DNA from: Micromonospora citrea
GTDB lineage: Bacteria; Actinomycetota; Actinomycetes; Mycobacteriales; Micromonosporaceae
Assembly: GCF_900090315.1 (NCBI RefSeq)
Contig: NZ_FMHZ01000002.1
Coordinates: 4,620,501 to 4,684,500, forward strand
Direction of reading: 5' to 3'
Length of the DNA stretch: 64,000 bases
Numbering within the stretch: position 1 is the stretch's first letter; the number at the start of each line of letters is the position of its first letter. The translations under genes were made by a program, and so were the position numbers. Below the pieces are notes generated by a model, which was given only the letters and a program-made list of their open reading frames with translations, was not told where the DNA came from and did no database searches. Of the stretch, positions 1 through 64,000 are shown piece after piece.

Positions 1-2610
1 CTGACCGTCGGCCGGGCCGCCGGCACCCCGCTGCTGGCCGGTGCGCCCCTGCTGCTGGTGGCGCTGACGCTGCTCGGCGCGGCGCTGCTCACCGGCGGGC
101 GGGTGTTCCGCGCCGTCGCCGCCGGGGCGCTGGTGCCGGTGCTGGCCGGCGTGGTCGTCCGCCCGATCGCGGAGCTGTGGCCCTCGCCGGCGCCGCTGCT
201 CGCGGCGCTCGTCGTGGTGGCGCTCGCCGGCGCGGTGCGGCTGCTGCCCGCCGGGTGGCGGACCGGTCCCCGGTTCGGCGCGCTGCTGGTGGCCGGCGGG
301 ACGGCCCAGCTCACCGTGCTGGTGGTCGTCCTGCTCGCCGGCGCCACGGCGGTCCGGTCGCTGCCCCCGTGGCAGGACGCCGCCGCCGGCCCGGACCTCG
401 CGCGGGGATGGCAGTTGCCGCTGACTGTCGCGTTGGCGCTCGCGGCCCTGGGACTGCTGCTGCCCCGCGCCGCCCGGTCGCCGCTCGCCGCGTTCGGCGT
501 GGCGGCAGTCGTGCTCGCGGCGCCCGCGGCCTGGCCGTCGCCGTGGCCGGCGGTGGTGGCCCTGGACCTGGCGGCGGGGGCGGGCCTGCTGGCCGTCGCG
601 GTGGGTCGGGCGGGCGTCCGGTCCTGGACGGTGGCGACCGCGGCGACGTCCGGGGTCGTCCTGCTCGGGCACGGGCTGCTGGTGGGGCTCGCGGCCCCCG
701 TCGGCGCGGGGGCGGCGCTCGCGGTGCTCCTCGCCGTCGGGCTCGCCGCGGCCGCCGCCGGACGGCGGGGCACGGCCGTCCAGCGTGGGGTCGCCGGGGT
801 CTCCCTGGCCGTCGCGCCGCTCGCGGCGCCGGCCGGCGCGGCCGTCGCCCTGATCGCCGCCGGGGCACCGGCCTGGTGGCAGGCGCGGGCGGCGCTCGCC
901 GCCGTCGTGCTGCTGCCGGCCGGGCTGCTCGCGGTCCGTCGGCACTGGCCCGACCTGCGGGCGTACGGCGGTGTCGCGCTCGCCGTGGCGGTCACGCTGG
1001 TCGGGTCGGCGCCGCTGGTCGTGCCGGCTGACGAGCCGGTGACCCTCTACGCCGCCGTGGCGGTCCTGCTGGCGGCGCTGGGCGGTGCGGCGTGCCCGGG
1101 CGTCGTCCTGCGGGTGGCCGGCGTCGGACTGCTGGTGATCTCCGTCGTCGCCGCCGCGCCGGTCGCGCTCACGGTGCTCCTCGCCCCGTACGGCGGGGTG
1201 GCGCCCTGGTCCGGTGCGCCGGACGTCGAGCCCGCGCCGGAGGCGTTCCCCGCCGGCGTGGCGCTGGCCGCGCTGGCGGTGGCCGCGATCCTGGCCGCCC
1301 GCCCCGGTGCGGGCGTGCCGGAAGCCGCCGGGCCCGGCGCTGGGGAGCCGGGTGTGACGCGCCCGCACCCGGGTGCGTCGGGGGTCGCCCGCCCCGACGC
1401 GAACGGCCCGCACGCCGCCGGGTCCGCCGCGCCCGCGCGCGCCGGGCGGTGGCGGGCCCCGCTGGCCGCGCTGCCGTTCGCCGCGACCGCGCTGCCGGTG
1501 CTGCTCGTGGCCGCCGGCACGCCGTGGCCGGTGGCGCCGGCCGTCACGCTGGTCGTCGGGGTGGCCGTGGTGCTGGTCGCCGCCCTGGCCGCGCCCCGCC
1601 CGTTGCTCGTCCCGGTCGGGGTGCCGGTGGGGCTGGCGCTGACCGGCTCCGGGCTGCTGGGGCTGCTGGCCACCCGGGCGGGCACCCTCGCCGGCCTGGG
1701 GGTGCTGGTGGTGGCGGCGACCGTGGTCGGTGTGGCCGCGCGCCGGGACGAGGCTCGGCTCGCCGGCTGCCTGGTGGCGGTGACCGCCGCGACGGGTCTG
1801 GCGGTGACCGCCCCGCCGGCCGGCGGGCTGCCGCTGCGGACGGCCGCGTTCAGCGTGCTCGCGGTCGCGGTGCTCACGCTGGGCGCCGCCGCGCTGCTCG
1901 GCGGTCCCCGGGCCGCCGTCGCGGCCGGTCAGGCACGGCGGGGAGCCGCCACGGCGGCGGCGCTGGACGCGGTCGCCCAGGCGGTGGCGCTGGTCGCGCT
2001 GCTGCTCGCGGTCGGCGCGCTCCGGTACGCCGCGGCGGTCTGCGTGCTGTGGGGTGCCGCCGTCGCGCTGCGGGTGCTGCGCCGGGGCGAGTCGACGGGC
2101 CGGCGCTGGGCCTTCGCGGGCGTCGCCGGCGGCAGCGAACTGCTCGGCGGCTGGCTGCTGCTGGCCGCCGGGAAGGTGGCGCTGCTGGAGGCGTACACGG
2201 TGCCGGCGGCGGCGCTGGCCCTCGGGGCGGGCGTGGCGGCGCTGCGCACCCGGCCGGGGCTGAACAGTTGGCTGGCGCTCGGGCCGGGGCTCGCGGCCGC
2301 GCTGCTGCCGAGCCTGGTGTCGGTGCTGGTGGCCCCGGATCCGCAGCCGTGGCGACGGCTGCTGCTGGGCGCGGTCGCGCTCGGCACGGTGCTCGCCGGG
2401 GCGACCCGCCGCTGGCAGGCGCCGGTGCTGCTCGGCGGGGTCACGCTGGCCCTGCTCGCACTGCACGAGCTGGCTCGCGGCTGGGATCTGCTGCCCCGGT
2501 GGATCTTCCTCGCCGTCGGCGGGTTCGCGTTGATCGGCCTCGCCGCCACGTACGAGCGACGACGGCGCGATCTGGCCCGGCTCCGCGCCGCCGTCGGCCG
2601 GATGGGCTGA
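1..2610 (+). CDS. Large polytopic membrane protein, 5'-truncated by the window
   Basis: The frame is open from base 1, so the true start lies before the window; the first in-frame GTG here is at 58. At least 869 residues are visible, almost all Ala/Leu/Val/Gly-rich membrane segments, well over a dozen. A polar, Pro/Gly-rich stretch near residues 420-460 separates two hydrophobic halves. The C-terminus (ATYERRRRDLARLRAAVGRM) ends in a basic cytoplasmic tail and resembles, from memory, the SCO7613 C-terminal family of actinobacterial membrane proteins. No catalytic motif is visible and the function is unknown. The assignment to a protein-coding membrane gene is firm; the family name is tentative. 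Confidence 0.75.
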   Translation: MTVGRAAGTPLLAGAPLLLVALTLLGAALLTGGRVFRAVAAGALVPVLAGVVVRPIAELWPSPAPLLAALVVVALAGAVRLLPAGWRTGPRFGALLVAGGTAQLTVLVVVLLAGATAVRSLPPWQDAAAGPDLARGWQLPLTVALALAALGLLLPRAARSPLAAFGVAAVVLAAPAAWPSPWPAVVALDLAAGAGLLAVAVGRAGVRSWTVATAATSGVVLLGHGLLVGLAAPVGAGAALAVLLAVGLAAAAAGRRGTAVQRGVAGVSLAVAPLAAPAGAAVALIAAGAPAWWQARAALAAVVLLPAGLLAVRRHWPDLRAYGGVALAVAVTLVGSAPLVVPADEPVTLYAAVAVLLAALGGAACPGVVLRVAGVGLLVISVVAAAPVALTVLLAPYGGVAPWSGAPDVEPAPEAFPAGVALAALAVAAILAARPGAGVPEAAGPGAGEPGVTRPHPGASGVARPDANGPHAAGSAAPARAGRWRAPLAALPFAATALPVLLVAAGTPWPVAPAVTLVVGVAVVLVAALAAPRPLLVPVGVPVGLALTGSGLLGLLATRAGTLAGLGVLVVAATVVGVAARRDEARLAGCLVAVTAATGLAVTAPPAGGLPLRTAAFSVLAVAVLTLGAAALLGGPRAAVAAGQARRGAATAAALDAVAQAVALVALLLAVGALRYAAAVCVLWGAAVALRVLRRGESTGRRWAFAGVAGGSELLGGWLLLAAGKVALLEAYTVPAAALALGAGVAALRTRPGLNSWLALGPGLAAALLPSLVSVLVAPDPQPWRRLLLGAVALGTVLAGATRRWQAPVLLGGVTLALLALHELARGWDLLPRWIFLAVGGFALIGLAATYERRRRDLARLRAAVGRMG

Positions 2611-2648
2611 CCGGCGGAGTCCGCGCCGCGACCGGCGCCGCGGCGGAC

Positions 2649-2672
2649 GGGGGTAGGGCCTGCCCTACCCCC
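2649..2672. promoter_or_regulatory. 24-bp palindrome upstream of the desaturase
   Basis: Two perfect 11-base arms (GGGGGTAGGGC and its complement) flank a 2-base centre, 39 bp after the membrane protein stop and 104 bp before the desaturase start. The very short loop and lack of a T-tract argue for a protein-binding operator rather than a simple terminator, but either is possible. A weak TTGCCA (2683-2688) lies just downstream. Confidence 0.45.
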
Positions 2673-2775
2673 GGTCGGGGGGTTGCCAGGGTTACTCAGA
2701 GCTACCGGATTGCCCAGACTGGACGGGAGGGACGCGCCGGCCGGCGCGGCTCGGGGTCGAGGAACGGGGGCCGCG

Positions 2776-3825
2776 ATGGTGCTTGCAGCGGTGGCGGAAC
2801 CGCCGGTACGGCGGGGCAGTGACTACGCACAGTTGTCCCGGCGGATCAGCGGGGCGGGCCTGCTGGAGCGGCGGCCGGGCCGGTACGTGACGCGGATCGT
2901 GCTCACCCTGGGCGTCTACGCGGCGGGCTGGGCCGTCGTCGGGCTGGTCGGCGACTCCTGGGCGCAACTCCTGGTCGCCGTCTTCCTGGCCGTCGCCACC
3001 ACGCAGGTCGCGTTCCTCGGGCACGACGCCGGGCACCGGCAGATGTTCCGCCGGCGCGGGCCGAGCGAGGCGGTGGGTCTGCTCGCCGGCAACCTGGCGG
3101 TGGGGCTGAGCTACGGCTGGTGGGTCGACAAGCACAACCGGCACCACGCCAACCCGAACCACGAGGACGAGGACCCGGACGTCGGGGCGGGCGCGCTGGT
3201 GTGGACGTACGAGCAGGCCGCCGGGACGCGCGGCTTCGGCCGCTGGCTGGCCCGCCGACAGGCGTGGCTGTTCTTTCCGATGCTGCTGCTGGAAGGGCTC
3301 GCCCTGCACGTGGCGAGCGTGCGGGCGGTGGTGGGGCGGGAGCCGGACGGCCGGTTCGGCACCCCGATGCGGCACCGCCGGGTCGAGGCGCTGCTGCTGG
3401 GCCTGCACGCGGTGGGCTACCTCGGCGCGCTGCTGCTGGCGATGTCGCCGGTGAAGGCGCTGCTTTTCGTCGCCGTCCACCAGGGGCTGTGGGGGCTCTA
3501 CATGGGCTGCTCGTTCGCCCCGAACCACAAGGGGATGCCGATGCCGACCGCCGACGACGACCTCGACTTCCTGCGTAAGCAGGTGCTGACCTCGCGCAAC
3601 GTCCGGGGCGGCCGGTTCGTCGACTTCGCCCTCGGCGGGCTCAACTACCAGATCGAGCACCATCTGTTCCCGAACATGCCCCGGGCGAACCTGCGCCGGG
3701 CGCAGCCGATCGTGGCCGCGTACTGCGCGGAGCGGGGCATCCCGTACGCGCAGACGGGGCTGGTCGAGTCGTACCGCCAGGCGCTCGCGCACCTGCACGA
3801 GGTGGGCCGGCCGCTGCGCGGTTGA
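2776..3825 (+). CDS. Fatty acid desaturase (acyl-CoA/acyl-lipid type)
   Basis: This is a membrane diiron desaturase of 349 residues. The three histidine boxes are present: HDAGH near residue 83, HNRHH near 120 and QIEHH near 292, each adjoining hydrophobic segments as in the membrane fatty acid desaturase family. The QxxHH third box and overall length resemble mycobacterial DesA3-like acyl-CoA desaturases; there is no fused cytochrome b5 domain. An upstream in-frame GTG exists, but ATG 2776 is preferred because GAGGA (2759-2763) precedes it and the conserved protein begins here. An electron-donor reductase is not encoded next to it. The product would adjust membrane lipid unsaturation; regiospecificity cannot be told from sequence. 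Confidence 0.9.
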   Translation: MVLAAVAEPPVRRGSDYAQLSRRISGAGLLERRPGRYVTRIVLTLGVYAAGWAVVGLVGDSWAQLLVAVFLAVATTQVAFLGHDAGHRQMFRRRGPSEAVGLLAGNLAVGLSYGWWVDKHNRHHANPNHEDEDPDVGAGALVWTYEQAAGTRGFGRWLARRQAWLFFPMLLLEGLALHVASVRAVVGREPDGRFGTPMRHRRVEALLLGLHAVGYLGALLLAMSPVKALLFVAVHQGLWGLYMGCSFAPNHKGMPMPTADDDLDFLRKQVLTSRNVRGGRFVDFALGGLNYQIEHHLFPNMPRANLRRAQPIVAAYCAERGIPYAQTGLVESYRQALAHLHEVGRPLRG

Positions 3826-3837
3826 GACCGGGACGCG

Positions 3838-3870
3838 GAAGGGGGCGGCGCCGACGGCGCCGCCCCCTTC
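3838..3870. terminator. Bidirectional terminator hairpin
   Basis: A perfect 15-bp stem (GAAGGGGGCGGCGCC) with a GAC loop sits between the convergent desaturase and lipoprotein stops. Confidence 0.8.
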
Positions 3871-3887
3871 GCCTCGCGTACGTCCGA

Positions 3888-4661
3888 TCAGGAGCCCATG
3901 GCCTTGATCAGCTCCTCCGGGGCCTCCTGGGTGTCGCTCGCGGCGGGCTTCTTCACCGAGACCGGGGCGCCGAAGTCCGAGTACGTCGTGGTCATCATCC
4001 CCAGCGACTCGTGCAGCACGCTGGTGTCGATGGCGAACTCGACCAGCCGGCCCTGGTCGTCCACCCTGGCGGTGAACGGCACGGCCTTGGCCTTCTCGCC
4101 GAGGGCCTGGATGGCCTTGTCCTCGCTCTTGGTGCGCGTGTAGTCCAGCGTGCCGGCGAACTTGCCCTCGCCGGTCCTCTTCACGTCCACCACGCTGTCG
4201 ATCATCTGCTTCGCGCCGCCCGGGTCGCCCTCGGGCATCAGGTTGAGGTTGCCGCTCCTGCCGAGCTTCGTGGCGTCCATGTGCAGCCACTTCTTCGGCA
4301 TCCCCGTCACACCGGTGATCTTCAGGTAGGCGTCGTCGCCGAGCATCAGGACCCGGAAGGTGCCCTGGGCACCCATCTTCATCGTCATGTCGCCGGTCTT
4401 GGTGGCCGGGTCCATCACGCCGTCACCGTCGATGACGGACGACTTGAGCTTCATCCGGACGCTCTGCTCGTTGAGCTTCAGCGCGGCGGCGCTCAGCTCG
4501 GCGCTGGCGTCCGCCGGGGCCGAGCTGGTGGCCGGTGCCGGGTTGGCGCCACCGTTGCCGGCCGGGGTGTCCGCGTCCGTCTTCGTGCCGCACCCGCTCA
4601 GACCGAGGCTGAGCGCGGCGACGATCGCGACCCCCGTGGTCGCCAGCCGTCGAGTGTTCAT
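3888..4661 (-). CDS. Secreted lipoprotein, LppX/LprG-like fold suspected
   Basis: The 257-residue protein starts MNTRR and has a lipoprotein signal with lipobox LSGC at about residues 21-24, so it should be anchored to the outer leaflet of the membrane. After a Thr/Ala/Pro linker (to about residue 55) the rest looks like a soluble beta-rich domain with KLKSSV, YLKITG and VDDQGRLVEF strands, reminiscent of LppX/LprAFG-type or related actinobacterial lipoproteins; ligand unknown. The start was set at ATG 4661 because GAGGAG lies 9 bases upstream; the earlier ATG overlaps that site. It converges on the desaturase gene and is divergent from the pterin dehydratase. Confidence 0.8.
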   Translation of the reverse strand: MNTRRLATTGVAIVAALSLGLSGCGTKTDADTPAGNGGANPAPATSSAPADASAELSAAALKLNEQSVRMKLKSSVIDGDGVMDPATKTGDMTMKMGAQGTFRVLMLGDDAYLKITGVTGMPKKWLHMDATKLGRSGNLNLMPEGDPGGAKQMIDSVVDVKRTGEGKFAGTLDYTRTKSEDKAIQALGEKAKAVPFTARVDDQGRLVEFAIDTSVLHESLGMMTTTYSDFGAPVSVKKPAASDTQEAPEELIKAMGS

Positions 4662-4746
4662 GCGGGACATCTCCTCACGCAGGGTGGGCCGGGGCGACGA
4701 GGGTCGCGGCCCGGCCGGGCCGCCGGTCAGCCTAACGTCCGCCGTC

Positions 4747-4853
4747 CAGTGGGGTTCGTCCATGCCGCGTCGGGCGGCCTGCCGGAGGTGACGCTCGGCG
4801 TCGGCCCGCAGTGAGGTCCGTCCATGCCACGCCGGGCCGGCTGCCGGCTGTGA
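4747..4853. repeat. Imperfect 45-bp direct repeat, 62-bp period
   Basis: Copies at 4747-4791 and 4809-4853 match at about 37 of 45 positions. They fill the divergent intergenic region between the lipoprotein and the pterin dehydratase. Confidence 0.6.
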
Positions 4854-4896
4854 CACACCTCCCGCCGCTGGTCGGCGTCGTGCCGATCAGCCCCGG

Positions 4897-4902
4897 TAGG
4901 GT
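4897..4902 (+). promoter_or_regulatory. -10 element for a leaderless mRNA
   Basis: TAGGGT ends six bases before the ATG at 4909, the classic TANNNT arrangement for a leaderless transcript. No ribosome binding site precedes the ATG. Confidence 0.5.
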
Positions 4903-4908
4903 CTCCCC

Positions 4909-5202
4909 ATGGCAGACGTGCTCACCGCCGAGGCGGTGCGAGACGAGCTGGGCGGGCTGGCGGGCTGGTCGGGGGACCCCGCCGGAATCACCCGCACCGT
5001 GGAGCTGGCCAGCTTCCCGGACGCCATCGCGGTCGTCGACCGGGTCGCCGCGACGGCGGAGGAACTGGACCACCACCCCGACATCGACATCCGGTGGCGC
5101 ACCCTGACCTTCCGCTGCGTCACGCACTCGGCGGGCGGGGTCACCCGGCGTGACCTGGAACTGGCCCGGCGGATCGACGAGATCGTGGAGAGCGTCCGAT
5201 GA
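4909..5202 (+). CDS. 4a-hydroxytetrahydrobiopterin dehydratase (pterin carbinolamine dehydratase)
   Basis: The 97-residue protein has the full PCD/DCoH signature: an EELDHHPD block with the catalytic histidine pair near residue 46, and THSAGGVTRRDLELARRID near the C-terminus. The family dehydrates 4a-hydroxytetrahydropterin to the quinonoid dihydropterin; actinobacterial members often occur without a phenylalanine hydroxylase, so the physiological substrate here is open. The stop overlaps the next gene's ATG (ATGA at 5199-5202), which implies translational coupling with the FHA protein. It is probably transcribed as a leaderless mRNA. Confidence 0.92.
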   Translation: MADVLTAEAVRDELGGLAGWSGDPAGITRTVELASFPDAIAVVDRVAATAEELDHHPDIDIRWRTLTFRCVTHSAGGVTRRDLELARRIDEIVESVR

Positions 5203-6347
5203 GATTCGAGATCAGCAAGGTGTTGGACGCCATCGAGGGGCGGGTCTGCACCGACCCCTCGCTGGCCCGGGCCGTCCTCGACCTGGCCGAGGTCATCCGT
5301 TACCAGAACATCGACGGCGGCAGGCCGGCCAGCCTGCTCCGCCTCGGCATGGTGATCGACGCCCTCGCCCGGGAGCTGGAGGAGGACAGCGTCCCCGTCT
5401 ACGCGGTCGTCCACCGGGCGCTGCTCTCCGACGCGGACCTCACCTCCAACGAGCGGATGGTGGTCCGTCGGTGGGCCGACGACGGGTTGGTCGAGGTGCT
5501 CGACAACCCGGGCGACCGGATGTTCGAGGTGGCCGACCTGCTCGGGCTGCCGGTGCTCACCCGGGCGCGGGCGGACGGCCTGCGCGGGCGCTACCCCTGG
5601 TTGGTCGAGCAGGCGGGGCGCGTCCTCGCGCCGGTGCCCGGCGCCGGTGGGCCGGTCTTCATCGCCCACGTCGGCGGCGGACACACCCCGGTCGCCGGCG
5701 ACCGGTCACCGGCCGGGGTGAAGCTGCTCTCCCGGCAGTGGCGCTGCCCGGAGCCGGGCTGCGCGCTCTTCGGTGGCGGTGGGGGCGGCGGTGCCTTCGC
5801 CGACCTGGCCCGGGTGGAGCGCAGCCCGGCCGGTCAGCCGCCGCCCTCGCTGCGCGGCGGGGCGCCGACCTGCCCCCGGCACGGCGCCCGGCTCTCCGAC
5901 GCCGGCCCGCGCCCGCGCAGCGAGGTCCTGGCCGTCCGCGTCGGCGGGCTGATCCGGCGTCGCTTCGCGCTCACCGAGGAGCAGCCGGTGGTGGTCGGCC
6001 GGGCGCCGGAGCAGACGGGCGGGATCGTGCTGGGCCAGTGGCTCAACGACGAGGCGCGCCGCTGGATCAGCCGTAACCACGTCCGGTTCGAGCTGCGCGT
6101 CGGCGAGGTGATCGTGACCGACGTGAGCACCAACGGCTCCGGCATCCGGCCGGGCGGGTCGATGGCGGAGGCCGACCGCGTCCCGCTGGCGCCGAGGCAG
6201 TCGCGGGTGCTCGCGGAGGGCGACATGGTGGAGCTGTACCCCGGGGTGCAGATCGGCCGGCCGGGCGAGCTGCCCGCCGGCGCCCCCTACACGCCGAACT
6301 CGGTCATGGCCGAGGCGCCGACGATGGCGATGCGCCTGCCCAAGTGA
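5199..6347 (+). CDS. FHA-domain protein with possible zinc ribbon
   Basis: 382 residues. Residues 1-150 are a helical domain without recognised signature. A Cys/His cluster follows (WRCPEPGC near 180-187 and CPRHG near 227), suggestive of a split zinc ribbon interrupted by a polyglycine run. Residues about 255-350 form a forkhead-associated domain with VVVGR, SRNHVRFEL and DVSTNGSG, the loops that bind phosphothreonine peptides. The protein is therefore likely a cytosolic phosphothreonine reader in Ser/Thr kinase signalling. Coupling to a pterin dehydratase is by the 4-base overlap only; no shared role is known. The kinase partner is not in the window. Confidence 0.8.
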   Translation: MRFEISKVLDAIEGRVCTDPSLARAVLDLAEVIRYQNIDGGRPASLLRLGMVIDALARELEEDSVPVYAVVHRALLSDADLTSNERMVVRRWADDGLVEVLDNPGDRMFEVADLLGLPVLTRARADGLRGRYPWLVEQAGRVLAPVPGAGGPVFIAHVGGGHTPVAGDRSPAGVKLLSRQWRCPEPGCALFGGGGGGGAFADLARVERSPAGQPPPSLRGGAPTCPRHGARLSDAGPRPRSEVLAVRVGGLIRRRFALTEEQPVVVGRAPEQTGGIVLGQWLNDEARRWISRNHVRFELRVGEVIVTDVSTNGSGIRPGGSMAEADRVPLAPRQSRVLAEGDMVELYPGVQIGRPGELPAGAPYTPNSVMAEAPTMAMRLPK

Positions 6348-6363
6348 GGGCGGGCGGACGACG

Positions 6364-6395
6364 GCGGGCGCCGGGACCGTGGTCCCGGCGCCCGC
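6364..6395. terminator. Bidirectional terminator hairpin
   Basis: A perfect 15-bp stem (GCGGGCGCCGGGACC) with a GT loop lies between the convergent FHA gene and rocD. Confidence 0.8.
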
Positions 6396-6411
6396 TCTCG
6401 TCGTACGGAGT

Positions 6412-7626
6412 TCAGCCGGCCAGCACGGCGGCGAGCTGGGCGACCGCGTGGTCGATCTCCTCCTCGGTGATCACCAGCGGCGGGGCGAGCCGGATGGTCG
6501 AGCCGTGGGTGTCCTTGGCCAGCACGCCCCGCTCCATCAGCCGCTCGCAGGCCTCCCGGCCGCTCATCAGCGCGGGGTCGATGTCCAGGCCGGCCCAGAG
6601 GCCCCGGCCCCGGACGGCGACGAGGCCCTTGCCGACCAGCGCCGTCAGCCCGGCGTGCAGCCGCGCGCCCAGCTCGGCGGAGCGGCGCTGGAACTCGCCG
6701 GTGGCCAGCAGCCGGACCACCTCGGTCGCCACGGCACAGGCCAGCGGGTTGCCGCCGAACGTGGAGCCGTGCTGGCCGGGCTTGAGCACGCCGAGCACGT
6801 CGGCGTTCGCGGCCACCGCGGAGACCGGCACGATGCCGCCGCCGAGGGCCTTGCCCAGCAGGTACATGTCGGGCGTGACGCCCTCGTGGTCGCAGGCGAA
6901 GGTGTCCCCGGTGCGGCCCAGGCCGGACTGGATCTCGTCGGCGACGAAGAGCACGTTCCGCTCGGTGCAGACCCGGCGCACGCCCGGCAGGTAGCCCGCG
7001 GGCGGCACCACGACGCCCTGCTCGCCCTGGATCGGCTCGATCAGGACCGCGACGGTGTTCTCGTCGATCGCGGCGGTCAGCGCGGCCAGGTCGCCGTAGG
7101 GGACCACCGTGAAGCCGGGGGTGTACGGCCCGAAGTCGGCGCGCGCGTCCTCGTCGGTGGAGAAGCTGACGATGGTGGTCGTACGGCCGTGGAAGTTGCC
7201 CTCGGCGACCACGATGTTGGCCTGGCCCGGGGCGACGCCCTTGACCTGGTAGCCCCACTTGCGGGCGACCTTGATGCCGGTCTCCACCGCCTCGGCGCCG
7301 GTGTTCATCGGCAGCACCAGGTCCTTGCCGCACAGCTCGGCCAGCTCCCGGCAGAAGTCGGCGAACTGGTCGTGGATGAACGCCCGGCTGGTGAGGGTCA
7401 GCCTGTCGAGCTGCGCGTGCGCGGCCTCGATGAGCTTCGGGTGCCGGTGGCCGAAGTTCAGCGCCGAGTAGCCGGCCAGGCAGTCCAGGTAGCGGCGGCC
7501 GTCCACGTCGGTCAGCCAGGAGCCCTCGGCGGAGGCGATCACCACCGGCAGCGGGTGGTAGTTGTGCGCGGTCCACCGCTCCGCGTCGCGGACCGCCTCC
7601 GGCGTCCGCAGCATGTCCTCGATCAC
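6412..7626 (-). CDS. rocD: Ornithine aminotransferase
   Basis: A class III aminotransferase of 404 residues converting ornithine and 2-oxoglutarate to glutamate semialdehyde and glutamate. Visible are the N-terminal YHPLP and GRRYLDCLAGYSALNFGHRH blocks typical of ornithine aminotransferases, the EPIQGEQG block, VADEIQSGLGRTG, and the PLP lysine in LLGKALGGG near residue 258. The GTG start at 7626 is preferred because GGGAAAGG precedes it by 7 bases and because it overlaps the ddaH stop in GTGA, so the two genes are translationally coupled. RocD would channel ornithine made upstream towards glutamate and proline. Confidence 0.93.
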   Translation of the reverse strand: MIEDMLRTPEAVRDAERWTAHNYHPLPVVIASAEGSWLTDVDGRRYLDCLAGYSALNFGHRHPKLIEAAHAQLDRLTLTSRAFIHDQFADFCRELAELCGKDLVLPMNTGAEAVETGIKVARKWGYQVKGVAPGQANIVVAEGNFHGRTTTIVSFSTDEDARADFGPYTPGFTVVPYGDLAALTAAIDENTVAVLIEPIQGEQGVVVPPAGYLPGVRRVCTERNVLFVADEIQSGLGRTGDTFACDHEGVTPDMYLLGKALGGGIVPVSAVAANADVLGVLKPGQHGSTFGGNPLACAVATEVVRLLATGEFQRRSAELGARLHAGLTALVGKGLVAVRGRGLWAGLDIDPALMSGREACERLMERGVLAKDTHGSTIRLAPPLVITEEEIDHAVAQLAAVLAG

Positions 7627-8444
7627 TTGCTCGCCTTTCCCTGACGGAGTCGCAACGTGCAGCACTTCGGTCCACCGCCGGCCTTGCGCAGCTCGGACAG
7701 GTCGACGCCGATGGTCTCGTAGCCCCGGTCGCGCAGCTTCGCGGCCAGGCCGGTGGCCTGCGCCGGCAGCACCACGTGCCGGCCGTCGCTGACCGCGTTC
7801 AGCCCGAACACCTCGGCGTCGGCCAGGGTGGCGTGCACCGCGTCCGGGAAGAGCCGGCGCAGCACGGCGCGGCTGCCCGGCGAGAACGCCTCCGGCAGGT
7901 ACGCCACGGTGTGCTCGTCGAGCACGGTGAGCGCGGTGTCCAGGTGGTAGAAGCGCGGGTCGACCAGCTGCATCGTGACCACCGGGTAGCCGAAGACCTC
8001 CTGGAGCTGCGCGTGCGAGGCGTGCGCGGTGCGGAAGCCGGTGCCGGCCAGCAGGTGGTCGCCGGCCAGGAGGATGTCGCCCTCGCCCTCGTTGACGTGC
8101 TTCGGGTCGTACATCTCGAAGCCGGCGGCCTCGAACCAGGCGCGGTACGCGGGAGCCTCGTCGGCGCGCTGCGGGTCGCGGAACTGCACCGCCATCGCCT
8201 TGCCGTCGATCACGGTGCCGCCGTTGGCGGCGAAGACCATGTCGGGCAGCCCGGGCACCGGAGTGATCTCCTCGACGGTGTGGCCCAGGTCCCGGTAGAT
8301 CTGGCGTAGCTGCTCCCACTGCCGGACGGCCAGGTCGGCGTCGACCGGAGCGGTCGGGTCCATCCACGGGTTGATCGCGTAGTCGACGGCGAAGTACGTC
8401 GGCCGGCACATCAGGAAGCGCTGGCTGGTGGCGTCCATCGTCAT
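7623..8444 (-). CDS. ddaH: Guanidino-group hydrolase, DDAH/arginine-dihydrolase-like
   Basis: 273 residues from ATG 8444; a second ATG lies at 8438, and a GGGAG/AGGA site serves either. The fold family is the amidinotransferase-like guanidine-modifying superfamily. The catalytic His is in FYHLDT near residue 165 and the nucleophile Cys in GGPKCC near 260; substrate-binding Asp/Glu blocks (ANGGTVIDG, EGEGDILLAG) are also present. Annotated relatives are dimethylargininases, releasing citrulline. Direct coupling to rocD suggests that the product may instead be ornithine, as in ArgZ-type arginine dihydrolases; sequence alone does not decide between these. Confidence 0.85.
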   Translation of the reverse strand: MTMDATSQRFLMCRPTYFAVDYAINPWMDPTAPVDADLAVRQWEQLRQIYRDLGHTVEEITPVPGLPDMVFAANGGTVIDGKAMAVQFRDPQRADEAPAYRAWFEAAGFEMYDPKHVNEGEGDILLAGDHLLAGTGFRTAHASHAQLQEVFGYPVVTMQLVDPRFYHLDTALTVLDEHTVAYLPEAFSPGSRAVLRRLFPDAVHATLADAEVFGLNAVSDGRHVVLPAQATGLAAKLRDRGYETIGVDLSELRKAGGGPKCCTLRLRQGKASK

Positions 8445-8498
8445 TGTCCTGCTCCCAGGGTCGGGCGCGCCCGGCCACCGTCGGCCCACGGGCTGGCG

Positions 8499-8604
8499 CC
8501 GTTGCTCAACGGTATGTGGCCCGGGGCGACGGGATCCACCGCTGGAAGTTGCGCAGGCCGTTCGATCGTTGCGTCTGGGGCGGGGTCGCCGGCCGTTCGT
8601 TGCG
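8499..8604. promoter_or_regulatory. Cluster of GTTGC(G) boxes upstream of ddaH
   Basis: A perfect palindrome CCGTTG-CT-CAACGG lies at 8499-8512, 55 bp before ddaH, with further boxes TTGCGCA (8549-8555), CGTTGCG (8567-8573) and CGTTGCG (8598-8604). The spacing resembles Lrp/AsnC-type multi-site operators; no such regulator is encoded nearby. Confidence 0.35.
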
Positions 8605-8673
8605 CCCAGGGCCGCCAGGGCGGACGGATGCGGTCGCGGCCCCGGCAGCGTCGAGGACTGGACGCGGAAACAC

Positions 8674-8702
8674 TTCGGGGGCGGCGAACCGCCGCCCCCG
8701 AA
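8674..8702. terminator. Hairpin terminator downstream of the 8805-9692 gene
   Basis: A perfect 13-bp stem TTCGGGGGCGGCG with AAC loop. The rest of the 8445-8804 gap holds the ddaH regulatory boxes and no gene-like ORF. Confidence 0.7.
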
Positions 8703-8804
8703 AAAGGGTCGCCCGGCTGGTGAACCACCAGGCTGGTCGGGCTGTCCGCCGGTTCCTCACCGGCGGTGTCGCCGGCGCACCGCCGGCGAGCCGGACAGTG
8801 CCCG

Positions 8805-9692
8805 CTAGAACCGGTCCACAAACTGTGAGTCGAGCCACTCCCGGAACCGGGCCACCCAGTCGCCGTCGGTGGTCGGCCAGTCGAACTGGCCGGTCATCGC
8901 GACCACGCCCAGGACGACCGCCCCGAGGCCGAACACGATGCCCAGCAGCGCGTCGGTCTTGCCGGCGATGTGCCGGCGCCGGGTGGCCGTCAGGCCCAGC
9001 ACCGCGAGGACGGCGCCGATCGCGCCGAGCCCGATGCCGTACCCGGCGAGGGTGCCGGTGAGCACGAAGAGCGCGCCGGCCAGGCCGACGACGAGGCCGA
9101 GCGTGGCGAGCATGCTTGCCCGGGGCTTCGGGCCGGCGACCACCGGCTGTTCGGCGCGGTCGGCGACGCCGTCGCCGTCCCGGTCTACGGGCCGATCGTC
9201 CATCTCGACGGGCCGGTCGGGCCGGCGGTCCACCGGGCGGTCCCGGTCCGTCCCGGCGGCGCGGGCCGCCGCCGCGTCCCGGCCCAGGTCGACGGTCCGG
9301 CCGTCGAGGGTCCGTTCCAGGGTCGGGTCCGCGTCGGTGACCCGGGGGTGGCGCCGGGTGTCGTCGTCGACGGGCCGGGCGGTGGCGGCCCGCGCCACGG
9401 CGGCCCGCTCGGCCGCCCGCCGCTCGGCCTCGGCGTCCCGCGGGTCACCGGCGCGCGCGCCGCCGCCCGGCCCGTCGACGGTCGCGGCGCTGCTCCGGTA
9501 CGTCGCCTGGTCGCTGTCGCGTTCGGTGACCACCGGCCGGTTGGGCCCCGAGCCACCGACCGGGTCGGTCCGCGTCGCCCGGTCCGGTCCGACACCCACC
9601 GGGGCATCGCGGCCGTCGACGCGGCCGTCGAGGTTCTCGTCCCGCGTCGGCGCCTCTTCCGACCGGCGCGACAGCGAAGGAATCCTGACCAC
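8805..9692 (-). CDS. Membrane protein with long charged N-terminal region
   Basis: 295 residues from GTG 9692, chosen because AGGAGG sits 6 bases upstream. Residues 1-185 are disordered-looking and dominated by Arg, Asp, Ala and Pro, with repeated RPVDR-like segments. One DRDGDGVADR motif resembles a short calcium-binding DxDxDG loop as in thrombospondin type 3-like repeats. Residues about 190-265 hold three membrane segments, two of them Gly-rich (LATLGLVVGLAGALF and IGLGAIGAVLAVLGL). A short amphipathic tail with WVARFREWLDSQF follows. Function is unknown. It is a single-gene transcript bounded by a terminator at 8674-8702. Confidence 0.65.
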   Translation of the reverse strand: MVRIPSLSRRSEEAPTRDENLDGRVDGRDAPVGVGPDRATRTDPVGGSGPNRPVVTERDSDQATYRSSAATVDGPGGGARAGDPRDAEAERRAAERAAVARAATARPVDDDTRRHPRVTDADPTLERTLDGRTVDLGRDAAAARAAGTDRDRPVDRRPDRPVEMDDRPVDRDGDGVADRAEQPVVAGPKPRASMLATLGLVVGLAGALFVLTGTLAGYGIGLGAIGAVLAVLGLTATRRRHIAGKTDALLGIVFGLGAVVLGVVAMTGQFDWPTTDGDWVARFREWLDSQFVDRF

Positions 9693-9810
9693 AACACACC
9701 TCCTGGGGAATGCGGGTGGCCGATGGAACGACTGCCGCCCACGTTGTCCGTCACAGCAGTACCCAGCAGGCCGTTTCCTGACACCGGGGCACGCGGCGGA
9801 GGGCCGCTGT

Positions 9811-9867
9811 CGTCCGCGCGGCGGGTGGTGAGCCGGCTTCGTCCGCGCGCGGCGGGTGGTGAGCCGG
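9811..9867. repeat. Tandem duplication of about 28 bp
   Basis: Two copies starting CGTCCGCGCG and ending GTGAGCCGG at 9811-9836 and 9840-9867, differing by a 2-base insertion, lie between two minus-strand envelope genes. Confidence 0.6.
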
Positions 9868-9907
9868 TCGGGCGTGCCGGCGTCCGAGCGGAGCCCGGCG
9901 GGAGTGG

Positions 9908-10675
9908 CTAGCGGCGCCAGGCGTCGAGGGCGGCGACGGCGGTACGGGTGAGATCGTCCATCAGGGCGGGGTCGCCGCTGGTGCCCTCCCACCCCTGGTC
10001 GTGGAGCACGGTCGTCACGTCGGCGACACGGATCACGGCGATCTGGCTGACCGCCTCGCCGCCGACGCGGTTGCCCTGAAGGTCGGTCTGCGGCCATCTC
10101 AGGGTCACGAGCAGCGCCTCGTCGCCGACGCCGGGCAGCGGGCGGGTCCGGACGTCGACGGTGCCTCCCCAGCGGCGGAAGGATCGGCACGAGTCGAGCG
10201 AGCCGCGGACCCGCCGCAGGTGTGCGTCGGCGCCGTCGCCCTCGAAGGCGAAGATCGTCTGTGTGATCGTGCCCTGCGGCACGTTCTCGGGCGGGTCACC
10301 GGGCCGCTTGTAGACGCTCATCATCGCGGCGCTCGCGGTCACCGCCCGACCGCCGGTGCCGAACTCCTGACCGCACAGCTTCGGCAGGGCGTTCGCGACG
10401 GGCGTCGTCGTCCTCGGTGACTTGCGGATCTCCGCCTGCAGTTCGAGGAAGGCCGAGGTGGGTACGGTCACCGCCGCCCGCACGGTGGGCGAGGGCTGCG
10501 GAGTCGTCCCGGTGGGCGTCGGCACGGTCGCCGACGGGGTGGGCGTCGCGTCCCGCCTCCCGCCGTCTGCGCCGGTCGTGCAGCCACCGGCGAGGGCGGC
10601 GGCGCCGAGCAACGCCATGCCGAGGGCGACGCGCGGTCGCGCCCGGACGGTGGAACGTCGGCTGCGGTGATCCAT
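9908..10675 (-). CDS. Lipoprotein, possible PknH-like sensor domain
   Basis: 255 residues. A basic N-terminus, a hydrophobic segment and the lipobox LAGGC (Cys near residue 32) mark a membrane-anchored lipoprotein, followed by a Thr/Pro linker to about residue 65. The remaining domain carries two widely spaced cysteines (KLCGQEF and LDSCRSF) that could form a disulfide, and late strands around VTLRWPQTD and IAVIRVADVTTVL. The pattern recalls the PknH-type extracellular sensor domain found in many actinobacterial lipoproteins; that is inference. ATG 10675 has GGGAGGA five bases upstream. Confidence 0.75.
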   Translation of the reverse strand: MDHRSRRSTVRARPRVALGMALLGAAALAGGCTTGADGGRRDATPTPSATVPTPTGTTPQPSPTVRAAVTVPTSAFLELQAEIRKSPRTTTPVANALPKLCGQEFGTGGRAVTASAAMMSVYKRPGDPPENVPQGTITQTIFAFEGDGADAHLRRVRGSLDSCRSFRRWGGTVDVRTRPLPGVGDEALLVTLRWPQTDLQGNRVGGEAVSQIAVIRVADVTTVLHDQGWEGTSGDPALMDDLTRTAVAALDAWRR

Positions 10676-10850
10676 ACCGTTCCTCCCTGCCTCAGCCCGA
10701 CTCTACGGGCCTGCCCGCCGTTCGGCAGGCCGCAGCCGAGGGTGGCGGGCGGAGCCGCGGGCGAGGGCGGCCCGGCCGCAGGTGAGGCGGTGCGGCCGGG
10801 CCGGCGGTGCGGCGGGTGTGCTGCGCGGTGGGCCGTGCGGCAGGTCCGGC

Positions 10851-10856
10851 TACGCT
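10851..10856 (+). promoter_or_regulatory. -10 element for the nei transcript
   Basis: TACGCT ends eight bases before the GTG at 10865 and no ribosome binding site is visible, suggesting a leaderless or nearly leaderless mRNA. Confidence 0.4.
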
Positions 10857-10864
10857 TGGCACCC

Positions 10865-11674
10865 GTGCCTGAGGGACACACCATCCACCGACTCGCCGCG
10901 CGGCACGCCGAACTGTTCGCCGGCGACAAGCTGCACGCCGCCAGCCCGCAGGGCCGCTTCGCCGAGGGCGCCGCCCTGCTCAGCGGCACCGTGCTGGAGG
11001 CCACCGAGGCGTACGGCAAGCACCTGCTGCACCACCACGCCGGCGAGTTGACCCTGCACGTCCACCTCGGGCTCTACGGCAGGTTCACCGACGGCGCGGG
11101 GGAGCCCCCGGAGCCGGTCGGCCAGGTGCGGCTGCGGCTGACCAGCGACCGGCACTGGCTCGACCTGCGCGGGCCGACGGCCTGCGAACTGCTCACCCCG
11201 CCCGAGGTGGCGGCGCTGCGCGATCGGCTCGGCCCCGACCCGCTGCGCGCCGACGCCGACCCCGGTCGGTCGTACGCCCGGATCTCCCGCAGCCCGACGC
11301 CGCTGGCCGCGCTGCTGCTGGACCAGTCGGTGGTGGCCGGCACCGGGCTGATCTTCGTCACCGAGGCGCTGTTCCGGGCCGGGCTGCCGCCGACGCTGCC
11401 CGGGCGGCGGCTGGACCGCGCCCGCTGGGACGCGCTCTGGGCCGACCTGGTGGCGCTGATGCGGCTCGCCGTCGTGCGGGGGCGGATCGACACCGTTCGC
11501 GACGCCCATCTGCCCGAGGCGATGGGCCGGGCCGCCCGCGTCGACCGGCACGGCGGCGAGGTGTACGTCTACCGGCGCCCCGGCGATCCCTGCCACGTCT
11601 GCGGCACGTCGGTCAGCCGCGGCGAGCTGGCCGGCCGCAACCTCTACTGGTGCGCCACCTGCCAACGGGGCTGA
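10865..11674 (+). CDS. nei: Fpg/Nei family DNA glycosylase, endonuclease VIII type
   Basis: 269 residues starting MPEGHT from GTG; the exposed Pro-Glu at the mature N-terminus is the catalytic pair of the bifunctional glycosylase/AP lyase family. The conserved Lys is in YGKHLLHH near residue 53, and the helix-two-turn-helix region precedes a C-terminal zinc finger with CHVCG and CATCQ. MPEGHT and overall length match Nei-type enzymes (like mycobacterial Nei2) rather than Fpg (MPELPE). The protein should excise oxidised pyrimidines in base excision repair. It stands alone, followed by a 38-bp tandem repeat. Confidence 0.92.
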   Translation: MPEGHTIHRLAARHAELFAGDKLHAASPQGRFAEGAALLSGTVLEATEAYGKHLLHHHAGELTLHVHLGLYGRFTDGAGEPPEPVGQVRLRLTSDRHWLDLRGPTACELLTPPEVAALRDRLGPDPLRADADPGRSYARISRSPTPLAALLLDQSVVAGTGLIFVTEALFRAGLPPTLPGRRLDRARWDALWADLVALMRLAVVRGRIDTVRDAHLPEAMGRAARVDRHGGEVYVYRRPGDPCHVCGTSVSRGELAGRNLYWCATCQRG

Positions 11675-11730
11675 CGCCCGCCCCGGGCGTCCGCCCCCGA
11701 ACGCCGCCCCGCCCGCCCGGACATCCGCCC

Positions 11731-11858
11731 CGGCGCCCGGCCCTGACGCCCGCTGGCTCCCACCGCCCCGGCGCCCGGCCCTGACGCCCGCTGGCTCCCA
11801 CCGCCCCGGCGCCCGGCCCTGACGCCCGCTGGCTCCCACCGCCCCGGCGCCCGGCTCC
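11731..11858. repeat. 38-bp tandem repeat, about 3.4 copies
   Basis: Units start at 11731, 11769, 11807 and 11845 and are near-identical, with core CTGACGCCCGCTGGCTCCCA. The period is not a multiple of three, and the array lies between the convergent nei and kinase-like genes, so it is not coding. Confidence 0.9.
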
Positions 11859-11863
11859 GGTGG

Positions 11864-12742
11864 TCACTCCTGACCGAGCAGCCAGCGGACCACCTCGACC
11901 TGGCGGGGGAAGACCTGCCCCTCGCCGATGCTCCAGGCCAGGGTCTGCCCGACCGCCCAGCCGCGCACCCGCTCCCGGTCCAGCCCCAGCTCCGCGCTGA
12001 GCCGGTCCAGCCGGCGCCGGACGGCGTCCGGCGAGTGCCCCAGCTCGGGGCCGCGCACCAGCGGCACGACGCCGAACTCCCGCTCGCCGGTCAGCGGCTT
12101 CGGGTCGATGACGAGCCACGGCTCGCGGGTGGCCCGCAGCACGTTGCCGGCGTGCAGGTCCTGGTTGACCAGCACCTGCTCGCCCTGGCTCCCGACGAGG
12201 TCCGCCAGCAGGCCGAGGGCCGCGTCGAGCAGCCGCCGCTCGTACGGCCGGCCGGCCCGCTCCCACTTCGCCGGCAGGCGCTCCCGCCACCCGGCGGCCT
12301 CCTCGGCGAGCGGGGTGAACGGCGGGCCGGCCGGGCGCCACAGTCGGGGCAGCAGCCCGACGGCCACGTCCAGCGCCGCGTCGGCGGGCAGCGCGTGCAG
12401 CGGTGTGCCGGGCACGCACCGCTCGACCAGCAGCGCCCGTCGGTCCGGGTCGTGCGCGAGCAGCCGGGCCGCTCCCGCGCCGGCCCAGAGGTCGAGGGCC
12501 GTCGCCTCGTGCGCGCTGTCCGGGTCCGGGTACTGGAGCTTGAGCACGGCCGGCGTGCCGTCGGGCAGCTCGGCGGGCAGGGCCAGCGAGGCGAAGGCGT
12601 ACGGGAAGGGTGGCCCGACCCGCAGCGACCAGCGTGCGGCGCAGTCGGCCAGCCGCTCCGGCAGGGCCGCCAGCCACAGTCGTCCGGCGGGGACGTCCCG
12701 CACCCAGCCGAGCCCGTCGGGGATTCGCAGCTCCGTGTCCAT
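11864..12742 (-). CDS. Aminoglycoside/hydroxyurea-type antibiotic phosphotransferase family protein
   Basis: 292 residues from ATG 12742, with AGGA six bases upstream. The C-lobe has the Brenner-like catalytic loop VNQDLHAGNVL and the metal-binding LVIDPKPLTGEREFG, the signature arrangement of the APH(6)/hydroxyurea kinase branch of the protein-kinase-like fold. The N-lobe lysine is in PAVLKLQYP. Known members phosphorylate streptomycin or hydroxyurea, but many genomic actinobacterial copies have no proven substrate. Divergent from the sigma factor; the region between carries an ECF-type promoter. Confidence 0.85.
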   Translation of the reverse strand: MDTELRIPDGLGWVRDVPAGRLWLAALPERLADCAARWSLRVGPPFPYAFASLALPAELPDGTPAVLKLQYPDPDSAHEATALDLWAGAGAARLLAHDPDRRALLVERCVPGTPLHALPADAALDVAVGLLPRLWRPAGPPFTPLAEEAAGWRERLPAKWERAGRPYERRLLDAALGLLADLVGSQGEQVLVNQDLHAGNVLRATREPWLVIDPKPLTGEREFGVVPLVRGPELGHSPDAVRRRLDRLSAELGLDRERVRGWAVGQTLAWSIGEGQVFPRQVEVVRWLLGQE

Positions 12743-12776
12743 CCGGCCATCCTGTACGCCGGTCCGCCCGGTCGTA

Positions 12777-12801
12777 CAACCGATTCCGGACGGCGACCGT
12801 C
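12777..12801 (+). promoter_or_regulatory. ECF-type promoter upstream of the sigma gene
   Basis: CAACC (12777-12781) and CGTC (12798-12801) are separated by 16 bases, the arrangement recognised by many ECF sigma factors. It lies 27 bp before the sigma factor ATG, so autoregulation is likely. Confidence 0.6.
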
Positions 12802-12828
12802 TACAGGGGGACCGACGGAGGTAACCGG

Positions 12829-13347
12829 ATGCCGGACGCATCGGAACAGGAATACGTCGAGTACCTCAGCGCGCGGCTGCCCATGCTGCGCCGGCTGGCG
12901 TACTCGCTGTGCGGGGACAGCGACCAGGCCGACGACCTGGTGCAGGAGGCGGCGACCCGGCTCTTCCAGCGGTGGTCCCAGGCGTCGCGGGCGGATCAGA
13001 TCGACGCGTACGTGCGCACGGTGGTGGTGCGGCTATTCCTGGACAGCCGGCGCAAGGGCTGGTGGCGGATCCGGCTCTTCCCCGCCCCGCCCGACGTGCG
13101 CCGCACGGAGGACCGGGGCGTCGAGGAGCGCACGGTGCTGTGGGACGCGCTCAAGCGGGTGCCGCCGCGCCAGCGGGCGGTGCTTGTGCTGCGGTTCCTG
13201 CACGACCTGTCGGTGGAGGAGGTGGCCAGGATCATGGGCTGCTCCGTGGGGACGGTCAAGAGCCAGACCTCGCACGGGCTGGCCGCGATGCGCCGGCTGC
13301 TCGACGGCGCGGAGCTGATGGAGACGACGAAGGGGGCAGTGGGATGA
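12829..13347 (+). CDS. SigE-family ECF RNA polymerase sigma factor
   Basis: 172 residues. Sigma region 2 spans about residues 10-80, with LAYSLCGDSDQADDLVQEAATRLF, and region 4 about residues 105-160, with LPPRQR-like PPRQRAVLVLRFLHDLSVEEVA and the helix-turn-helix MGCSVGTVKSQTSHGLAAMR. There is no extra C-terminal domain. ATG 12829 is preceded at 7 bases by GGAGG. The gene overlaps the next by four bases (ATGA), tying its synthesis to the putative membrane regulator. An ECF promoter in front of it suggests positive autoregulation once the sigma factor is released. Confidence 0.92.
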   Translation: MPDASEQEYVEYLSARLPMLRRLAYSLCGDSDQADDLVQEAATRLFQRWSQASRADQIDAYVRTVVVRLFLDSRRKGWWRIRLFPAPPDVRRTEDRGVEERTVLWDALKRVPPRQRAVLVLRFLHDLSVEEVARIMGCSVGTVKSQTSHGLAAMRRLLDGAELMETTKGAVG

Positions 13348-14780
13348 GCGAGGACGAGGACCGGATCGTCGGTCTGCTGCGGGGGCTCGACGTCGATCCG
13401 GGCCGCCCGACGCGCGTCGACCTGGCCGGCGCCGTACGTGAGGCGCGCCGGCGCCGACGCAGCCGCCGGACGATGAGCGCCTCGGCCGCCGGGCTGGCCG
13501 TGGTCGCGGCCGCCGCCGTGCCGCTCCTGCCCGGCGGCGGACCGCAGGCCGACCGGCCGGTGACGGTCTGGCCCGCCGCGCCGTCGGCGGCCGGACGTCC
13601 CAGCCCCGTAGCGGCCGGCCCGACCGCCTGCGTCGTCGAGCACCTGACGGTGCCCAGCGGGCACGCCAGGAGCATGGTCACCGGCGGCGACCCGACCGGC
13701 CGGTTCCTGGTGGGCCGGTCGTACCCGGTCGACGACCGGGGCGCCTTGGTGATCATCTGGGACGGTGGGCAGGCGCGCGAGTACCGGCTGCCCGGCGCGG
13801 AGCAGCGGCTGGTCGACGTGAGCCCCACCGGCCTCGCCGTCGGCTCGACGTACGTCGACAACCGCCCCCAGCCCTGGATCGTCCGCGACGGCCGCCCCGC
13901 CCCGCTGTCCGGCGTGCGGGAGGGGGAGGCGACGGCGGTCAGCGAGGACGGCCGGGTCGTCGGGGCGCGGCTGGTCGACGACCGGCAGCTCCCGGTGCTC
14001 TGGCCCTCGCCGGACACCCCGCCGGTGGAGCTGCCGCTGCCCGGCAGTGGCTGGGCCGGGACCGCCGTCGGCGTCGACTCCGACGGGACGGTCGTCGGCA
14101 AGCTCCAGGACGGTCCGCACGGCGGGTTCCGGGCGGTCGTCTGGCGGGCCGGTGGCGGCCCCGAGGTGCTGCCGCTGCCCGAGGTCGAGGGCGGAACGGC
14201 GACCGAGTTCGTGCCCCACACCTTCCAGGGCGGCTGGATAACCGGGACCGCGATCCGCGCGGTGAGCGGAGCGCGGTACGACCAGCCGGCCCGCTACCAC
14301 CTGCCCACGGGGCGGTACGAGTCACTGCCGTGGCCTACCACCCCCTCGCTGCGGCCGACCCCGTCGGACGGTGGAGCCGCCCCCGGCGGCGTCGCGCCCC
14401 CGCCACTCGCGGGCAACGGGCCGGTCGCGGACGTTCCCCCGCCGGGTTCGCCGGGCGACGGGGCCCCCGGCCCTTCGTCCGACGCCTCGACGACCCCGAG
14501 CCCATCCGCTGGCAACGCCGGCGGTCCCGCCTGGCACGGCTTCGTCACCAATGCCGGCAACGGCCGGGGCTGGGTGGTCGGCGCGACGCGTGAACGGCGA
14601 GCCGGGCTGCTCACCGACGCCCGGCTGGTGAGCCTGCCCGGCCGGGACGAGGACCCCGGCCGGGACGGCGCTCTGGCGGTGACCGTCAGCGACGACGGGC
14701 GGGTGATCGGCGGCCAACTGCACGCCGATCAGAACGGCCGCGGGACGACGACAACCGCCGTCCGCTGGCGCTGCCGCTGA
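13344..14780 (+). CDS. Membrane-anchored putative anti-sigma factor with extracellular HAF-like repeats
   Basis: 478 residues. A short cytoplasmic part (about 45 residues, including LLRGLDVDP and a very basic RRRRRSRR) precedes one membrane helix (about 48-68). The outside part is built of repeated units such as VSPTGLAVG, VSEDGRVVGARL, VDSDGTVVGKL and VSDDGRVIGGQL, the pattern of HAF/beta-propeller-like repeats, with a Pro/Ser/Gly-rich insert at about 345-400. Position directly after, and overlapping, an ECF sigma gene with a single membrane pass suggests an anti-sigma role. No zinc anti-sigma motif is seen, so this is inference. Confidence 0.75.
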   Translation: MSEDEDRIVGLLRGLDVDPGRPTRVDLAGAVREARRRRRSRRTMSASAAGLAVVAAAAVPLLPGGGPQADRPVTVWPAAPSAAGRPSPVAAGPTACVVEHLTVPSGHARSMVTGGDPTGRFLVGRSYPVDDRGALVIIWDGGQAREYRLPGAEQRLVDVSPTGLAVGSTYVDNRPQPWIVRDGRPAPLSGVREGEATAVSEDGRVVGARLVDDRQLPVLWPSPDTPPVELPLPGSGWAGTAVGVDSDGTVVGKLQDGPHGGFRAVVWRAGGGPEVLPLPEVEGGTATEFVPHTFQGGWITGTAIRAVSGARYDQPARYHLPTGRYESLPWPTTPSLRPTPSDGGAAPGGVAPPPLAGNGPVADVPPPGSPGDGAPGPSSDASTTPSPSAGNAGGPAWHGFVTNAGNGRGWVVGATRERRAGLLTDARLVSLPGRDEDPGRDGALAVTVSDDGRVIGGQLHADQNGRGTTTTAVRWRCR

Positions 14781-14854
14781 CCGGACCGCCCCTCCCCGCG
14801 GCGGGTTGCCGGGCGGGACGGCGGGGCGGGTGGCCGGGCGGGACGGCGCTGACC

Positions 14855-14887
14855 GGGCCGGGGGCGGTCCCGCACCACCCCCGGCCC
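14855..14887. terminator. Bidirectional terminator hairpin
   Basis: 10-bp stem GGGCCGGGGG/CCCCCGGCCC with a 13-base loop, between convergent genes. Confidence 0.65.
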
Positions 14888-14894
14888 GGAGTCT

Positions 14895-16313
14895 TCAGCG
14901 CAGCCGGCGGATGTCGCCGTACGCGCGGTAGAAGCCGCCCCGGCCGGACTCGCGGACCTGGGTGACGAGGTAGCGCGCGCCCGGTTCGCGGATGCCCTTG
15001 GGGAACTGCACCGACCAGTCCGGGTGGTAGCCGGGGGAGAGCACGTGCACGCGCAGTCGGCCCCGGTCCTCGACGCACTGCACGACCACGCCGCCGTCGA
15101 CGTCGCTGGTCACCTCGACGGTCGTCCACGCCGCCGGCTCGGGCAGCCGGGGCGGGGCCTTGACGTCGACCACCTCCGGCACGCTGCCGGCCTCCGCCGC
15201 CCGGATGGCCGGCTCGCTGGCGTCGACGCAGGCCAGGTAGCCGCTCGTGGTGACCACGTAGAGCCGCTCGTCGTGGTATTGCATCGAGTAGGCCGAGCCG
15301 CAGCCGGTGCCGAGCTTCCACAGCCGGTTGCCGGCGGCGTCGAAGCAGTAGATCGAGGACTGGCTGTCGCCGGCGAAGACGTACCGGCCGCCCTCGGCGG
15401 TGGCGCAGGAGAAGACCGGGGCGTCGCACCGGTAGGCGCGCTCGGCGCGGCCGTCCTTCGCCAGCCGCACCACCTCCCGGGTCGCGGTGCCGGCGAACAC
15501 GGCGCCGGGCTCCTGCCAGCCGAAGAGCACCGAGCCGGTGCGGGTGTGCCACAGCTCCTGCCCGGTGCGCCAGTCGTAGCCGGTCACGCCCTGCGAGTGA
15601 CCGTGGTAGACGGCATCGGCGTCGCAGCGCACCATCCACGCCGACCGGCCGCGCCCCGACCGGCGCCAGAGGAACTCGTCCTCGTGGTCGACGGCGGCGA
15701 TGCCGCCGTCGGCGTCGGAGACGCCCAGCACGCCGTCGTGGATGTCCAGCCAGTAGATGTCGATCTCCGGAGCGATCGCGTACGCGACCCGGGGCACCTT
15801 GCCGGACAGGTCGTAGACGTTGCCGTCGTCGCAGCCCGCGTAGATCCAGGCGTCGTCGGCGACGATGCACTTCACCCCGTCGGGGAGGCGGACCTGGTTC
15901 AGCACCCGGGCGTCGTGGCCGAGCGTGGTGATGACCCCGCGCTCGTTGCCGACCATGCAGCTGTGCCCGTCGACGAAGATGCCGAACGCGGGCGCGCCGG
16001 AGTCGTAGCGCCACAGCACCGGGGCGGTGCGGGCGGTGGAGCGGGTGCTGACGATCTGCCGCCGGGAGACGGCGCGCTTCTGCCGCACGCCGGGCACCGC
16101 CGGGGCGTAGCCCTTGCGGACCTTCTCGCCGATCTTCTTCGCCGCCGCCGCGCGCGCCTTGGCGTTGTCGGCGTAGGCGGTGGTCTTGACCTGCCCCTGG
16201 TCGCCGATCCTGCCATAGCGGACGGTCAGCGCGGCGTCGTCGACCACGACCTCGTAGAACTTGTGCGCGCCGTCCACTTCGGACAGTTCGAGGTAGGTCG
16301 TCTCCTGCGACAT
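14895..16313 (-). CDS. WGR-domain and PQQ/WD-like propeller protein
   Basis: 472 residues. Residues about 5-75 form a WGR domain (YLELSE, HKFYEVVVD, VRYGRIGDQGQ, KKIGEKVRKGY), a fold known for nucleic-acid or protein binding in PARPs, MolR-type regulators and toxin-like proteins. Residues about 95-400 show repeated strands of a beta-propeller: GNERGVITTLG, DDAWIYAGCDDGNVYDLSG, ADAVYHGHSQGVTGYDW, GRYVFAGDSQSSIYCFDAAG and ERLYVVTTSGYLACVD. No signal peptide is present, so it is cytosolic. ATG 16313 has GGAGGG close upstream. The biological role is unknown. Confidence 0.85.
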   Translation of the reverse strand: MSQETTYLELSEVDGAHKFYEVVVDDAALTVRYGRIGDQGQVKTTAYADNAKARAAAAKKIGEKVRKGYAPAVPGVRQKRAVSRRQIVSTRSTARTAPVLWRYDSGAPAFGIFVDGHSCMVGNERGVITTLGHDARVLNQVRLPDGVKCIVADDAWIYAGCDDGNVYDLSGKVPRVAYAIAPEIDIYWLDIHDGVLGVSDADGGIAAVDHEDEFLWRRSGRGRSAWMVRCDADAVYHGHSQGVTGYDWRTGQELWHTRTGSVLFGWQEPGAVFAGTATREVVRLAKDGRAERAYRCDAPVFSCATAEGGRYVFAGDSQSSIYCFDAAGNRLWKLGTGCGSAYSMQYHDERLYVVTTSGYLACVDASEPAIRAAEAGSVPEVVDVKAPPRLPEPAAWTTVEVTSDVDGGVVVQCVEDRGRLRVHVLSPGYHPDWSVQFPKGIREPGARYLVTQVRESGRGGFYRAYGDIRRLR

Positions 16314-16374
16314 GGGCCCTCCGAGGGGTCAGCGACCGGCCCGACGTGGCCGGCGCGGCGACAGCGGGCACACG

Positions 16375-17463
16375 CTAACCGCCACCCCCGACAAGCCCAC
16401 GAAAAGGGATCCCCGCGCTGCGGCCCCGCCGCTGACCCTGCCGGGCGGGGACCTCGGCCGACCTGTGCTCGGAGATCCCTGCCCGGCTCACGCGGTGACC
16501 GATGCGGCGCAGGGCACCGCGCAGCTCCGACGGCCGCACGTCGCGCAGATCGGCGTCGAAGGTGATGAGGAGCCCCGCGACGCCGACCCAGGACCAGCCG
16601 CCGACGGTGAGCCGGCTGTGGCGTGGGTCGACGGGTTCGACGACCGATCCGCCGGGCGCCCAGCGTGCGACGAGGTGCGCGGGGAGGTCGAGGACGGCCG
16701 AGCCGACGCACTGCCACTGCCCGGGGGTGTCGCCGCGGTCCGGGTTCCGCACGACGAGGCGGGTCAGGTCGTCGTCGGTGAGCGGGTGGGGCCGGAACGC
16801 CGCTCCCGCGGGCGTGCGGGGGGCGATCCGGTCGACGCGGTAGGTGTGCCACGTCCCGCGTCGGTGGTCCCGGGCGACGAGGTACCAGCGTCCCGCCCAG
16901 ACGACGAGGTGATGGGGTTCGGCCTCGACAGGCGGCCGGAAGCCGGGCTCCGCGGGTGCGGGATCGGCACCGTCCGGCTCGCGGTAGTCGAAGCGCAGCA
17001 CGCGGGTGGTGCGGATGGCGGCGCCCACGGCCTGCAACGTGTCGACGTCGACGGGTGGTGCGGCGAACTCCCAGTAGTTTCGCAGCGTCGTGACGGTGAA
17101 GGTCTCGGTCGTCGCGCGCAGCCGGGCCGGCATGACCTGACGCAGGGTGGTCAGGGCGCGGGTGACGGCGTCGTCGATGCCGGTGACGGTGGCAGGCGCG
17201 GTCTGCAGGGCGAGGGCGATCGCGATGGCCTGGTCGTCGTCGAGGACCAGGGGTGGCAGCTTGCCGCCGGGGCCGAGCCGGTAGCCACCGCCGGGGCCCT
17301 TGACGGCGTCGACCGGATATCCGAGCTCGCGCAGCGTCTCGACGTCCCGCCGCAGGGTACGGGCCGACACGCCGAGTCGGTCGGCGAGTTCGGCGCCGGG
17401 CCATTCGATGCGGGCCTCGAGCAGGGACAGCAGGCGCAGGATCCGGGCAGAGGTGTTGGCCAC
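16375..17463 (-). CDS. WYL-domain transcriptional regulator (DeoR/YobV-like HTH)
   Basis: 362 residues. The N-terminal winged helix is clear (LSLLEARIEWPGAELADRLGVSARTLRRDVETLRELGYPV), followed by the typical GPGGGYRLGPGGKLPPLVLDDDQA linker. A WYL sensor domain follows (about 150-220, with LRFDYRE and WAGRWYLVARDHRRGTWHTYRVDRI), then a WCX-type C-terminal extension. GTG 17463 is chosen because GGGAGG lies 9 bases upstream. It is divergent from the MFS pump with only 62 bp between, so it very likely controls that pump; the WYL domain would sense a ligand, not identifiable here. Confidence 0.92.
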   Translation of the reverse strand: MANTSARILRLLSLLEARIEWPGAELADRLGVSARTLRRDVETLRELGYPVDAVKGPGGGYRLGPGGKLPPLVLDDDQAIAIALALQTAPATVTGIDDAVTRALTTLRQVMPARLRATTETFTVTTLRNYWEFAAPPVDVDTLQAVGAAIRTTRVLRFDYREPDGADPAPAEPGFRPPVEAEPHHLVVWAGRWYLVARDHRRGTWHTYRVDRIAPRTPAGAAFRPHPLTDDDLTRLVVRNPDRGDTPGQWQCVGSAVLDLPAHLVARWAPGGSVVEPVDPRHSRLTVGGWSWVGVAGLLITFDADLRDVRPSELRGALRRIGHRVSRAGISEHRSAEVPARQGQRRGRSAGIPFRGLVGGGG

Positions 17464-17525
17464 GAGATCCACCCTCCCAGAGGTAGCGGTCACTCGACGG
17501 CCGCCACCGATGCCACGGTGAGGCC

Positions 17526-19001
17526 ATGAGCACTGAAACCGCGCCCCAGGCGCTGCCCGACCAGTCGTCGATCGCGGGCCGACGCGCGTCGCTGGCACTG
17601 CTGGTCATCCTGTTCGCCTCGTTCATGGACCTGCTCGACGTCACGATCGTCACGGTCGCCGCTCCGGACATCGCGCGGGACCTCGACGCCGGCGAGGCGC
17701 AACTGCAGTGGATGGTCGCCGCGTACACGCTGGCGCTGGGATCCGGGCTGATCACCGGCGGTCGGCTCGGTGACGCCTACGGCCGCCGTAGGGTCTTCCT
17801 CGCGTCCCTGGTGTGCTTCACGGTCGCGTCGGCGGCCTGCGCGCTGGCGCCGACGGCAGGCGTGTTGATCGCGGTGCGGGCGGCGCAGGGCCTGGCCGGC
17901 GGGTTCATGGTCCCGCAGGTGTTCGGGATCGTCCGCTCCTCCTTCACACCGGCCGCGATGGCCAAGGCGTTCGGTGCGTTCGGCGCCGTCCAGGGCCTGG
18001 CGTCGGTCGCCGGGCCACTGCTCGGTGGCGCGCTCGTCGACGCGGACCTGTGGGGCCTGGGATGGCGCACGATCTTCTGGATCAACATCCCCGTCGCCGT
18101 CGTCGCCATCGTCCTGGGGGTGCGCGTCCTGCCGGAGTCCACCGCCCCCGTCCGGGCGCGCCTCGACGTGGCAGGGGCGGTCCTGTCCGCGGCCGGGGTC
18201 GTGCTGGTGCTGCTGCCACTGGTGCAGGGCCGGGACTGGGGTTGGCCCTGGTGGGGCTGGGCGGTCCTCGTCGTCGGCGTACTGCTGCTCGCCGGGTTCG
18301 TGGCCTACGAGCGGAGCGTCGCCGGGCGAGGCGGGCAGCCGGTCCTGGATCCGGCGCTGCTGGCCATCCGCCCGTTCACCGCCGGACTGGCGGCGTCGGT
18401 GTTGTTCTTCGGCGCGCTGGCGTCGTTCTTCCTCGTTCTGTCGATCTACCTGCAGGCCGGCACCGGGCGGTCCGCGTGGGACACCGGCCTGGTGATCCTG
18501 CCGTACGCGATCGGGTCGATCCTCACCTCCGGGGCAGGGGTCGCCCTCGCGACGAAGGCCGGCCGCGCCCTGATCGTCACCGGGTCCCTCACCCTCGCCG
18601 CCTCCCAGGCGCTGCTGTGGCTCCTCGTCCGCGACGACGCGTCCCCCGGCTACTGGCCGCTCGCCGCGGCGATGTTCCTCGGCGGCCTCGGCCTGGGCCT
18701 GGGCGCCCCGATCCTGATCAACGTCGTCCTCACCGGGGTCCCCGGCCGGCACGCCGGCGCGGCCGGCGGGGTGCTGTCCACGGTCAACCAGGTCGGCGGC
18801 GCAATCGGCGTAGCAGCCCTCGGCACCGTCTTCTTCAACGCGCTCGTCCCCGCCGCAGGCCCCGCGACGGGCGCGGGCGACACGGCCGCGGCCTACGGGC
18901 ACGCCCTCGTCCAGGTCATGCCCTGGCAGGTCGGCGCCTACCTGCTCGCCGCGATCGCGATGCTCGCACTGCCCAGGACGGCCGCCACGCACCAGCCCTG
19001 A
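17526..19001 (+). CDS. MFS drug exporter, DHA2 (EmrB/QacA) type
   Basis: 491 residues with about 14 membrane segments. Motif A is GGRLGDAYGRRRVF after helix 2 and motif C-like GPLLGGALVD lies in helix 5; motif D1 is MDLLDVTIVTVAAPDIARDL in helix 1, the acidic residue pattern of proton-coupled multidrug exporters. It is a proton antiporter in the cytoplasmic membrane. Divergent from a WYL regulator, which is probably its repressor. No strong ribosome binding site is visible before ATG 17526 (GGTGAGGCC is present). Confidence 0.9.
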   Translation: MSTETAPQALPDQSSIAGRRASLALLVILFASFMDLLDVTIVTVAAPDIARDLDAGEAQLQWMVAAYTLALGSGLITGGRLGDAYGRRRVFLASLVCFTVASAACALAPTAGVLIAVRAAQGLAGGFMVPQVFGIVRSSFTPAAMAKAFGAFGAVQGLASVAGPLLGGALVDADLWGLGWRTIFWINIPVAVVAIVLGVRVLPESTAPVRARLDVAGAVLSAAGVVLVLLPLVQGRDWGWPWWGWAVLVVGVLLLAGFVAYERSVAGRGGQPVLDPALLAIRPFTAGLAASVLFFGALASFFLVLSIYLQAGTGRSAWDTGLVILPYAIGSILTSGAGVALATKAGRALIVTGSLTLAASQALLWLLVRDDASPGYWPLAAAMFLGGLGLGLGAPILINVVLTGVPGRHAGAAGGVLSTVNQVGGAIGVAALGTVFFNALVPAAGPATGAGDTAAAYGHALVQVMPWQVGAYLLAAIAMLALPRTAATHQP

Positions 19002-19010
19002 CCGGGTGTC

Positions 19011-19060
19011 GCGGAAGGGGCCCCTCCCATGCCTCGGGCGTTGGGAAGGGCCCCTTCCGC
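19011..19060. terminator. Strong bidirectional terminator
   Basis: 19/20-base arms (GCGGAAGGGGCCCC...) pair with one bulge across a 12-base loop between convergent genes. Confidence 0.85.
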
Positions 19061-19065
19061 ACCGT

Positions 19066-20454
19066 TCACCGCGCGGTGGCGGCCAGGGCGTCGACGGCCT
19101 TGCGGGCGGCGATCAGCACCGGGTCCCAGACCGGGGCGTACGGCGGGGCGTAGCCGAGGTCGAGGGCGGTCATGTCGTCGACCGTCATGCCGTTCCACAG
19201 CGCCACCGCGAGGGTGTCGATCCGCTTGGCGGCCTCGGACCAGCCGACGATCTGCGCCCCGAGCAGCCGCCCGCTGGGCTTTTCCGCGATCAGCTTCACG
19301 GTCATCGACCGGGCGCCCGGGTAGTAGCCGGCGCGGTTGGTGGACTCGGCGATCACCGAGACGAACTCGAAGCCGGCCGCCGCGGCGTCCCGCTCGCGCA
19401 GCCCCGTACGCCCAACCTCCAGCTCGCAGACCTTGGTGACGGCGGTGCCGATCACCCCGGCGAACGTGGCGTAGCCGCCGCCGATGTTGATGCCGGCCAC
19501 CCGGCCCTGCTTGTTGGCGTGGGTGCCCAGCGGCACGTGCACCGGCATCCCGGTCACCCGGTGCACGGTCTCCACGCAGTCGCCGGCGGCCCACACGTCC
19601 GGCACCCCCTGCACCCGCATCCGGCGGTCCACCCGGATGCCGCCGGTGACACCGAGCGGCAGGCCGGCGGCCTTCGCGAGCGCGGTGTTGGGGCGTACTC
19701 CCAGGCCGAGGACGACCAGGTCGGCGGGGATCGGCCCCTCGGCGGTGACCACCGCGGACACCCGGCCGTCGGTCTCCTCCAGCCCGGTCACGGCGAGGCC
19801 GGTGCGGATGGTGATGCCGATGCCCCGCATCGCGCCCGTGACCAGCTCGGCCATGTCCGGGTCGACGGTGGACATCGGCTGCTCGGCCTGCTCGACCAGG
19901 GTGACGGTGAGCCCGCGCTGGATCAGCGCCTCGGCCATCTCCACGCCGATGTAGCCGCCGCCGACCACCACCGCGCGGCGGGGCCGCGGCTCGGACTCCA
20001 GCCAGCCGCGCAGCGCCGCGCCGTCGTCGAGGGTCTGCACGCCGAACACCCCGGCGGTGTCGGTACGCGCCCAGTCCGGCTTCGTCGGCACCGCGCCGGT
20101 CGCGTAGACCAGGGTGTCGAACCGCTCGCGGACCTCGCCGCCGCCTTCGAGGTCCCGCGCGACCACCTCGCGCCGGCCGAGGTCGATGCCGGTCACCTCG
20201 TGCCGCATCCGGACGTCGATGTCGAACCGCTCCCGGAACGTCGCCGGGTCGCGGGCGATCAACTGGTCCCGCTCGGGCACCAGCCCGCTGATCCAGTACG
20301 GGATGCCACACGCCGAGTACGACGTGAAGTGCCCCCGCTCGAAGGCGACGATCTCCAGGTCGCCGCGATCGCGGCGGCGGCGCGCCTGGGACGCCGCCGC
20401 CATGCCCGCGGCGTCCCCACCGATGACGATCAGCCGTTGCGCCACGGGGACCAT
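19066..20454 (-). CDS. FAD-dependent pyridine nucleotide-disulfide oxidoreductase, CoA-disulfide reductase-like
   Basis: 462 residues from ATG 20454. N-terminal FAD-binding VIGGDAAGMAAASQARR is followed by the single redox cysteine in YSACGIPYWI near residue 47, the signature of CoA-disulfide reductase and NADH oxidase/peroxidase relatives. NAD(P)H-binding VVVGGGYIGVEMAEAL lies near residue 160 and the second FAD block DVWAAGDCVE near 290. The last 120 residues form the dimerisation domain. The gene begins 4 bases after the glutamate-cysteine ligase stop, so they form an operon of thiol-related enzymes. Substrate (CoA disulfide, per/polysulfide or other) cannot be fixed from sequence. Confidence 0.85.
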   Translation of the reverse strand: MVPVAQRLIVIGGDAAGMAAASQARRRRDRGDLEIVAFERGHFTSYSACGIPYWISGLVPERDQLIARDPATFRERFDIDVRMRHEVTGIDLGRREVVARDLEGGGEVRERFDTLVYATGAVPTKPDWARTDTAGVFGVQTLDDGAALRGWLESEPRPRRAVVVGGGYIGVEMAEALIQRGLTVTLVEQAEQPMSTVDPDMAELVTGAMRGIGITIRTGLAVTGLEETDGRVSAVVTAEGPIPADLVVLGLGVRPNTALAKAAGLPLGVTGGIRVDRRMRVQGVPDVWAAGDCVETVHRVTGMPVHVPLGTHANKQGRVAGINIGGGYATFAGVIGTAVTKVCELEVGRTGLRERDAAAAGFEFVSVIAESTNRAGYYPGARSMTVKLIAEKPSGRLLGAQIVGWSEAAKRIDTLAVALWNGMTVDDMTALDLGYAPPYAPVWDPVLIAARKAVDALAATAR

Positions 20455-20458
20455 ACTG

Positions 20459-21607
20459 TCACGGGTGGCCCGACCCACGGGTCTGCCGGGCGACGTCCCG
20501 GACCACGTCCACGAGGTCGCCGCCGCGCGCGAGCACGGCGCGCTGCCGGGCCGCCCCGGTGCCGTGCCGGCGCAGCCCGCCGATCAGGTCGGTCACCTCG
20601 TCGAGGTCGCCGTGCCGTTCCAGGGCCGGGCGCATCCGCTCGACGAACTGGTCGAACAGCTCCCACGCCGGCCGCAGCTCGCCGTCGGTGAGGTCGACGC
20701 CCTCGCCCTCCAGCCCGTCGTGCGCCGCCCGCCAGTGCGCGGCGACCAGCAGGTGGTGGTCGGTGCGGATGGCGGGCCGCCCGGCGGCGATGTCGTCGAG
20801 CGCGGTCGCCACCATGGCCCGGACCAGCGCGGCGACGAGCACCGCGTCGTCCACCGACGGGCAGACGTCGCCGATCCGGATCTCGACGGTCGGGTACTTG
20901 GCCGACAGCCGGGCGTACCAGTAGAGCATCCCCTCGTCGAGCATCACGCCGCTGGCGATGAGCTGGCGGATCAGCCGCTCGTAGTGCTCGTGCGACTCCA
21001 GGAAGGGGGTCGGTGCCACCGAGGGCCAGTGCTCCCACTCGACCGACCGCCAGCTCGCGTAGCCGGTGTCCTCGCCCTTGGCGAACGGGGAGTTGACGGT
21101 CACCGCCTGCAGCACCGGCAGCCAGGGCCGGACGTGGTTGAGCACCTGCACGCCGGTCTCCGGGTCGGGCACCCCGACGTGCACGTGCATGCCGTTGTTG
21201 CCCGGGCCGGGCACCAGCAGCCGGAACCGCTCGATCATCCGGTCGAAGCGGGGCTTGTCGACCACCGGGGGCACGGGCCCGTCCACCGGCCCGGTGCCGA
21301 TGGCGAGCAGCCGTACGCCGGCCCGCTCGGCCGCGTCGGCGAGCGCGACGCGCAGCATGCCGAGGGAGTGCCGGATCGAGGAGAGCTCCAGGCCGGGCGG
21401 GCTGCCGATCTCGATCTGGCTGGTCTGGAACTCCCGCTCCACCTGGCCGCGCAGCTCGGGCGGCACCTGCTCCATCACGAGGTCGACGGCGGGCACCGCG
21501 GTTCCGGTGTGCGGGTCGACGAGCAGGAACTCCTCCTCGACACCCACCGTGAGCAGATCCGTCTCCTCGACCGTCGCGCTCGGGGCCTCCGCCACCTGGC
21601 CGGTCAT
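20459..21607 (-). CDS. Carboxylate-amine ligase, glutamate-cysteine ligase GCS2 (YbdK-like)
   Basis: 382 residues from ATG 21607; a GTG at 21616 is an alternative. The GCS2 signature is evident: TVGVEEEFLLVD near the N-terminus, EFQTSQIEIGSPP, NNGMHVHVGVPD with metal-binding His, FAKGEDTGYASWRS, and YPTVEIRIGDV. The family forms gamma-glutamyl amides from glutamate and an amine or thiol with ATP. Actinobacteria normally rely on mycothiol, so a gamma-glutamylcysteine product here would be notable; related actinobacterial members serve other pathways. Directly upstream of a CoA-disulfide-reductase-like gene in the same operon. Confidence 0.88.
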   Translation of the reverse strand: MTGQVAEAPSATVEETDLLTVGVEEEFLLVDPHTGTAVPAVDLVMEQVPPELRGQVEREFQTSQIEIGSPPGLELSSIRHSLGMLRVALADAAERAGVRLLAIGTGPVDGPVPPVVDKPRFDRMIERFRLLVPGPGNNGMHVHVGVPDPETGVQVLNHVRPWLPVLQAVTVNSPFAKGEDTGYASWRSVEWEHWPSVAPTPFLESHEHYERLIRQLIASGVMLDEGMLYWYARLSAKYPTVEIRIGDVCPSVDDAVLVAALVRAMVATALDDIAAGRPAIRTDHHLLVAAHWRAAHDGLEGEGVDLTDGELRPAWELFDQFVERMRPALERHGDLDEVTDLIGGLRRHGTGAARQRAVLARGGDLVDVVRDVARQTRGSGHP

Positions 21608-21798
21608 CGTCACCACCGTCCGTTCGTGACCGGGCGCGGTCCGTCCGCGCCGGCCGGCCGATGGTTACCCAGGGTGCCGGTGCCGGAAAACGCGGTCCTG
21701 CGTGTCGCCCGGCGCGCCGCGCGATCGGGTGCGACGCCGCGCGACCGGCGGCGGCCACGGGCGCGCGTTTCCGGGCGGCCGGGCGTGACAGGGGGTTC

Positions 21799-21804
21799 TA
21801 GGCT
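21799..21804 (+). promoter_or_regulatory. -10 element for a leaderless mRNA
   Basis: TAGGCT ends seven bases before GTG 21812 with no ribosome binding site. Confidence 0.5.
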
Positions 21805-21811
21805 GATCGGC

Positions 21812-22105
21812 GTGCCGGGTGCGTGGGGGGTCGTGGTGGGGACGTGGGCGTACGCGCTCACCCACCTGGTCCTGCTCGCCGACCGCCCGGCCGGGCTGCT
21901 CGCCGGGGCCGCGCTGACCGCCGTCGTGCTCCTCGCCGCCGTGCTCGCGCTGCACGCGGCGGGCGACGCCGGCGCCCCCCGGGCCGCCCGCGCCGCCGCG
22001 CTGCGGGCCCGGGCCCGCCGTCGCCGGGTGCCCCGGCAGGTCGATCCGGACGCCGCCGGCCGCCCCCGTCCCCGGGCGCCCGGGGCGCACCCCTCGGCCG
22101 CGTAG
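21812..22105 (+). CDS. DUF6412-type small membrane protein
   Basis: 97 residues. Two closely spaced membrane helices (WGVVVGTWAYALTHLVLLA and LLAGAALTAVVLLAAVLAL) precede a basic cytoplasmic tail with RVPRQVDPDAAGRPRPRAPG. That tail is characteristic of the DUF6412 family, which I recall as a neighbour of YidC/Oxa1 genes in actinobacteria, as here. The gene starts with a GTG seven bases after a TAGGCT box, probably leaderless. Its role may be linked to the insertase downstream, but no function is established. Confidence 0.75.
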   Translation: MPGAWGVVVGTWAYALTHLVLLADRPAGLLAGAALTAVVLLAAVLALHAAGDAGAPRAARAAALRARARRRRVPRQVDPDAAGRPRPRAPGAHPSAA

Positions 22106-22198
22106 CGCCCGCCGCGCGGCCGATTCCGCCGTCACCCGAGGCCCGGCGACGTCTTCCGTCCCGTCGGGCCCCACCCGGAATCGGACCGAGGGGTCACC

Positions 22199-22948
22199 AT
22201 GTTCGCCTTCGCACCACTGCACGACGCCGTCGGCGCCGCCGGCAGCGCGCTCTCCTGGCTCACCAACCTGCTCGAACCGCTGGCCGGCGGCGCGGCAACG
22301 GCCGCCGCCATCGTCGTCCTCACCGTCGTCGTCCGGCTGCTGATCTCGCCGCTGACCGTCGCGCAGGTCCGGGGGGAGCGGCGCCGCGCGGCGCTCGCCC
22401 CCGAGGTCCGCGACCTCCAGCGGCGGTACGCGGACGACCCCGCCCGGTTGCAGGGCGAGCTGTTCGCGCTCTACCGGGCGAACGGCGCCAACCCGGTTGC
22501 CGGCTGCCTGCCGCTGCTGCTCCAGGCGCCGGTCCTGCTGGTGATGTACCGGCTCTTCGCCACCGCCGAGGGTGGCACCGGGCTGCTCGACGAGCGGCTG
22601 GCCGGGGTGCCGTTGGGGCACCACCTCGGCGACGGGCTGGCCGGCGCCGTGCTGCCGCTGTTCGGCGTACTGCTGGCGGTCCTGCTCGCGCTGGCGTGGT
22701 GGACCTCCCGGCGGATGCGGCGGGCGGCGGTCGAGACCGGCGCGGTGGCCGGTGCGCCGGCGCAGGGGCCGGGCGCCGCCGTGCTCGGCCGGCTGCTGCC
22801 GCTGCTGCCGTACGCGACGGTGCTGGTGGCGCTGGTGCTGCCGCTGGCCGCCGTGATCTATCTGGTCACCACGACCGCCTGGTCGGCGCTGGAGCAGGCG
22901 GTGCTGCGCCGTCCACGGCCGGCCCGGGCGGGCGTCGATCGGCGCTGA
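22199..22948 (+). CDS. YidC/Oxa1-family membrane protein insertase, second paralogue
   Basis: 249 residues. The 60KD_IMP/YidC core is recognisable: VVVRLLISPLTVAQVRGERRRAALAPEVRDLQRRY supplies the conserved arginine of the hydrophilic groove and the cytoplasmic coiled hairpin, followed by ALYRANGANPVAGCLPLLLQAPVLLVMYRLF. About five membrane segments are present. It lacks the rpmH/jag context of the housekeeping YidC, and the short length and partner DUF6412 mark an accessory insertase. Client proteins are unknown. A perfect 13-bp terminator follows at 22959. Confidence 0.9.
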   Translation: MFAFAPLHDAVGAAGSALSWLTNLLEPLAGGAATAAAIVVLTVVVRLLISPLTVAQVRGERRRAALAPEVRDLQRRYADDPARLQGELFALYRANGANPVAGCLPLLLQAPVLLVMYRLFATAEGGTGLLDERLAGVPLGHHLGDGLAGAVLPLFGVLLAVLLALAWWTSRRMRRAAVETGAVAGAPAQGPGAAVLGRLLPLLPYATVLVALVLPLAAVIYLVTTTAWSALEQAVLRRPRPARAGVDRR

Positions 22949-22958
22949 CGAACGCCGG

Positions 22959-22989
22959 GCGGACGGCGCGGCGGGCCCGCGCCGTCCGC
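22959..22989 (+). terminator. Terminator after yidC
   Basis: Perfect 13-bp stem GCGGACGGCGCGG with a five-base loop directly downstream of the stop. Confidence 0.8.
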
Positions 22990-23075
22990 CGCCTGCTGGA
23001 CAGAAACAGTTAACAGTCCTAATAATAAGCGTCAATGTCGATGGCGATAGATGCCGTCCGGGCGTGGAGGGTGCT

Positions 23076-24479
23076 GTGAAACGGTCCAGATCTCTGGTGT
23101 TGTCGCTGGTCACCGCTTTGGTGGCGGCCGTCGGCGCGGTGTGGGTGGCGATGCCGGCGTTCGCCGCCGGGGCGACCGCGAGCTTCGTCAAGACGTCCGA
23201 CTGGGGCTCAGGCTGGGAGGGGAAGTACACGATCACCAACGGCGGCGGCAGCACGCTCACCGGCTGGACCGTCACCTTCGACCTGCCCCCGGGCACCACC
23301 GTCGGCTCGTACTGGGACGCGCTGCTGACCTCGTCCGGCCAGCGGCACACCTTCACGAACCGGTCCTGGAACGGCAGCGTCGCCCCCGGCGCCTCCGTCT
23401 CGTTCGGATTCCTGGGCAGCGGGCCGGGCGCCCCGGCCGACTGCCGGCTCAACGGCGCGCCGTGCGGCGGCGGCACCGGCCCGACGACCGCCCCGCCCAC
23501 CACCGCCCCACCCACCACCGCGCCCCCGACGACGGCGCCGCCCACCACGCCGCCCCCGACCAGCCCGCCGCCGGACACCGGGCTGCCGGAGCACATCCTC
23601 ACCGGCTACTGGCACAACTTCGACAACCCGGCCGTCGAGCTGAGGCTGCGCGACGTGCCGGCCGAGTACGACGTGGTCGCTGTCGCGTTCGCGGAGGCCA
23701 CCGCCACCCCCGGCGCCGTGAGCTTCGCCGTCGACCCGGGGCTGTCCGCCGCCCTCGGCGGCTACCCGGACGCGGAGTTCGCCGCCGACGTGCGTGCCCT
23801 GCAGTCCCGGGGCAAGAAGGTGATCATCTCGGTCGGCGGCGAGACGGGCCGGGTGGCGGTCAACGACGCCGCCTCCGCCGCGGCGTTCAGCGACAGCGTC
23901 CACGCGCTGATCCAGCGGTACGGCTTCGACGGGGTCGACATCGACCTGGAGAACGGGCTGAACCCGACCTACATGGCGCAGGCGCTGCGCTCGCTGCGGG
24001 CCAGGGTGGGCGCCGGGCTGATCATCGCGATGGCCCCGCAGACCATCGACATGCAGTCCCCGGGGAGCAGCTACTTCAAGCTCGCGCTCGACATCAAGGA
24101 CATCCTCACCGTCGTCAACACCCAGTTCTACAACTCGGGTGCGATGCTCGGCTGCGACCGCAACGCCGCGTACGCCCAGGGGACGGTGAACTTCATCGTC
24201 GCGCTGGCCTGCATCCAGTTGGAGGCCGGGCTGCGACCCGACCAGGTCGGTCTCGGCCTGCCCGCCGGGCCGGGCGCGGCCGGCGGCGGCGTCGTCGCGC
24301 CGAGCGTGGTGAACGCGGCGCTGGACTGCCTGACCCGCGGCACCAACTGCGGCAGCTTCCGCCCTCCGCGCACCTACCCGGGCCTCCGGGGCGCGATGAC
24401 CTGGTCGGTCAACTGGGACGTCACCAACGGCAACAACTTCGCCCGCGCGGTGGCTCCCCACCTCGACACCCTCCCCTGA
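23076..24479 (+). CDS. Secreted chitinase, CBM2 plus GH18
   Basis: 467 residues from GTG 23076 (GGAGGG just upstream; an earlier GTG at 23064 is unlikely). A signal peptide ends near AFAAGA (about residue 32). Residues about 33-130 are a type 2 carbohydrate-binding module (WGSGWEGKYTITNGG, GWTVTFDLP, SWNGSVAPGASVSFGF). A Thr/Pro linker of PPTTA repeats follows to about 170. The rest is a glycoside hydrolase family 18 barrel with the catalytic DGVDIDLE near residues 285-292 and substrate-binding QFYNSG. It should degrade chitin outside the cell. The AT-rich 23005-23040 stretch is probably the promoter/operator. Confidence 0.95.
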   Translation: MKRSRSLVLSLVTALVAAVGAVWVAMPAFAAGATASFVKTSDWGSGWEGKYTITNGGGSTLTGWTVTFDLPPGTTVGSYWDALLTSSGQRHTFTNRSWNGSVAPGASVSFGFLGSGPGAPADCRLNGAPCGGGTGPTTAPPTTAPPTTAPPTTAPPTTPPPTSPPPDTGLPEHILTGYWHNFDNPAVELRLRDVPAEYDVVAVAFAEATATPGAVSFAVDPGLSAALGGYPDAEFAADVRALQSRGKKVIISVGGETGRVAVNDAASAAAFSDSVHALIQRYGFDGVDIDLENGLNPTYMAQALRSLRARVGAGLIIAMAPQTIDMQSPGSSYFKLALDIKDILTVVNTQFYNSGAMLGCDRNAAYAQGTVNFIVALACIQLEAGLRPDQVGLGLPAGPGAAGGGVVAPSVVNAALDCLTRGTNCGSFRPPRTYPGLRGAMTWSVNWDVTNGNNFARAVAPHLDTLP

Positions 24480-24587
24480 CCCCTCGCCCCTCCCCCTGAT
24501 GCCGCCCCGATGCCGGCCCCACGCCCCGCCGTTCGTCGAGATCCTGATGAGAAGTGCCCCTCCAGGGGCCGTTTCCCGCCAAGATTT

Positions 24588-24627
<40 letters not shown>

Positions 24628-24679
24628 CACCGCGACGGCGAGCGGCCCCCGCGACGGGCTGGTGCGGGTGGAGTGGGGG

Positions 24680-25351
24680 TCAGCGGGTGGCTGCGTCGGC
24701 GTGCTCGCGGCGGCGGGCGGCGCGACGGCGGCTCTTCTTGACCGCCCACCAGGCGATCATCACGACGAAGACGGCGATGATGCCGTAGTCGAACCAGTTG
24801 CTGTACCGCTCGATCTGCTGCCAGCGCGAGCCGAGGGCGTAGCCCAGGCCGACGAAGAGGGCGTTCCAGATGCCGCTGCCCAGCGTCGTGAAGGCGACGA
24901 ACTCGGGCAGCGGCATGCGGTTGGCGCCGGCGGGTACGGAGACCAGGCTGCGCACCACCGGGATCATCCGGCCGAAGAGCACCGCCCACCGGCCGTGCCG
25001 CTCGAACCAGCGGTCCGCCTTCTCCAGGTCGTCCCGGTCGACCAGCGGCAGCCGGTCGAGCCAGCGCTTGAGCCGGTCCTCGCCGGCGACCGCGCCCAGC
25101 CAGTAGAGGACGAGCGCCCCGGCCAGCGAGCCGGCGGTGGCGGCGAGCACCACCAGCACCACGTTGAACCGGCCCTCGCCGGCCAGGTAGCCCGCCATCG
25201 CCAGGACGATCTCGCTCGGGATCGGCGGGATGATGCTCTCCAGGGCGACCAGCAGCGCCACGCCGAGCGCGCCGGCGGCTTCGATCACCCCCGCCACCCA
25301 GCCGGTCAGCCCGCCGAGCCGGGTCGGGTCGACGTTCTCGGCGAGTGCCAT
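24680..25351 (-). CDS. DedA-family (VTT domain) membrane protein
   Basis: 223 residues. The re-entrant motifs of DedA/VTT proteins are present: ESIIPPIPSEIVLAMAGYLA near residue 38 and GRMIPVVRSLVSVPAGANRMP near 128, with conserved Glu and Arg residues. Five or six membrane segments and a basic C-terminus (KKSRRRAARRRE) are visible. Members act as proton-dependent lipid carriers, some recycling undecaprenyl phosphate. ATG 25351 has AAAGG upstream. It appears monocistronic. Confidence 0.92.
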   Translation of the reverse strand: MALAENVDPTRLGGLTGWVAGVIEAAGALGVALLVALESIIPPIPSEIVLAMAGYLAGEGRFNVVLVVLAATAGSLAGALVLYWLGAVAGEDRLKRWLDRLPLVDRDDLEKADRWFERHGRWAVLFGRMIPVVRSLVSVPAGANRMPLPEFVAFTTLGSGIWNALFVGLGYALGSRWQQIERYSNWFDYGIIAVFVVMIAWWAVKKSRRRAARRREHADAATR

Positions 25352-25392
25352 CGCGATCCTTTCGCCGCTGTCGGGGGATCAGACTTCTCTAC

Positions 25393-25504
25393 CCCGCGAC
25401 CCGCCGGTCACACCTGCGCCGTGAGCGGAGCCACCCGCTCAGCCCCTCGGCCCGCGACCCGCCGGTCACACCTGCGGCGTGAGCGGAGCCACCCGGCTCA
25501 GCCC
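25393..25504. repeat. Direct duplication, 58-bp period
   Basis: Copies 25393-25445 and 25451-25504 are nearly identical; the second runs into the stop codon of the DUF1349 gene. Each holds CCGGTCACACCTGCG. Confidence 0.85.
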
Positions 25505-26100
25505 TCCGGGTGCAGCGCCGCGTCGGCCGGCCCCCGTCGCCAACCGGTGAACCGGATCCGCAGCCCGGCGCGGGTGGGGGAGCAGCAGTACGGCCCGGCC
25601 GTCGCCACCGCCTCCGGCGGCAGCGGGGCGAGCCGGACCAGCCGCCACGGCTCGCCGCCGGCCCGGGCCCGGACGGTGAGCGCGTCCCGGTCGCGGCTGA
25701 CCCGGACGGTCACCTCCCGCCCGGTCCACTCCGGCACCGGGGCGACCGACCAGTCGGACACCTCCCGGGTCACCACGGCCCCGACCTGCGGCTGCCCGTC
25801 GCTGACCTCCACCCCGGCCTTGACCCAGTTCCGCTCGTCCACCCGGACCAGCACGCCGGCCTGGTCGAACTGCTCGCCGTAGTCGAGGCGGAAGGCCACC
25901 TCGACCGCCTCGCCGACGGGGAAGGGCGCGAGCAGCGCCGGGGCGTCGTCGTGCACGAAGCCGTACGAGGTGTGCCGCCACAGGTCGCTGCCCTCGGCCG
26001 GCTGCACCAGCAGCTCGCCCGACGGCCCGCGCTCGACCCGTGCCGGCTCGGCGCGCCACGTGCCCTCTGCCCAGTCGACCGTTCGCAGCTCGTCACCCAT
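25498..26100 (-). CDS. DUF1349 (concanavalin-like) protein
   Basis: 200 residues. The family signature is visible in DLWRHTSYGFVHDDAP, AFRLDYGEQFDQAGVLVR and NWVKAGVEVSDG, and the C-terminal GPYCCSPTRAGLRIRFTGW block, typical of the DUF1349 jelly-roll fold. There is no signal peptide. Members are of uncertain function, some annotated as enolase-regulating. Its ATG overlaps the end of the MFS gene by 8 bases, so it is the third gene of an SDR-MFS-DUF1349 operon. Confidence 0.9.
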   Translation of the reverse strand: MGDELRTVDWAEGTWRAEPARVERGPSGELLVQPAEGSDLWRHTSYGFVHDDAPALLAPFPVGEAVEVAFRLDYGEQFDQAGVLVRVDERNWVKAGVEVSDGQPQVGAVVTREVSDWSVAPVPEWTGREVTVRVSRDRDALTVRARAGGEPWRLVRLAPLPPEAVATAGPYCCSPTRAGLRIRFTGWRRGPADAALHPEG

Positions 26101-27496
26101 GCCGGTGACGGTACCGCCGGCGGTCCTCCGGCCGACGTTCCCCGACCGGCCCCGGTCGCGTGGCCGGCGGCGCGGCGGCGGCTGCCGACAGCGGGCCGAC
26201 CGCGACGGCTGCCGTCGGGAGAGGGCTGGGCAGGGCGGTGGCCGTCAGGCGGGAGCCGGGCGCGGCGGCGGCCGCCGGCCGTCGGGGGCGCGGTCGTGGG
26301 TGGCCGCCGGAGGGGGCCGTCGTCAGGTGGTGGGCCAGCGCCGCCGCGGCCAGGAGCGTCAGCAGGCCGCACACGCCCAGCCACCCCAAGCGGGCGTACG
26401 CGGGGGCGCCGACCCACGAGCCCAGGCTGCCGCCGAGGTAGGCGCAGGTCATGTACGCGGTGTTGAGCCGGCTGCGGGCGTCCGGCCGCAGGGCGTAGAT
26501 CCGCACCTGGTTGGCGACCATGCCGGACTGCATGCCGACGTCGAGCAGCAACGTGCCCAGCACCAGGGCCGCCAGGCCCCCGACTCCGCCGAGCCCGCCG
26601 AAGGCGAGGACGACGGCCGAGGCGATGACGCCGAGCAGGCAGATCCGGTTGACCGCGTCGGACCCCCGGCGGTCCACCTGGCGTCCCGCCACCGGGGTGC
26701 AGAGCATGGTCGCCGCGTTGACCAGGGCGAGCAGCCCGACCGCCGGGGCGCCGAGGCCGTACGCCGGGCCGGTCAGCAGCAGCGCGACGGTGGTCCAGAC
26801 CGCCGAGAAGCCGGCGAAGACCGTCGCCTGGTAGAAGCAGGAGCGGCGCAGGTCGCGCTCGGTGCGTAGCAGGCGCAGCGACTCGGCCAGCAGGGCCGGA
26901 TACCGGTGCCCGGACGGCGGCCGGGTCGCCGGCAGTACGCGGGCCAGGGCCACCGCGATGAGCAGCACGGACACCGCCGCCGTCAGGTAGGGGGCCCGCC
27001 ACCCCCACCACTCGCTGACGGTCCCCGCGACGGTGCGGGACAGCAGCATGCCGCCGATCGAGCCGCTCAACAGCGTGCCGCTGACCATGCCGCGCCGGTC
27101 GTCGGCGGTCAGGTTGGCCGCCATCGGGCCGATGACCGGCGCGACCACCGTCGTTACCCCGACGAGGGCGCTCGCGCCGACCAGCGGCGGCAGGGCGGGG
27201 GCGGCGCACGCGGCGAGCAGGGCCAGTCCGGTGATGCCGAGCAGGGTGAGGACCAGCGGCCGGTGCCGGATCCGGTCGCCGAGCGGCACCAGCAGGAAGA
27301 TCCCGGCGGCGTAGCCGAGTTGCGCCGCGGTCACCACCAGGGCGGCCGAGGCGGGGCTGACGCCCAGGCCGGCGGCGACCAGCGGGCTGATCGTCTGCGG
27401 GAAGTAGACGTTTCCGACGGCGACCCCGCAGGCGAGGGTGAGCAGCACCAGCAGCCGGCGGTTCATCTGGGGGCCCGCGGCCCGAGCGACGACCAC
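26093..27496 (-). CDS. MFS transporter
   Basis: 467 residues from GTG 27496, one base after the SDR stop (ATG 27466 is an alternative start). Twelve membrane segments are visible; the helix 2-3 loop carries PLGDRIRHRPLV, a motif A variant, and MAANLTADDRRGMVSGTLLSGSIGGMLLSRTVAG matches arabinose/chloramphenicol-type exporters (DHA1). The last 70 residues are an unusual Ala/Pro/Arg-rich tail that overlaps the DUF1349 start; this extension may be tolerated read-through coding. Export of a small molecule related to the SDR product is plausible but unproven. Confidence 0.85.
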   Translation of the reverse strand: MVVARAAGPQMNRRLLVLLTLACGVAVGNVYFPQTISPLVAAGLGVSPASAALVVTAAQLGYAAGIFLLVPLGDRIRHRPLVLTLLGITGLALLAACAAPALPPLVGASALVGVTTVVAPVIGPMAANLTADDRRGMVSGTLLSGSIGGMLLSRTVAGTVSEWWGWRAPYLTAAVSVLLIAVALARVLPATRPPSGHRYPALLAESLRLLRTERDLRRSCFYQATVFAGFSAVWTTVALLLTGPAYGLGAPAVGLLALVNAATMLCTPVAGRQVDRRGSDAVNRICLLGVIASAVVLAFGGLGGVGGLAALVLGTLLLDVGMQSGMVANQVRIYALRPDARSRLNTAYMTCAYLGGSLGSWVGAPAYARLGWLGVCGLLTLLAAAALAHHLTTAPSGGHPRPRPRRPAAAAAPGSRLTATALPSPLPTAAVAVGPLSAAAAAPPATRPGPVGERRPEDRRRYRHRHG

Positions 27497-27497
27497 G

Positions 27498-28268
27498 TCA
27501 GTCCACCGGCCCGCCGGCCACGTAGATGACCTGGCCGGAGACGAACCCGGCCTCGGGGCTCACGAGGTACGACGCGGTGTGCCCGATGTCCTCGGGCTGG
27601 CCGACCCGGCGCACCGGGATCGTCTCGGCCACGATCCGCTGGTGCTCCTCGAAGCTGCGGTTGCGGCGCTGCGCCGCGATCCGCGTCATGTCGCTGACCA
27701 CGAAACCCGGGCCGATGGCGTTGGCGGTCACGCCGTGCCGGCCGAGCCGCAGGGCGAGCGACTTGGTGAAGCCGATCAGACCGGCCTTGGCGGCGGCGTA
27801 GTCGACCCGGCCGGAGTCGCCGAGCGCGGAGATGCTCGACATGTTGACGATCCGACCCCAGCCGGCCTCGATCATGTAGGGGACCACGGCCCTGGTGAAG
27901 AAGAACGCGCCGCGCAGGCTGACGCCCGTGACCGCGTCCCACTGCTCGGTGCTCGTCTCCTCGACGCCGGCGTTGGGGCCGCCGATGCCGGCGTTGTTGA
28001 CCAGCACCGTCGGCGGTCCCAGTTCGGCGGCGATCCGGGCGACGGCGGCGCCCACGGCCGCCTCGTCGTTCACGTCCGCGGCGAAGGCCGCCGCCGTGCC
28101 GCCGGCGAGGGTGATGGCCCCCACGGTGCCGGCGCAGACGGTCTCGTCGAGGTCGACCACCGCGACCCGGAGACCGTCGCGCGCCAGCCGGGTGGCGACG
28201 CCCGCGCCGATGCCGCGCGCCGCTCCGGTCACGATCGCGGTGCGCTGCCGGGGGGCCTGGTCGGTCAT
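27498..28268 (-). CDS. Short-chain dehydrogenase/reductase
   Basis: 256 residues from ATG 28268; an in-frame ATG at 28283 would add five residues. Classical SDR features: TGAARGIG cofactor loop near residue 14, acidic VVDLDE at the second strand indicating NAD(H) preference, NNAG near 88, catalytic Ser in NMSSISALG near 140 and YAAAK near 155. FabG-like, but the operon with an MFS pump and a DUF1349 protein under a divergent DUF5937/HTH regulator suggests a specialised substrate rather than fatty acid synthesis. Confidence 0.9.
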   Translation of the reverse strand: MTDQAPRQRTAIVTGAARGIGAGVATRLARDGLRVAVVDLDETVCAGTVGAITLAGGTAAAFAADVNDEAAVGAAVARIAAELGPPTVLVNNAGIGGPNAGVEETSTEQWDAVTGVSLRGAFFFTRAVVPYMIEAGWGRIVNMSSISALGDSGRVDYAAAKAGLIGFTKSLALRLGRHGVTANAIGPGFVVSDMTRIAAQRRNRSFEEHQRIVAETIPVRRVGQPEDIGHTASYLVSPEAGFVSGQVIYVAGGPVD

Positions 28269-28324
28269 GTCCACAGGTGTCATGCCGACAGTCCACGGCA
28301 GCGCCCCGCGGCGGCCAACCGATG

Positions 28325-28330
28325 TAGCGT
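28325..28330 (+). promoter_or_regulatory. -10 element for a leaderless regulator mRNA
   Basis: TAGCGT ends eight bases before ATG 28339; no ribosome binding site is present. Confidence 0.45.
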
Positions 28331-28338
28331 ATGGCTTA

Positions 28339-29328
28339 ATGATCAGCTTTGAGCTCGGCGTCGAGGACCTCGCCGACACCCGCTTCGCGATCTCACCGAT
28401 CCACGAGGCCGCGCTCAGCCTCCGGGTGCTGCGCGAGCCCGGCCTGTACGCGCTGCACCTGCCCTGGCGCAGGTCGGTCCTGGGGCGGCTGGACGCGTCC
28501 GACGTCGACCTGCTGACCTCCCTCGTCGGGCCGGACCGCGCGATCCCCGACTTCCTCACCCGCCGGCCGACCGAGTTCGCCGCCACCTTCGACAAGGAAC
28601 TGGCCGCCGTACGCCGGACGCCCGCGGACATCGTCCGCCGCGACCTGTGCGCCGCGTACCCGCGCGGCCGGCTGCCGGCCGTCCTGCGCGACGCGACCGC
28701 GCCGGACGCCGCCCCCGTCCTGGCCCTCCGCGACACCATCTGCGACCGCCTCCAGCGCTACTGGGACGTCGCGATCAGGCCGAGCTGGCCGCAGATGCGA
28801 CTCGTGCTGGAAGCCGACATGACCTACCGGGCCCGGCAACTGGCCCTGGGCGGCGCGCGGCTGCTCTTCGCCGACATGCACCCGAACTTGCGCTGGCACG
28901 ACGGGGTCCTGCACATCGACAGGATGATCGGCCGGCACCGGGTGGTCGCGGGCGGTCGGGGGCTGCTGCTGGTGCCGTCCGTCTTCTCCCACAAGCCCGC
29001 CCCGCCGGTCAGCCCGGACGAGGCGCCCCTGCTGGCGTACCCCTGCCGGGGCGTGGCGACACTGTGGGAGGCGCCGCCGGCCGCCGACGCGACCGCGCTC
29101 GCGTCGCTGCTCGGCGCGCCCAGGGCGCGTCTGCTCCACCTCCTCGCCGAGCCGCTGCCGACCGTGGAGATCGCCCGCCGGCTCACGGTGACGCCCAGCG
29201 CCGTCTCCCAGCACCTGCGGGTCCTGCACGCGGCAGGTCTGCTCAGCCGCGCCCGCGACGGCCGGCACGTCCTCTACCGACGCAGCCCGCTCGGCGACCG
29301 ACTGATTGGCCAGGCGATCGACACGTGA
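28339..29328 (+). CDS. DUF5937/ArsR-type winged-helix regulator
   Basis: 329 residues. The N-terminal part (FELGVEDLADTRFAISPIHE, LPWRRSV) matches the DUF5937 sensor module found in actinobacterial ArsR-like regulators. The C-terminal 80 residues hold a winged helix (PTVEIARRLTVTPSAVSQHLRVLHAAGLLSRARDGRHVLYRR). There is no metal-binding cysteine motif, so a small molecule or cell-envelope cue is more likely than arsenic. It is transcribed divergently from the SDR-MFS-DUF1349 operon, its probable target, with only 70 bp between. Confidence 0.85.
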   Translation: MISFELGVEDLADTRFAISPIHEAALSLRVLREPGLYALHLPWRRSVLGRLDASDVDLLTSLVGPDRAIPDFLTRRPTEFAATFDKELAAVRRTPADIVRRDLCAAYPRGRLPAVLRDATAPDAAPVLALRDTICDRLQRYWDVAIRPSWPQMRLVLEADMTYRARQLALGGARLLFADMHPNLRWHDGVLHIDRMIGRHRVVAGGRGLLLVPSVFSHKPAPPVSPDEAPLLAYPCRGVATLWEAPPAADATALASLLGAPRARLLHLLAEPLPTVEIARRLTVTPSAVSQHLRVLHAAGLLSRARDGRHVLYRRSPLGDRLIGQAIDT

Positions 29329-29365
29329 GCGGCACCGGTCGGCGGGCCCGCCGACCGGTGCCGCT
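29328..29365 (+). terminator. Perfect 38-bp palindromic terminator
   Basis: 19-base arms (AGCGGCACCGGTCGGCGGG and its complement) meet without a loop, starting at the last base of the stop codon. Confidence 0.8.
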
Positions 29366-29477
29366 CCAGCAGCAGCCGGTTTCGGGACCCGCCCCGGGCA
29401 CCGCCGCGCGCCCCCGTCGGCCCGGGAGAGCACCGGCGGTGTTTGCCGGGGGCCGGAACCGGAGACATTAGGCCGGC

Positions 29478-31130
29478 ATGGCTGACAGGTGGTATTCGGA
29501 GGCGGTCGTCTACTGCCTCGACATCGACACGTACGCGGACTCCGACGGCGACGGCGTCGGCGACATCCGGGGCCTGATCGGCCGACTAGACTACCTCGCC
29601 CGGCTGGGCGTGACCTGCCTCTGGCTGCACCCCATCCACCCGTCGCCCAACCGCGACGACGGCTACGACGCCACCGACTTCTACAACGTCGACCCCCGCT
29701 TCGGCACCCTCGGCGACTTCGCCGAACTGCTGCACCAGGCGCAGAACCGGGGCATCCGGGTGATCATCGACCTGGTCGTGAACCACACCTCGGACGAGCA
29801 CCCGTGGTTCCAGTCCGCCCGCTCGTCGCCGGACTCGCCCTACCGCGACTGGTACGTCTGGTCCGACCACGAGCCGGACGACCGGCACCAGGGCATGGTC
29901 TTCCCCGGCGAGCAGCACGAGACGTGGAGCTACGACCGGACCGCCAAGGCCTGGTACTACCACCGGTTCTACAAGTTCCAGCCGGACCTCAACTTCGCGA
30001 ACCCGAAGGTGCGCGAGGAGATCAAGAAGATCGTGTCGTTCTGGCTCCAGCTCGGCGTCTCCGGCTTCCGGATGGACGCGGTGCCGTTCATCATCGAGCT
30101 GACCGAGCCGGGCAACCCGAACTCCCCGAAGGACTTCGAGTTCCTCACCGAGCTGCGCCAGCACGTGCAGTGGCGCCGGGGCGACGCCGTCCTGCTCGCC
30201 GAGGCCAACGTCGAGCCCGACCAGCTGCCGACCTTCTTCGCCGACGCCGGCGGCTCGGGCAACCGGCTGCACATGCTCTTCGACTTCATGCTCAACGGGC
30301 GGCTGATGCTGGCCCTGGCCCGGCAGGACCCGGAGCCGATCATCGAGGCGCTGCGGGACACCCCGGCGCTGCCCGAGGGCGGGCAGTGGGCCACCTTCCT
30401 GCGCAACCACGACGAGATCGACCTGTCCCGGCTCACCGCCGAGCAGCGCAACCAGGTGTACGCGGAGTTCGGCCCCGACGAGAACATGCGCATCTACGAC
30501 CGGGGCATCCGCCGCCGGCTCGCCCCGATGCTCGGCAACGACCGCCGTCGCATCGAGCTGGCGTACGCGCTGCAGTTCTCGCTGCGCGGCACGCCGGTGC
30601 TGCGCTACGGCGAGGAGATCGGCATGGGGGAGGACCTGTCCCTGCCGGGCCGGGAGGCGATCCGCACCCCGATGCAGTGGTCGTACCAGCCGAACGCCGG
30701 GTTCTCCACGGCCGACCCGGAGAAGCTGGTCCGCCCGGTGATCGACAAGGGTGACTTCAGCTACGAGAAGGTCAACGTGACCGCCCAGCGCAGCGACCCG
30801 AAGTCGCTGCTCGCCTGGTTCGAGCGGATGATCCGTACGCTCCGCGAGGCCCCCGAGGTGGGCTCCGGCTCGACCACGCACATCGACGTGCCGATGCCGC
30901 CCGGCGTGCTGGCGCACCGGGCCGACGGGCCGACCGGCACGATGGTCTTCCTGCACAACCTCGGCACCGACGACGCCGAGGTGGACCTCGGCATGCTGGA
31001 GCCGGAGGCCGACCTGCCCATCGACGTGCTCGCCGACCGCAACTACGGCGACGTGGGCAAGCTGGACCGCCTCAAGGTGGCCGGCTACGGCTACCGGTGG
31101 ATCCGTCTCTGCCGGGGCCGCGGCCTCTGA
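29478..31130 (+). CDS. treS: Trehalose synthase-like GH13 enzyme
   Basis: 550 residues. GH13 conserved regions are present: DLVVNHTSDEH, GFRMDAVPF with the nucleophile Asp near residue 199, LLAEANV with the acid/base Glu near 241, and LRNHDEID with the transition-state Asp near 312. The start (WYSEAVVYCLDIDTYADSDGDGVGDIRG), the calcium-loop region and the C-terminal beta domain match TreS/maltose alpha-glucosyltransferase (GH13_16) more than amylases. No fused maltokinase domain follows, and no trehalose-pathway gene is adjacent, so a related glucosidase specificity remains possible. It is flanked by hairpin terminators and probably monocistronic. Confidence 0.85.
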   Translation: MADRWYSEAVVYCLDIDTYADSDGDGVGDIRGLIGRLDYLARLGVTCLWLHPIHPSPNRDDGYDATDFYNVDPRFGTLGDFAELLHQAQNRGIRVIIDLVVNHTSDEHPWFQSARSSPDSPYRDWYVWSDHEPDDRHQGMVFPGEQHETWSYDRTAKAWYYHRFYKFQPDLNFANPKVREEIKKIVSFWLQLGVSGFRMDAVPFIIELTEPGNPNSPKDFEFLTELRQHVQWRRGDAVLLAEANVEPDQLPTFFADAGGSGNRLHMLFDFMLNGRLMLALARQDPEPIIEALRDTPALPEGGQWATFLRNHDEIDLSRLTAEQRNQVYAEFGPDENMRIYDRGIRRRLAPMLGNDRRRIELAYALQFSLRGTPVLRYGEEIGMGEDLSLPGREAIRTPMQWSYQPNAGFSTADPEKLVRPVIDKGDFSYEKVNVTAQRSDPKSLLAWFERMIRTLREAPEVGSGSTTHIDVPMPPGVLAHRADGPTGTMVFLHNLGTDDAEVDLGMLEPEADLPIDVLADRNYGDVGKLDRLKVAGYGYRWIRLCRGRGL

Positions 31131-31189
31131 CCCGCCCGCCCCGCCGTGGGCCGCCCGCTCCGCCGCCGCGGGCCGCCCGCCCCGTCGCA

Positions 31190-31215
31190 GGCCGCCCCGC
31201 GTCGGCGGGGCGGCC
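31190..31215. terminator. Bidirectional terminator hairpin
   Basis: Perfect 11-bp stem GGCCGCCCCGC with GTCG loop between convergent genes. Confidence 0.75.
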
Positions 31216-31217
31216 GG

Positions 31218-32804
31218 TCACTCCCGCCAGCCGGCCAGTTCCACCCCCTTGGCGAGCTCGACCCGGAAGCCCAGGGTGATCTCGCCGCTCTCGCCCGGCC
31301 CGAGTCGCAGCCGCCAGGTCAGCTCGCCCAGCTCCGTGCGTTCGGCCGGAGGCGGGACGAGGGCGGACTCCCGCACGACCACCGCCTCGTCGCGCGACAC
31401 CGGAAGCTGGTCGCGCACCTCCACGGTGGCGGGCCGGGGCGTGTGGTTGGCCACGCTGATCCGGTACTCCACGTCCCGCCGCCGGGTCGAGCCGAGGGTG
31501 GCACGGGTGTCGGCGCGCCGGCTGAGCTCGCGCTCCACGCGGACCCGGTCGTCCACGCCGAGGGCCAGCTCGGTCTCCTCGCCGGGCGCCCACGTCGCCA
31601 GCCGGGCGGCCGCGACGAAGTCGGCGCCGTGGAAGACCGCCGCCGGGCCGGCGAGCAGCGTGTGCGACGAGGTGTTGCGTACGGTCGCCCGCAGGTGCGC
31701 CTCGGCCGCGCGGACCGGCGCGGTCACGTGGTCCAGCCGGGCCGGCAGCTCCAGCACGGCGATGGTGGCGCGGTGGGCGCTGCCGTCCGCCGGCACCGCG
31801 ACCGGGCGGGCCGGCCGGTAGGTTGCGGCGGTGACGCCCTGCTCGACCGTGGCCGCGCTCTCGCGCACCCTCGGGCGCGGCGTGCCGGACCGGGCCACCG
31901 CGCCCGAGGGCGCCGCGCGGGGCGCCGCGGGCGCCGGCATCGCGCCGAAGCCCGCCGCCGCCACCGGCATCGGCGGCGGCACCGGCGGGACCCGGTCGAG
32001 ATACCAGGGCGTCAGCTCGGGTACGCGGGTCGCCGTCGCCGGGCGGGCCGTGGAGAGTTCGAGCGCGCACTCCGGCCAGTCCTCGCCGGTGTCCTGGCTG
32101 ACCAGGCCGAACCAGGTGACGGTCACGGTGTCGTCGACGAGCCGCACGTCGTAGGAGGACTGCCAGCGGGCCCCGTCGACCAGATAGGTCAGCTCCAGGT
32201 CAAGTTCGGCCTCGTCGGCGTCCACCGACACCGTCACCTCGGCGGCCAGCCGGTCCGGTTCCCGCTTGCCGCTCGCGGCCGCCAACTCCCGCTCGACGAC
32301 CGCCCGCTCCTCGGTCAGGTCGGTGCGCCGCCGGGCCAGCTCGCGCCGGCGGCGCTGGGAGTCGGCGAGCTGACCCGCCACCGAGTCGGCGAAGGCGGCC
32401 ACGTCGGTCGGGGCGGCGTCGCCGGAGGCCAGCGCGCGGGCGTACGTGCCGCCGGCCCGGTCGGCCAGTCGGGCGAGGAACTGCCCCCGCTGCGTCTCGA
32501 CCTCGTCGGCGTCGTCGACCTCGGCCAACTCCTCGGCCAACTCCCGGCTGCGCTGCTCCAGGGCGTGGACCTGCCCGTCGGCGCTGCGGGCCCGCCGCCA
32601 GGTCGTGACGTCCACGCCGAGCACGGTGGCCGCGCCCCGGCCGCCGACCCGCAGCGAGTCCCGCCGCACGCCCAGCGGCAACGGTGCGACCCGTACCCGG
32701 TGCTCGCCGGCGGTCAGCCGGGTGCTGCCCCGGCGGGTGACCCGGGCCCGGTCCGGATAGACGGTGACGCCGACGACGGGTGCTTCGATCTCCACTGCCT
32801 CCAC
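31218..32804 (-). CDS. DUF4139 (mucoidy inhibitor MuiA-like) protein
   Basis: 528 residues. Residues 10-60 match the DUF4140 N-terminal strand region (VTVYPDRARVTRRG), about 75-180 are a charged coiled coil rich in Arg/Glu/Ala, and the C-terminal two-thirds carry the DUF4139 domain (LELTYLVDGARWQSSYDVRL, VTWFGLVSQDTGEDW). An Ala/Pro-rich insertion lies near 270-310. Soluble; no signal peptide. Start uncertain: GTG 32804 or GTG 32795. Function unknown; the family name comes from a mucoidy effect in enteric bacteria. Confidence 0.88.
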   Translation of the reverse strand: MEAVEIEAPVVGVTVYPDRARVTRRGSTRLTAGEHRVRVAPLPLGVRRDSLRVGGRGAATVLGVDVTTWRRARSADGQVHALEQRSRELAEELAEVDDADEVETQRGQFLARLADRAGGTYARALASGDAAPTDVAAFADSVAGQLADSQRRRRELARRRTDLTEERAVVERELAAASGKREPDRLAAEVTVSVDADEAELDLELTYLVDGARWQSSYDVRLVDDTVTVTWFGLVSQDTGEDWPECALELSTARPATATRVPELTPWYLDRVPPVPPPMPVAAAGFGAMPAPAAPRAAPSGAVARSGTPRPRVRESAATVEQGVTAATYRPARPVAVPADGSAHRATIAVLELPARLDHVTAPVRAAEAHLRATVRNTSSHTLLAGPAAVFHGADFVAAARLATWAPGEETELALGVDDRVRVERELSRRADTRATLGSTRRRDVEYRISVANHTPRPATVEVRDQLPVSRDEAVVVRESALVPPPAERTELGELTWRLRLGPGESGEITLGFRVELAKGVELAGWRE

Positions 32805-32937
32805 GGCGGCGAGAGTAGCCGGACGACGCTCGCGACCCGACCGGCCGCGACGGCGACCGGCGTCCCGCGTCGGGCCGACCCGGCGTACGCCTGGGTTAAG
32901 CTCCTGGCCATCGAGCGCAGGTTACCGGGAGGTAGGC

Positions 32938-33696
32938 ATGTCGGAGGAGCAGCGGGTCGCCATCGTCACGGGCGCGGCGCGGGGGATCGGGGCGGCCACC
33001 GCCCGGCGGCTGGCGGCCGACGGTCTCGCCGTCGCGGTGGTCGACATCGACGAGTCGGCGACCAAGGAGACGGTGGACGCCATCGCCGCCGCCGGTGGCC
33101 GGGCGCTCGGCGTCGGTGCGGACGTCTCCGACCGGGCCCAGGTCGAGGCGGCCGTCGAGCGGGTCGCCGCCGGGCTGGGCACGCCGACCGTGCTGGTCAA
33201 CAACGCCGGCGTGCTCCGCGACAACCTGCTGTTCAAGATGACCGACGCCGACTGGGACACGGTCATGGGCGTGCACATGCGCGGAGCGTTCCTGTTCAGC
33301 CAGGCCGCCCAGAAGCACATGGTCGAGCAGAAGTGGGGCCGGATCGTCAACCTCTCCAGCACCTCCGCGCTCGGCAACCGGGGCCAGGCGAACTACTCCG
33401 CCGCGAAGGCGGGCCTCCAGGGCTTCACCAAGACGCTCGCCATCGAGCTGGGCCCGTTCGGGGTGACCGTCAACGCGGTCGCGCCCGGCTTCATCGTCAC
33501 CGACATGACCGCCGCCACCGCCGCCCGGATGAAGGTCGACTTCGACGACCTCCAGAAGCACGCCGCGGCGGAGATCCCGGTGCGTCGCCCCGGCCGGCCG
33601 GAGGACGTCGCGCACACCATCTCGTTCCTGGTCAGCGAGGGCGCCTCGTTCGTCTCCGGCCAGGTCATCTACGTCGCCGGCGGACCGAAGGACTGA
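32938..33696 (+). CDS. FabG/MabA-like 3-oxoacyl reductase (SDR)
   Basis: 252 residues starting MSEEQRVAIVTGAARGIG, with GGGAGG upstream of ATG 32938. It has NNAG near 87, catalytic LSSTSALG (Ser near 139), YSAAK near 154 and C-terminal GGPKD. VVDIDES suggests NAD(H) use. Closely similar in plan to the SDR at 27498-28268 (both end VIYVAGGP), so the two are paralogues. Members reduce 3-oxoacyl-ACP or -CoA thioesters. A single gene; neighbours give no pathway. Confidence 0.9.
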   Translation: MSEEQRVAIVTGAARGIGAATARRLAADGLAVAVVDIDESATKETVDAIAAAGGRALGVGADVSDRAQVEAAVERVAAGLGTPTVLVNNAGVLRDNLLFKMTDADWDTVMGVHMRGAFLFSQAAQKHMVEQKWGRIVNLSSTSALGNRGQANYSAAKAGLQGFTKTLAIELGPFGVTVNAVAPGFIVTDMTAATAARMKVDFDDLQKHAAAEIPVRRPGRPEDVAHTISFLVSEGASFVSGQVIYVAGGPKD

Positions 33697-33743
33697 ACCC
33701 GGCCCCGTCCATCCCTGCCGGCGTGCCGGTCCGAGTGGCGGTC

Positions 33744-33807
33744 GGCTGCGGCGGCTCCTGCTCGCTCGGCGTCGCTCGTGACGGCCGGCTACGGCGGCTC
33801 CTGCTCG
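33744..33807. repeat. Imperfect 43-bp direct repeat
   Basis: GGCTRCGGCGGCTCCTGCTC occurs at 33744 and 33787 with flanking similarity, in the gap after the SDR gene. Confidence 0.6.
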
Positions 33808-33900
33808 TTGGTCGGCGTGGCTCGTGGCGCCCGGCGAGGCCGGCGAACCCGGCCCGGTCGGGCGCCACGACGGCGTGACCGTCGCGCCGGTCGGTGCGGG

Positions 33901-34320
33901 TCAGTCGCGGGCGGCGCGGGTGCGCCAGAGCCAGAGCAGGCCGAGCGCCGGCAGGACCAGCGGGATGTAGCCGTAGCCGCTGCCGAACCCCGACCAGACC
34001 GTCTCGTCGGGGAAGAGTTCCGGGTCGGCCAGGCTGAGGACTCCGACGCCGAGCACCCCGACCAGCTCCACCGCGCAGCACGCCAGGGCGACGCGCCGAC
34101 CGGTGGCACCCGCGCGGGCCAGCCCCACCGCCGCGACGATGTAGATCGCCGCGGCGAGCGCCGAGAGCAGGTACGCCACCGGGGCCTCGTCGAACTTCGT
34201 GGCGATCTGGAGCCCGGCGCGGCTGGTGGCGGCGATCGCGAAGAGCAGGTAGACCGCGATCAGCAGTCGTCCCGGGCCGGCGTTGGTCCGCTTCCGCTCC
34301 GGGGCCCGCACCTCAACCAC
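33901..34320 (-). CDS. Four-helix membrane protein
   Basis: 139 residues from GTG 34320, chosen because GGGAGG lies six bases upstream. After a polar start (VRAPERKRTNAG) there are four hydrophobic segments: LLIAVYLLFAIAATSRAG, VAYLLSALAAAIYIVAAVGL, VALACCAVELVGVLGVGVL and YIPLVLPALGLLWLW. Polar loop DPELFPDETVWSGFGSGYGY lies between the last two. No family with known function was recognised. It overlaps the upstream gene by 8 bases and is co-transcribed with it. Confidence 0.75.
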   Translation of the reverse strand: MVEVRAPERKRTNAGPGRLLIAVYLLFAIAATSRAGLQIATKFDEAPVAYLLSALAAAIYIVAAVGLARAGATGRRVALACCAVELVGVLGVGVLSLADPELFPDETVWSGFGSGYGYIPLVLPALGLLWLWRTRAARD

Positions 34321-34708
34321 CGAGCACCTCCCACGTCTGCTGCAGCCGCACGACGACCACGGGCGTGACCAGGCAGACCGCGCAGACGATGGCCGAGCCC
34401 CAGCGGGTCGGCTCCATCCGGGCCAGCACCCAGGCCAGCGGTGGCAGGCAGACCAGCGTCGCCAGGTAGCCGAAGAAGGCGCCGGGCTCGCCGGGGCGTT
34501 CGCCGCCGCCGAGGGCGACCCCCGCCAGCACCGCGAGCACCAGCAGCGCCGCCTCAAGCAGGGCCAGACCGGCGTACTGCACCCGGTCCGGGGCGCGGTG
34601 GCGCAGCGTCGCCACCAGCGCCCAGGCCGCGACGAGGAGCGAGAGCACGATCGAGGCGGTCGCGAGCAGCCCGTCCACCGGCGAGCCGGCCGAGGCTGCG
34701 CTGGTCAT
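34313..34708 (-). CDS. Small integral membrane protein
   Basis: 131 residues from ATG 34708 (ATG 34717 is an alternative). Four hydrophobic segments: LLATASIVLSLLVAAWALVATL, YAGLALLEAALLVLAVLAGVAL, FFGYLATLVCLPPLAWVLA and SAIVCAVCLVTPVVVV. Its end overlaps the start of the 33901-34320 gene by 8 bases, indicating an operon of two small membrane proteins that may work as a pair. No recognised function. Confidence 0.72.
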   Translation of the reverse strand: MTSAASAGSPVDGLLATASIVLSLLVAAWALVATLRHRAPDRVQYAGLALLEAALLVLAVLAGVALGGGERPGEPGAFFGYLATLVCLPPLAWVLARMEPTRWGSAIVCAVCLVTPVVVVRLQQTWEVLGG

Positions 34709-34919
34709 CGGGGCCATCCGGGGCTCGGTTCGGTCACCGGCACAGCCTACTGACCCGCGTGGTACACCCCGCGACCCGCCGCCCCCGTGCCTGCGCCGCG
34801 ACCCGCCACCCACCCCTATCGACCCCTATTTATGTGTAAGCGCGTCGTTGCGCAGCGTTATCCTCTGGTGATCGTCGCCCGACCTCCGATGGCACGTTCG
34901 TCCGACGGAGAGGATCGCC

Positions 34920-36329
34920 ATGTCGCTGCCCACCAACCGCCCGGCGCTGAGTGTGGTGATGCCGAGCTACCAGGATCCGCAGTGCCTCGCGCTGACCCTC
35001 CAGGCGCTGACCCGGCAGACGCTGCCGCCCGAACGCTTCGAGGTGATCGTGGTCCGGGACGGCGGCTCGTCCGACGGGTACGCGGAGGCGCTCGCCGAGG
35101 GGGCCGGTCTCCGCCTGCGCGTGGTGGAACTCGCCGGACGGAAGGGCCGCTCCGCCGCCCGGAACGCGGGGGCGCGGTGTGCCTCCGCACCCCTGCTGGT
35201 CTTCCTCGACGCCGACTCGTGGGCGGTTCCCGACCTGCTGGAGCGGCACCTGGCGTGGCACGGCACGCCCGGCAACGCGGCGGTGCTGATCGGCCGGCGC
35301 GACGAGATCGGCCTCGCCGACCTGCCCGCCGTGCTGGCCGGCGAGGCGGACGGGATCGCGCGCGTCTTCCCGCACGGCGGCGACCTGCGGTTCGGGACGG
35401 GGCTTCCCGCCGACGACAACGACTGGCTCCGGGTCGGCTGGGTGGTCGCCTACACGCACAACGTCTCGCTGCCCAGCGAGGTCTTCGCCCGGGTCGGCGG
35501 CTACCGCGAGGCGTTCGGCCTGAGCTACGGCGTGGAGGACGTCGAGTTGTTCTACCGCGTGGACCGGAGCCTGCCGGACGGCGTGAACTTCGGGTACGAC
35601 GACGAGGCCCGGGTCGTCCACCTGCCGCACCACAAGAACATCACCCGCAACTGGATGGAGATGAAGGCCAACTTCCAGCAGGCGGCCAGGACGTACCCCT
35701 GCCTCGAGTGGGAGTTCCTCACCGCGGTCATGGGATACGAGGCGATCCGGCGGATCCTGCACTACCGGGCGCTCATCGAGGAGTGCGTACAGCGGTCCGC
35801 CTGCGCCATCGGGCCCGCCGCCGCGCGCCTCGCCGGCCGGATGCGGGGGCCGCGGGTGCTCTGGATCGGCACCGGCCGTGCCGAGGCGGGACTGCCCGCC
35901 GCGGCGCTCACCTACGACTACGCCGCGCCCACCGGGCCGACCAACCTCCACCTGCTCGGCGTCGCCCCGCCCATGCCGCCCGGCAGCCTGGACGCCGTGG
36001 TCAGCGTCGACTTCTGGCGGTACCTGCTGTGGCCGGAGCTCTGCCAGTTCATCTCCGCCTCGCTGGCGCTGGCCGGCGAGGTCCACCTGGTCGCCACCGC
36101 CGACGCGACGCCGGGGATGTGCGCCGCCGACCCGGCGACGCTGGACTATCTGCGCCAGGCACAGGCGGCCGAGTACGCGGCCGAACTGCGCGCGGTCGAG
36201 GGGCTCGGCCACGTGCTGACCCTGCGGTCGCGCCAACCCGTGGCCGGTGCCGCGCGCCGGGTGCCCGCCCAGGCCGCCGCCCGGCGACCCGCGGCGCTGG
36301 CGTCCGGGGGCTCCCCGACGCCGGGATAG
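34920..36329 (+). CDS. GT2-family glycosyltransferase with C-terminal Rossmann-like extension
   Basis: 469 residues. Residues 1-110 are a GT-A domain (LSVVMPSYQDPQCLALTLQ, VIVVRDGGSSDG, NAGARCASAPLLVFLDADSW with the DxD metal motif). The acceptor region carries YGVEDVELFYRV near 210. Residues about 300-420 add a second unit (RVLWIGTGRAEAG, GSLDAVVSVDFWRYLLWPELCQFISASLALAGEVHLVATAD) that looks like a degenerate methyltransferase fold. No membrane helices, so a soluble transferase. ATG 34920 follows GAGAGG. A GT1 gene follows 90 bp downstream and may be co-transcribed. The 34718-34919 gap is AT-richer with no gene. Confidence 0.85.
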   Translation: MSLPTNRPALSVVMPSYQDPQCLALTLQALTRQTLPPERFEVIVVRDGGSSDGYAEALAEGAGLRLRVVELAGRKGRSAARNAGARCASAPLLVFLDADSWAVPDLLERHLAWHGTPGNAAVLIGRRDEIGLADLPAVLAGEADGIARVFPHGGDLRFGTGLPADDNDWLRVGWVVAYTHNVSLPSEVFARVGGYREAFGLSYGVEDVELFYRVDRSLPDGVNFGYDDEARVVHLPHHKNITRNWMEMKANFQQAARTYPCLEWEFLTAVMGYEAIRRILHYRALIEECVQRSACAIGPAAARLAGRMRGPRVLWIGTGRAEAGLPAAALTYDYAAPTGPTNLHLLGVAPPMPPGSLDAVVSVDFWRYLLWPELCQFISASLALAGEVHLVATADATPGMCAADPATLDYLRQAQAAEYAAELRAVEGLGHVLTLRSRQPVAGAARRVPAQAAARRPAALASGGSPTPG

Positions 36330-36419
36330 CGGATCGACGGCGCAGCGGGGCCCGCCGACGGTGTCGGGCCGTCGCGGCCACGCCCGGATTCCGCCGCCAG
36401 AGACGGAAAGGCGATCATC

Positions 36420-37643
36420 ATGCGTGTACTGCTGTCGACCCTCGGGTCGCGCGGCGACGTCCAACCACTGGTGGCGCTGGCGTCGCGGCTGAAGGCCCTC
36501 GGCCTGCAGGTCCGCCTCTGCGCCCCGCCGGACTTCGCCCGCTGGGTGGCCACCTTCAGGATTCCCTTCGTGCCCGTCGGCCCGCCCTGGCGCAGGTCGG
36601 CGGCGCCCACGGCGCGGGCTGCCGCCCTCCGCCCCTCGCCGGCACGGTTACGGCAGCTCGCCGAGTCCTCCGTCGCCGTCCAGTTCGAGGTGCTGTCGGG
36701 GGCGGCAGGGGACTGCGACGTCCTCGTCGCGTCGACGGGCCTCCAGATCGCCGCCCGCACCGTGGCGGAGAGGCGGGGCATACCGTACGTCTACACCGCG
36801 CTCTGCCCGGCGGCCCTTCCCTCGCCGCACCATCCGCCGCCGCCGCTGCCCCTCCTCGGGGAGGCGCCCGCGCCCGCGTCGGCCGACAACGGCGAACTGT
36901 GGGCCGCCAACCTGCGGCACGTCAACGACACCTTCGCCGCGCCGCTCAACGCGCTGCGGACGGCGGTGGGCCTGGTCCCGGTCGACGACGTCAGCGACCA
37001 CATCCACAGCGACCAGCCGTGGCTGGCCGCCGACCCGACGCTGGCGCCCTGGCCGGAGGCCGCCGACCCGACCGTCTACCAACCGGGCGCCTGGCTCCTG
37101 CCGGACGAGCGGGCCCTGCCCGCCGAGCTGACGGCCTTCCTGGAGGCCGGCGGGCCGTGCGTCTACGTCGGATTCGGCAGCGTCGCCGCGCCACCGGGTC
37201 TGCTGGAGACGGCGCTTCGGGCGGTGCGCGCGGTCGGCTGCCGACTGGTCGTCTCCCGGGGGTGGGCACCCCTGGCGCCGGTCGACCGGGCGCCCGACTG
37301 CGTCGTCGTCGGCGAGGTGAACCAGCAGGCGCTGTTCGGAAAGGTGGCCGCGGTGGTCCACCACGGCGGCTCGGGCACCACGACCACGGCCGCGCTGGCC
37401 GGGACTCCACAGGTCGTCATACCGCAGGTCTACGACCAGCACTACTTCGCGCGACGCGTCTGCGCGCTCGGCATCGGGAGCGCGCACCCGGGGTCGGTAC
37501 CCACCGTCGAGTCGCTGACCGCGGTCCTCGGCGCGGTGCTGCGGCCCGAGGTGGCCGCCCGCGCCCGCGCGTTCGCCGCCGTCATCCGCACGGACGGAGC
37601 GCAGGCCGCCGCGCAGCGGTTGACCACCGCTCTCGGGGCCTGA
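36420..37643 (+). CDS. GT1 (UGT/GtfA-like) glycosyltransferase
   Basis: 407 residues, GT-B fold. The start MRVLLSTLGSRGDVQPLVALA and the nucleotide-sugar motif VHHGGSGTTTTAALAGTPQVVIPQVYDQ near 318-345 place it with antibiotic glycosyltransferases (glycopeptide Gtf and macrolide Mgt/Ole types). These either decorate a natural product or glucosylate a macrolide to inactivate it. There is no biosynthetic gene cluster in the window, and an erm gene lies 1.6 kb on, which favours a detoxifying role; acceptor is unproven. GGAAAGG precedes ATG 36420. Confidence 0.88.
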   Translation: MRVLLSTLGSRGDVQPLVALASRLKALGLQVRLCAPPDFARWVATFRIPFVPVGPPWRRSAAPTARAAALRPSPARLRQLAESSVAVQFEVLSGAAGDCDVLVASTGLQIAARTVAERRGIPYVYTALCPAALPSPHHPPPPLPLLGEAPAPASADNGELWAANLRHVNDTFAAPLNALRTAVGLVPVDDVSDHIHSDQPWLAADPTLAPWPEAADPTVYQPGAWLLPDERALPAELTAFLEAGGPCVYVGFGSVAAPPGLLETALRAVRAVGCRLVVSRGWAPLAPVDRAPDCVVVGEVNQQALFGKVAAVVHHGGSGTTTTAALAGTPQVVIPQVYDQHYFARRVCALGIGSAHPGSVPTVESLTAVLGAVLRPEVAARARAFAAVIRTDGAQAAAQRLTTALGA

Positions 37644-37762
37644 ACACCCGGTTGCCGGCGGCTCACCGTCGGTCGCGCCGGCCGGGGCACTGTGGCGGGG
37701 CGGGCACCTCGACGAGCCCTCACGGGTACCGTGGTGTGACGACGACGGTGGAGGTTCTCGTG

Positions 37763-38665
37763 GTGCGGTTCGGGTTGTTCGGCACCGGGCACTGGGCGGC
37801 GCAGACGCATGGCGCGGCGCTGCACGCGCACCCGGGGGCCGCCCTCGCGGGGGTGTGGGGCCGCGACCCGCGCAAGGCCGCCAGCCTGGCCGACCACTAC
37901 GGAGTGCCCGCGTTCACCGACGTCGACGCGCTGCTCGACGCCTGCGACGCCGTCGCGGTGGCCCTTCCGCCGGACGTCCAGGCCGACATCGCGGTCCGCG
38001 CCGCCACCGCCGGTCGGCACCTGCTGCTGGACAAGCCGCTCGCGTTGAGCGTCGCCGACGCCGACCGGGTGGTCGACGCCGCGCAGGCGACCGGCGTCGC
38101 CTCGGTGGTCTTCTTCACCGGGCGCTACCAGCCGGACATCGCCGGCTTCCTGGCCTCGACCGCCGCCGTCGGCGGGTGGCACACCGCCAAGGCGGTCCGG
38201 TTCGGCTCGATTTTTCAGCCCGGCAGCCCGTACGGCGCCTCGCCGTGGCGGCGCACGCACGGCGCGCTCTGGGACATCGGCCCGCACGCGCTGTCGCTCG
38301 TCCTGCCGGTGCTCGGCCGGGTCACCCGGGTCGCCGCGATGGACGGCCCGCGCGGGCTCGTCCACCTGCTGCTCACCCACGACGGGGGCGCGACGAGCAC
38401 CGTCTCGCTGACCCTGGACGCCCCGCCGGAGGCGGTGAGCCGGGAGTTCGTCTTCTACGGCGACAACGGCGTCGAGACCGTCCCGCCCGGCGAGGGCGAC
38501 TCGGTCACCGCGCTGGGGGTGGCGATCGACCAGTTGCTGGAGGAGATCGCGTCGGGCACCCGGGACCACCGCTGCGACGTGCGCTTCGGCCGCGAGGTCG
38601 TCGCGGTGCTCGCCGCCGCCGAGACCGCCCGCGCCGAGGGCCGTACCGTCGACGTGGCGGCCTGA
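37763..38665 (+). CDS. Gfo/Idh/MocA-family oxidoreductase
   Basis: 300 residues from GTG 37763; the adjacent GTG at 37760 is equally reachable from GGAGG at 37750. The NAD(P)-binding fold begins RFGLFGTGHWAAQTHGAAL, with VWGRDP at the second strand. LLLDKPLAL is the family's E/DKP motif, and DIGPHALSLVLPVLG contains the conserved catalytic-region His. The C-terminal half is the alpha/beta substrate domain. Such enzymes oxidise sugars or sugar nucleotides, which fits the two glycosyltransferases upstream, though the link is positional only. Confidence 0.88.
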   Translation: MRFGLFGTGHWAAQTHGAALHAHPGAALAGVWGRDPRKAASLADHYGVPAFTDVDALLDACDAVAVALPPDVQADIAVRAATAGRHLLLDKPLALSVADADRVVDAAQATGVASVVFFTGRYQPDIAGFLASTAAVGGWHTAKAVRFGSIFQPGSPYGASPWRRTHGALWDIGPHALSLVLPVLGRVTRVAAMDGPRGLVHLLLTHDGGATSTVSLTLDAPPEAVSREFVFYGDNGVETVPPGEGDSVTALGVAIDQLLEEIASGTRDHRCDVRFGREVVAVLAAAETARAEGRTVDVAA

Positions 38666-38801
38666 CCGGGACGAGCCGCCGCCGGGCGACGGCAGCGGGC
38701 CGTCCGCGCTCGGCGGCAGGGGCGGGCCGGGCAGCGGCGGAGGGCCGGTCGGCAGGGGCGGGCCGGGCGGAAATCGGTCGCCGGGTGGGTCCCGGCGGGG
38801 C

Positions 38802-38807
38802 TAGGCT
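38802..38807 (+). promoter_or_regulatory. -10 element before the 37-codon leader ORF
   Basis: TAGGCT ends seven bases before ATG 38815, the same box and spacing as at 21799; candidate promoter for the erm transcript. Confidence 0.5.
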
Positions 38808-38814
38808 CGCCGGC

Positions 38815-38928
38815 ATGTCCGCGCACGCTCTGATCGACGGGGTCGGCACGCCGGCCGCCTTCGGGCCGCTGTTGACGGCCCGCCCGCGAGTCCGGCGTCC
38901 GGCCCTGGCCGGCGCGACCCGCGACTGA
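38815..38928 (+). CDS. 37-residue leader-peptide candidate upstream of erm
   Basis: A short ORF starting MSAHALIDG and ending AGATRD. About 34 of 37 third codon positions are G or C, as in the real genes around it, so it looks translated. It contains RPRVRRPAL; Arg-X-Arg motifs are known sites where macrolide-bound ribosomes stall. It begins 7 bases after a TAGGCT box (probably leaderless) and ends 301 bp before the erm start in a region full of alternative hairpins. No domain is recognisable. It could equally be a conserved short protein; the leader role is inference. Confidence 0.45.
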   Translation: MSAHALIDGVGTPAAFGPLLTARPRVRRPALAGATRD

Positions 38929-39140
38929 CTCCGCACACCGCACGCACGGCACCCCGCCCGGACACCTCCGGGTGCCGGCCGCCGTCCCACCGTCGCCCCG
39001 GGTGACACCCCGGAGGTGAGCGCCGCCGTCGGCGCCGCCCCGGCCACCGGCTCGGCGACGGGTGCCGTCCCGGCCTCCCCGCCGGCGACGGCGTGCCGCC
39101 GTGCGCCGTCGATCCGACGTTCCGCGCCACGCACAGGGCC

Positions 39141-39219
39141 GTCCGAGTCCGCCGTTTCCTCGGACAGGCCCCCGCTCCCGGCTGCCTGTCCGCTCCGTCG
39201 CCGCCCGGCGACAGACAGG
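39141..39219 (+). promoter_or_regulatory. Mutually exclusive hairpins sequestering the erm ribosome binding site
   Basis: Four segments can pair alternatively. Segment 1 GTCCGAG (39141-39147) pairs with CTCGGAC (39159-39165). Segment 2 CGGACAGGC (39161-39169) pairs perfectly with segment 3 GCCTGTCCG (39184-39192). Segment 3 CCTGTC (39185-39190) also pairs with segment 4 GACAGG (39214-39219), reinforced by GTCGCCG (39197-39203) with CGGCGAC (39206-39212). Segment 4 plus A39220 is the AGGA site for GTG 39230. So 1:2 with 3:4 hides the site, while 2:3 frees it, as in classical erm attenuators. Two overlapping ORFs cross the region (GTG 39093 and GTG 39101-39226). Confidence 0.55.
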
Positions 39220-39229
39220 ACGATGACCC

Positions 39230-40027
39230 GTGGCGCCCCGCCGTACCCGTGCGACCGAACGCGACCGCTCCCGGCGCTTGCTCTCCCAGAACTTCCTCGT
39301 CGACCCGGCCGCGATCGCCCGGCTGGTCCACGCCGCCCGCCCCGCACCCGACCGGCTCCTGCTGGAGGTGGGGGCGGGCCGGGGCCAGCTCACCCGGCCG
39401 CTCGCCGACCGCTGCCCACACCTCGTGGCGTACGAGGTGGATCCCGCCGCCGGCGCGGAACTGGCCCGGGTCTGCGCCGCCCGGCCGAACGTGACCCACC
39501 GACAGGCCGACTTCCTGACCGCGACGCCGCCGGCCGAGGCGTTCGACGTGGTCGGCAACATCCCCTGGTCGCTCACCTCGGCGGTGGTGCGGTGGTGCCT
39601 GGCCGCGCCGGGGCTGCGGGCGGCGACCCTGCTCACCCAGTTGGAGTACGCCCGCCGGCGCAGCGGCGACTACGGACGGTGGACCCGGCTCACCGTGCTG
39701 ACCTGGCCGGAGTTCGGCTGGCGGCTCGCCGGCAGGGTGCCCCGCACCGCGTTCCGCCCGGTGCCGAGGGTGGACGCCGGAATCCTGCGCGTCGAGCGGC
39801 GGCCGGAGCCGCTGCTGCCCGCGTCGGCGCTGCCGGCGTACCGTCGGATGGTGGAGATCGGCTTCGACGGGGTCGGCGGCTCGCTCGCGGCCTCGCTGGG
39901 TCGGCGCCATCCCCGGGCGCGGCTGTCGGCGGCGCTGCGGGCGACGCGGCTCGACCCGGCCACGCCGGTCGGGCACGTCTGGCCGGAGCAGTGGCTGGTG
40001 CTGTTCCGGCTGCTGCACGCCCGCTAG
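39230..40027 (+). CDS. erm: Erm-type 23S rRNA adenine N6-methyltransferase
   Basis: 265 residues from GTG. RRLLSQNFLVDPAAIARLV near residue 16, AdoMet motif I LEVGAGRGQLTRPL near 44, acidic YEVDP near 69, and catalytic motif IV VVGNIPWSLTSAVV near 107-120 identify an rRNA adenine dimethylase. NIPW rather than NLPY, the basic N-terminus and the length fit Erm rather than KsgA/RsmA. Erm enzymes methylate A2058 of 23S rRNA (E. coli numbering), conferring macrolide-lincosamide-streptogramin B resistance. Mono- or dimethylation cannot be told. Expression is probably controlled by the hairpins covering its AGGA site. Confidence 0.9.
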   Translation: MAPRRTRATERDRSRRLLSQNFLVDPAAIARLVHAARPAPDRLLLEVGAGRGQLTRPLADRCPHLVAYEVDPAAGAELARVCAARPNVTHRQADFLTATPPAEAFDVVGNIPWSLTSAVVRWCLAAPGLRAATLLTQLEYARRRSGDYGRWTRLTVLTWPEFGWRLAGRVPRTAFRPVPRVDAGILRVERRPEPLLPASALPAYRRMVEIGFDGVGGSLAASLGRRHPRARLSAALRATRLDPATPVGHVWPEQWLVLFRLLHAR

Positions 40028-40056
40028 GGTGCCGCCGACCGGGCGGGCCCGCCCCG

Positions 40057-40248
40057 TCAGGCCAGCGTGTTCAGGGCGTCGCCGAGCTCGGCGGGGGATT
40101 CGAACTCCTCCGCCGGCAGCGACCGGAGCGTCTGGAGCGTCTCCGTGCTGACGCCGTTCTCCTGGCCCCAGCGGATCAGGTCCTCCCGGGAGACCGGGTA
40201 GTCGAGCCCGGCCAGGTACTCCTGCAACTGCGCGCCGGTGACGGTCAT
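40057..40248 (-). CDS. DUF2795 protein
   Basis: 63 residues. The sequence follows the DUF2795 pattern throughout: QLQEYLAGLDYPVSREDLI, AxxNG-like QENGVSTETLQTLRSLP, and EEFESPAELGDAL. These small helical proteins are frequent in actinobacteria and have no established biochemical role. It is convergent with erm (29 bp between stops) and divergent from the esterase gene. Confidence 0.92.
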   Translation of the reverse strand: MTVTGAQLQEYLAGLDYPVSREDLIRWGQENGVSTETLQTLRSLPAEEFESPAELGDALNTLA

Positions 40249-40445
40249 GCCGTCGGGCTACCCGCTCAGCCCGCCGGCACACCGCCCGGCCCCGCCCCCG
40301 GTTCGGCCCCCGCGCGGTGTCCGTCCGGCGGCCGGCACCCGCACCGACACCCTGCGGCGTCCCCCGCCTGGTGTCCCGCCTTCCCGCGCGGCCGTCCCGT
40401 GCCCGGCGGCGGTTTGCCCGGCGACCCGCCGGGTAGCCGCCCGGC

Positions 40446-41702
40446 ATGCTGGTTCAGCGGCTCGGCGCGCCGAGCGACTTCGACCCGTTGCTGGAGCGCG
40501 TCCGGGACGCCCGGATCGTCATGATCGGCGAGGCCACGCACGGCAGCTACGACTACTACCGGCTGCGCGAGCAGCTCACCCGCCGGCTGATCGCCGAGTG
40601 CGGCTTCTCCTTCGTCGCCGTGGAGGGTGACTGGCCGGACTGCGACCGGGTGCACCGGTCGGTGACCGGGGCCCCGGGCGGGGCGGTCGAGCCGCGCGCC
40701 GCACTGGAGCGCTTCGAGCGCTGGCCGACGTGGATGTGGGCCAACGCCGAGGTGGCCCGGTTCTGCAGTTGGCTGCGGGCGTGGAACGTCGAGCGACCGG
40801 CGGGGGCCCGGGCGGGCTTCCACGGCCTGGACGTCTACAGCCTGTGGGAGTCCATGCAGGCGATCTTCGACTACCTCGGCGAGGAGGACCCGGCGTCGCT
40901 GGAGGCGGCGCAGGACGCGTACCGCTGTTTCGAGCCGTACGGCAAGCGCGTCGAGGAGTACGGCACGGCCAGCCGGTTCGTCTCCGCGCGGTGCGAGGAG
41001 GAGGTCGTGCGGCTGCTGGCGCGTACCCGCGAACAGGCCGCCGCGGACGGCCCGGACAGCTTCTCGGCCTGGCAGAACGCGGAGGTGGTGGCCGGCGCGG
41101 AGCGCTACTACCGGGCCATGGTGCGCGGCGGTCCGGAGTCGTGGAACGTCCGGGACACCCACATGGCGGACACGCTGGACCGGCTCCTCGAACGGTACGG
41201 GCCCGACTCGCGCGGGATCGTCTGGGCGCACAACACGCACGTCGGGGACGCCCGGGCCACCGACATGGCCGCCGACGGGATGGTCAACATCGGTCAGCTC
41301 GCCCGCGAGCGGCACGGGGCCGACGAGGTGGTCCTGGTCGGCTTCGGCAGCTACCGGGGCACGGTGATCGCCGCCCCTCGCTGGGGCTCGCCGGCCGAGG
41401 CGATGGTGGTGCCGCCGGCCCGGCCCGGCTCGGTGGAGCACCGGTTGCACGAGCTGATGCCGGAACGGGCGGTGCTCGTCTTCGGCGGCGCCGACCAGCC
41501 CGGCTGGGTCACCGGCACCGCCGACCACCGGGCCATCGGGGTGGTCTACGACCCGTCCTTCGAGTCGTGGGGCAACTACGTGCCGACCCGGCTGGGGGAG
41601 CGCTACGACGCCTTCGTCTGGTGCGACGAGACCACCGCCCTGCACCCGCTGCCCGCCCTGACCAGCCCGGGCGAGATGGAGACCTACCCGGCGGGCGTCT
41701 GA
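40446..41702 (+). CDS. Erythromycin esterase family protein
   Basis: 418 residues. The family's motifs are present: VMIGEATHGSYDYYRLRE near residue 28 with the catalytic His, VAVEGDWPDC near 60, FHGLDVYSLWESM near 126 and WAHNTHVGDAR near 262. EreA/EreB hydrolyse the macrolactone ring of 14-membered macrolides; many chromosomal homologues have untested substrates. Proximity to erm makes macrolide hydrolysis a reasonable hypothesis. No ribosome binding site precedes ATG 40446 (TAGCCG ends 6 bases before it, possibly leaderless). The 40249-40445 gap shows no gene. Its 3' end overlaps the convergent tetR gene by 19 bases. Confidence 0.88.
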   Translation: MLVQRLGAPSDFDPLLERVRDARIVMIGEATHGSYDYYRLREQLTRRLIAECGFSFVAVEGDWPDCDRVHRSVTGAPGGAVEPRAALERFERWPTWMWANAEVARFCSWLRAWNVERPAGARAGFHGLDVYSLWESMQAIFDYLGEEDPASLEAAQDAYRCFEPYGKRVEEYGTASRFVSARCEEEVVRLLARTREQAAADGPDSFSAWQNAEVVAGAERYYRAMVRGGPESWNVRDTHMADTLDRLLERYGPDSRGIVWAHNTHVGDARATDMAADGMVNIGQLARERHGADEVVLVGFGSYRGTVIAAPRWGSPAEAMVVPPARPGSVEHRLHELMPERAVLVFGGADQPGWVTGTADHRAIGVVYDPSFESWGNYVPTRLGERYDAFVWCDETTALHPLPALTSPGEMETYPAGV

Positions 41703-42604
41703 TCCCTCGCTGCGCCCGGAGCCGGTGCGTCCGGTCCCGGCCCGTTCGAAGTCGGTGCGCCCGGTGCCGGGGTGTCCGGTGCCGGTGCGCCCGGAGTCGG
41801 CTCGTGCGGTGCCGGCTCGTGCGGTGCCGGTGCGCCCGGGGGCGGCGTGTCCGGGGGCGGCGTGGTGCGCAGGACGCCGGCACGGGCCGCGGTCAGCGCG
41901 GCGTCGGCGGCCCGCTCGGCGACCGCCGCGTCGATCGGCTCGCCGCTGACGAAGAGCCGGTAGTAGAGCGGGGCGACGGCCACCCGGACCACCTCGGCGG
42001 GGTCGGTGTCGGCGGGCACCTCGCCCCGGCGCACCGCCCGGCTCACCAGAGGCGCGGCCTGCTCGTGCCGGGCGGCGAAGAAGGCGTGCAGCGCGCGGGC
42101 GGCGGCCGGGTTCTGCACCGCCGCCGAGACGAAGGCGGTGGCGACCGGCCCGCTCTCGGGGTCGGTGAACCCGACCAGCACCTCCCGGGTCAGCGCCCGC
42201 AGGTCGCCGGCGAGGTCCCCGGTGTCCGGGACGGGCCACGGCTCGCCGCCGGCCAGCTCCAGGGCGTCGGCGATCAGCCCCTCGACGCTGCCCCACCGCC
42301 GGTAGACGGTGGTCTTGTGCACGCCGGAGCGTTCGGCGACGGCCTCGACGGTCAGCCCCTGGTAGCCCCTCTCCGCCAGCTCCGCCAGGGTGGCCGCGCG
42401 GACGGCGGCGCGGACCCGTGCGGTGCGGCCCCCGGGCCGGGTGGCGCGGTCGGCAGGGGCGGCGGAGTCGGGAGACGCGGCGCGGTCGGGAGACGCGGCG
42501 CGGTCGGGAGGGGTTGTGCGGTCGGCAGGGGCGGCGCGGTTCGGAGACGCGGCGCGGTCCGGAGACGCGGCGCGGTCGGTAGGGGCGGCGCGGTCGGGAG
42601 ACAA
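41684..42604 (-). CDS. TetR-family regulator with repetitive N- and C-terminal arms
   Basis: 306 residues from TTG 42604, the only start with a spaced GGAG (six bases). Residues about 55-105 hold the TetR HTH (RAAVRAATLAELAERGYQG, VEAVAERSGVHKTTVYRRWGS). The ligand domain of TetR_C type continues to about 235. Unusually, residues 1-55 are degenerate SPDRAA repeats and the last 60 are PAPDTPAPGAP-like repeats, both encoded by DNA tandem repeats. Divergent from the Vat-like acetyltransferase; two operators lie between them, one in its own promoter spacer, so it represses itself and probably the acetyltransferase. Confidence 0.85.
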   Translation of the reverse strand: MSPDRAAPTDRAASPDRAASPNRAAPADRTTPPDRAASPDRAASPDSAAPADRATRPGGRTARVRAAVRAATLAELAERGYQGLTVEAVAERSGVHKTTVYRRWGSVEGLIADALELAGGEPWPVPDTGDLAGDLRALTREVLVGFTDPESGPVATAFVSAAVQNPAAARALHAFFAARHEQAAPLVSRAVRRGEVPADTDPAEVVRVAVAPLYYRLFVSGEPIDAAVAERAADAALTAARAGVLRTTPPPDTPPPGAPAPHEPAPHEPTPGAPAPDTPAPGAPTSNGPGPDAPAPGAARDQTPAG

Positions 42605-42606
42605 AG

Positions 42607-42620
42607 GCAACTCCAGTTGC
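42607..42620. promoter_or_regulatory. TetR operator 1
   Basis: Perfect palindrome GCAACT-CC-AGTTGC, overlapping the ribosome binding site of the minus-strand tetR gene. Confidence 0.75.
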
Positions 42621-42646
42621 GTTACGGCGGGGGTTCCGGCATGATG

Positions 42647-42674
42647 ATCCTATCGCAACATCAGTTGCGTTTAA
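42647..42674 (-). promoter_or_regulatory. tetR promoter with operator 2 in the spacer
   Basis: On the minus strand TTAAAC (42674-42669) and TAGGAT (42652-42647) are 16 bases apart; the spacer contains the palindrome GCAAC-ATCA-GTTGC (42655-42668), a second copy of the operator, 48 bp from the first. Confidence 0.65.
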
Positions 42675-42705
42675 CTGGTCGCGCCAGCGCGACGAGAGGA
42701 GCCGC

Positions 42706-43347
42706 ATGACCACCGTCCCGGACCCGGCGACCCGTCACCCGCTGCCCGGCTTCGACCGGGTCGCCTTCCTCAAGCCCGTGGTCACCTCACCGACGATCGA
42801 GGTCGGGGAGTACACCTACTACGACGACCCGGCCGGGTCGGCCGACTTCGAGCACGCCAACGTGCTCTACGCGTACGGGCCGGAGCGACTGGTCATCGGG
42901 CGGTACTGCGCGATCGCCGCCGGCACCCGGTTCCTGATGGCGGGCGGGGCGCACCCCACGTCCGGGGTCTCGACCTATCCGTTCGCCATGTTCGAGGGCG
43001 CCTGGCGGGACGCCACGCTGGATCTCGCCACGGGCATGCCGAGCCGGGGCGACACGGTGGTCGGCAACGACGTCTGGTTCGGCTACGGCTGCCTCGTCAT
43101 GCCCGGCGTGCGGATCGGTGACGGGGCGATCATCGCGGCCGGGTCCGTGGTCACCGCCGACGTGGAGCCGTACGCGGTGGTGGGCGGGAACCCGGCGCGG
43201 CTGATCCGGCGGCGCTTCGACGCGGCCGACGTGCGGCGGCTGCTCGACCTGGCGTGGTGGGACTGGCCGGCGGAGCAGGTGACCCGGCACGCCCGCACCA
43301 TCATGGCGGGCTCCCCGGCTGACCTGGAGCGGGCGGTACGCGGCTGA
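42706..43347 (+). CDS. Xenobiotic O-acetyltransferase, Vat/CatB-like
   Basis: 213 residues, left-handed beta-helix hexapeptide acyltransferase. The catalytic His lies in GGAHPTSG near residue 83, and the order STYPFAMFEGAW, GDTVVGNDVWFGYGCLVMPGVRIGDGAIIAAGSVV, VVGGNPARLIRRRF, LLDLAWWDWP closely follows streptogramin A acetyltransferases (VatD type) and CatB. It should transfer acetyl from acetyl-CoA to a hydroxyl of a group A streptogramin, chloramphenicol or similar. GAGGAG precedes ATG 42706. Divergent from tetR with two operators between, so probably drug-inducible. Confidence 0.88.
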   Translation: MTTVPDPATRHPLPGFDRVAFLKPVVTSPTIEVGEYTYYDDPAGSADFEHANVLYAYGPERLVIGRYCAIAAGTRFLMAGGAHPTSGVSTYPFAMFEGAWRDATLDLATGMPSRGDTVVGNDVWFGYGCLVMPGVRIGDGAIIAAGSVVTADVEPYAVVGGNPARLIRRRFDAADVRRLLDLAWWDWPAEQVTRHARTIMAGSPADLERAVRG

Positions 43348-43358
43348 CCCGGCACGGT

Positions 43359-43425
43359 GCCCGGGTGCCCGCTCGGCACCCGGGCCCGATGGCCCGTCCG
43401 GCGTCCCGTCGACGCCGGACGGGCC
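43359..43425. terminator. Double bidirectional terminator
   Basis: Two adjacent perfect hairpins: 43359-43385 (11-bp stem GCCCGGGTGCC) and 43391-43425 (15-bp stem GGCCCGTCCGGCGTC), between convergent genes. Confidence 0.85.
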
Positions 43426-43432
43426 GGCCGGC

Positions 43433-45652
43433 TCAGGCGCGCGGAGCCACCGGCGCCCTGTCGTCGAGGTGGGCGCGCAGGCCCTCGCCCTCGATGTCCA
43501 CGTTGGGCAGGACCTTGTCCAGCCAGCGCGGCAGCCACCAGGCGCTCCGGCCGAGCAGCGACATCACCGCCGGCACGATGGTCATCCGCACCACGAACGC
43601 GTCGATGGCGACGCCGACCGCGAGCGCGAAGCCCATCGACTTGATCACCGGGTCGTCGAGGAACACGAAGCCGCCGAAGACGGAGATCATGATCAGCGCG
43701 GCGGCCGTGACCACGCGGGCCCCGTGGCCCATGCCGTTGACGGTCGCCTGCTGCGCGGTGTCGCCGTGCACGAAGTCCTCCCGCATCCGGGAGACGAGGA
43801 AGACCTCGTAGTCCATCGCCAGCCCGAACAGGATGCCGATCAGCAGGATCGGCAGGAAGCTGACCAGCGGGCCGGGCGTGTCCAGGCCGACCAGGTCGGC
43901 GAGGTGGCCCTGCTGGAACACCGCAACGGTGATGCCGAACGTGGCGGCGACCGTGAGCAGGAAACCCAGCGCGGCCTTGACCGGCACCAGCAGCGACCGG
44001 AAGACGAGCATCAGCAGCAGCACCGAGAGCCCGACCACCAGGAGCAGGTAGACCGGCAGGGCGTCGGAGAGCTTCTCGGAGACGTCGATGCCGACGGCGG
44101 TCGCGCCCGTCAGCAGCACGTCCACGTCGCGGAACTCGGTCACCGAGCCGCGTACGTCGTTGACCAGGGTCTCGGTGGCCTCGTCGGTCGGGCCGGTCTT
44201 CGGCACCACGCCGAGCAGCGCGGTGCGGCCGTCCGGGCTGAGCTGCGGCGGGGCCACCGCCAGGACGTTCTCGGTGCGCTGGATCAGCGCGGTGACCTGC
44301 GGAATCGCGGCCGAGGTGGCCTGCGGGGTGTCCCCGGCGACCACCACCGCGAGCCGGCCGGTGAAGCCCGGCCCGAAGCCCTCGGTGATCAGGTCGTTCG
44401 ACGTCCGGGCGGGCGACCCGACGGCCGCGGTGCCCGCGTCGGGCAGCGCCAGCCGCATGTCCGGCGTGGGCAGCGCGAGCAGGCCCAGCCCGAGCAGCCC
44501 GACCAGGATCACCGGCACCCGGAGCCGGGTGACGGCGCGCGCCCAGCGGAACCCGAAGCCGGACCGGTCCTCGGCGGCCGCCACGGCGGGGGTGTCCGCC
44601 CGGTCCGCGTCGGCGCTGCCGTCCGCGGCCGGCACCGCCGAGCGCAGCTTGCGGGGGAGCACCCGGCGACCCGCGAAGCCGAGCAGGGCGGGCTGGAGGG
44701 TGATCGCGACCAGCACCGCGACGGTGACCGTGGCGGCGGCGGCCAGACCCATGATGGTCAGGAACGGGATGTTCACCACGGCCAGGCCGGCCAGCGCGAT
44801 GACCACGGTGGCGCCGGCGAAGACCACTGCCGACCCGGCGGTGCCCACGGCGCGACCCACCGCCTCGTCCGGCGGCAGCCCTTCCAGCAGGTTCTGCCGG
44901 TAGCGGGAGGTGATGAACAGCGAGTAGTCGATGCCGACCGCGAGGCCGAGCATCAGGGCGAGGATCGGCGCGGTGCTGGTCAGGTCGACCACGCTGCTGA
45001 GCGCGAAGAGCCCCGCCATGCCGACGCCCACGCCGATCAGGGCGTTGAGCATGGTCATCCCGGCCGCCACCAGCGAGCCGAAGGTGACCACCAGGACGAT
45101 GGCCGCGATCGCGACACCGATCGCCTCGGTCGAGCCGACCTCCGGCACCTCGCTGAGCACCTCGCCGCCGGGCGCGACCTGCCAGCCCTGGGCCTCGGCC
45201 CGCGCGCCGACCTGCTCGTACGCGTCGCGCTGGGCGTCGGTCACCTCGTCGGCGCCGGTGGCGAACTGGACCTGGACCAGCGCGTACCGACCGTCCGGGC
45301 TGACCGCGCCCACCTGGAACGGGTCGACGGCGCCGACGACGCCGGGCAGCGTAGCGGCCTCCTGGGCGATCTCCTTCACCACGGCCTGCCCCTGCGGGCT
45401 GCCGAGTGCGCCGTCGGCCGGCGCCTTGACCGCGATCGTGCCGGTCGCGCCGCTGGCCGCCGGGAACTGCTCGGCGAGCAGGTCCAGGGCGCGCTGCGAC
45501 TCCGTGCCCGGCATGGTGAAGTTGTCGCCTATCGGGCCGCGCAGGGTCGCGGCCGCGAGGCCGAGACCGACGAGTACGACGAGCCAGATCGCCGCGACGA
45601 GTCGCCGCCGGCGCATCGAGCCCCGGCCGAGCCGGTAGAGCAGGGTGGCCAT
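43433..45652 (-). CDS. MMPL-family RND transporter
   Basis: 739 residues, twelve membrane helices in two halves. Each half has the MMPL Asp-Tyr proton-relay pair: GLAVGIDYSLFITSRYR near 240 and GILFGLAMDYEVFLVSRMRE near 595. Two periplasmic-side loops (about 45-180 and 400-540) are present. Actinobacterial MMPL proteins move lipids, siderophores or drugs across the membrane. AAGGA precedes ATG 45652. It is the second gene of an operon behind a TetR regulator (39 bp gap), consistent with substrate-induced export. Confidence 0.92.
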   Translation of the reverse strand: MATLLYRLGRGSMRRRRLVAAIWLVVLVGLGLAAATLRGPIGDNFTMPGTESQRALDLLAEQFPAASGATGTIAVKAPADGALGSPQGQAVVKEIAQEAATLPGVVGAVDPFQVGAVSPDGRYALVQVQFATGADEVTDAQRDAYEQVGARAEAQGWQVAPGGEVLSEVPEVGSTEAIGVAIAAIVLVVTFGSLVAAGMTMLNALIGVGVGMAGLFALSSVVDLTSTAPILALMLGLAVGIDYSLFITSRYRQNLLEGLPPDEAVGRAVGTAGSAVVFAGATVVIALAGLAVVNIPFLTIMGLAAAATVTVAVLVAITLQPALLGFAGRRVLPRKLRSAVPAADGSADADRADTPAVAAAEDRSGFGFRWARAVTRLRVPVILVGLLGLGLLALPTPDMRLALPDAGTAAVGSPARTSNDLITEGFGPGFTGRLAVVVAGDTPQATSAAIPQVTALIQRTENVLAVAPPQLSPDGRTALLGVVPKTGPTDEATETLVNDVRGSVTEFRDVDVLLTGATAVGIDVSEKLSDALPVYLLLVVGLSVLLLMLVFRSLLVPVKAALGFLLTVAATFGITVAVFQQGHLADLVGLDTPGPLVSFLPILLIGILFGLAMDYEVFLVSRMREDFVHGDTAQQATVNGMGHGARVVTAAALIMISVFGGFVFLDDPVIKSMGFALAVGVAIDAFVVRMTIVPAVMSLLGRSAWWLPRWLDKVLPNVDIEGEGLRAHLDDRAPVAPRA

Positions 45653-45691
45653 GAGTTCCTTGTCCTCGCCTAGTGGATGGTTGGGAACGAG

Positions 45692-46237
45692 TCAGTCGAC
45701 GGGCTCCAGCGCCCGTCGTACGAGTGCCAGCAGCGCGGGGCGCAGCTCCTCGTCGGGTACGTCGACGAACTCGCCGCAGGTCTCGGAGATGCCGGCGAGC
45801 ACCACCAGCGCCGCGATCCGCGCGGCGGGGCGCTCCGGGTGCCCGGCGAGCGCCTCGACCAGCCGCTCGGAGATCCGCTGGATGTGTGCGAAGGCGGGCT
45901 GCTGGAGCAGTTCCGGGAATTCGCCCCGGAGCAGGGCGATCTCGCGCCGGAAGCGGACCGCGAGGTCGACGAAGCCCTCGGCGGCGACCCGCTGGGCGGC
46001 CGCGCCGCGGTGTGCGGCGATCCGCTCGTCGAGCGCCCGGAGGGCGTCGATGGCGGGGGCCATCAGCTCGGTGAGGATGGCCTCCTTGTTGGCGAAGTGG
46101 TAGAGCACCGCCGCCTTGGAGCAGCCCACCTCGCGGGCGATGTCCTGGAGCGAGGTGCCCCGGTAGCCGGTCGTCCCGAAGCGCCGCGCCGCCGCCGTCA
46201 GGATCTCGTCGTGCGTCTCCGGTACCGCCCGCGCCAT
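45692..46237 (-). CDS. TetR-family regulator of the MMPL operon
   Basis: 181 residues. N-terminal HTH: TAAARRFGTTGYRGTSLQDIAREVGCSKAAVLYHFANKEAIL. The C-terminal part is helical with FDVPDEE-like FVDVPDEELRPALLALV. GGAGGT precedes ATG 46237. Two perfect palindromes lie just upstream (46264-46299), so it autoregulates and controls the MMPL transporter co-transcribed downstream. Ligand unknown. Confidence 0.92.
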   Translation of the reverse strand: MARAVPETHDEILTAAARRFGTTGYRGTSLQDIAREVGCSKAAVLYHFANKEAILTELMAPAIDALRALDERIAAHRGAAAQRVAAEGFVDLAVRFRREIALLRGEFPELLQQPAFAHIQRISERLVEALAGHPERPAARIAALVVLAGISETCGEFVDVPDEELRPALLALVRRALEPVD

Positions 46238-46263
46238 GCCGGTCCACCTCCCCGACCAGCATG

Positions 46264-46299
46264 CCTGACCGATCGGTCAGGTGCTGACCGATCGGTCAG
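46264..46299. promoter_or_regulatory. Two tandem TetR operators
   Basis: CCTGACCGATCGGTCAGG (46264-46281) and CTGACCGATCGGTCAG (46284-46299) are perfect palindromes with centres 19 bp apart, immediately upstream of the tetR start. Confidence 0.85.
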
Positions 46300-46354
46300 A
46301 TCGTGGCGTTCCCCACAGGCGCGCCCGCGCCCCGGCGCAAGCGGCCCGGCTGGG

Positions 46355-46786
46355 CTAGGCGGTGCCGCCGTGCGCCCGGTCGTACGCGGTCCGCGCCTCG
46401 GCGATCGCGTTGCGGTGCCTCTCGGCCCAGCTGGTCAGGGCGACCAGCGAGTCGTAGAGCTCCAGCGCGATCGGGGTGGCGGTGTACTCGACCTTCGGCG
46501 GCACGGTCGGGTAGACGGTCCGGCTCAGCAGGCCGTCCCGCTCCAGGTTGCGCAGGGTCAGGGTGAGCATCCGGCGGCTGATGCCCTCGACGTGCCGCTC
46601 CAGCTCGGTGAAGCGGACCGGCCCCTGGGAGGCGGCGACCAGGATGCCGATGCTCCACTTGCCGCCCACCCGGTCGAGCACCTCGCGGACCGTGCACGCC
46701 TTGGCCTGGCCGGGGGTGAAGGGCGCGTCGCCGGCCACGCACGCCTGCGTCGGCTCCACGGACACATCGTTGTTCCCCTGGGACAT
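46355..46786 (-). CDS. HxlR-family transcriptional regulator
   Basis: 143 residues. The HxlR winged helix is clear: VREVLDRVGGKWSIGILVAASQGPVRFTELERHVEGISRRMLTLTLRNLERDGLLSRTVYPTVPPKVEYTATP. The Cys in KACTVREV near the helix start is the position that senses redox or electrophiles in many HxlR proteins. AGGAGG lies 7 bases before ATG 46786. Divergent from an MFS pump; inverted half-sites CATGGT (46812-46817) and ACCATG (46842-46847) in the gap may be its operator. Confidence 0.9.
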   Translation of the reverse strand: MSQGNNDVSVEPTQACVAGDAPFTPGQAKACTVREVLDRVGGKWSIGILVAASQGPVRFTELERHVEGISRRMLTLTLRNLERDGLLSRTVYPTVPPKVEYTATPIALELYDSLVALTSWAERHRNAIAEARTAYDRAHGGTA

Positions 46787-46864
46787 GAAAGTGCCTCCTT
46801 ACGCTCCGCCTCATGGTCACAGAAGATGGCGTCGGTAACAAACCATGCACCTAGGAGGCGTGCG

Positions 46865-48442
46865 ATGCCCTTCCGTACCGTCGAGTCCCGCTGGCCGGCG
46901 CTGCTCGTACTCTGCGCCGGCAGCCTGATGATCATCCTGGACGGCAGCATCGTCGCGGTGGCGCTGCCCGCCATCCAGCGGGACCTCGGTTTCACCGCGA
47001 CCGGCCTGGCCTGGGTGGTCAACGCCTACCTGGTCGCCTTCGGTGGGCTGCTGCTGCTCGCCGGACGCCTCGGCGACCTGCTCGGCCGCCGGGCGGTCTT
47101 CCTGGCCGGCGTCGCGCTGTTCACCCTGGCCTCACTGCTCTGCGCGGTCGCGGCGGGTCCCGGGACACTGATCGTGGCCCGCTTCCTCCAGGGCGTCGGC
47201 GGGGCGCTCACCATGGCAGTCAGCCTCGGCATGATCGTCCGGCTCTTTCCGGAGCCGGCCGAGCGGGCCCGCGCGATCGCCGTCTTCAGCTTCACCGGCG
47301 CGGCCGGGTCGTCGATCGGCATGCTGGCCGGGGGCCTGCTCACCGACCTCGCCGGCTGGCCCGCCATCTTCGCGGTCAACCTGCCGATCGGGCTGGTGAT
47401 CCTGCTCGCCGCCGTACGCCTGCTCGCCGCCGACCGCGGGGTCGGGCTGCGCGCCGGCCTCGACCTGCTCGGCGGGACGCTGGTCACCGGGGGCCTGATG
47501 CTGGCCGTGCTGGCGATCGTCGGCACCGAGGAACACGGCTGGGCGTCGGCGCGGACGCTCGGCGTGGCCGGCCTCGCGGCGGCCCTGCTCGCGGCGTTCG
47601 CGCTGCGGCAGCGGTCGGCCTCGATCCCGCTGCTGCCGCCGCGGTTGCTGCGTACCCCCGACCTGGTCGCCGCCAACGTCGTGCAGTTCCTCATGGTCGC
47701 CGCGTTCTTCGGCTTCCAGTTCCTGCTCGCCCTCGAACTCCAGCTGGTGCTGGATCTCGACCCGACGGCCACCGGGCTGGCCTTCCTGCCCACGCCCGTG
47801 ACGATCGCGGTGATCTCGCTCGGGCTCGCCGGGCGGCTGATCGCCCGCCACGGCGCGCGGTCGGTGCTGGTGACCGGGCTCGCGCTGGCCGTGGTCGCGT
47901 TCCTGCTGCTCGCCCGGCTCCCGGTCGACGGCGGCTACCTGCCCGACGTGCTCCCGTCGATGCTCCTCTTCGGCCTCGCGGGCGGGCTCACCCTGCCGGC
48001 GGTCACCACCCTGGCCATGGCCGGCGCCGACCCGGCCGACGCCGGGCTGGCCTCCGGGCTGGTCAACACCACCCAGCAGGTCGGCGGCGCGCTCGGGCTG
48101 GCCGTGCTCGCCACCCTGGCCGCCGGCCGCGCCGACGGTCTGCGGGACGCCGGCTGGCGGGAGGCCGACGCGCTCGCCGCCGGCTACCGGACCGCGTTCA
48201 CCGTGGCCGCCGGCCTCGTCGCGGCGGCGCTGGTGGTCGCCCTGGTCGCCCTGCGCCGCCGACCGGCGCCGGTCCCCCCGACCGCCGAGCCGCCCGCCGA
48301 CCAGGCCACGGTCCCCCCGACCGTGGCGCCGACCCCGGAGCGCCCCACCGCCGAGCGGCCCACGGACGCACCGACCGCCGAGCCGCCCGCCGGCCCTCCC
48401 GGGCACGCGCCGGCCGCCGGGCACCTGGCGGAAGCGCGCTGA
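46865..48442 (+). CDS. MFS drug exporter, DHA2 type
   Basis: 525 residues; fourteen membrane segments. Helix 1 has LDGSIVAVALPAIQRDLGF, motif A is AGRLGDLLGRRAVF, and motif C-like GSSIGMLAGGLL lies in helix 5. The last 55 residues are a Pro/Thr/Glu-rich cytosolic tail made of PPTAEPPA-like units. AGGAGG is 6 bases before ATG 46865. Divergent from the HxlR regulator, its probable repressor. Likely proton-driven efflux of hydrophobic compounds. Confidence 0.9.
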   Translation: MPFRTVESRWPALLVLCAGSLMIILDGSIVAVALPAIQRDLGFTATGLAWVVNAYLVAFGGLLLLAGRLGDLLGRRAVFLAGVALFTLASLLCAVAAGPGTLIVARFLQGVGGALTMAVSLGMIVRLFPEPAERARAIAVFSFTGAAGSSIGMLAGGLLTDLAGWPAIFAVNLPIGLVILLAAVRLLAADRGVGLRAGLDLLGGTLVTGGLMLAVLAIVGTEEHGWASARTLGVAGLAAALLAAFALRQRSASIPLLPPRLLRTPDLVAANVVQFLMVAAFFGFQFLLALELQLVLDLDPTATGLAFLPTPVTIAVISLGLAGRLIARHGARSVLVTGLALAVVAFLLLARLPVDGGYLPDVLPSMLLFGLAGGLTLPAVTTLAMAGADPADAGLASGLVNTTQQVGGALGLAVLATLAAGRADGLRDAGWREADALAAGYRTAFTVAAGLVAAALVVALVALRRRPAPVPPTAEPPADQATVPPTVAPTPERPTAERPTDAPTAEPPAGPPGHAPAAGHLAEAR

Positions 48443-48600
48443 CCCGCCCCGCCCGCCGCCCGCCCCGCCCCGCCCTCGCCGCCCGCCCCGCCCGCCGCCC
48501 GCGCCGCCCCGCCCGCTCCGCGCCGCCCCGCCCGCTCCGCGCCGCCCGGCCCCGCCCGCTCTGCGCCGCCCCGTGCTGCCCGCCGCCCGCCCCGCCGCCC

Positions 48601-48713
<113 letters not shown>

Positions 48714-48812
48714 AGGGCGAGGCGTCGCGGGCGAGGCGGGGCGGCGCGGGCGAGGGCGAGGCGTCGCGGGCGGGGCGGAGCGGGGACGGGGTGCGGGGGA
48801 GGGGCGGGTGGG

Positions 48813-50294
48813 TCAGGGGGTTGTCGTGCGGAGGACGCGCGTCAGCGCGTCGAGGGCGGCCGGGTACGCGTGCGAGGGCGGGGTGGCGTAGCCGACGACC
48901 AGGCCCTGCGGTTCCCCGCCGGGGGCGTGCCGGAGCCGGTCGAGGGAGCCCAGGGCCAGCCCCTGACGGGCGGCCTCGGCCAGCACCTCCGCCTCGGTCG
49001 GCCCGCCGGGCGGCAGCTCGACCAGGGCGTGCAGGCCGGCCGCGACGCCGCCCACGACATACCGTCCGCCGGCCGCGACACTGCCCACGACATGCCGTCC
49101 GCCGGCCGCGACGCCGTCCATGGCATATCGCCCGCCGGCCGCGTCCAGCCGGCCCAGCAGCAGGTCGCGCCGGCGGCGGTAGTGCCGGCGGACCGCGCGG
49201 ACCTGGCGGTCGTAGCCGTGGGTGACGATCAGGTCGGCGAGCGCGAGCTGCCCGATCGTCTCCGAGTGCAGGTCCAGGTGACGCTTCGCCGCCACCACCG
49301 GCTCGACCAGCCGGGCGGGCAGCACCAGCCAGGCCAGGCGCAGCGCGGGACCGAGGGTCTTGGCGGCGGTGCCGACGTAGGCGACCTGCTCCGGCGCGGT
49401 GCCCTGGACGGCGCCGACGGGCTGCCGGTCGTAGCGGAACTCGCCGTCGTAGTCGTCCTCGACCACCAGCGCGTCCCGGTCCCGGGCCCAGCGGATCAGC
49501 GCGCGGCGGCGCTCGGGGGCCAGGGTCACCCCCGTCGGGTACTGGTGCGCCGGCGTCAGCACCGCGGCGGCCACGTCGGCGAGCGCGCCCGTGCCGAGCA
49601 GGTCGGTCCGGGCGCCGTGGGCGTCCACCGGCAGCGGCAGCACCGTGCCGCCCTGGCGGCGGACCACCTCCCGGTGGAACGCCAGCCCCGGGTCCTCCAT
49701 CGCCAGCACCGGCCGGCCCTCGTCCCGCAGCACGCTGACCAGCAGCACGAGCGCCTGCACGTACCCGGTGGTGACCACGATCCGGTCGGGGTCGGCCAGC
49801 ACACCCCGGGCGCGGCCCAGGTAGCCGGCGAGCGCGGTGCGCAGCTCGATCCGTCCGCGCGGATCGCCGTAGCCGTAGGCGGCCGGCGGGGCGGCGGCCA
49901 GCGCCCGGCGGGTCGCGCGCAGCCAGGCGGTGACCGGGAAGGTACCGAGGTCGGGGCTGCCGGGACGCAGGTCGTACCGGGGCGGGGCCGGGCCGGGCGG
50001 CGGGGCGGCCGGCGCCGGCGCGGTGCGGCGCAGGGGGCTCACCTCGGTGCCGGAGCCGATCCGGGCCACCAGCCATCCCTCGGCGACCAGTTGGTCGTAC
50101 GCGGCGCTGACCGTGCCCCTGGAGAGGCCGAGCTGCGCGGCGAGCGCCCGGGTGGCGGGCAGCCGGGTCGACGGGGCCAGCCGCCCGTCGCGGATGGCGT
50201 GCCGCAGCGCCCGTTCCAGTCCGGCCCGGCGGCCGGTCGAGGCGTCCAGCTCCAGGTGCAGGTCGACGCCGAAAGCGGCCCAGTCCATCGGCAC
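48813..50294 (-). CDS. MocR/PdxR-type GntR regulator with aminotransferase domain
   Basis: 493 residues. Residues about 15-90 are a GntR winged helix (RLPATRALAAQLGLSRGTVSAAYDQLVAEGWLVARIGSGTEV). The remainder is a fold-type I aminotransferase-like domain with SPDLGTFP, AYGYGDPRGRIELR, VEDDYDGEFRYD and the PLP lysine in GTAAKTLGPALRLAW. Such proteins sense PLP or amino acids and often govern vitamin B6 or amine metabolism. GTG 50294 lies 8 bases after a minus-strand TAAGCT (50308-50303), probably leaderless; ATG 50288 is an alternative. An 11-residue repeat sits near residue 390. Divergent from a PEP-mutase-family gene. Confidence 0.88.
   Translation of the reverse strand: MPMDWAAFGVDLHLELDASTGRRAGLERALRHAIRDGRLAPSTRLPATRALAAQLGLSRGTVSAAYDQLVAEGWLVARIGSGTEVSPLRRTAPAPAAPPPGPAPPRYDLRPGSPDLGTFPVTAWLRATRRALAAAPPAAYGYGDPRGRIELRTALAGYLGRARGVLADPDRIVVTTGYVQALVLLVSVLRDEGRPVLAMEDPGLAFHREVVRRQGGTVLPLPVDAHGARTDLLGTGALADVAAAVLTPAHQYPTGVTLAPERRRALIRWARDRDALVVEDDYDGEFRYDRQPVGAVQGTAPEQVAYVGTAAKTLGPALRLAWLVLPARLVEPVVAAKRHLDLHSETIGQLALADLIVTHGYDRQVRAVRRHYRRRRDLLLGRLDAAGGRYAMDGVAAGGRHVVGSVAAGGRYVVGGVAAGLHALVELPPGGPTEAEVLAEAARQGLALGSLDRLRHAPGGEPQGLVVGYATPPSHAYPAALDALTRVLRTTTP
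49036..49134. repeat. 33-bp in-frame tandem repeat inside the mocR gene
   Basis: Three units (starts 49036, 49069, 49102, with a partial fourth at 49135) encode AAGGRYVVGGV-like 11-mers just before the conserved AGLHALVEL. Confidence 0.9.
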
Positions 50295-50340
50295 GGGATT
50301 GGAGCTTAGAGGGGTGCCGCCGCCGACCGAGAATCGGCGC

Positions 50341-51138
50341 ATGACTGACATGCTCGCAACCCGGGCGGAGGCGCTGCGCGAGCTGCACCGGCCCGGTGAC
50401 CCGCTGGTCCTGCCCAACGCCTGGGACGCCGGCTCCGCCCGCCGCGTCGCCGCGGCCGGCTTCCCGGCGGTCGCCACCAGCAGCAGCGCCGTCGCCGAGT
50501 CGCTGGGCCACGCCGACGGCGAGGCCACCCCGCCGGGGGAGATGTTCGCCGCGGTGGCCCGCGTCGCCCGCGCGGTCGCCGTCCCGGTCACCGCCGACCT
50601 GGAGCGGGGGTACGGGCTGGGCCCCGCCGAGCTGGTCGAGCGGCTGCTCGGCGCCGGGGCGGTGGGCCTGAACCTGGAGGACTCCGATCCGCGTACGGGC
50701 GGGCTGGTGGACGCCGGGGTGCAGGCCGACCTGCTGGCCGGGATCCGGGCGGCGGCCGAGGCGGCGGGGGTCCCGGTGGTGCTCAACGCCCGGGTCGACG
50801 TCTTCGTCCGGGCCGACGGCGATTCCGCCGCGCGGCTGTCCGAGGCCATCCGCCGGGCCACCCGCTACCTGGCCGCCGGCGCGGACTGCGTCTACCCGAT
50901 CCTGCTCGCCGATCCGGCGGCGCTCTCCGCCCTGGTGCGGGCCGTGCCGGGGCCGGTGAACGCGCTCGCCCGGCCCGGCGCGCCGACGGTGCCGGAGTTG
51001 GCCGCGCTCGGGGTGGCCCGGGTCAGCTACGGCGGCGGCCTGTACGCCGCCGCCCGCGCGCACACGGACCGGCTGCTCGACGTCGTACGGGCCGGCGGTG
51101 ACCCGTTTGCCGGGAATCGATCCGCCGCGTCCGGTTGA
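50341..51138 (+). CDS. Isocitrate lyase/PEP mutase family protein
   Basis: 265 residues. The (beta/alpha)8 PEP mutase-like fold is shown by LPNAWDAGSARRVAAAGFPAVATSSSAVAESLG, metal-binding VTADLERGYG and GLNLEDSDP, and VVLNARVDVF. The flexible-loop KKCGH motif of true isocitrate lyases is absent, so it belongs to the phosphonopyruvate hydrolase/oxaloacetate-decarboxylase-like branch; the substrate is uncertain. ATG 50341 lacks a clear ribosome binding site. Divergent from the MocR regulator 46 bp away, its likely controller. Confidence 0.88.
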   Translation: MTDMLATRAEALRELHRPGDPLVLPNAWDAGSARRVAAAGFPAVATSSSAVAESLGHADGEATPPGEMFAAVARVARAVAVPVTADLERGYGLGPAELVERLLGAGAVGLNLEDSDPRTGGLVDAGVQADLLAGIRAAAEAAGVPVVLNARVDVFVRADGDSAARLSEAIRRATRYLAAGADCVYPILLADPAALSALVRAVPGPVNALARPGAPTVPELAALGVARVSYGGGLYAAARAHTDRLLDVVRAGGDPFAGNRSAASG

Positions 51139-51169
51139 CCGCCGGCCGCCGGGCCGCGAAGGTGGTCGG

Positions 51170-52129
51170 ATGAGTCGCGCTGACGAGACCCGCGACGGGG
51201 TGTCGCTGACCAACCTCGACCAGCCGCTGTCCGACGGCGACGACGCGACCAAGCGGGACCTGGTCGACTACCTCGACGCCGTGCACGAGCGGATCCTGCC
51301 GGCGCTGCGCGGCCGACCGCTCTCGGTGATCCGGGTCCGGCCCGGCCAGCCCTCGTTCATGCAGAAGAACCTGCCGAAGTACACCCCGGAGTGGGTGCGC
51401 CGCACCTCGGTCTGGGCCGAGGCGTCCCACCGCGAGGTCTCGTACGCGCTCTGCGACGACCGGCGCACCCTGCTCTGGTTCGCCAACCAGCGGGCGGTGG
51501 AATACCACCCCACCCTCGCCACGGTCGAGGACCTGCACCGCCCCACCCACCTGGTGCTCGACCTCGATCCGCCCGAGGGAGACTCGTTCGGGCTGGCGGT
51601 CGCCGCCGCCCTGCTCGTCCGGCAGGCGCTCGCCGACGCGGGGCTCGCCGGTGCGGTGAAGACCAGCGGGGCGAAGGGCGTACACGTCTTCGTGCCGGTG
51701 GCGGCGGGCACCGCCGTGGAGGACATGGCCGCCGCGACCCGCGCGGTCGCGGCCCGCGCCGAACGGCTGGATCCGGCGCTGGCCACCACCGCCTTCATCC
51801 GCGAGGACCGGGGCGGCAAGGTGTTCGTGGACTCGACCCGTGCCGGCGGGGCGACCGTGGTGGCCGCCTACAGCCCCCGGCTGCGGCCGGGCGTGCCGGT
51901 CTCGTTCCCGGTCGACTGGGCCGACCTGGGCGACGTCGCCCCGGCGGACTTCACGATCCGCACCGTGCCGGCGCTGGTCGCCGACCGTGACCCGTGGGCC
52001 GAGAGGATGCCCGCGCCGCAGCGGCTCCCGGCGGATCTGGTCGCGGAGGGGCACACCATCCCCATCGCCCGCGTGCAGGCCATGCACGAGGGAAAGCGCC
52101 GGGCCCGCGCCCGCCGCGCCGCCGGCTGA
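51170..52129 (+). CDS. LigD-type primase-polymerase domain protein
   Basis: 319 residues from ATG 51170, with AAGGTGG upstream. It matches the archaeo-eukaryotic primase-like polymerase domain of LigD: SLTNLDQPLSDGDDATKRDLVDYL at the start, FMQKNLPKYTPEW, catalytic LVLDLDPPEGDSF near 128-135, KTSGAKGVHVFVPV, and DSTRAGGATVVAAYSPR. There is no ligase or nuclease domain, so it is a stand-alone Prim-Pol of the non-homologous end-joining type that could fill in broken DNA ends or gaps. No Ku gene is adjacent. Confidence 0.92.
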   Translation: MSRADETRDGVSLTNLDQPLSDGDDATKRDLVDYLDAVHERILPALRGRPLSVIRVRPGQPSFMQKNLPKYTPEWVRRTSVWAEASHREVSYALCDDRRTLLWFANQRAVEYHPTLATVEDLHRPTHLVLDLDPPEGDSFGLAVAAALLVRQALADAGLAGAVKTSGAKGVHVFVPVAAGTAVEDMAAATRAVAARAERLDPALATTAFIREDRGGKVFVDSTRAGGATVVAAYSPRLRPGVPVSFPVDWADLGDVAPADFTIRTVPALVADRDPWAERMPAPQRLPADLVAEGHTIPIARVQAMHEGKRRARARRAAG

Positions 52130-52360
52130 CGTACGCGCCACGCGCCGCCGGGCGACCGGCCGCTCGTTGGGTGCGGGGGTGAAAGTGGCCGGACGGGCCG
52201 GGGACCATTCGATCATCGTGCCTGTGGCGTACCCTACGGACCTCCACCGACGCCATCCGATCGCCAGTGATCCCGCGCCGATCAACGGCAGTTCGACGAG
52301 GCGGGCCGGGTCCTCGGCGGTGACGCCTGCCACAGGCCACTGACGATGGACAAACGATGA

Positions 52361-52394
52361 AGGCCCCTGACCGGATCTCCCTGGTCAGGGGCCT
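52361..52394 (-). terminator. tRNA terminator hairpin
   Basis: Perfect 12-bp stem AGGCCCCTGACC with a ten-base loop, 31 bp past the 3' end of the tRNA. Confidence 0.8.
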
Positions 52395-52425
52395 CAACGT
52401 GCTGGTCAAGCCTTCTTAGCAAGTG

Positions 52426-52497
52426 TGCCCCCGGCAGGATTCGAACCTGCGCCCCCGCCTCCGGAGGGCGGTGCTCTATCCCCTGAGCTACGGGGGC
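52426..52497 (-). tRNA. tRNA-Arg (anticodon CCG)
   Basis: Full cloverleaf on the minus strand: 7-bp acceptor stem GCCCCCG/CGGGGGC, D arm GCTC/GAGC, anticodon stem CCGCC/GGCGG with loop CTCCGGA (anticodon CCG), variable loop GGGC, T arm GCAGG/CCTGC with TTCGAAT, discriminator A. The 3' CCA is not encoded. It lies 3 kb from argS. Confidence 0.96.
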
Positions 52498-52712
52498 TCA
52501 GCGACTGGAGAAGACTAGCAAACGCCGCCACGGATTGCCGAATCGGTATGCGGTGCCCGCCCTCGTGTCGCCCAGGCCGCTGTCGGACTGGGCCGGATGC
52601 CGCCCGTCGCCGCTGGCCCGGGCCTCGCGCGGCACGAGTGGAACCTCGCGGTTGTCTCCCGGCGCAGGACACACCCATGACGTTCCACTCGTCGATGCCG
52701 CCGGCCGTCGGG

Positions 52713-52886
52713 GCGCTGGCCGGCACGCGGGGCGCTGGCCGGCACGTGGGGCGCGGGCCGCTCCCGGGGCGTTGGCCGTCATGCGGGGTGTGGGCCGGCA
52801 CGCGGGGCACTGACCGCTCGCGAGGTGCGGGCCGGTCGCGGAGCGTTGGTTGCCCGCGGGTGCCGGCCGTCTGCGGCGCGTTGGCT
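52713..52886. repeat. Ten degenerate tandem repeats of 17-19 bp
   Basis: Units resembling GCGCTGGCCGGCACGCGGG start at 52713, 52732, 52751, 52769, 52788, 52807, 52825, 52843, 52860 and 52878. They fill most of the gap between the tRNA and the transposase-derived gene; the remaining 52498-52710 shows no gene. Confidence 0.75.
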
Positions 52887-52940
52887 GTCGTGCCCGGCCC
52901 GGGCGGCCGACGCGGTCGCCGGCGTTCGGGGGCGGGGCGG

Positions 52941-53717
52941 TCAGGCGGCGACGGCGCGGCCGCAGCTGGGCAGCGGGTGCAGCACGATGCGGCGCGGCAG
53001 GCGGCGGGGCCACTCGTTGCGGGGCCAGGACCCGTCGACGATCAGGTGCACCGTCCGCTGCTCCTCGCCGCTGAGCCGCAGCACGAAGTCGCGGGGGAGC
53101 GGCGGGTCGACCGACGGTGTGGTGATCATGAAGCGGACCCGGCCGCGGGACGAGACGGCGGAGATCACGTCCGCCGCCGGCATCGTGCCGCGCAGGCGTA
53201 CCCGGCCGATCCAGTAGACCTCGGCGAGGTGCTCCTGCGCCGCCCGGGTGATGGTCGGATACTCGCTGCGTACCCAGCGTTCCACCGCGCCGACGCAGAG
53301 CCCGCAGGCGCGCTCCCGGGGCTCCCGCGGACCCAACCCCCAGGCCCGCAGGTACGCCCCGACCGCCCCGGCGTCCATGGGCGCCTCGAAGCGGCTCTGG
53401 ATGAGCGTGTGCAGGCTCTGCCGCGTCCACAGCTCCTCGTCGAGGCCCAGGTCGTCCGGGTAGACGCCCCGCAGGACGTCGATCAGTTCGAGTTCCTGTT
53501 CGCGGCTGAGCGTTCCCGGCTCGCCCTGCCGATGTCCGCGACGGACGGCTGCCACCGCCCCGTCACCGCCGATGGTGTGGCGCCGGCACCAGCTGGTGAC
53601 CGAACGCCGTGCGTCTCTCAGTGCAACCCCCACGTCCTGCGCAACGAGCCCGAATCGCAACTGGTCACGATATGTGTGGAGAAAACTCTCTAAGTGTCGC
53701 AATCGGTCGGACCGCAC
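52941..53717 (-). CDS. Degenerate IS630-type transposase-derived protein
   Basis: 258 residues, intact frame. The N-terminus carries a helix-turn-helix (GVALRDARRSVTSWCRR), then the winged helix of IS630-type transposases (LSREQELELIDVLRGVYPDDLGLDEELWTRQSLHTLI, GAYLRAWGLGPREP, VERWVRSEYPTITRAA). The catalytic region is broken: the expected W-x-D-E is YWIGR, so the first Asp is gone; the VISAVSSRGRVRFM and LIVDGSWP blocks remain; and the protein ends before the third acidic residue. It cannot be an active DDE transposase. It may be a domesticated DNA-binding protein or a decaying remnant. The 5' end is AT-richer; start GTG 53717 is uncertain. Confidence 0.7.
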   Translation of the reverse strand: MRSDRLRHLESFLHTYRDQLRFGLVAQDVGVALRDARRSVTSWCRRHTIGGDGAVAAVRRGHRQGEPGTLSREQELELIDVLRGVYPDDLGLDEELWTRQSLHTLIQSRFEAPMDAGAVGAYLRAWGLGPREPRERACGLCVGAVERWVRSEYPTITRAAQEHLAEVYWIGRVRLRGTMPAADVISAVSSRGRVRFMITTPSVDPPLPRDFVLRLSGEEQRTVHLIVDGSWPRNEWPRRLPRRIVLHPLPSCGRAVAA

Positions 53718-53792
53718 AGCAAACCACTAATCGGTCAAAGCGGTCGTAGTCCACCGGTCGAGGCCGCGCCTCGCCCGTCGCGCGGAGACGCG

Positions 53793-53836
53793 AGAGGCCC
53801 GCGTCGGCCGGGGTACCGGCGGTGACGCGGGCCTCT
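53793..53836. terminator. Terminator after the DUF305 gene
   Basis: Perfect 13-bp stem AGAGGCCCGCGTC with an 18-base loop; it serves the minus-strand DUF305 gene. Confidence 0.75.
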
Positions 53837-53868
53837 GCGACGGGCCGTCAGGCGACGTGACGCGGCGG

Positions 53869-54537
53869 TCAGCCGCCCAGGCGCTCGAGCGCGTTCTGAA
53901 GGTTGGTCAGGTCGTTGCGCTGGGTGTTCTTCATGGTCTGGGCCGTCCGGACGACGTCGGGCTCGTCGCTGGCGTCGAGGATGCCGTCGATCATGTGGAT
54001 GCCGCCCAGGTGATGCTTGATCATCATTCGCAGGAAGAGGGTGTCGAGTTCCCGGCCCTCGGCCGCGCGCAGCTTCGCCATCTCCTCGGGGGTGGCCATG
54101 CCCGGCATGAGCCCGTCCCTGACCAGCCCGGCCCCGTCGGACATCCACGACATCGACGGCTGGCTGCCCGTGGGGTCGAGCCCCCACGAGCGCAGCCACG
54201 TCTGCATCGTGCCGATCTCGCCCTGCTGCGCGGCGGCGATGTCGCTGCCGATGTTGCGCACCTCGGGGTCGGTGCCCCGGTCGAAGGCGATCATGCCCAT
54301 CTCCACCGCCTGCGCGTGGTGGGTCGCCATGTCGCGGGCGAACCCCGCCTCGGCCGAGGCGTCACCCGGCCGGGTCAGCCGGGGCGTCAGCACGCCGCCG
54401 GCGTACCCGAGGAGCAGCCCGACCGCGACGGCGAGCGCCAGCGTTACGGTGCCCCAGCGGCGCCCGGACGGCCGCCGCCGCTCCTCCGGGGCCGACCCGG
54501 TCGGCCCGCCGGTCTCGATCATGGTCGGGGTGCTCAT
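53869..54537 (-). CDS. DUF305 membrane-anchored protein
   Basis: 222 residues. One N-terminal membrane helix (about 30-52) anchors an extracytoplasmic ferritin-like helical domain with the family's His pairs: FARDMATHHAQAVEMGM near 70-85 and LRMMIKHHLGGIHMID near 165-180. DUF305 proteins are often linked to metal (copper) handling, but no activity is established. Follows the DUF3105 gene by 8 bases in one operon; GAGGAG precedes ATG 54537. Confidence 0.92.
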   Translation of the reverse strand: MSTPTMIETGGPTGSAPEERRRPSGRRWGTVTLALAVAVGLLLGYAGGVLTPRLTRPGDASAEAGFARDMATHHAQAVEMGMIAFDRGTDPEVRNIGSDIAAAQQGEIGTMQTWLRSWGLDPTGSQPSMSWMSDGAGLVRDGLMPGMATPEEMAKLRAAEGRELDTLFLRMMIKHHLGGIHMIDGILDASDEPDVVRTAQTMKNTQRNDLTNLQNALERLGG

Positions 54538-54545
54538 CGGTCTCC

Positions 54546-55361
54546 TCAGCCCTGCGGCATCTGGTTGCCGTCGCGCGGGGCGGTGCCGGTGGCGGTGATG
54601 CCGCCGCTGCACAGCGCGTTCGGGCCCTCGACGGAGGCGTTGACCCGCAGCGTCTTGATGAACTCGTCGATCCGGCCGTCGTCGGCGCTGTCGACCTTGA
54701 GCTGGTAGCCCCAGGCCTGCAGGGAGATCGGCTTGTCCAGCCCCTCGAACGGGCTGAGCATCAGCTTCTCCTTGCCCTGCACCTTCTCCTTGAGCTTCGC
54801 CACCTGGTCGGCGGGCAGGTCGGGCCGGTGGGTGATCCACACCGTGCCGTGCTCCAGGCTGTGCACCGCGTGCTCGTTGGCGATCTGGGCGTCGTAGACG
54901 TCACCCATGCAGTTCTGCCAGGCGTCGTTGTGCGGGCCGGCCACGGGCGGGAGCACCGAGTAGGTGATGGAACCCCGCTGGTGGTTGCCGCCCTCGACGA
55001 GCTTCTTGTCCTTCTCGCGGAAGTTGACGATGCCGTCGATCGCGGCCGCCCGGTCCTCCCACGGCTTGGAGCCCTGGAACGCCGCCCAGGCGCCGTAGCC
55101 GATGATCGACACGGCGAGCACGCCCACGGCGACGAAGAGGGCGATCGGGCCCCAGGAGCGGCCCTGGCTCACCTTGACCGGCGTGACCGGCTTGCGGCCC
55201 TTGCCGCCGGCGCCAGGGCGAGGGCCCGTCGGCTTGCCGGCGCCGGCCTTGGCGGACCCGGGCTTGGCGCCGGCGGCCGGCCGTCCCGCCGCCGGCTTCT
55301 TGCCGGTGCTGACCACGGACGGACGGCGCTCGGGGCCGCCACCCGGTGTGCTGATGCTCAT
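54546..55361 (-). CDS. DUF3105 membrane-anchored protein
   Basis: 271 residues. A Lys/Pro/Gly-rich cytoplasmic segment (1-65) precedes one membrane helix (about 70-92). The extracytoplasmic domain matches DUF3105: YSVLPPVAGPHNDAWQNCMG, VHSLEHGTVWITHRPDLP with His ligands, and a late Cys in ALCSGG that may pair with Cys in NCMG. Function unknown; the DUF3105-DUF305 pair next to argS recurs in actinobacteria to my knowledge. It is divergent from argS. Confidence 0.92.
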   Translation of the reverse strand: MSISTPGGGPERRPSVVSTGKKPAAGRPAAGAKPGSAKAGAGKPTGPRPGAGGKGRKPVTPVKVSQGRSWGPIALFVAVGVLAVSIIGYGAWAAFQGSKPWEDRAAAIDGIVNFREKDKKLVEGGNHQRGSITYSVLPPVAGPHNDAWQNCMGDVYDAQIANEHAVHSLEHGTVWITHRPDLPADQVAKLKEKVQGKEKLMLSPFEGLDKPISLQAWGYQLKVDSADDGRIDEFIKTLRVNASVEGPNALCSGGITATGTAPRDGNQMPQG

Positions 55362-55449
55362 CGTGCCTCGTCAGGTCGGTCGGTCAGGGGATCCGGCGGG
55401 CCGGTTTCACACTCTGGGTCGCCGCCGCGGGTGCCGAGTCTACCCCCGA

Positions 55450-55455
55450 TAACAT
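55450..55455 (+). promoter_or_regulatory. -10 element for leaderless argS mRNA
   Basis: TAACAT ends six bases before the GTG at 55462; no ribosome binding site is present. Confidence 0.6.
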
Positions 55456-55461
55456 GGATCG

Positions 55462-57126
55462 GTGACTCCCGCAGAACTCGCCGAGGTCGTCCTCTCCGCA
55501 GCCCACGCCGTCTTCACCGAGCGGGGCCTGGACCGTTCCGCCCTGCCGGACTCCACGGCGGTGGAGCGACCCCGCAACCCCGAGCACGGCGACTACGCCT
55601 CGACGCTGGCACTCCAGCTCAGCAAGAAGGTGGGCGTCCCGCCGCGCGAGCTCGCCGCCGCCCTCGCCGAGCAGCTCGGCCGGGCCCCGGGGGTCAAGTC
55701 GGTCGAGATCGCCGGCCCGGGCTTCCTCAACATCCGGCTCGACGCGGCCGCCGCCGGCCAGCTCGCCCGGACGATCGTCGAGGCCGGCGAGGAGTACGGC
55801 CGCAGCGACCGGCTCGCCGGTCAGCGGATCAACCTGGAGTTCGTCTCGGCGAACCCGACCGGCCCGGTGCACATCGGCGGCGTCCGCTGGGCGGCCGTCG
55901 GCGACGCGCTCAGCCGGCTGCTGCGCGCCACCGGCGCCGACGTGGGCACGGAATACTACTTCAACGACGCCGGCTCCCAGATCGACCGGTTCGCCCGCTC
56001 GCTGCTCGCCGCCGCCCGGGGCGAGCCGGCCCCCGAGGACGGCTACGCCGGGGCGTACATCACCGAGATCGCCGACGCCGTCCGCAGCGCCCGGCCGGAT
56101 GTGCTGGAGCTGGACGACGCCGCCGCCCAGGAGGTCTTCCGGGTCGAGGGCGTGCAGCTCATGTTCGCCGAGATCAAGTCCTCGCTGCGCGGCTTCGGGG
56201 TCGAGTTCGACACCTACTTCAACGAGAAGGACCTGCACGACCGGGGCGAGCTGGACCACGCGCTCGACCGGCTGCGCGAGCAGGGCCACACGTTCGAGGC
56301 CGACGGCGCGACCTGGCTGCGCACCACCGACTTCGGCGACGACAAGGACCGGGTGCTGCGCAAGTCCAACGGCGAGTGGACCTACTTCGCCGCCGACTGC
56401 GCCTACTACCTCGACAAGCGCGAGCGCGGCTTCGAGCGGGTCGTGATCATGCTGGGCGCCGACCACCACGGCTACATCGGCCGGATGAAGGCGATGGCGG
56501 CGTGCTTCGGCGACGACCCGGAGCGCAACCTGGAGATCCTGATCGGCCAGCTGGTCAACCTGGTCCGCGACGGGGCCCCGGTCCGGATGAGCAAGCGGGC
56601 CGGCACCGTGGTGACGCTGGAGGACCTGGTCGACGCGATCGGCGTGGACGCCGCCCGGTACGCGCTGGCCCGCTACTCCAGCGACTCCCCGATCGACATC
56701 GACGTCGAGCTGTGGACCCGGGCCACCCGCGACAACCCGGTCTACTACGTGCAGTACGTGGCGGCCCGCACGGCCAGCGTCGGCCGCAACGCCGCCGAGG
56801 TGGGGCTGACCCGGGGCGACGCCGAGGCGTTCCGCCCGGAGCTGCTCGGGCACGAGAAGGAGAACGAGCTGCTCAAGGCGCTCGCCGAGTTCCCCGCCGT
56901 GGTCGCCACGGCGGCCGAGCTGCGGGGGCCGCACCGGGTGGCGCGCTACCTGGAGGAGCTGGCCGGGGCCTACCACCGGTTCTACGACGAGTGCCGGATC
57001 CTGCCGCGCGGCGACGAGGAGATCAGCGACCTGCACCGGGCCCGGCTCTGGCTGAACGACGCCACCCGCACCGTGATCGCCAACGGGCTGCGCCTGCTCG
57101 GCGTCTCCGCCCCGGAGCGGATGTGA
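55462..57126 (+). CDS. argS: Arginyl-tRNA synthetase
   Basis: 554 residues, class I synthetase. The N-terminal Add1 domain (1-90) is followed by [20 protein letters not shown], the HIGH-equivalent near 137, and [11 protein letters not shown], the KMSKS-equivalent near 376; [13 protein letters not shown] lies between. The C-terminal DALR anticodon-binding domain spans about 440-554. It charges tRNA-Arg; one such tRNA lies 3 kb upstream. GTG 55462 follows a TAACAT box, indicating a leaderless transcript that probably continues into lysA-hom. Confidence 0.97.
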
Positions 57127-57148
57127 CATGGGAGCGCGAGGAGTGAGC

Positions 57149-57184
57149 ATGCGGGCCCGGTCGGCACGAAACGGAGATCGCTGA
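57149..57184 (+). CDS. 11-codon upstream ORF overlapping the lysA start
   Basis: ATG 57149 follows GAGGAG at five bases, the best ribosome binding site in this stretch. It encodes MRARSARNGDR, and its TGA shares a base with the lysA ATG (TGATG at 57182-57186). The arrangement would couple lysA translation to this short ORF. The same frame also opens at ATG 57128. It contains no lysine codon, so it is not an obvious lysine attenuator. Confidence 0.45.
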   Translation: MRARSARNGDR

Positions 57185-58596
57185 TGCGCGCGCACGAGGC
57201 CGGCGCCCTGCACGGTGACATCGGCAGCCGGGGGCCGGCGTGGCTGCGTACGCCGGTCGACGTCAACGCCCTGGTGCCGGCGCTGTGGCCACGCAACGTG
57301 ACGCGCGGCGCGGACGGCGCGCTCGCGGTGGCCGGGCTCGGCGTCCGCGACGTCGCGGCCGAGTTCGGCACCCCGGTGTACGTCCTCGACGAGGACGACC
57401 TGCGCTCGCGCTGCCGCGACTTCCGCGACGCCTTCGACGGCGTCGACGTCTACTACGCGGGCAAGGCGTTCCTGTGTCGCGCCGTGGTGCGGATGATCGC
57501 CGAGGAGGGCCTGCACCTCGACGTGTGCACCGGCGGCGAGCTGGCCACCGCGCTGTCGGCCGGGATGCCGCCCGAGCGGATCGGCTTCCACGGCAACAAC
57601 AAGTCGGTACGCGAACTCACCCGGGCGCTGGACGCCGGGGTCGGCCGGATCATCCTCGACTCGTTCACCGAGATCGACCGGCTCACCGCGCTGGCCCGGG
57701 AGCGGGGCGTGCGGCCGAAGGTGATGATCCGGGTCACCGTCGGCGTCGAGGCGCACACCCACGAGTTCATCGCCACCGCCCACGAGGACCAGAAGTTCGG
57801 CTTCTCCCTCGCGGGCGGGGCGGCGGCCGAGGCCGCGTTCCGGGTGCTCGACGAGGGCGTGCTGGAGCTGCGCGGCCTGCACTCGCACATCGGCTCGCAG
57901 ATCTTCGACGCCAGCGGCTTCGAGGTCTCCGCCCGCCGGGTGCTCGCCCTGCAGGCGCAGATCCGCGACGCGCGCGGGGTGGAGCTGCCCGAGCTGGACC
58001 TCGGCGGCGGCTTCGGCATCGCGTACACGACGCAGGACGACCCGTCGGCCCCGCAGGACCTGGCGAAGCGGATGCGCCGGATCGTCGAGTCCGAGTGCGC
58101 CGCCGAGCGGCTGAGCGTGCCGCACCTGTCGATCGAGCCGGGCCGGGCGATCGTCGGGCCGGCCGTGTTCACCCTCTACGAGGTCGGCACGGTGAAGTCC
58201 GTACCGGTAGGCACTGGTGGTGACGGAGCGGAGGGGCGTCGTGCCTACGTCAGCGTCGACGGCGGGATGAGTGACAACATCCGCACCGCGCTCTACGACG
58301 CGTCCTACTCCGCGACGCTGGCCTCCCGGGCGTCGGCCGCCGAGCCGATGCTCGCCCGCGTGGTGGGAAAGCACTGTGAGTCCGGGGACATCGTGGTGAA
58401 GGATGAATTCCTGCCCGCCGACGTGCAGCCCGGAGATCTTGTCGCGGTGCCCGGCACGGGTGCCTACTGCCGGAGCATGGCCAGCAACTACAACCACGTG
58501 CCCCGGCCCCCCGTGGTCGCGGTACGGGACGGCCAGGCGCGCCTGATCGTCCGGCGGGAGACCGAAGAGGACCTGCTCGCATTGGATGTGGGATGA
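57184..58596 (+). CDS. lysA: Diaminopimelate decarboxylase
   Basis: 470 residues, alanine-racemase-type PLP enzyme converting meso-diaminopimelate to lysine. VYYAGKAFLC holds the PLP lysine near residue 93; HSHIGSQI, DLGGGFGIAY, EPGRAIVG and the active-site Cys of GKHCESGDIV near 398 are present, as is GAYCRSMASNYN. The N-terminal 45-residue extension is usual in actinobacteria. The GGAG before ATG 57184 is weaker than that of the short ORF overlapping its start. The stop overlaps the hom start by four bases. Confidence 0.97.
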   Translation: MRAHEAGALHGDIGSRGPAWLRTPVDVNALVPALWPRNVTRGADGALAVAGLGVRDVAAEFGTPVYVLDEDDLRSRCRDFRDAFDGVDVYYAGKAFLCRAVVRMIAEEGLHLDVCTGGELATALSAGMPPERIGFHGNNKSVRELTRALDAGVGRIILDSFTEIDRLTALARERGVRPKVMIRVTVGVEAHTHEFIATAHEDQKFGFSLAGGAAAEAAFRVLDEGVLELRGLHSHIGSQIFDASGFEVSARRVLALQAQIRDARGVELPELDLGGGFGIAYTTQDDPSAPQDLAKRMRRIVESECAAERLSVPHLSIEPGRAIVGPAVFTLYEVGTVKSVPVGTGGDGAEGRRAYVSVDGGMSDNIRTALYDASYSATLASRASAAEPMLARVVGKHCESGDIVVKDEFLPADVQPGDLVAVPGTGAYCRSMASNYNHVPRPPVVAVRDGQARLIVRRETEEDLLALDVG

Positions 58597-59918
58597 CGTC
58601 ACCTGTGCGCCTGGCGCTGCTCGGCTGCGGCACGGTCGGCAGCGAGGTGGTCCGGCTGCTGCACGAGCAGTCGGCCGACCTCGCGGCCCGGATCGGCGCC
58701 CCGCTGGAGATCGCCGGCATCGCCGTACGCCGTCTCGGCCGTGACCGGGGCGACCTGCCGGTCGACCCCGCGCTGTTCACCACCGACGCGCTCGGTCTGA
58801 TCAAGCGCGACGACGTGGACGTGGTGGTCGAGGTGGTCGGCGGCATCGAGCCGGCGCGGAGCTGGCTCGTCGAGGCGCTGCGGGCCGGCAAGAGCGTCGT
58901 GACCGCCAACAAGGCGCTGCTCGCCGAGGACGGCGCCAGCCTGCACGACGCGGCGGCCGAGGGCGGCGGCGACCTCTACTACGAGGCGTCCGTGGCCGGG
59001 GCGATCCCGCTGCTGCGCCCGCTGCGCGAGTCGCTGCACGGCGACCGGATCAACCGGGTCACCGGCATCGTCAACGGCACCACCAACTTCATCCTCTCCG
59101 CCATGGACGCGACCGGCGCCGGCTTCGCCGAGGCGCTGGAGGAGGCCACCGAGCTGGGGTACGCGGAGGCCGACCCGACCGCCGACGTGGAGGGCTTCGA
59201 CGCGGCGGCCAAGGCCGCGATCCTCGCCTCGCTGGCCTTCCACACCCGGGTCGGCGCGGCCGACGTGCACCGGGAGGGCATTACCGAGGTCACGGCGGCC
59301 GACGTGGCCAGCGCCAAGGCGATGGGCTGCACCATCAAGCTGCTCTGCATCGCCGCCCGGGGCGCCGACGCCGCCGGCCGGGAGACGGTCAGCGTGCGGG
59401 TGCACCCGGCGATGATCCCGCTGGCCCACCCGCTGGCCAGCGTCGGCGACGCGTTCAACGCGGTCTTCGTCGAGGCCGAGGCGGCCGGGCCGCTGATGTT
59501 CTACGGCCGGGGCGCGGGCGGCGCGCCGACGGCCAGCGCCGTGCTGGGCGACGTGGTGGCGGTCTCCCGCAACCGGCTCGCCGGGGTGCGCTCGGCCAGC
59601 GAGTCCGCGTACGCGGACCTGCCGGTGCGGCCGATGGGGGAGGCGCTCACCCGCTACCACATCAGCCTGGACGTGGCCGACCGTCCCGGCGTCCTGGCGG
59701 CCGTCGCCGGGGTCTTCGCCCGGCACGACGTCTCCATCGCCACGGTGCGGCAGGGCCCGGCGGGCGGCGAGGCGGCCGGCCGCGGCGAGGACGCCGACCT
59801 GGTCATCGTCACCCACGTGGCGCCGGACGCGGCGCTCGCCGCCACCGTGCGCGAGCTGCGCGGGCTGGACATCGTCCGTTCCGTGGCGAGCGTGCTGCGG
59901 GTCGAGGGCGGGCTCTGA
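58593..59918 (+). CDS. hom: Homoserine dehydrogenase
   Basis: 441 residues. NAD(P)-binding [17 protein letters not shown] is followed by the catalytic domain with [23 protein letters not shown] and [15 protein letters not shown], where the catalytic Lys/Asp lie. A C-terminal ACT domain (about 350-435, [31 protein letters not shown]) predicts threonine feedback inhibition. It reduces aspartate semialdehyde to homoserine. ATGA overlap with lysA indicates co-translation. A 35-bp repeat begins at its stop codon. Confidence 0.97.
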
Positions 59919-60012
59919 CCGGTCGACCCGCATCCCCGGGGCGCGGGCTCTGATCGGCCGACCGACATTCCCGAGGGGCGGGCTCCGATCGGCCGACCGA
60001 CATTCCCGTCGG
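59908..60012. repeat. 35-bp tandem repeat, three copies, spanning the hom stop
   Basis: GGGCTC-initiated units at 59910, 59945 and 59980 share GATCGGCCGACCGACATTCC (second and third near-identical). The first copy includes the last codons and TGA of hom. Confidence 0.85.
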
Positions 60013-60165
60013 CGGGTGGCCGTGCCGCTCGCCGTCCCGCCCGGCGGGGCGGGTGCCTTCGCGTCTCGCCTGGTGGTTAACTGCGGGTGCGCCGGCGGCG
60101 ACTTGACGATGCTGGTCCAGGCTGGAGGCGTACCCGGCGGGACGGTAGAGGCGAGGGAGAGCGAC

Positions 60166-61215
60166 ATGTGGCGGGGTCTGATCGACGCGTACCGGGACCG
60201 TCTGCCGGTCACCGAGGCCACGCCCGTCGTGACCCTGCACGAGGGGAACACCCCGCTGCTGCCCGCGCCCGTGCTCTCCGCCCGGCTCGGCTGCGACGTG
60301 CACCTGAAGGTGGAGGGGGCCAACCCGACCGGCTCGTTCAAGGACCGGGGCATGACGCTCGCGGTGTCCAAGGCGGTCGAGGCCGGCAACAAGGCGATCA
60401 TCTGCGCCTCCACCGGCAACACCAGCGCCTCCGCGGCGGCGTACGCGGCCCGCGCCGGGCTGACCTGCGCGGTGCTCGTGCCGCAGGGCAAGATCGCGCT
60501 GGGCAAGCTGGCCCAGGCCCTGGTGCACGGCGCCAGGCTGCTCCAGGTCTCCGGCAACTTCGACGACTGCCTGGCGCTGGCCGCGAAGCTCGCCCAGGAC
60601 TACCCGGTCGCCCTGGTCAACTCCGTGAACGTCGACCGGCTGCACGGTCAGAAGACGGCCGCGTTCGAGATCGTCGAGGCGCTCGGCGACGCGCCCGACA
60701 TCCACTGCCTGCCGGTCGGCAACGCCGGCAACGTCTCGGCCTACTGGATGGGCTACTCGGAGGAGCTGCGCGACGGCAACGCCACCCGCGCCCCGAAGAT
60801 GTACGGCTTCCAGGCGGCCGGCGCCGCCCCGATCGTCAGCGGGCAGGTGGTCCGCGAGCCGTCCACGATCGCCACCGCCATCCGGATCGGCAACCCGGCC
60901 AGCTGGACCAGGGCCCTCGACGCCCGGGACTCCTCGGGCGGGCTGATCGCCGCCGTCACCGACCGGGAGATCCTGGCCGCGTACCGACTGCTGGCCCGCG
61001 AGATCGGGGTCTTCGTCGAGCTGGGCAGCGCGGCCAGCGTGGCCGGCCTGCTCCAGCAGGCCGCCGCCGGCAGGGTGCCCGCCGGCTCGACGGTGGTCTG
61101 CACGGTGACCGGCCACGGCCTGAAGGACCCGGAGTGGGCCATCTCCACCGCCCCGGCCCCGATCACCATCGCCAACGACCCGCTGGCCGCGGCCCGCTCC
61201 CTCGACCTGGCCTGA
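60166..61215 (+). CDS. thrC: Threonine synthase
   Basis: 349 residues from ATG 60166, with GAGGGAGAG upstream. Fold-type II PLP enzyme: [20 protein letters not shown] holds the PLP lysine near residue 60, [19 protein letters not shown] binds phosphate, and [14 protein letters not shown] is the cofactor glycine loop. It converts O-phosphohomoserine to threonine. It follows hom after 247 bp. Homoserine kinase (thrB), the usual next gene, is not present before the window ends; an RND pump follows instead. Confidence 0.96.
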
Positions 61216-61353
61216 GCCGCGACCCGGTCGTACCGACGGGTCGGGAGCGGCCCGCCCGCGTCCCTGCCGGCGCGGCCGGAGCCGTCACCCTGCCCTCGCG
61301 CGACGCGGCGCGGTCCGGTCGCCCGTCACGGCGCGAAGGGCGTCTGCGGTCTT

Positions 61354-61397
61354 CCGCCCGGCCGACCCGGCGTCCGGGCGCCGGGTCGGCCGGGCGG
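61354..61397 (+). terminator. Strong terminator downstream of thrC
   Basis: A perfect 19-bp stem (CCGCCCGGCCGACCCGGCG) with a six-base loop. A further 10-bp hairpin CTCCCAGCGG lies at 61441-61465. The 61216-61570 gap has these structures and no gene. Confidence 0.8.
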
Positions 61398-61518
61398 GAG
61401 GGTGTCCGGTTTCCGTGGGGCGACCCCGGAAGGTGTCCGGCTCCCAGCGGGCGGGCCGCTGGGAGCGGTCCCGTGTGCGGGACCCGGGCGGGGGTGCCCG
61501 GGGAGCGGCGGGCCGGGT

Positions 61519-61539
61519 GCGGGAGACTTCAACTCCCGC
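61519..61539. promoter_or_regulatory. Inverted repeat upstream of the RND gene
   Basis: GCGGGAG-ACTTCAA-CTCCCGC, 31 bp before the pump ATG; candidate operator or 5' hairpin. Confidence 0.4.
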
Positions 61540-61570
61540 AACCCGTCCTCTCCAGGAGTGAGCCACGCCG

Positions 61571-64000
61571 ATGTCGCTGCTCGCCAGATTCAGCCTCGCC
61601 AACCGAGGGCTGGTCGCCCTCATCGCGGTGGTGATCACGGCGTTCGGAGCGTTCGCCGTACCGTCGCTGAAGCAGCAACTCCTGCCGTCGTTGGAGTTCC
61701 CGGCCGCGTTCATCGTGGCGACCTACCCGGGTGCCGGCCCGGAGATCGTCGAGTCGCAGGTCACCGAGCCGATCGAGAACAGCCTCCAGGCCATCCCCGG
61801 CCTGGACAAGATCACCTCGACGTCGCGCGAGGGCGCGGCGACGGTCCAGGTGCAGTACGAGTTCGGCACCGACCTGGACGACGTGGTCAACAAGATGGAG
61901 ACCGCGCTCAACCGGATCGACACGCAACTGCCGGAGGGCGTCGACCCCCAGGTCATCGCCGGTAGCACCGACGACCTGCCCGCCGTGGTGCTCGCCGCGT
62001 CCGGCGGCGACGACCCGCGCGCACTCGCCGAGAAGCTGCGCGGCGCGGTCGTGCCGGAGCTGGAGGCGATCGAGGGGGTGCGTTCGGTCGACCTGACCGG
62101 CACCCGCGACGACGTCGTGGTCGTCAACCCGAACCCGGCCAAGCTGGCGGCGGCGAAGGTGGCGCCGACCGAGATCGGCACCGCGTTGAAGACCAACGGC
62201 GTGACCGTGCCGGCCGGTGCGGTGGCCGACGGCGGCCAGGCGCTGCCCGTGCAGGTGGGCACCCCGCTCGCCACGCTGGACGACCTGCGCGGCATCGTCG
62301 TCGCGCCGGCGGCGGGCAAGCGCGCCCCGGTCCGCCTCGGCGACGTGGCCACCGTCGAGCAGCAGCTCGCCCCGGCCACCGCGATCACCCGGACCAACGG
62401 CAAGGACAGCCTCGGCATCGCGATCACCGCCGCCCCGGACGGCAACGCGGTGGAGATCTCCCACGAGATCCGGGACCGGCTGGCCGAGCTGCGCGAGGCC
62501 TCCGGCACCGAACTGACCGTGGTCTTCGACCAGGCGCCGTTCGTCGAGAAGTCGATCGAGAGCCTGACCACCGAGGGCCTGCTGGGCCTGGTCATGGCCG
62601 TCGTCGTCATCCTGGTCTTCCTGCTGTCGGTCCGCTCCACCGTGGTCACCGCGGTCTCCATCCCGCTGTCGGTGGTGGTCGCCCTGATCGCGCTCTGGAT
62701 CGGCGACTACTCGCTGAACCTGCTCACCCTCGGCGCGCTCACCATCGCGGTCGGCCGGGTCGTCGACGACTCGATCGTCGTGCTGGAGAACATCAAGCGC
62801 CACCTGGAGTACGGCGAGCCGAAGCGCGAGGCGATCCTCGCCGCCGTCCGCGAGGTGGCCGGCGCGGTGACCGCGTCGACCCTCACCACGGTCGCCGTCT
62901 TCGCGCCCATCGCGCTGGTGGGCGGCTTCGTCGGGCAGCTCTTCGCGCCGTTCGCGATCACCGTCACCGTGGCCCTGCTCGCCTCGCTGCTGGTCTCGCT
63001 GACCGTCATCCCGGTGCTCGCGTACTGGTTCCTCAAGCCGTCCGGCGGCACGGCGGACGACGCCGCGGTGCGGCGGGCGGCCGAGGAGAAGGAGCTGCGC
63101 AGCCCGTTGCAGCGGGCGTACCTGCCGGTGATCGGTTTCGCGACCCGCAAGCGGGCCACCCGCTGGATCACGCTCGGGCTCGGCGTGCTCGTGCTGTTCG
63201 GCACGTTCGGCCTGTCCCGCCAGCTGGAGACCAACTTCATCGACGACTCCGGCCAGGACACGCTGAGCATGACGCAGGAGCTGCCGGCGGGCACCGGGCT
63301 GGCAGGCACGGACGCGGCGGCCCGCCAGATCGAGGCGGTGCTGGAGCGCACCGACGGCGTCGAGACGTACCAGGTCACCGCGGGCGGCGGCGACAACCCG
63401 TTCGCCGGCGGCGGCAACAACGTCGCCACCTGGTCGCTGGCCCTCGGCGACGAGACCGACGCCAAGGAGATGCGGAAGGTCCTGCGCAAGGAGATCGACG
63501 CGCTGGGCGCGGCCGTGGGTGAGGTCAGCTTCGGTTCCGGGCAGGGCGGGGCCGCCGCCAACCAGCTGGAGGTGGTCGTCCAGGCCACCGACCCGCAGAC
63601 GCTGGCGCGGGCCGCCGACGAGGTCCGGGCCGCCATGGCCGGGGTGCCGGACGTGGAGGACGTCTCCACCAGCCTCGCCACCCGGGTGCCGCGCGTCGAC
63701 GTCACCGTCGACCGGGTCGCCGCCGGGCGGGCCGGGCTCACCGAGGCCGCCGTCGGCCAGTTCGTGGCGCAGGCGTTCCGGGGCGCGCCGCTGGGCCAGG
63801 TGACCCTGGACGGCGGGCAGCGAGACGTGGTGCTGCGGTTCGCCGGCAAGCCGCCGGTCTCCGTCGAGGAGCTGCGCGCGCTGCCGGTGGGGCCGGTGAA
63901 GCTGGACGACATCGCCGAGGTCACCGTGGCCGAGGGGCCGCAGCAGGTGACCCGGATCGACGGCGAGCGCAGCGTCTCCGTCACCGGTACGGCCACCGGC
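61571..64000 (+). CDS. HAE1/AcrB-like RND efflux permease, 3'-truncated by the window
   Basis: The frame is open from ATG 61571 to the window end (810 codons visible). It starts SLLARFSLANRGLVALIAV, a first helix typical of AcrB/CusA-type permeases, followed by the large porter loop (PGAGPEIVESQVTEPIENSL). Helices 2-6 begin near residue 335; helix 4 carries AVGRVVDDSIVVLENIKRH with the paired aspartates of the proton relay, as in AcrB. The second porter loop begins near 560. In a Gram-positive without an outer membrane it would work alone or with an unknown partner. Separated from thrC by strong hairpins. Confidence 0.93.
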   Translation, partial: MSLLARFSLANRGLVALIAVVITAFGAFAVPSLKQQLLPSLEFPAAFIVATYPGAGPEIVESQVTEPIENSLQAIPGLDKITSTSREGAATVQVQYEFGTDLDDVVNKMETALNRIDTQLPEGVDPQVIAGSTDDLPAVVLAASGGDDPRALAEKLRGAVVPELEAIEGVRSVDLTGTRDDVVVVNPNPAKLAAAKVAPTEIGTALKTNGVTVPAGAVADGGQALPVQVGTPLATLDDLRGIVVAPAAGKRAPVRLGDVATVEQQLAPATAITRTNGKDSLGIAITAAPDGNAVEISHEIRDRLAELREASGTELTVVFDQAPFVEKSIESLTTEGLLGLVMAVVVILVFLLSVRSTVVTAVSIPLSVVVALIALWIGDYSLNLLTLGALTIAVGRVVDDSIVVLENIKRHLEYGEPKREAILAAVREVAGAVTASTLTTVAVFAPIALVGGFVGQLFAPFAITVTVALLASLLVSLTVIPVLAYWFLKPSGGTADDAAVRRAAEEKELRSPLQRAYLPVIGFATRKRATRWITLGLGVLVLFGTFGLSRQLETNFIDDSGQDTLSMTQELPAGTGLAGTDAAARQIEAVLERTDGVETYQVTAGGGDNPFAGGGNNVATWSLALGDETDAKEMRKVLRKEIDALGAAVGEVSFGSGQGGAAANQLEVVVQATDPQTLARAADEVRAAMAGVPDVEDVSTSLATRVPRVDVTVDRVAAGRAGLTEAAVGQFVAQAFRGAPLGQVTLDGGQRDVVLRFAGKPPVSVEELRALPVGPVKLDDIAEVTVAEGPQQVTRIDGERSVSVTGTATG

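Follow-up and report, generated by a model that had tools for sequence, protein, structure and literature searches.

In the environment, actinomycetes form a reservoir of erm genes, and the erm gene in the 64,000-nucleotide stretch of Micromonospora citrea DNA analysed here (the window) raises the question of what the long region in front of it senses and how such a signal could reach the Shine-Dalgarno (SD) sequence of the gene. Sequence comparison and RNA folding together lead us to regard it as reasonably probable that this region is a macrolide-sensing erm attenuator with five RNA segments.

The erm gene and the loci used for comparison

39230..40027, + strand: erm, 23S rRNA (adenine-2058-N6)-methyltransferase, GTG start, 265 amino acids, NCBIfam NF000337

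The erm ORF scores 344.4 bits against NCBIfam NF000337 (ErmE/H/O/R family), for which the cut-off is 320. A glycosyltransferase related to the rifamycin-inactivating Rgt is encoded upstream of it at 36420-37643 (379.5 bits, cut-off 800) and an erythromycin-esterase-like protein downstream at 40446-41702 (33.9 bits to EreB, far under the curated cut-off of 750); the three genes possibly form a resistance neighbourhood. When the whole window was searched with Rfam at gathering thresholds, tRNA was the sole match.

Homologues of erm were collected in a search of 101 genomes and in a second search of 300 same-family genomes, 154 of which matched at E <= 1e-40; in a third genome collection, Micromonospora and Salinispora were among the closest erm homologues. 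Segment 1 of the switch described below lies at most 300 nt from erm in 34 of the 40 first-panel loci, and in the remaining six (L034-L036, L038-L040), of which some belong to the same genus, the erm homologue is more distant. The genus set of 89 loci excludes L034, L035, L039, L040 and L191, divergent homologues of 37-60% identity that occur without the switch also in same-genus genomes; G309 is absent from it as well. Removal of L032 (contig end), L047 (failed segment 2 pattern) and 12 exact duplicates gave 75 distinct genus loci, selected via the pattern R[PL][RW].RRPA[LPS], and omission of L055 gave 74 for the SD calculations. The divergent erm of L034 (genome G013; 59% identity) is preceded by an unrelated ORF that ends in MVDMITLIRSGQAPVVRLRDRRPALRRIPF and contains an RLR motif. 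The erm matches of L037 (genome G050) and L033 (genome G040) fall into two overlapping pieces, which may reflect a frameshift or a sequencing error.

Mutually exclusive helices in front of erm

39136..39147, + strand: segment 1 (extended), GGGCC followed by GTCCGAG, with the core GTCCGAG at 39141-39147
39159..39171, + strand: segment 2, CTCGGAC-A-GGCCC; 39159-39169 is CTCGGACAGGC, and 39161-39169 alternatively pairs with segment 3
39184..39192, + strand: segment 3, GCCTGTCCG, covarying partner in helix 2:3
39197..39212, + strand: hairpin h, GTCGCC/GGCGAC, 6 bp, between segments 3 and 4, covarying
39214..39221, + strand: segment 4 and Shine-Dalgarno region, GACAGGAC; GACAGG is 39214-39219

The initial annotation of the window had proposed an erm attenuator with mutually exclusive helices and had named covariation across homologous loci among the ways to check it. 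The four segments that it placed at 39141-39147, 39159-39169, 39184-39192 and 39214-39219 are exact in the sequence, and its alternative stems were confirmed mechanically, all of them perfect (7 bp for 1:2, 9 bp for 2:3 and 6 bp for 3:4). This linked 7/9/6-bp arrangement was found in none of 3000 dinucleotide shuffles of 39120-39229, and a lone perfect stem of at least 9 bp (loop of at most 40) in 77 of 3000. Stem 1:2 exceeds its first description, with GGGCC-GTCCGAG (39136-39147) facing CTCGGAC-A-GGCCC (39159-39171) around one bulged A. The four segments are kept upstream of orthologous erm genes in Micromonospora and Salinispora, and the switch is strongly kept in the 34 first-panel loci, with loops and spacers that vary.

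Covariation was analysed in an alignment of 93 loci, 75 from the genus and 18 from the family (19 had been chosen, and L168, its piece cut, was omitted). In these counts, which take no account of kinship among the loci, helix 2:3 is paired in 804 of 837 cells with 21 double-change cells and hairpin h in 537 of 546 with 22, values reached by 0 of 500 shuffles in both cases. Covariation is thus present in 2:3 and in the SD-proximal hairpin, and the proposal of an attenuator with exclusive helices is supported. Helix 1:2 (1028 of 1112 cells paired, three double-change cells) was likewise matched by 0 of 500 shuffles, with a small margin. The stem 3:4, which had been proposed to hide the SD, is conserved but does not covary: 531 of 554 cells are paired, one cell shows a double change, and the observed value is attained in 97 of 500 shuffles and, for the other 3:4 register (GTCC:GGAC), in all 500.

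Insertions were seen between segments 2 and 3 in some loci. L002, which looks identical to L066 (Micromonospora endolithica), has about 100 nt inserted there with both arms intact, and L029, L030 and L032 combine insertions with an altered yet complementary 2:3 pair, CGGACCGC:GCGGTCCG.

As the sensor, the initial annotation had put forward two overlapping GTG ORFs that cross segment 1, on which an arrested ribosome (at VRVRRF or RSR) would block segment 1 directly. Both ORFs exist in the window (GTG at 39093 and 39101), and blocking segment 1 does raise the number of folded leaders with P(2:3) of at least 0.9 from 7 to 29 of 33. However, the ORFs are not shared across loci: in 8 of 34 (L004, L005, L009, L011, L013, L017, L021 and L037), none of the frames offers a start codon between the conserved upstream ORF (uORF) described below and segment 1, a count that omits L035, whose erm is distant and whose GTCCGAG lies inside the gene. 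We rejected the ORFs as sensors because of these eight loci. Loop lengths between segments 1 and 2 moreover vary out of frame among loci, no conserved start or peptide was seen between the uORF and segment 1, and arrest across segment 1 appears extremely unlikely as the trigger. What stood of the first reading is the attenuator with exclusive helices; its sensor gave way to a different, conserved uORF, tied to segment 1 by a long-range helix that the first reading did not contain.

A predicted leaderless uORF with a macrolide-arrest motif

38770..38807, + strand: WhiB7/WblC-like promoter, GAAATC 38770-38775, -35-like TCGCCG 38778-38783, 18-bp spacer, -10 TAGGCT 38802-38807
38815..38928, + strand: leaderless leader-peptide uORF, 37 codons plus stop, MSAHALIDGVGTPAAFGPLLTARPRVRRPALAGATRD followed by the stop; 33 of 34 first-panel loci
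38881..38889, + strand: macrolide-arrest motif Arg-Pro-Arg (R1-X2-R3), pattern match, of the known arrest classes

In the window, this uORF starts 415 bp upstream of erm and ends about 212 nt upstream of segment 1; across the 75 genus loci, 26 to 300 nt separate its stop codon from segment 1. It is present in 33 of the 34 first-panel loci, and its pattern matched in 88 of the 89 genus loci, the exception in both sets being L032, a contig end with 341 nt upstream. Among the 75 loci, which were themselves picked by pattern, the arrest motif reads RPR in 71, RPW in three and RLR in one. Erythromycin arrest motifs are +X+ and XPX, including +XW and XPW, according to passages of PMC13410324, which would place both RPW and RPR within the erythromycin arrest classes +X+, +XW and XPX. 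The leaderless 37-codon uORF is likely the sensor of the attenuator.

A TAnnnT element ends 6 or 7 nt before the ATG of the uORF in 72 of the 75 distinct genus loci, and a leaderless transcript is therefore expected. L010, L033 and L056 start too near the uORF for the promoter rule, with the -10 still visible before the ATG. Of the 72 loci for which a promoter was called, 65 have, by a broad pattern, an AT-rich element at most 45 nt upstream of the -10. The WblC consensus given in an excerpt of PMC7157823 is GAAAWY, 3 bp, TKGMNN, 16-19 bp, TANNNT, with transcription starting 7-8 bp past the -10; the window has GAAATC, 2 bp, TCGCCG (one mismatch), 18 bp and TAGGCT. The same excerpt describes WblC as raising Erm(O)-type mRNA in S. 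coelicolor, and WhiB7 may control the promoter of the erm leader. A local hairpin within the uORF (CCGGCCC...GGGCCGG), by eye missing in L167 and L187, was left out.

A proposed long-range helix between the uORF and segment 1

38900..38908, + strand: segment 0, CGGCCCTGG, codons Pro-Ala-Leu-(Ala); from RNAalifold, tabulated in 75 loci, cross-genus
39134..39141, + strand: segment 1a, CAGGGCCG, pairs with 38900-38907 and overlaps the 5' half of segment 1

RNAalifold, applied to whole leaders, returned a helix of CGGCCCTGG in the uORF with CCAGGGYCG at segment 1. In the window, segment 0 starts 19 nt past the first base of R1 and pairs with the 5' half of segment 1 over about 225 nt. Among the 75 genus loci, 62 of 64 Pro-Ala-Leu leaders face CCAGGGYCG, the exceptions being L001 (the window), which faces ACAGGGCCG, leaving 8 bp, and L046, which faces CCGAGGGCTG. 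All ten Pro-Ala-Pro leaders (CGGCCCCGG) face CCG[A/T]GGGCCG, and the single PAS leader, L061, faces CCGAGGGCCG; in L056 and L147 the best-ranked helix is other than 0:1. In the 93-locus alignment, again without account of kinship, helix 0:1a is paired in 770 of 837 cells with six double-change cells, reached by 0 of 500 shuffles with a small margin (0.920 versus a shuffle maximum of 0.916).

Helices like 0:1, with compensatory changes among them, are present also in other members of the Micromonosporaceae, in Streptomyces milbemycinicus and among genomes with ermSV-like leaders. Their forms include GACCTTGG:CCAAGGTC (L168), GGCCCCGGCGA:TCGCCGGGGCC (L172), CCTGGACCGG:CCGGTCCAGG (L219), GCCCTGACCGG:CCGGTCAGGGC (L200, an ermSV-like leader) and GCCTAGGCCC:GGGCCTAGGC (L195), the last with a pairing segment that spans the stop codon. 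Related leaders with 0:1 are L158, L159, L161, L162, L166-L168, L172-L174, L176, L179, L181, L184 and L187, joined by the named Streptomyces L077-L079 and by leaders from other families of the class; 0:1 is not the top-ranked helix in every non-genus leader listed with it. The leaders of L194 and L195 are very short, end in IRMRAAA or IRLRAAA, and have the pairing segment across the stop codon. The mutually exclusive helices are thus clearly supported for 2:3, and for 0:1a weakly within the family together with differing compensated pairs across families.

Despite very different leader peptides, the called segment 0 mostly begins 15-21 nt downstream of the first R1 base, with outliers at R1+12 (L207, L211) and R1+23 (L206); L213 has no helix at the expected place. 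Per-locus tests of 0:1 were weak (shuffle p<=0.05 in 19 of 51 loci, 7 of 51 in a cross-locus swap control; the named loci L076 and L080-L086 stood outside the 0:1 tests), and a positional test was devised after them. Its 47 non-genus loci comprise 20 of 38 from the family, 23 of 30 from the class, L074 and L077-L079, with R1 chosen among overlapping motifs in some loci. The best helix in the 84-nt leader window covers R1+22..24 in 23 of the 47, where 4.6 were expected and 14 was the maximum in 20000 simulations, a comparison that overstates independence because the loci are akin, several hits being close relatives, and because L160 scored as a hit yet has its partner at erm-42 and not at segment 1. 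The class loci left out are L202, L214, L215 and L225 (no leader called), L222 (leader equal to that of L217), and L204 and L205 (genus). As for the 18 family loci outside the test, L163, L171, L193, L194 and L195 have a helix at R1+15 to +19, L183 has one only if counted from its second motif (RTR, +15), L164, L169, L170, L175, L185, L190 and L192 have another or an unclear best helix, and no leaderless R-X-R ORF was found in L165, L182, L188, L189 and L191.

Going by the toeprint 16 nt from the P-site codon reported in passages of PMC13410324, a ribosome with X2 in its P site should end about 18-19 nt past the first base of R1. Sequence comparison shows conservation of the uORF and its -10, of helices 0:1, 2:3 and h, and of the spacing from the arrest motif. 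Conserved structure by itself is no proof of a drug response, and such structures might serve mRNA stability or Erm autoregulation, unresponsive to ribosome arrest; the title of PMC5118997 links erm expression to mRNA stability independent of stalling. A segment 0 placed 15-21 nt after R1 would, however, be inexplicable without a ribosome at the motif, and we consider this explanation very unlikely.

If the five-segment attenuator is real, a testable rule would follow in which the distance from arrest codon to pairing segment equals one ribosome footprint. Such a rule would serve to find leaders that sense drugs in GC-rich genomes, whose terminators and promoters are difficult to recognise.

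Proposed direction of the switch

Folding of whole leaders with a masked ribosome gave no consistent direction, and nascent RNA ending just past segment 1 was therefore folded instead for the 75 loci. The mean P(0:1a), 0.42 in free RNA, becomes 0.64 when a ribosome stands at X2 and 0.14 when it stands at the stop codon; it is higher by more than 0.1 at X2 than at the stop in 52 of 75 loci and lower in four, and higher by more than 0.1 at X2 than in free RNA in 35 and lower in 15. Placing the ribosome on segment 0, or with Val in its P site, sets this probability to 0 by construction. Segment 0 lies 17-29 bases from the stop codon in the genus, mostly 17 or 23, so that a terminating ribosome would hardly cover it, and the low P(0:1a) at the stop codon is then not direct masking. 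The 8-bp 0:1a of the window itself is weak in folding (P of 0.08 free and 0 under stall).

Once 1a is taken, the loci with P(2:3) > 0.5 rise from 34 to 55 of 74. Equilibrium accessibility of the SD is unchanged between the states (means of 0.25 and 0.26, 74 loci). The cost of opening the six SD bases, computed after this static accessibility had gone against the model, is higher in the default state, at 6.2 kcal/mol with 1:2 unavailable, than with 1a, 2 and 3 unavailable, at 3.5 kcal/mol; opening is cheaper by more than 0.5 kcal/mol in 68 of 74 loci and dearer in two, with a mean drop of 2.7 kcal/mol. That 0:1 represents the ON state is suggested also because macrolides are expected to induce erm, and by the other output types.

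In the attenuator that we propose, a WhiB7-type promoter would yield a leaderless mRNA that opens directly with the codons of the leader peptide. A macrolide-bound ribosome would arrest at Arg-X-Arg, with X in its P site and its front edge at about the start of segment 0, and would hold back the ribosomes behind it, so that segment 0 is free as segment 1 emerges from RNA polymerase. With the 5' half of segment 1 tied up in helix 0:1a, segment 2 would pair with segment 3 and not with segment 1, segment 3 would stop masking the SD region, and erm would be translated. Without drug, ribosomes would presumably cross segment 0, or competing pairs would hold it; 1:2 would form first, segment 3 would cover the SD, and erm would be off. 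Arrest, the direction of the switch, unmasking of the SD and, in the genus, a translational rather than transcriptional output are all steps that we infer.

Transcriptional attenuation of the trp kind would switch in the identical direction, with 0:1 as antiterminator, 1:2 as a GC-rich terminator and read-through into erm upon stalling. The ermSV-like loci L196, L198, L200 and L201 have an AGGGC/GCCCT hairpin and a short U-run (UUCCC, UCUCC or UUUCCC follows the hairpin), and for tlrA of S. fradiae the title of a publication cited in PMC8546547 speaks of transcriptional attenuation. Yet these U-runs are merely 1 to 3 bases long, and in the window no U-tract follows 1:2 or 2:3 and no site resembling an intrinsic terminator was found in 38500-40500 by a search that U-tract-less terminators could escape. 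Termination at 1:2 would also leave the conserved 2:3 and h downstream of it without a role, and we think a transcriptional output unlikely for this leader.

The relay could also run in reverse, with an Arg-Val-Arg arrest masking segment 0, the drug promoting 1:2, and 2:3 acting as the repressive helix, for example as a U-tract-less terminator. A ribosome with Val in its P site would indeed cover most of segment 0, and 2:3 is among the best covarying helices. R3-V4-R5 is present in L159 and L173 but absent in L181 (IRLRTGRPAL) and L184 (IRLRAGRPAL), which keep R1-X2-R3, and the SD is harder to open with 1:2 locked, which makes this direction decidedly improbable.

The five-segment attenuator may share its front end with other leaders. 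In L203, L210 and L224, segment 1a is predicted to pair with the SD region. One ancestral sensor, Arg-X-Arg with segment 0 about 15-21 nt on, might have persisted in a large part of the actinobacterial erm family with its output modules exchanged (the ermSV-like hairpin with its brief U-run, the 1a:SD pairing of these three loci, the Micromonosporaceae five-segment relay), a view to which we give an even chance. On this view, the Pro-Ala-Leu after the arrest site would be conserved for RNA pairing and not for the peptide.

Relation to known attenuators

The translational attenuator of ermC consists of a leader peptide and mutually exclusive hairpins that mask the SD without drug, and leader peptide, exclusive hairpins and SD masking recur in the model proposed for the window. 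In ermC, however, segment 1 is occupied and thereby masked by the stalled ribosome, whereas in the window the ribosome would halt before segment 0, which would stay exposed, and the signal would have to span about 225 nt. In the E. coli trp attenuator, a ribosome stalled upstream exposes a segment that then pairs with the 5' arm of the default hairpin. The same logic of exposure and capture is proposed for the window, where the signal would be a drug and not charged tRNA and the output would probably be access to the SD. We propose that the window leader works like an erm leader-peptide attenuator with trp-like logic.

The genes ermSV of Streptomyces viridochromogenes and tlrA/ermSF of S. fradiae are erm of the same broad kind. 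The leader of L200, VAANNAIINTGLGRGYAHSVRMRRGPGALTGPGSHAR, which we take to be close to the ermSV leader, contains R-M-R and then a segment 0 that pairs with 1a, 21 nt from the first base of R-M-R. In the ermSV-like form, a short 1:2 hairpin lies near the SD, whereas the window has a spacer of 211 nt and a relay that ends at the SD; in an informal look, no 2:3/h relay was noticed in the ermSV-like form. A helix of the 0:1 type may already have been published for ermSV or tlrA.

The lmrC leader of S. lincolnensis, likened here by its description alone in passages of PMC8546547, likewise shows actinobacterial, antibiotic-responsive and uORF-dependent attenuation, but it precedes an ABC-F gene and has a mapped premature terminator. 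In the portions of the CC-licensed PMC literature consulted, no description of the present leader was found. According to passages of a 2024 survey of about 250 bp upstream of erm genes (PMC11264731), uORFs and palindromes lack universal conservation and may have arisen independently of one another; in the loci analysed here, the uORF, the long-range helix and the relay are conserved together within one family.
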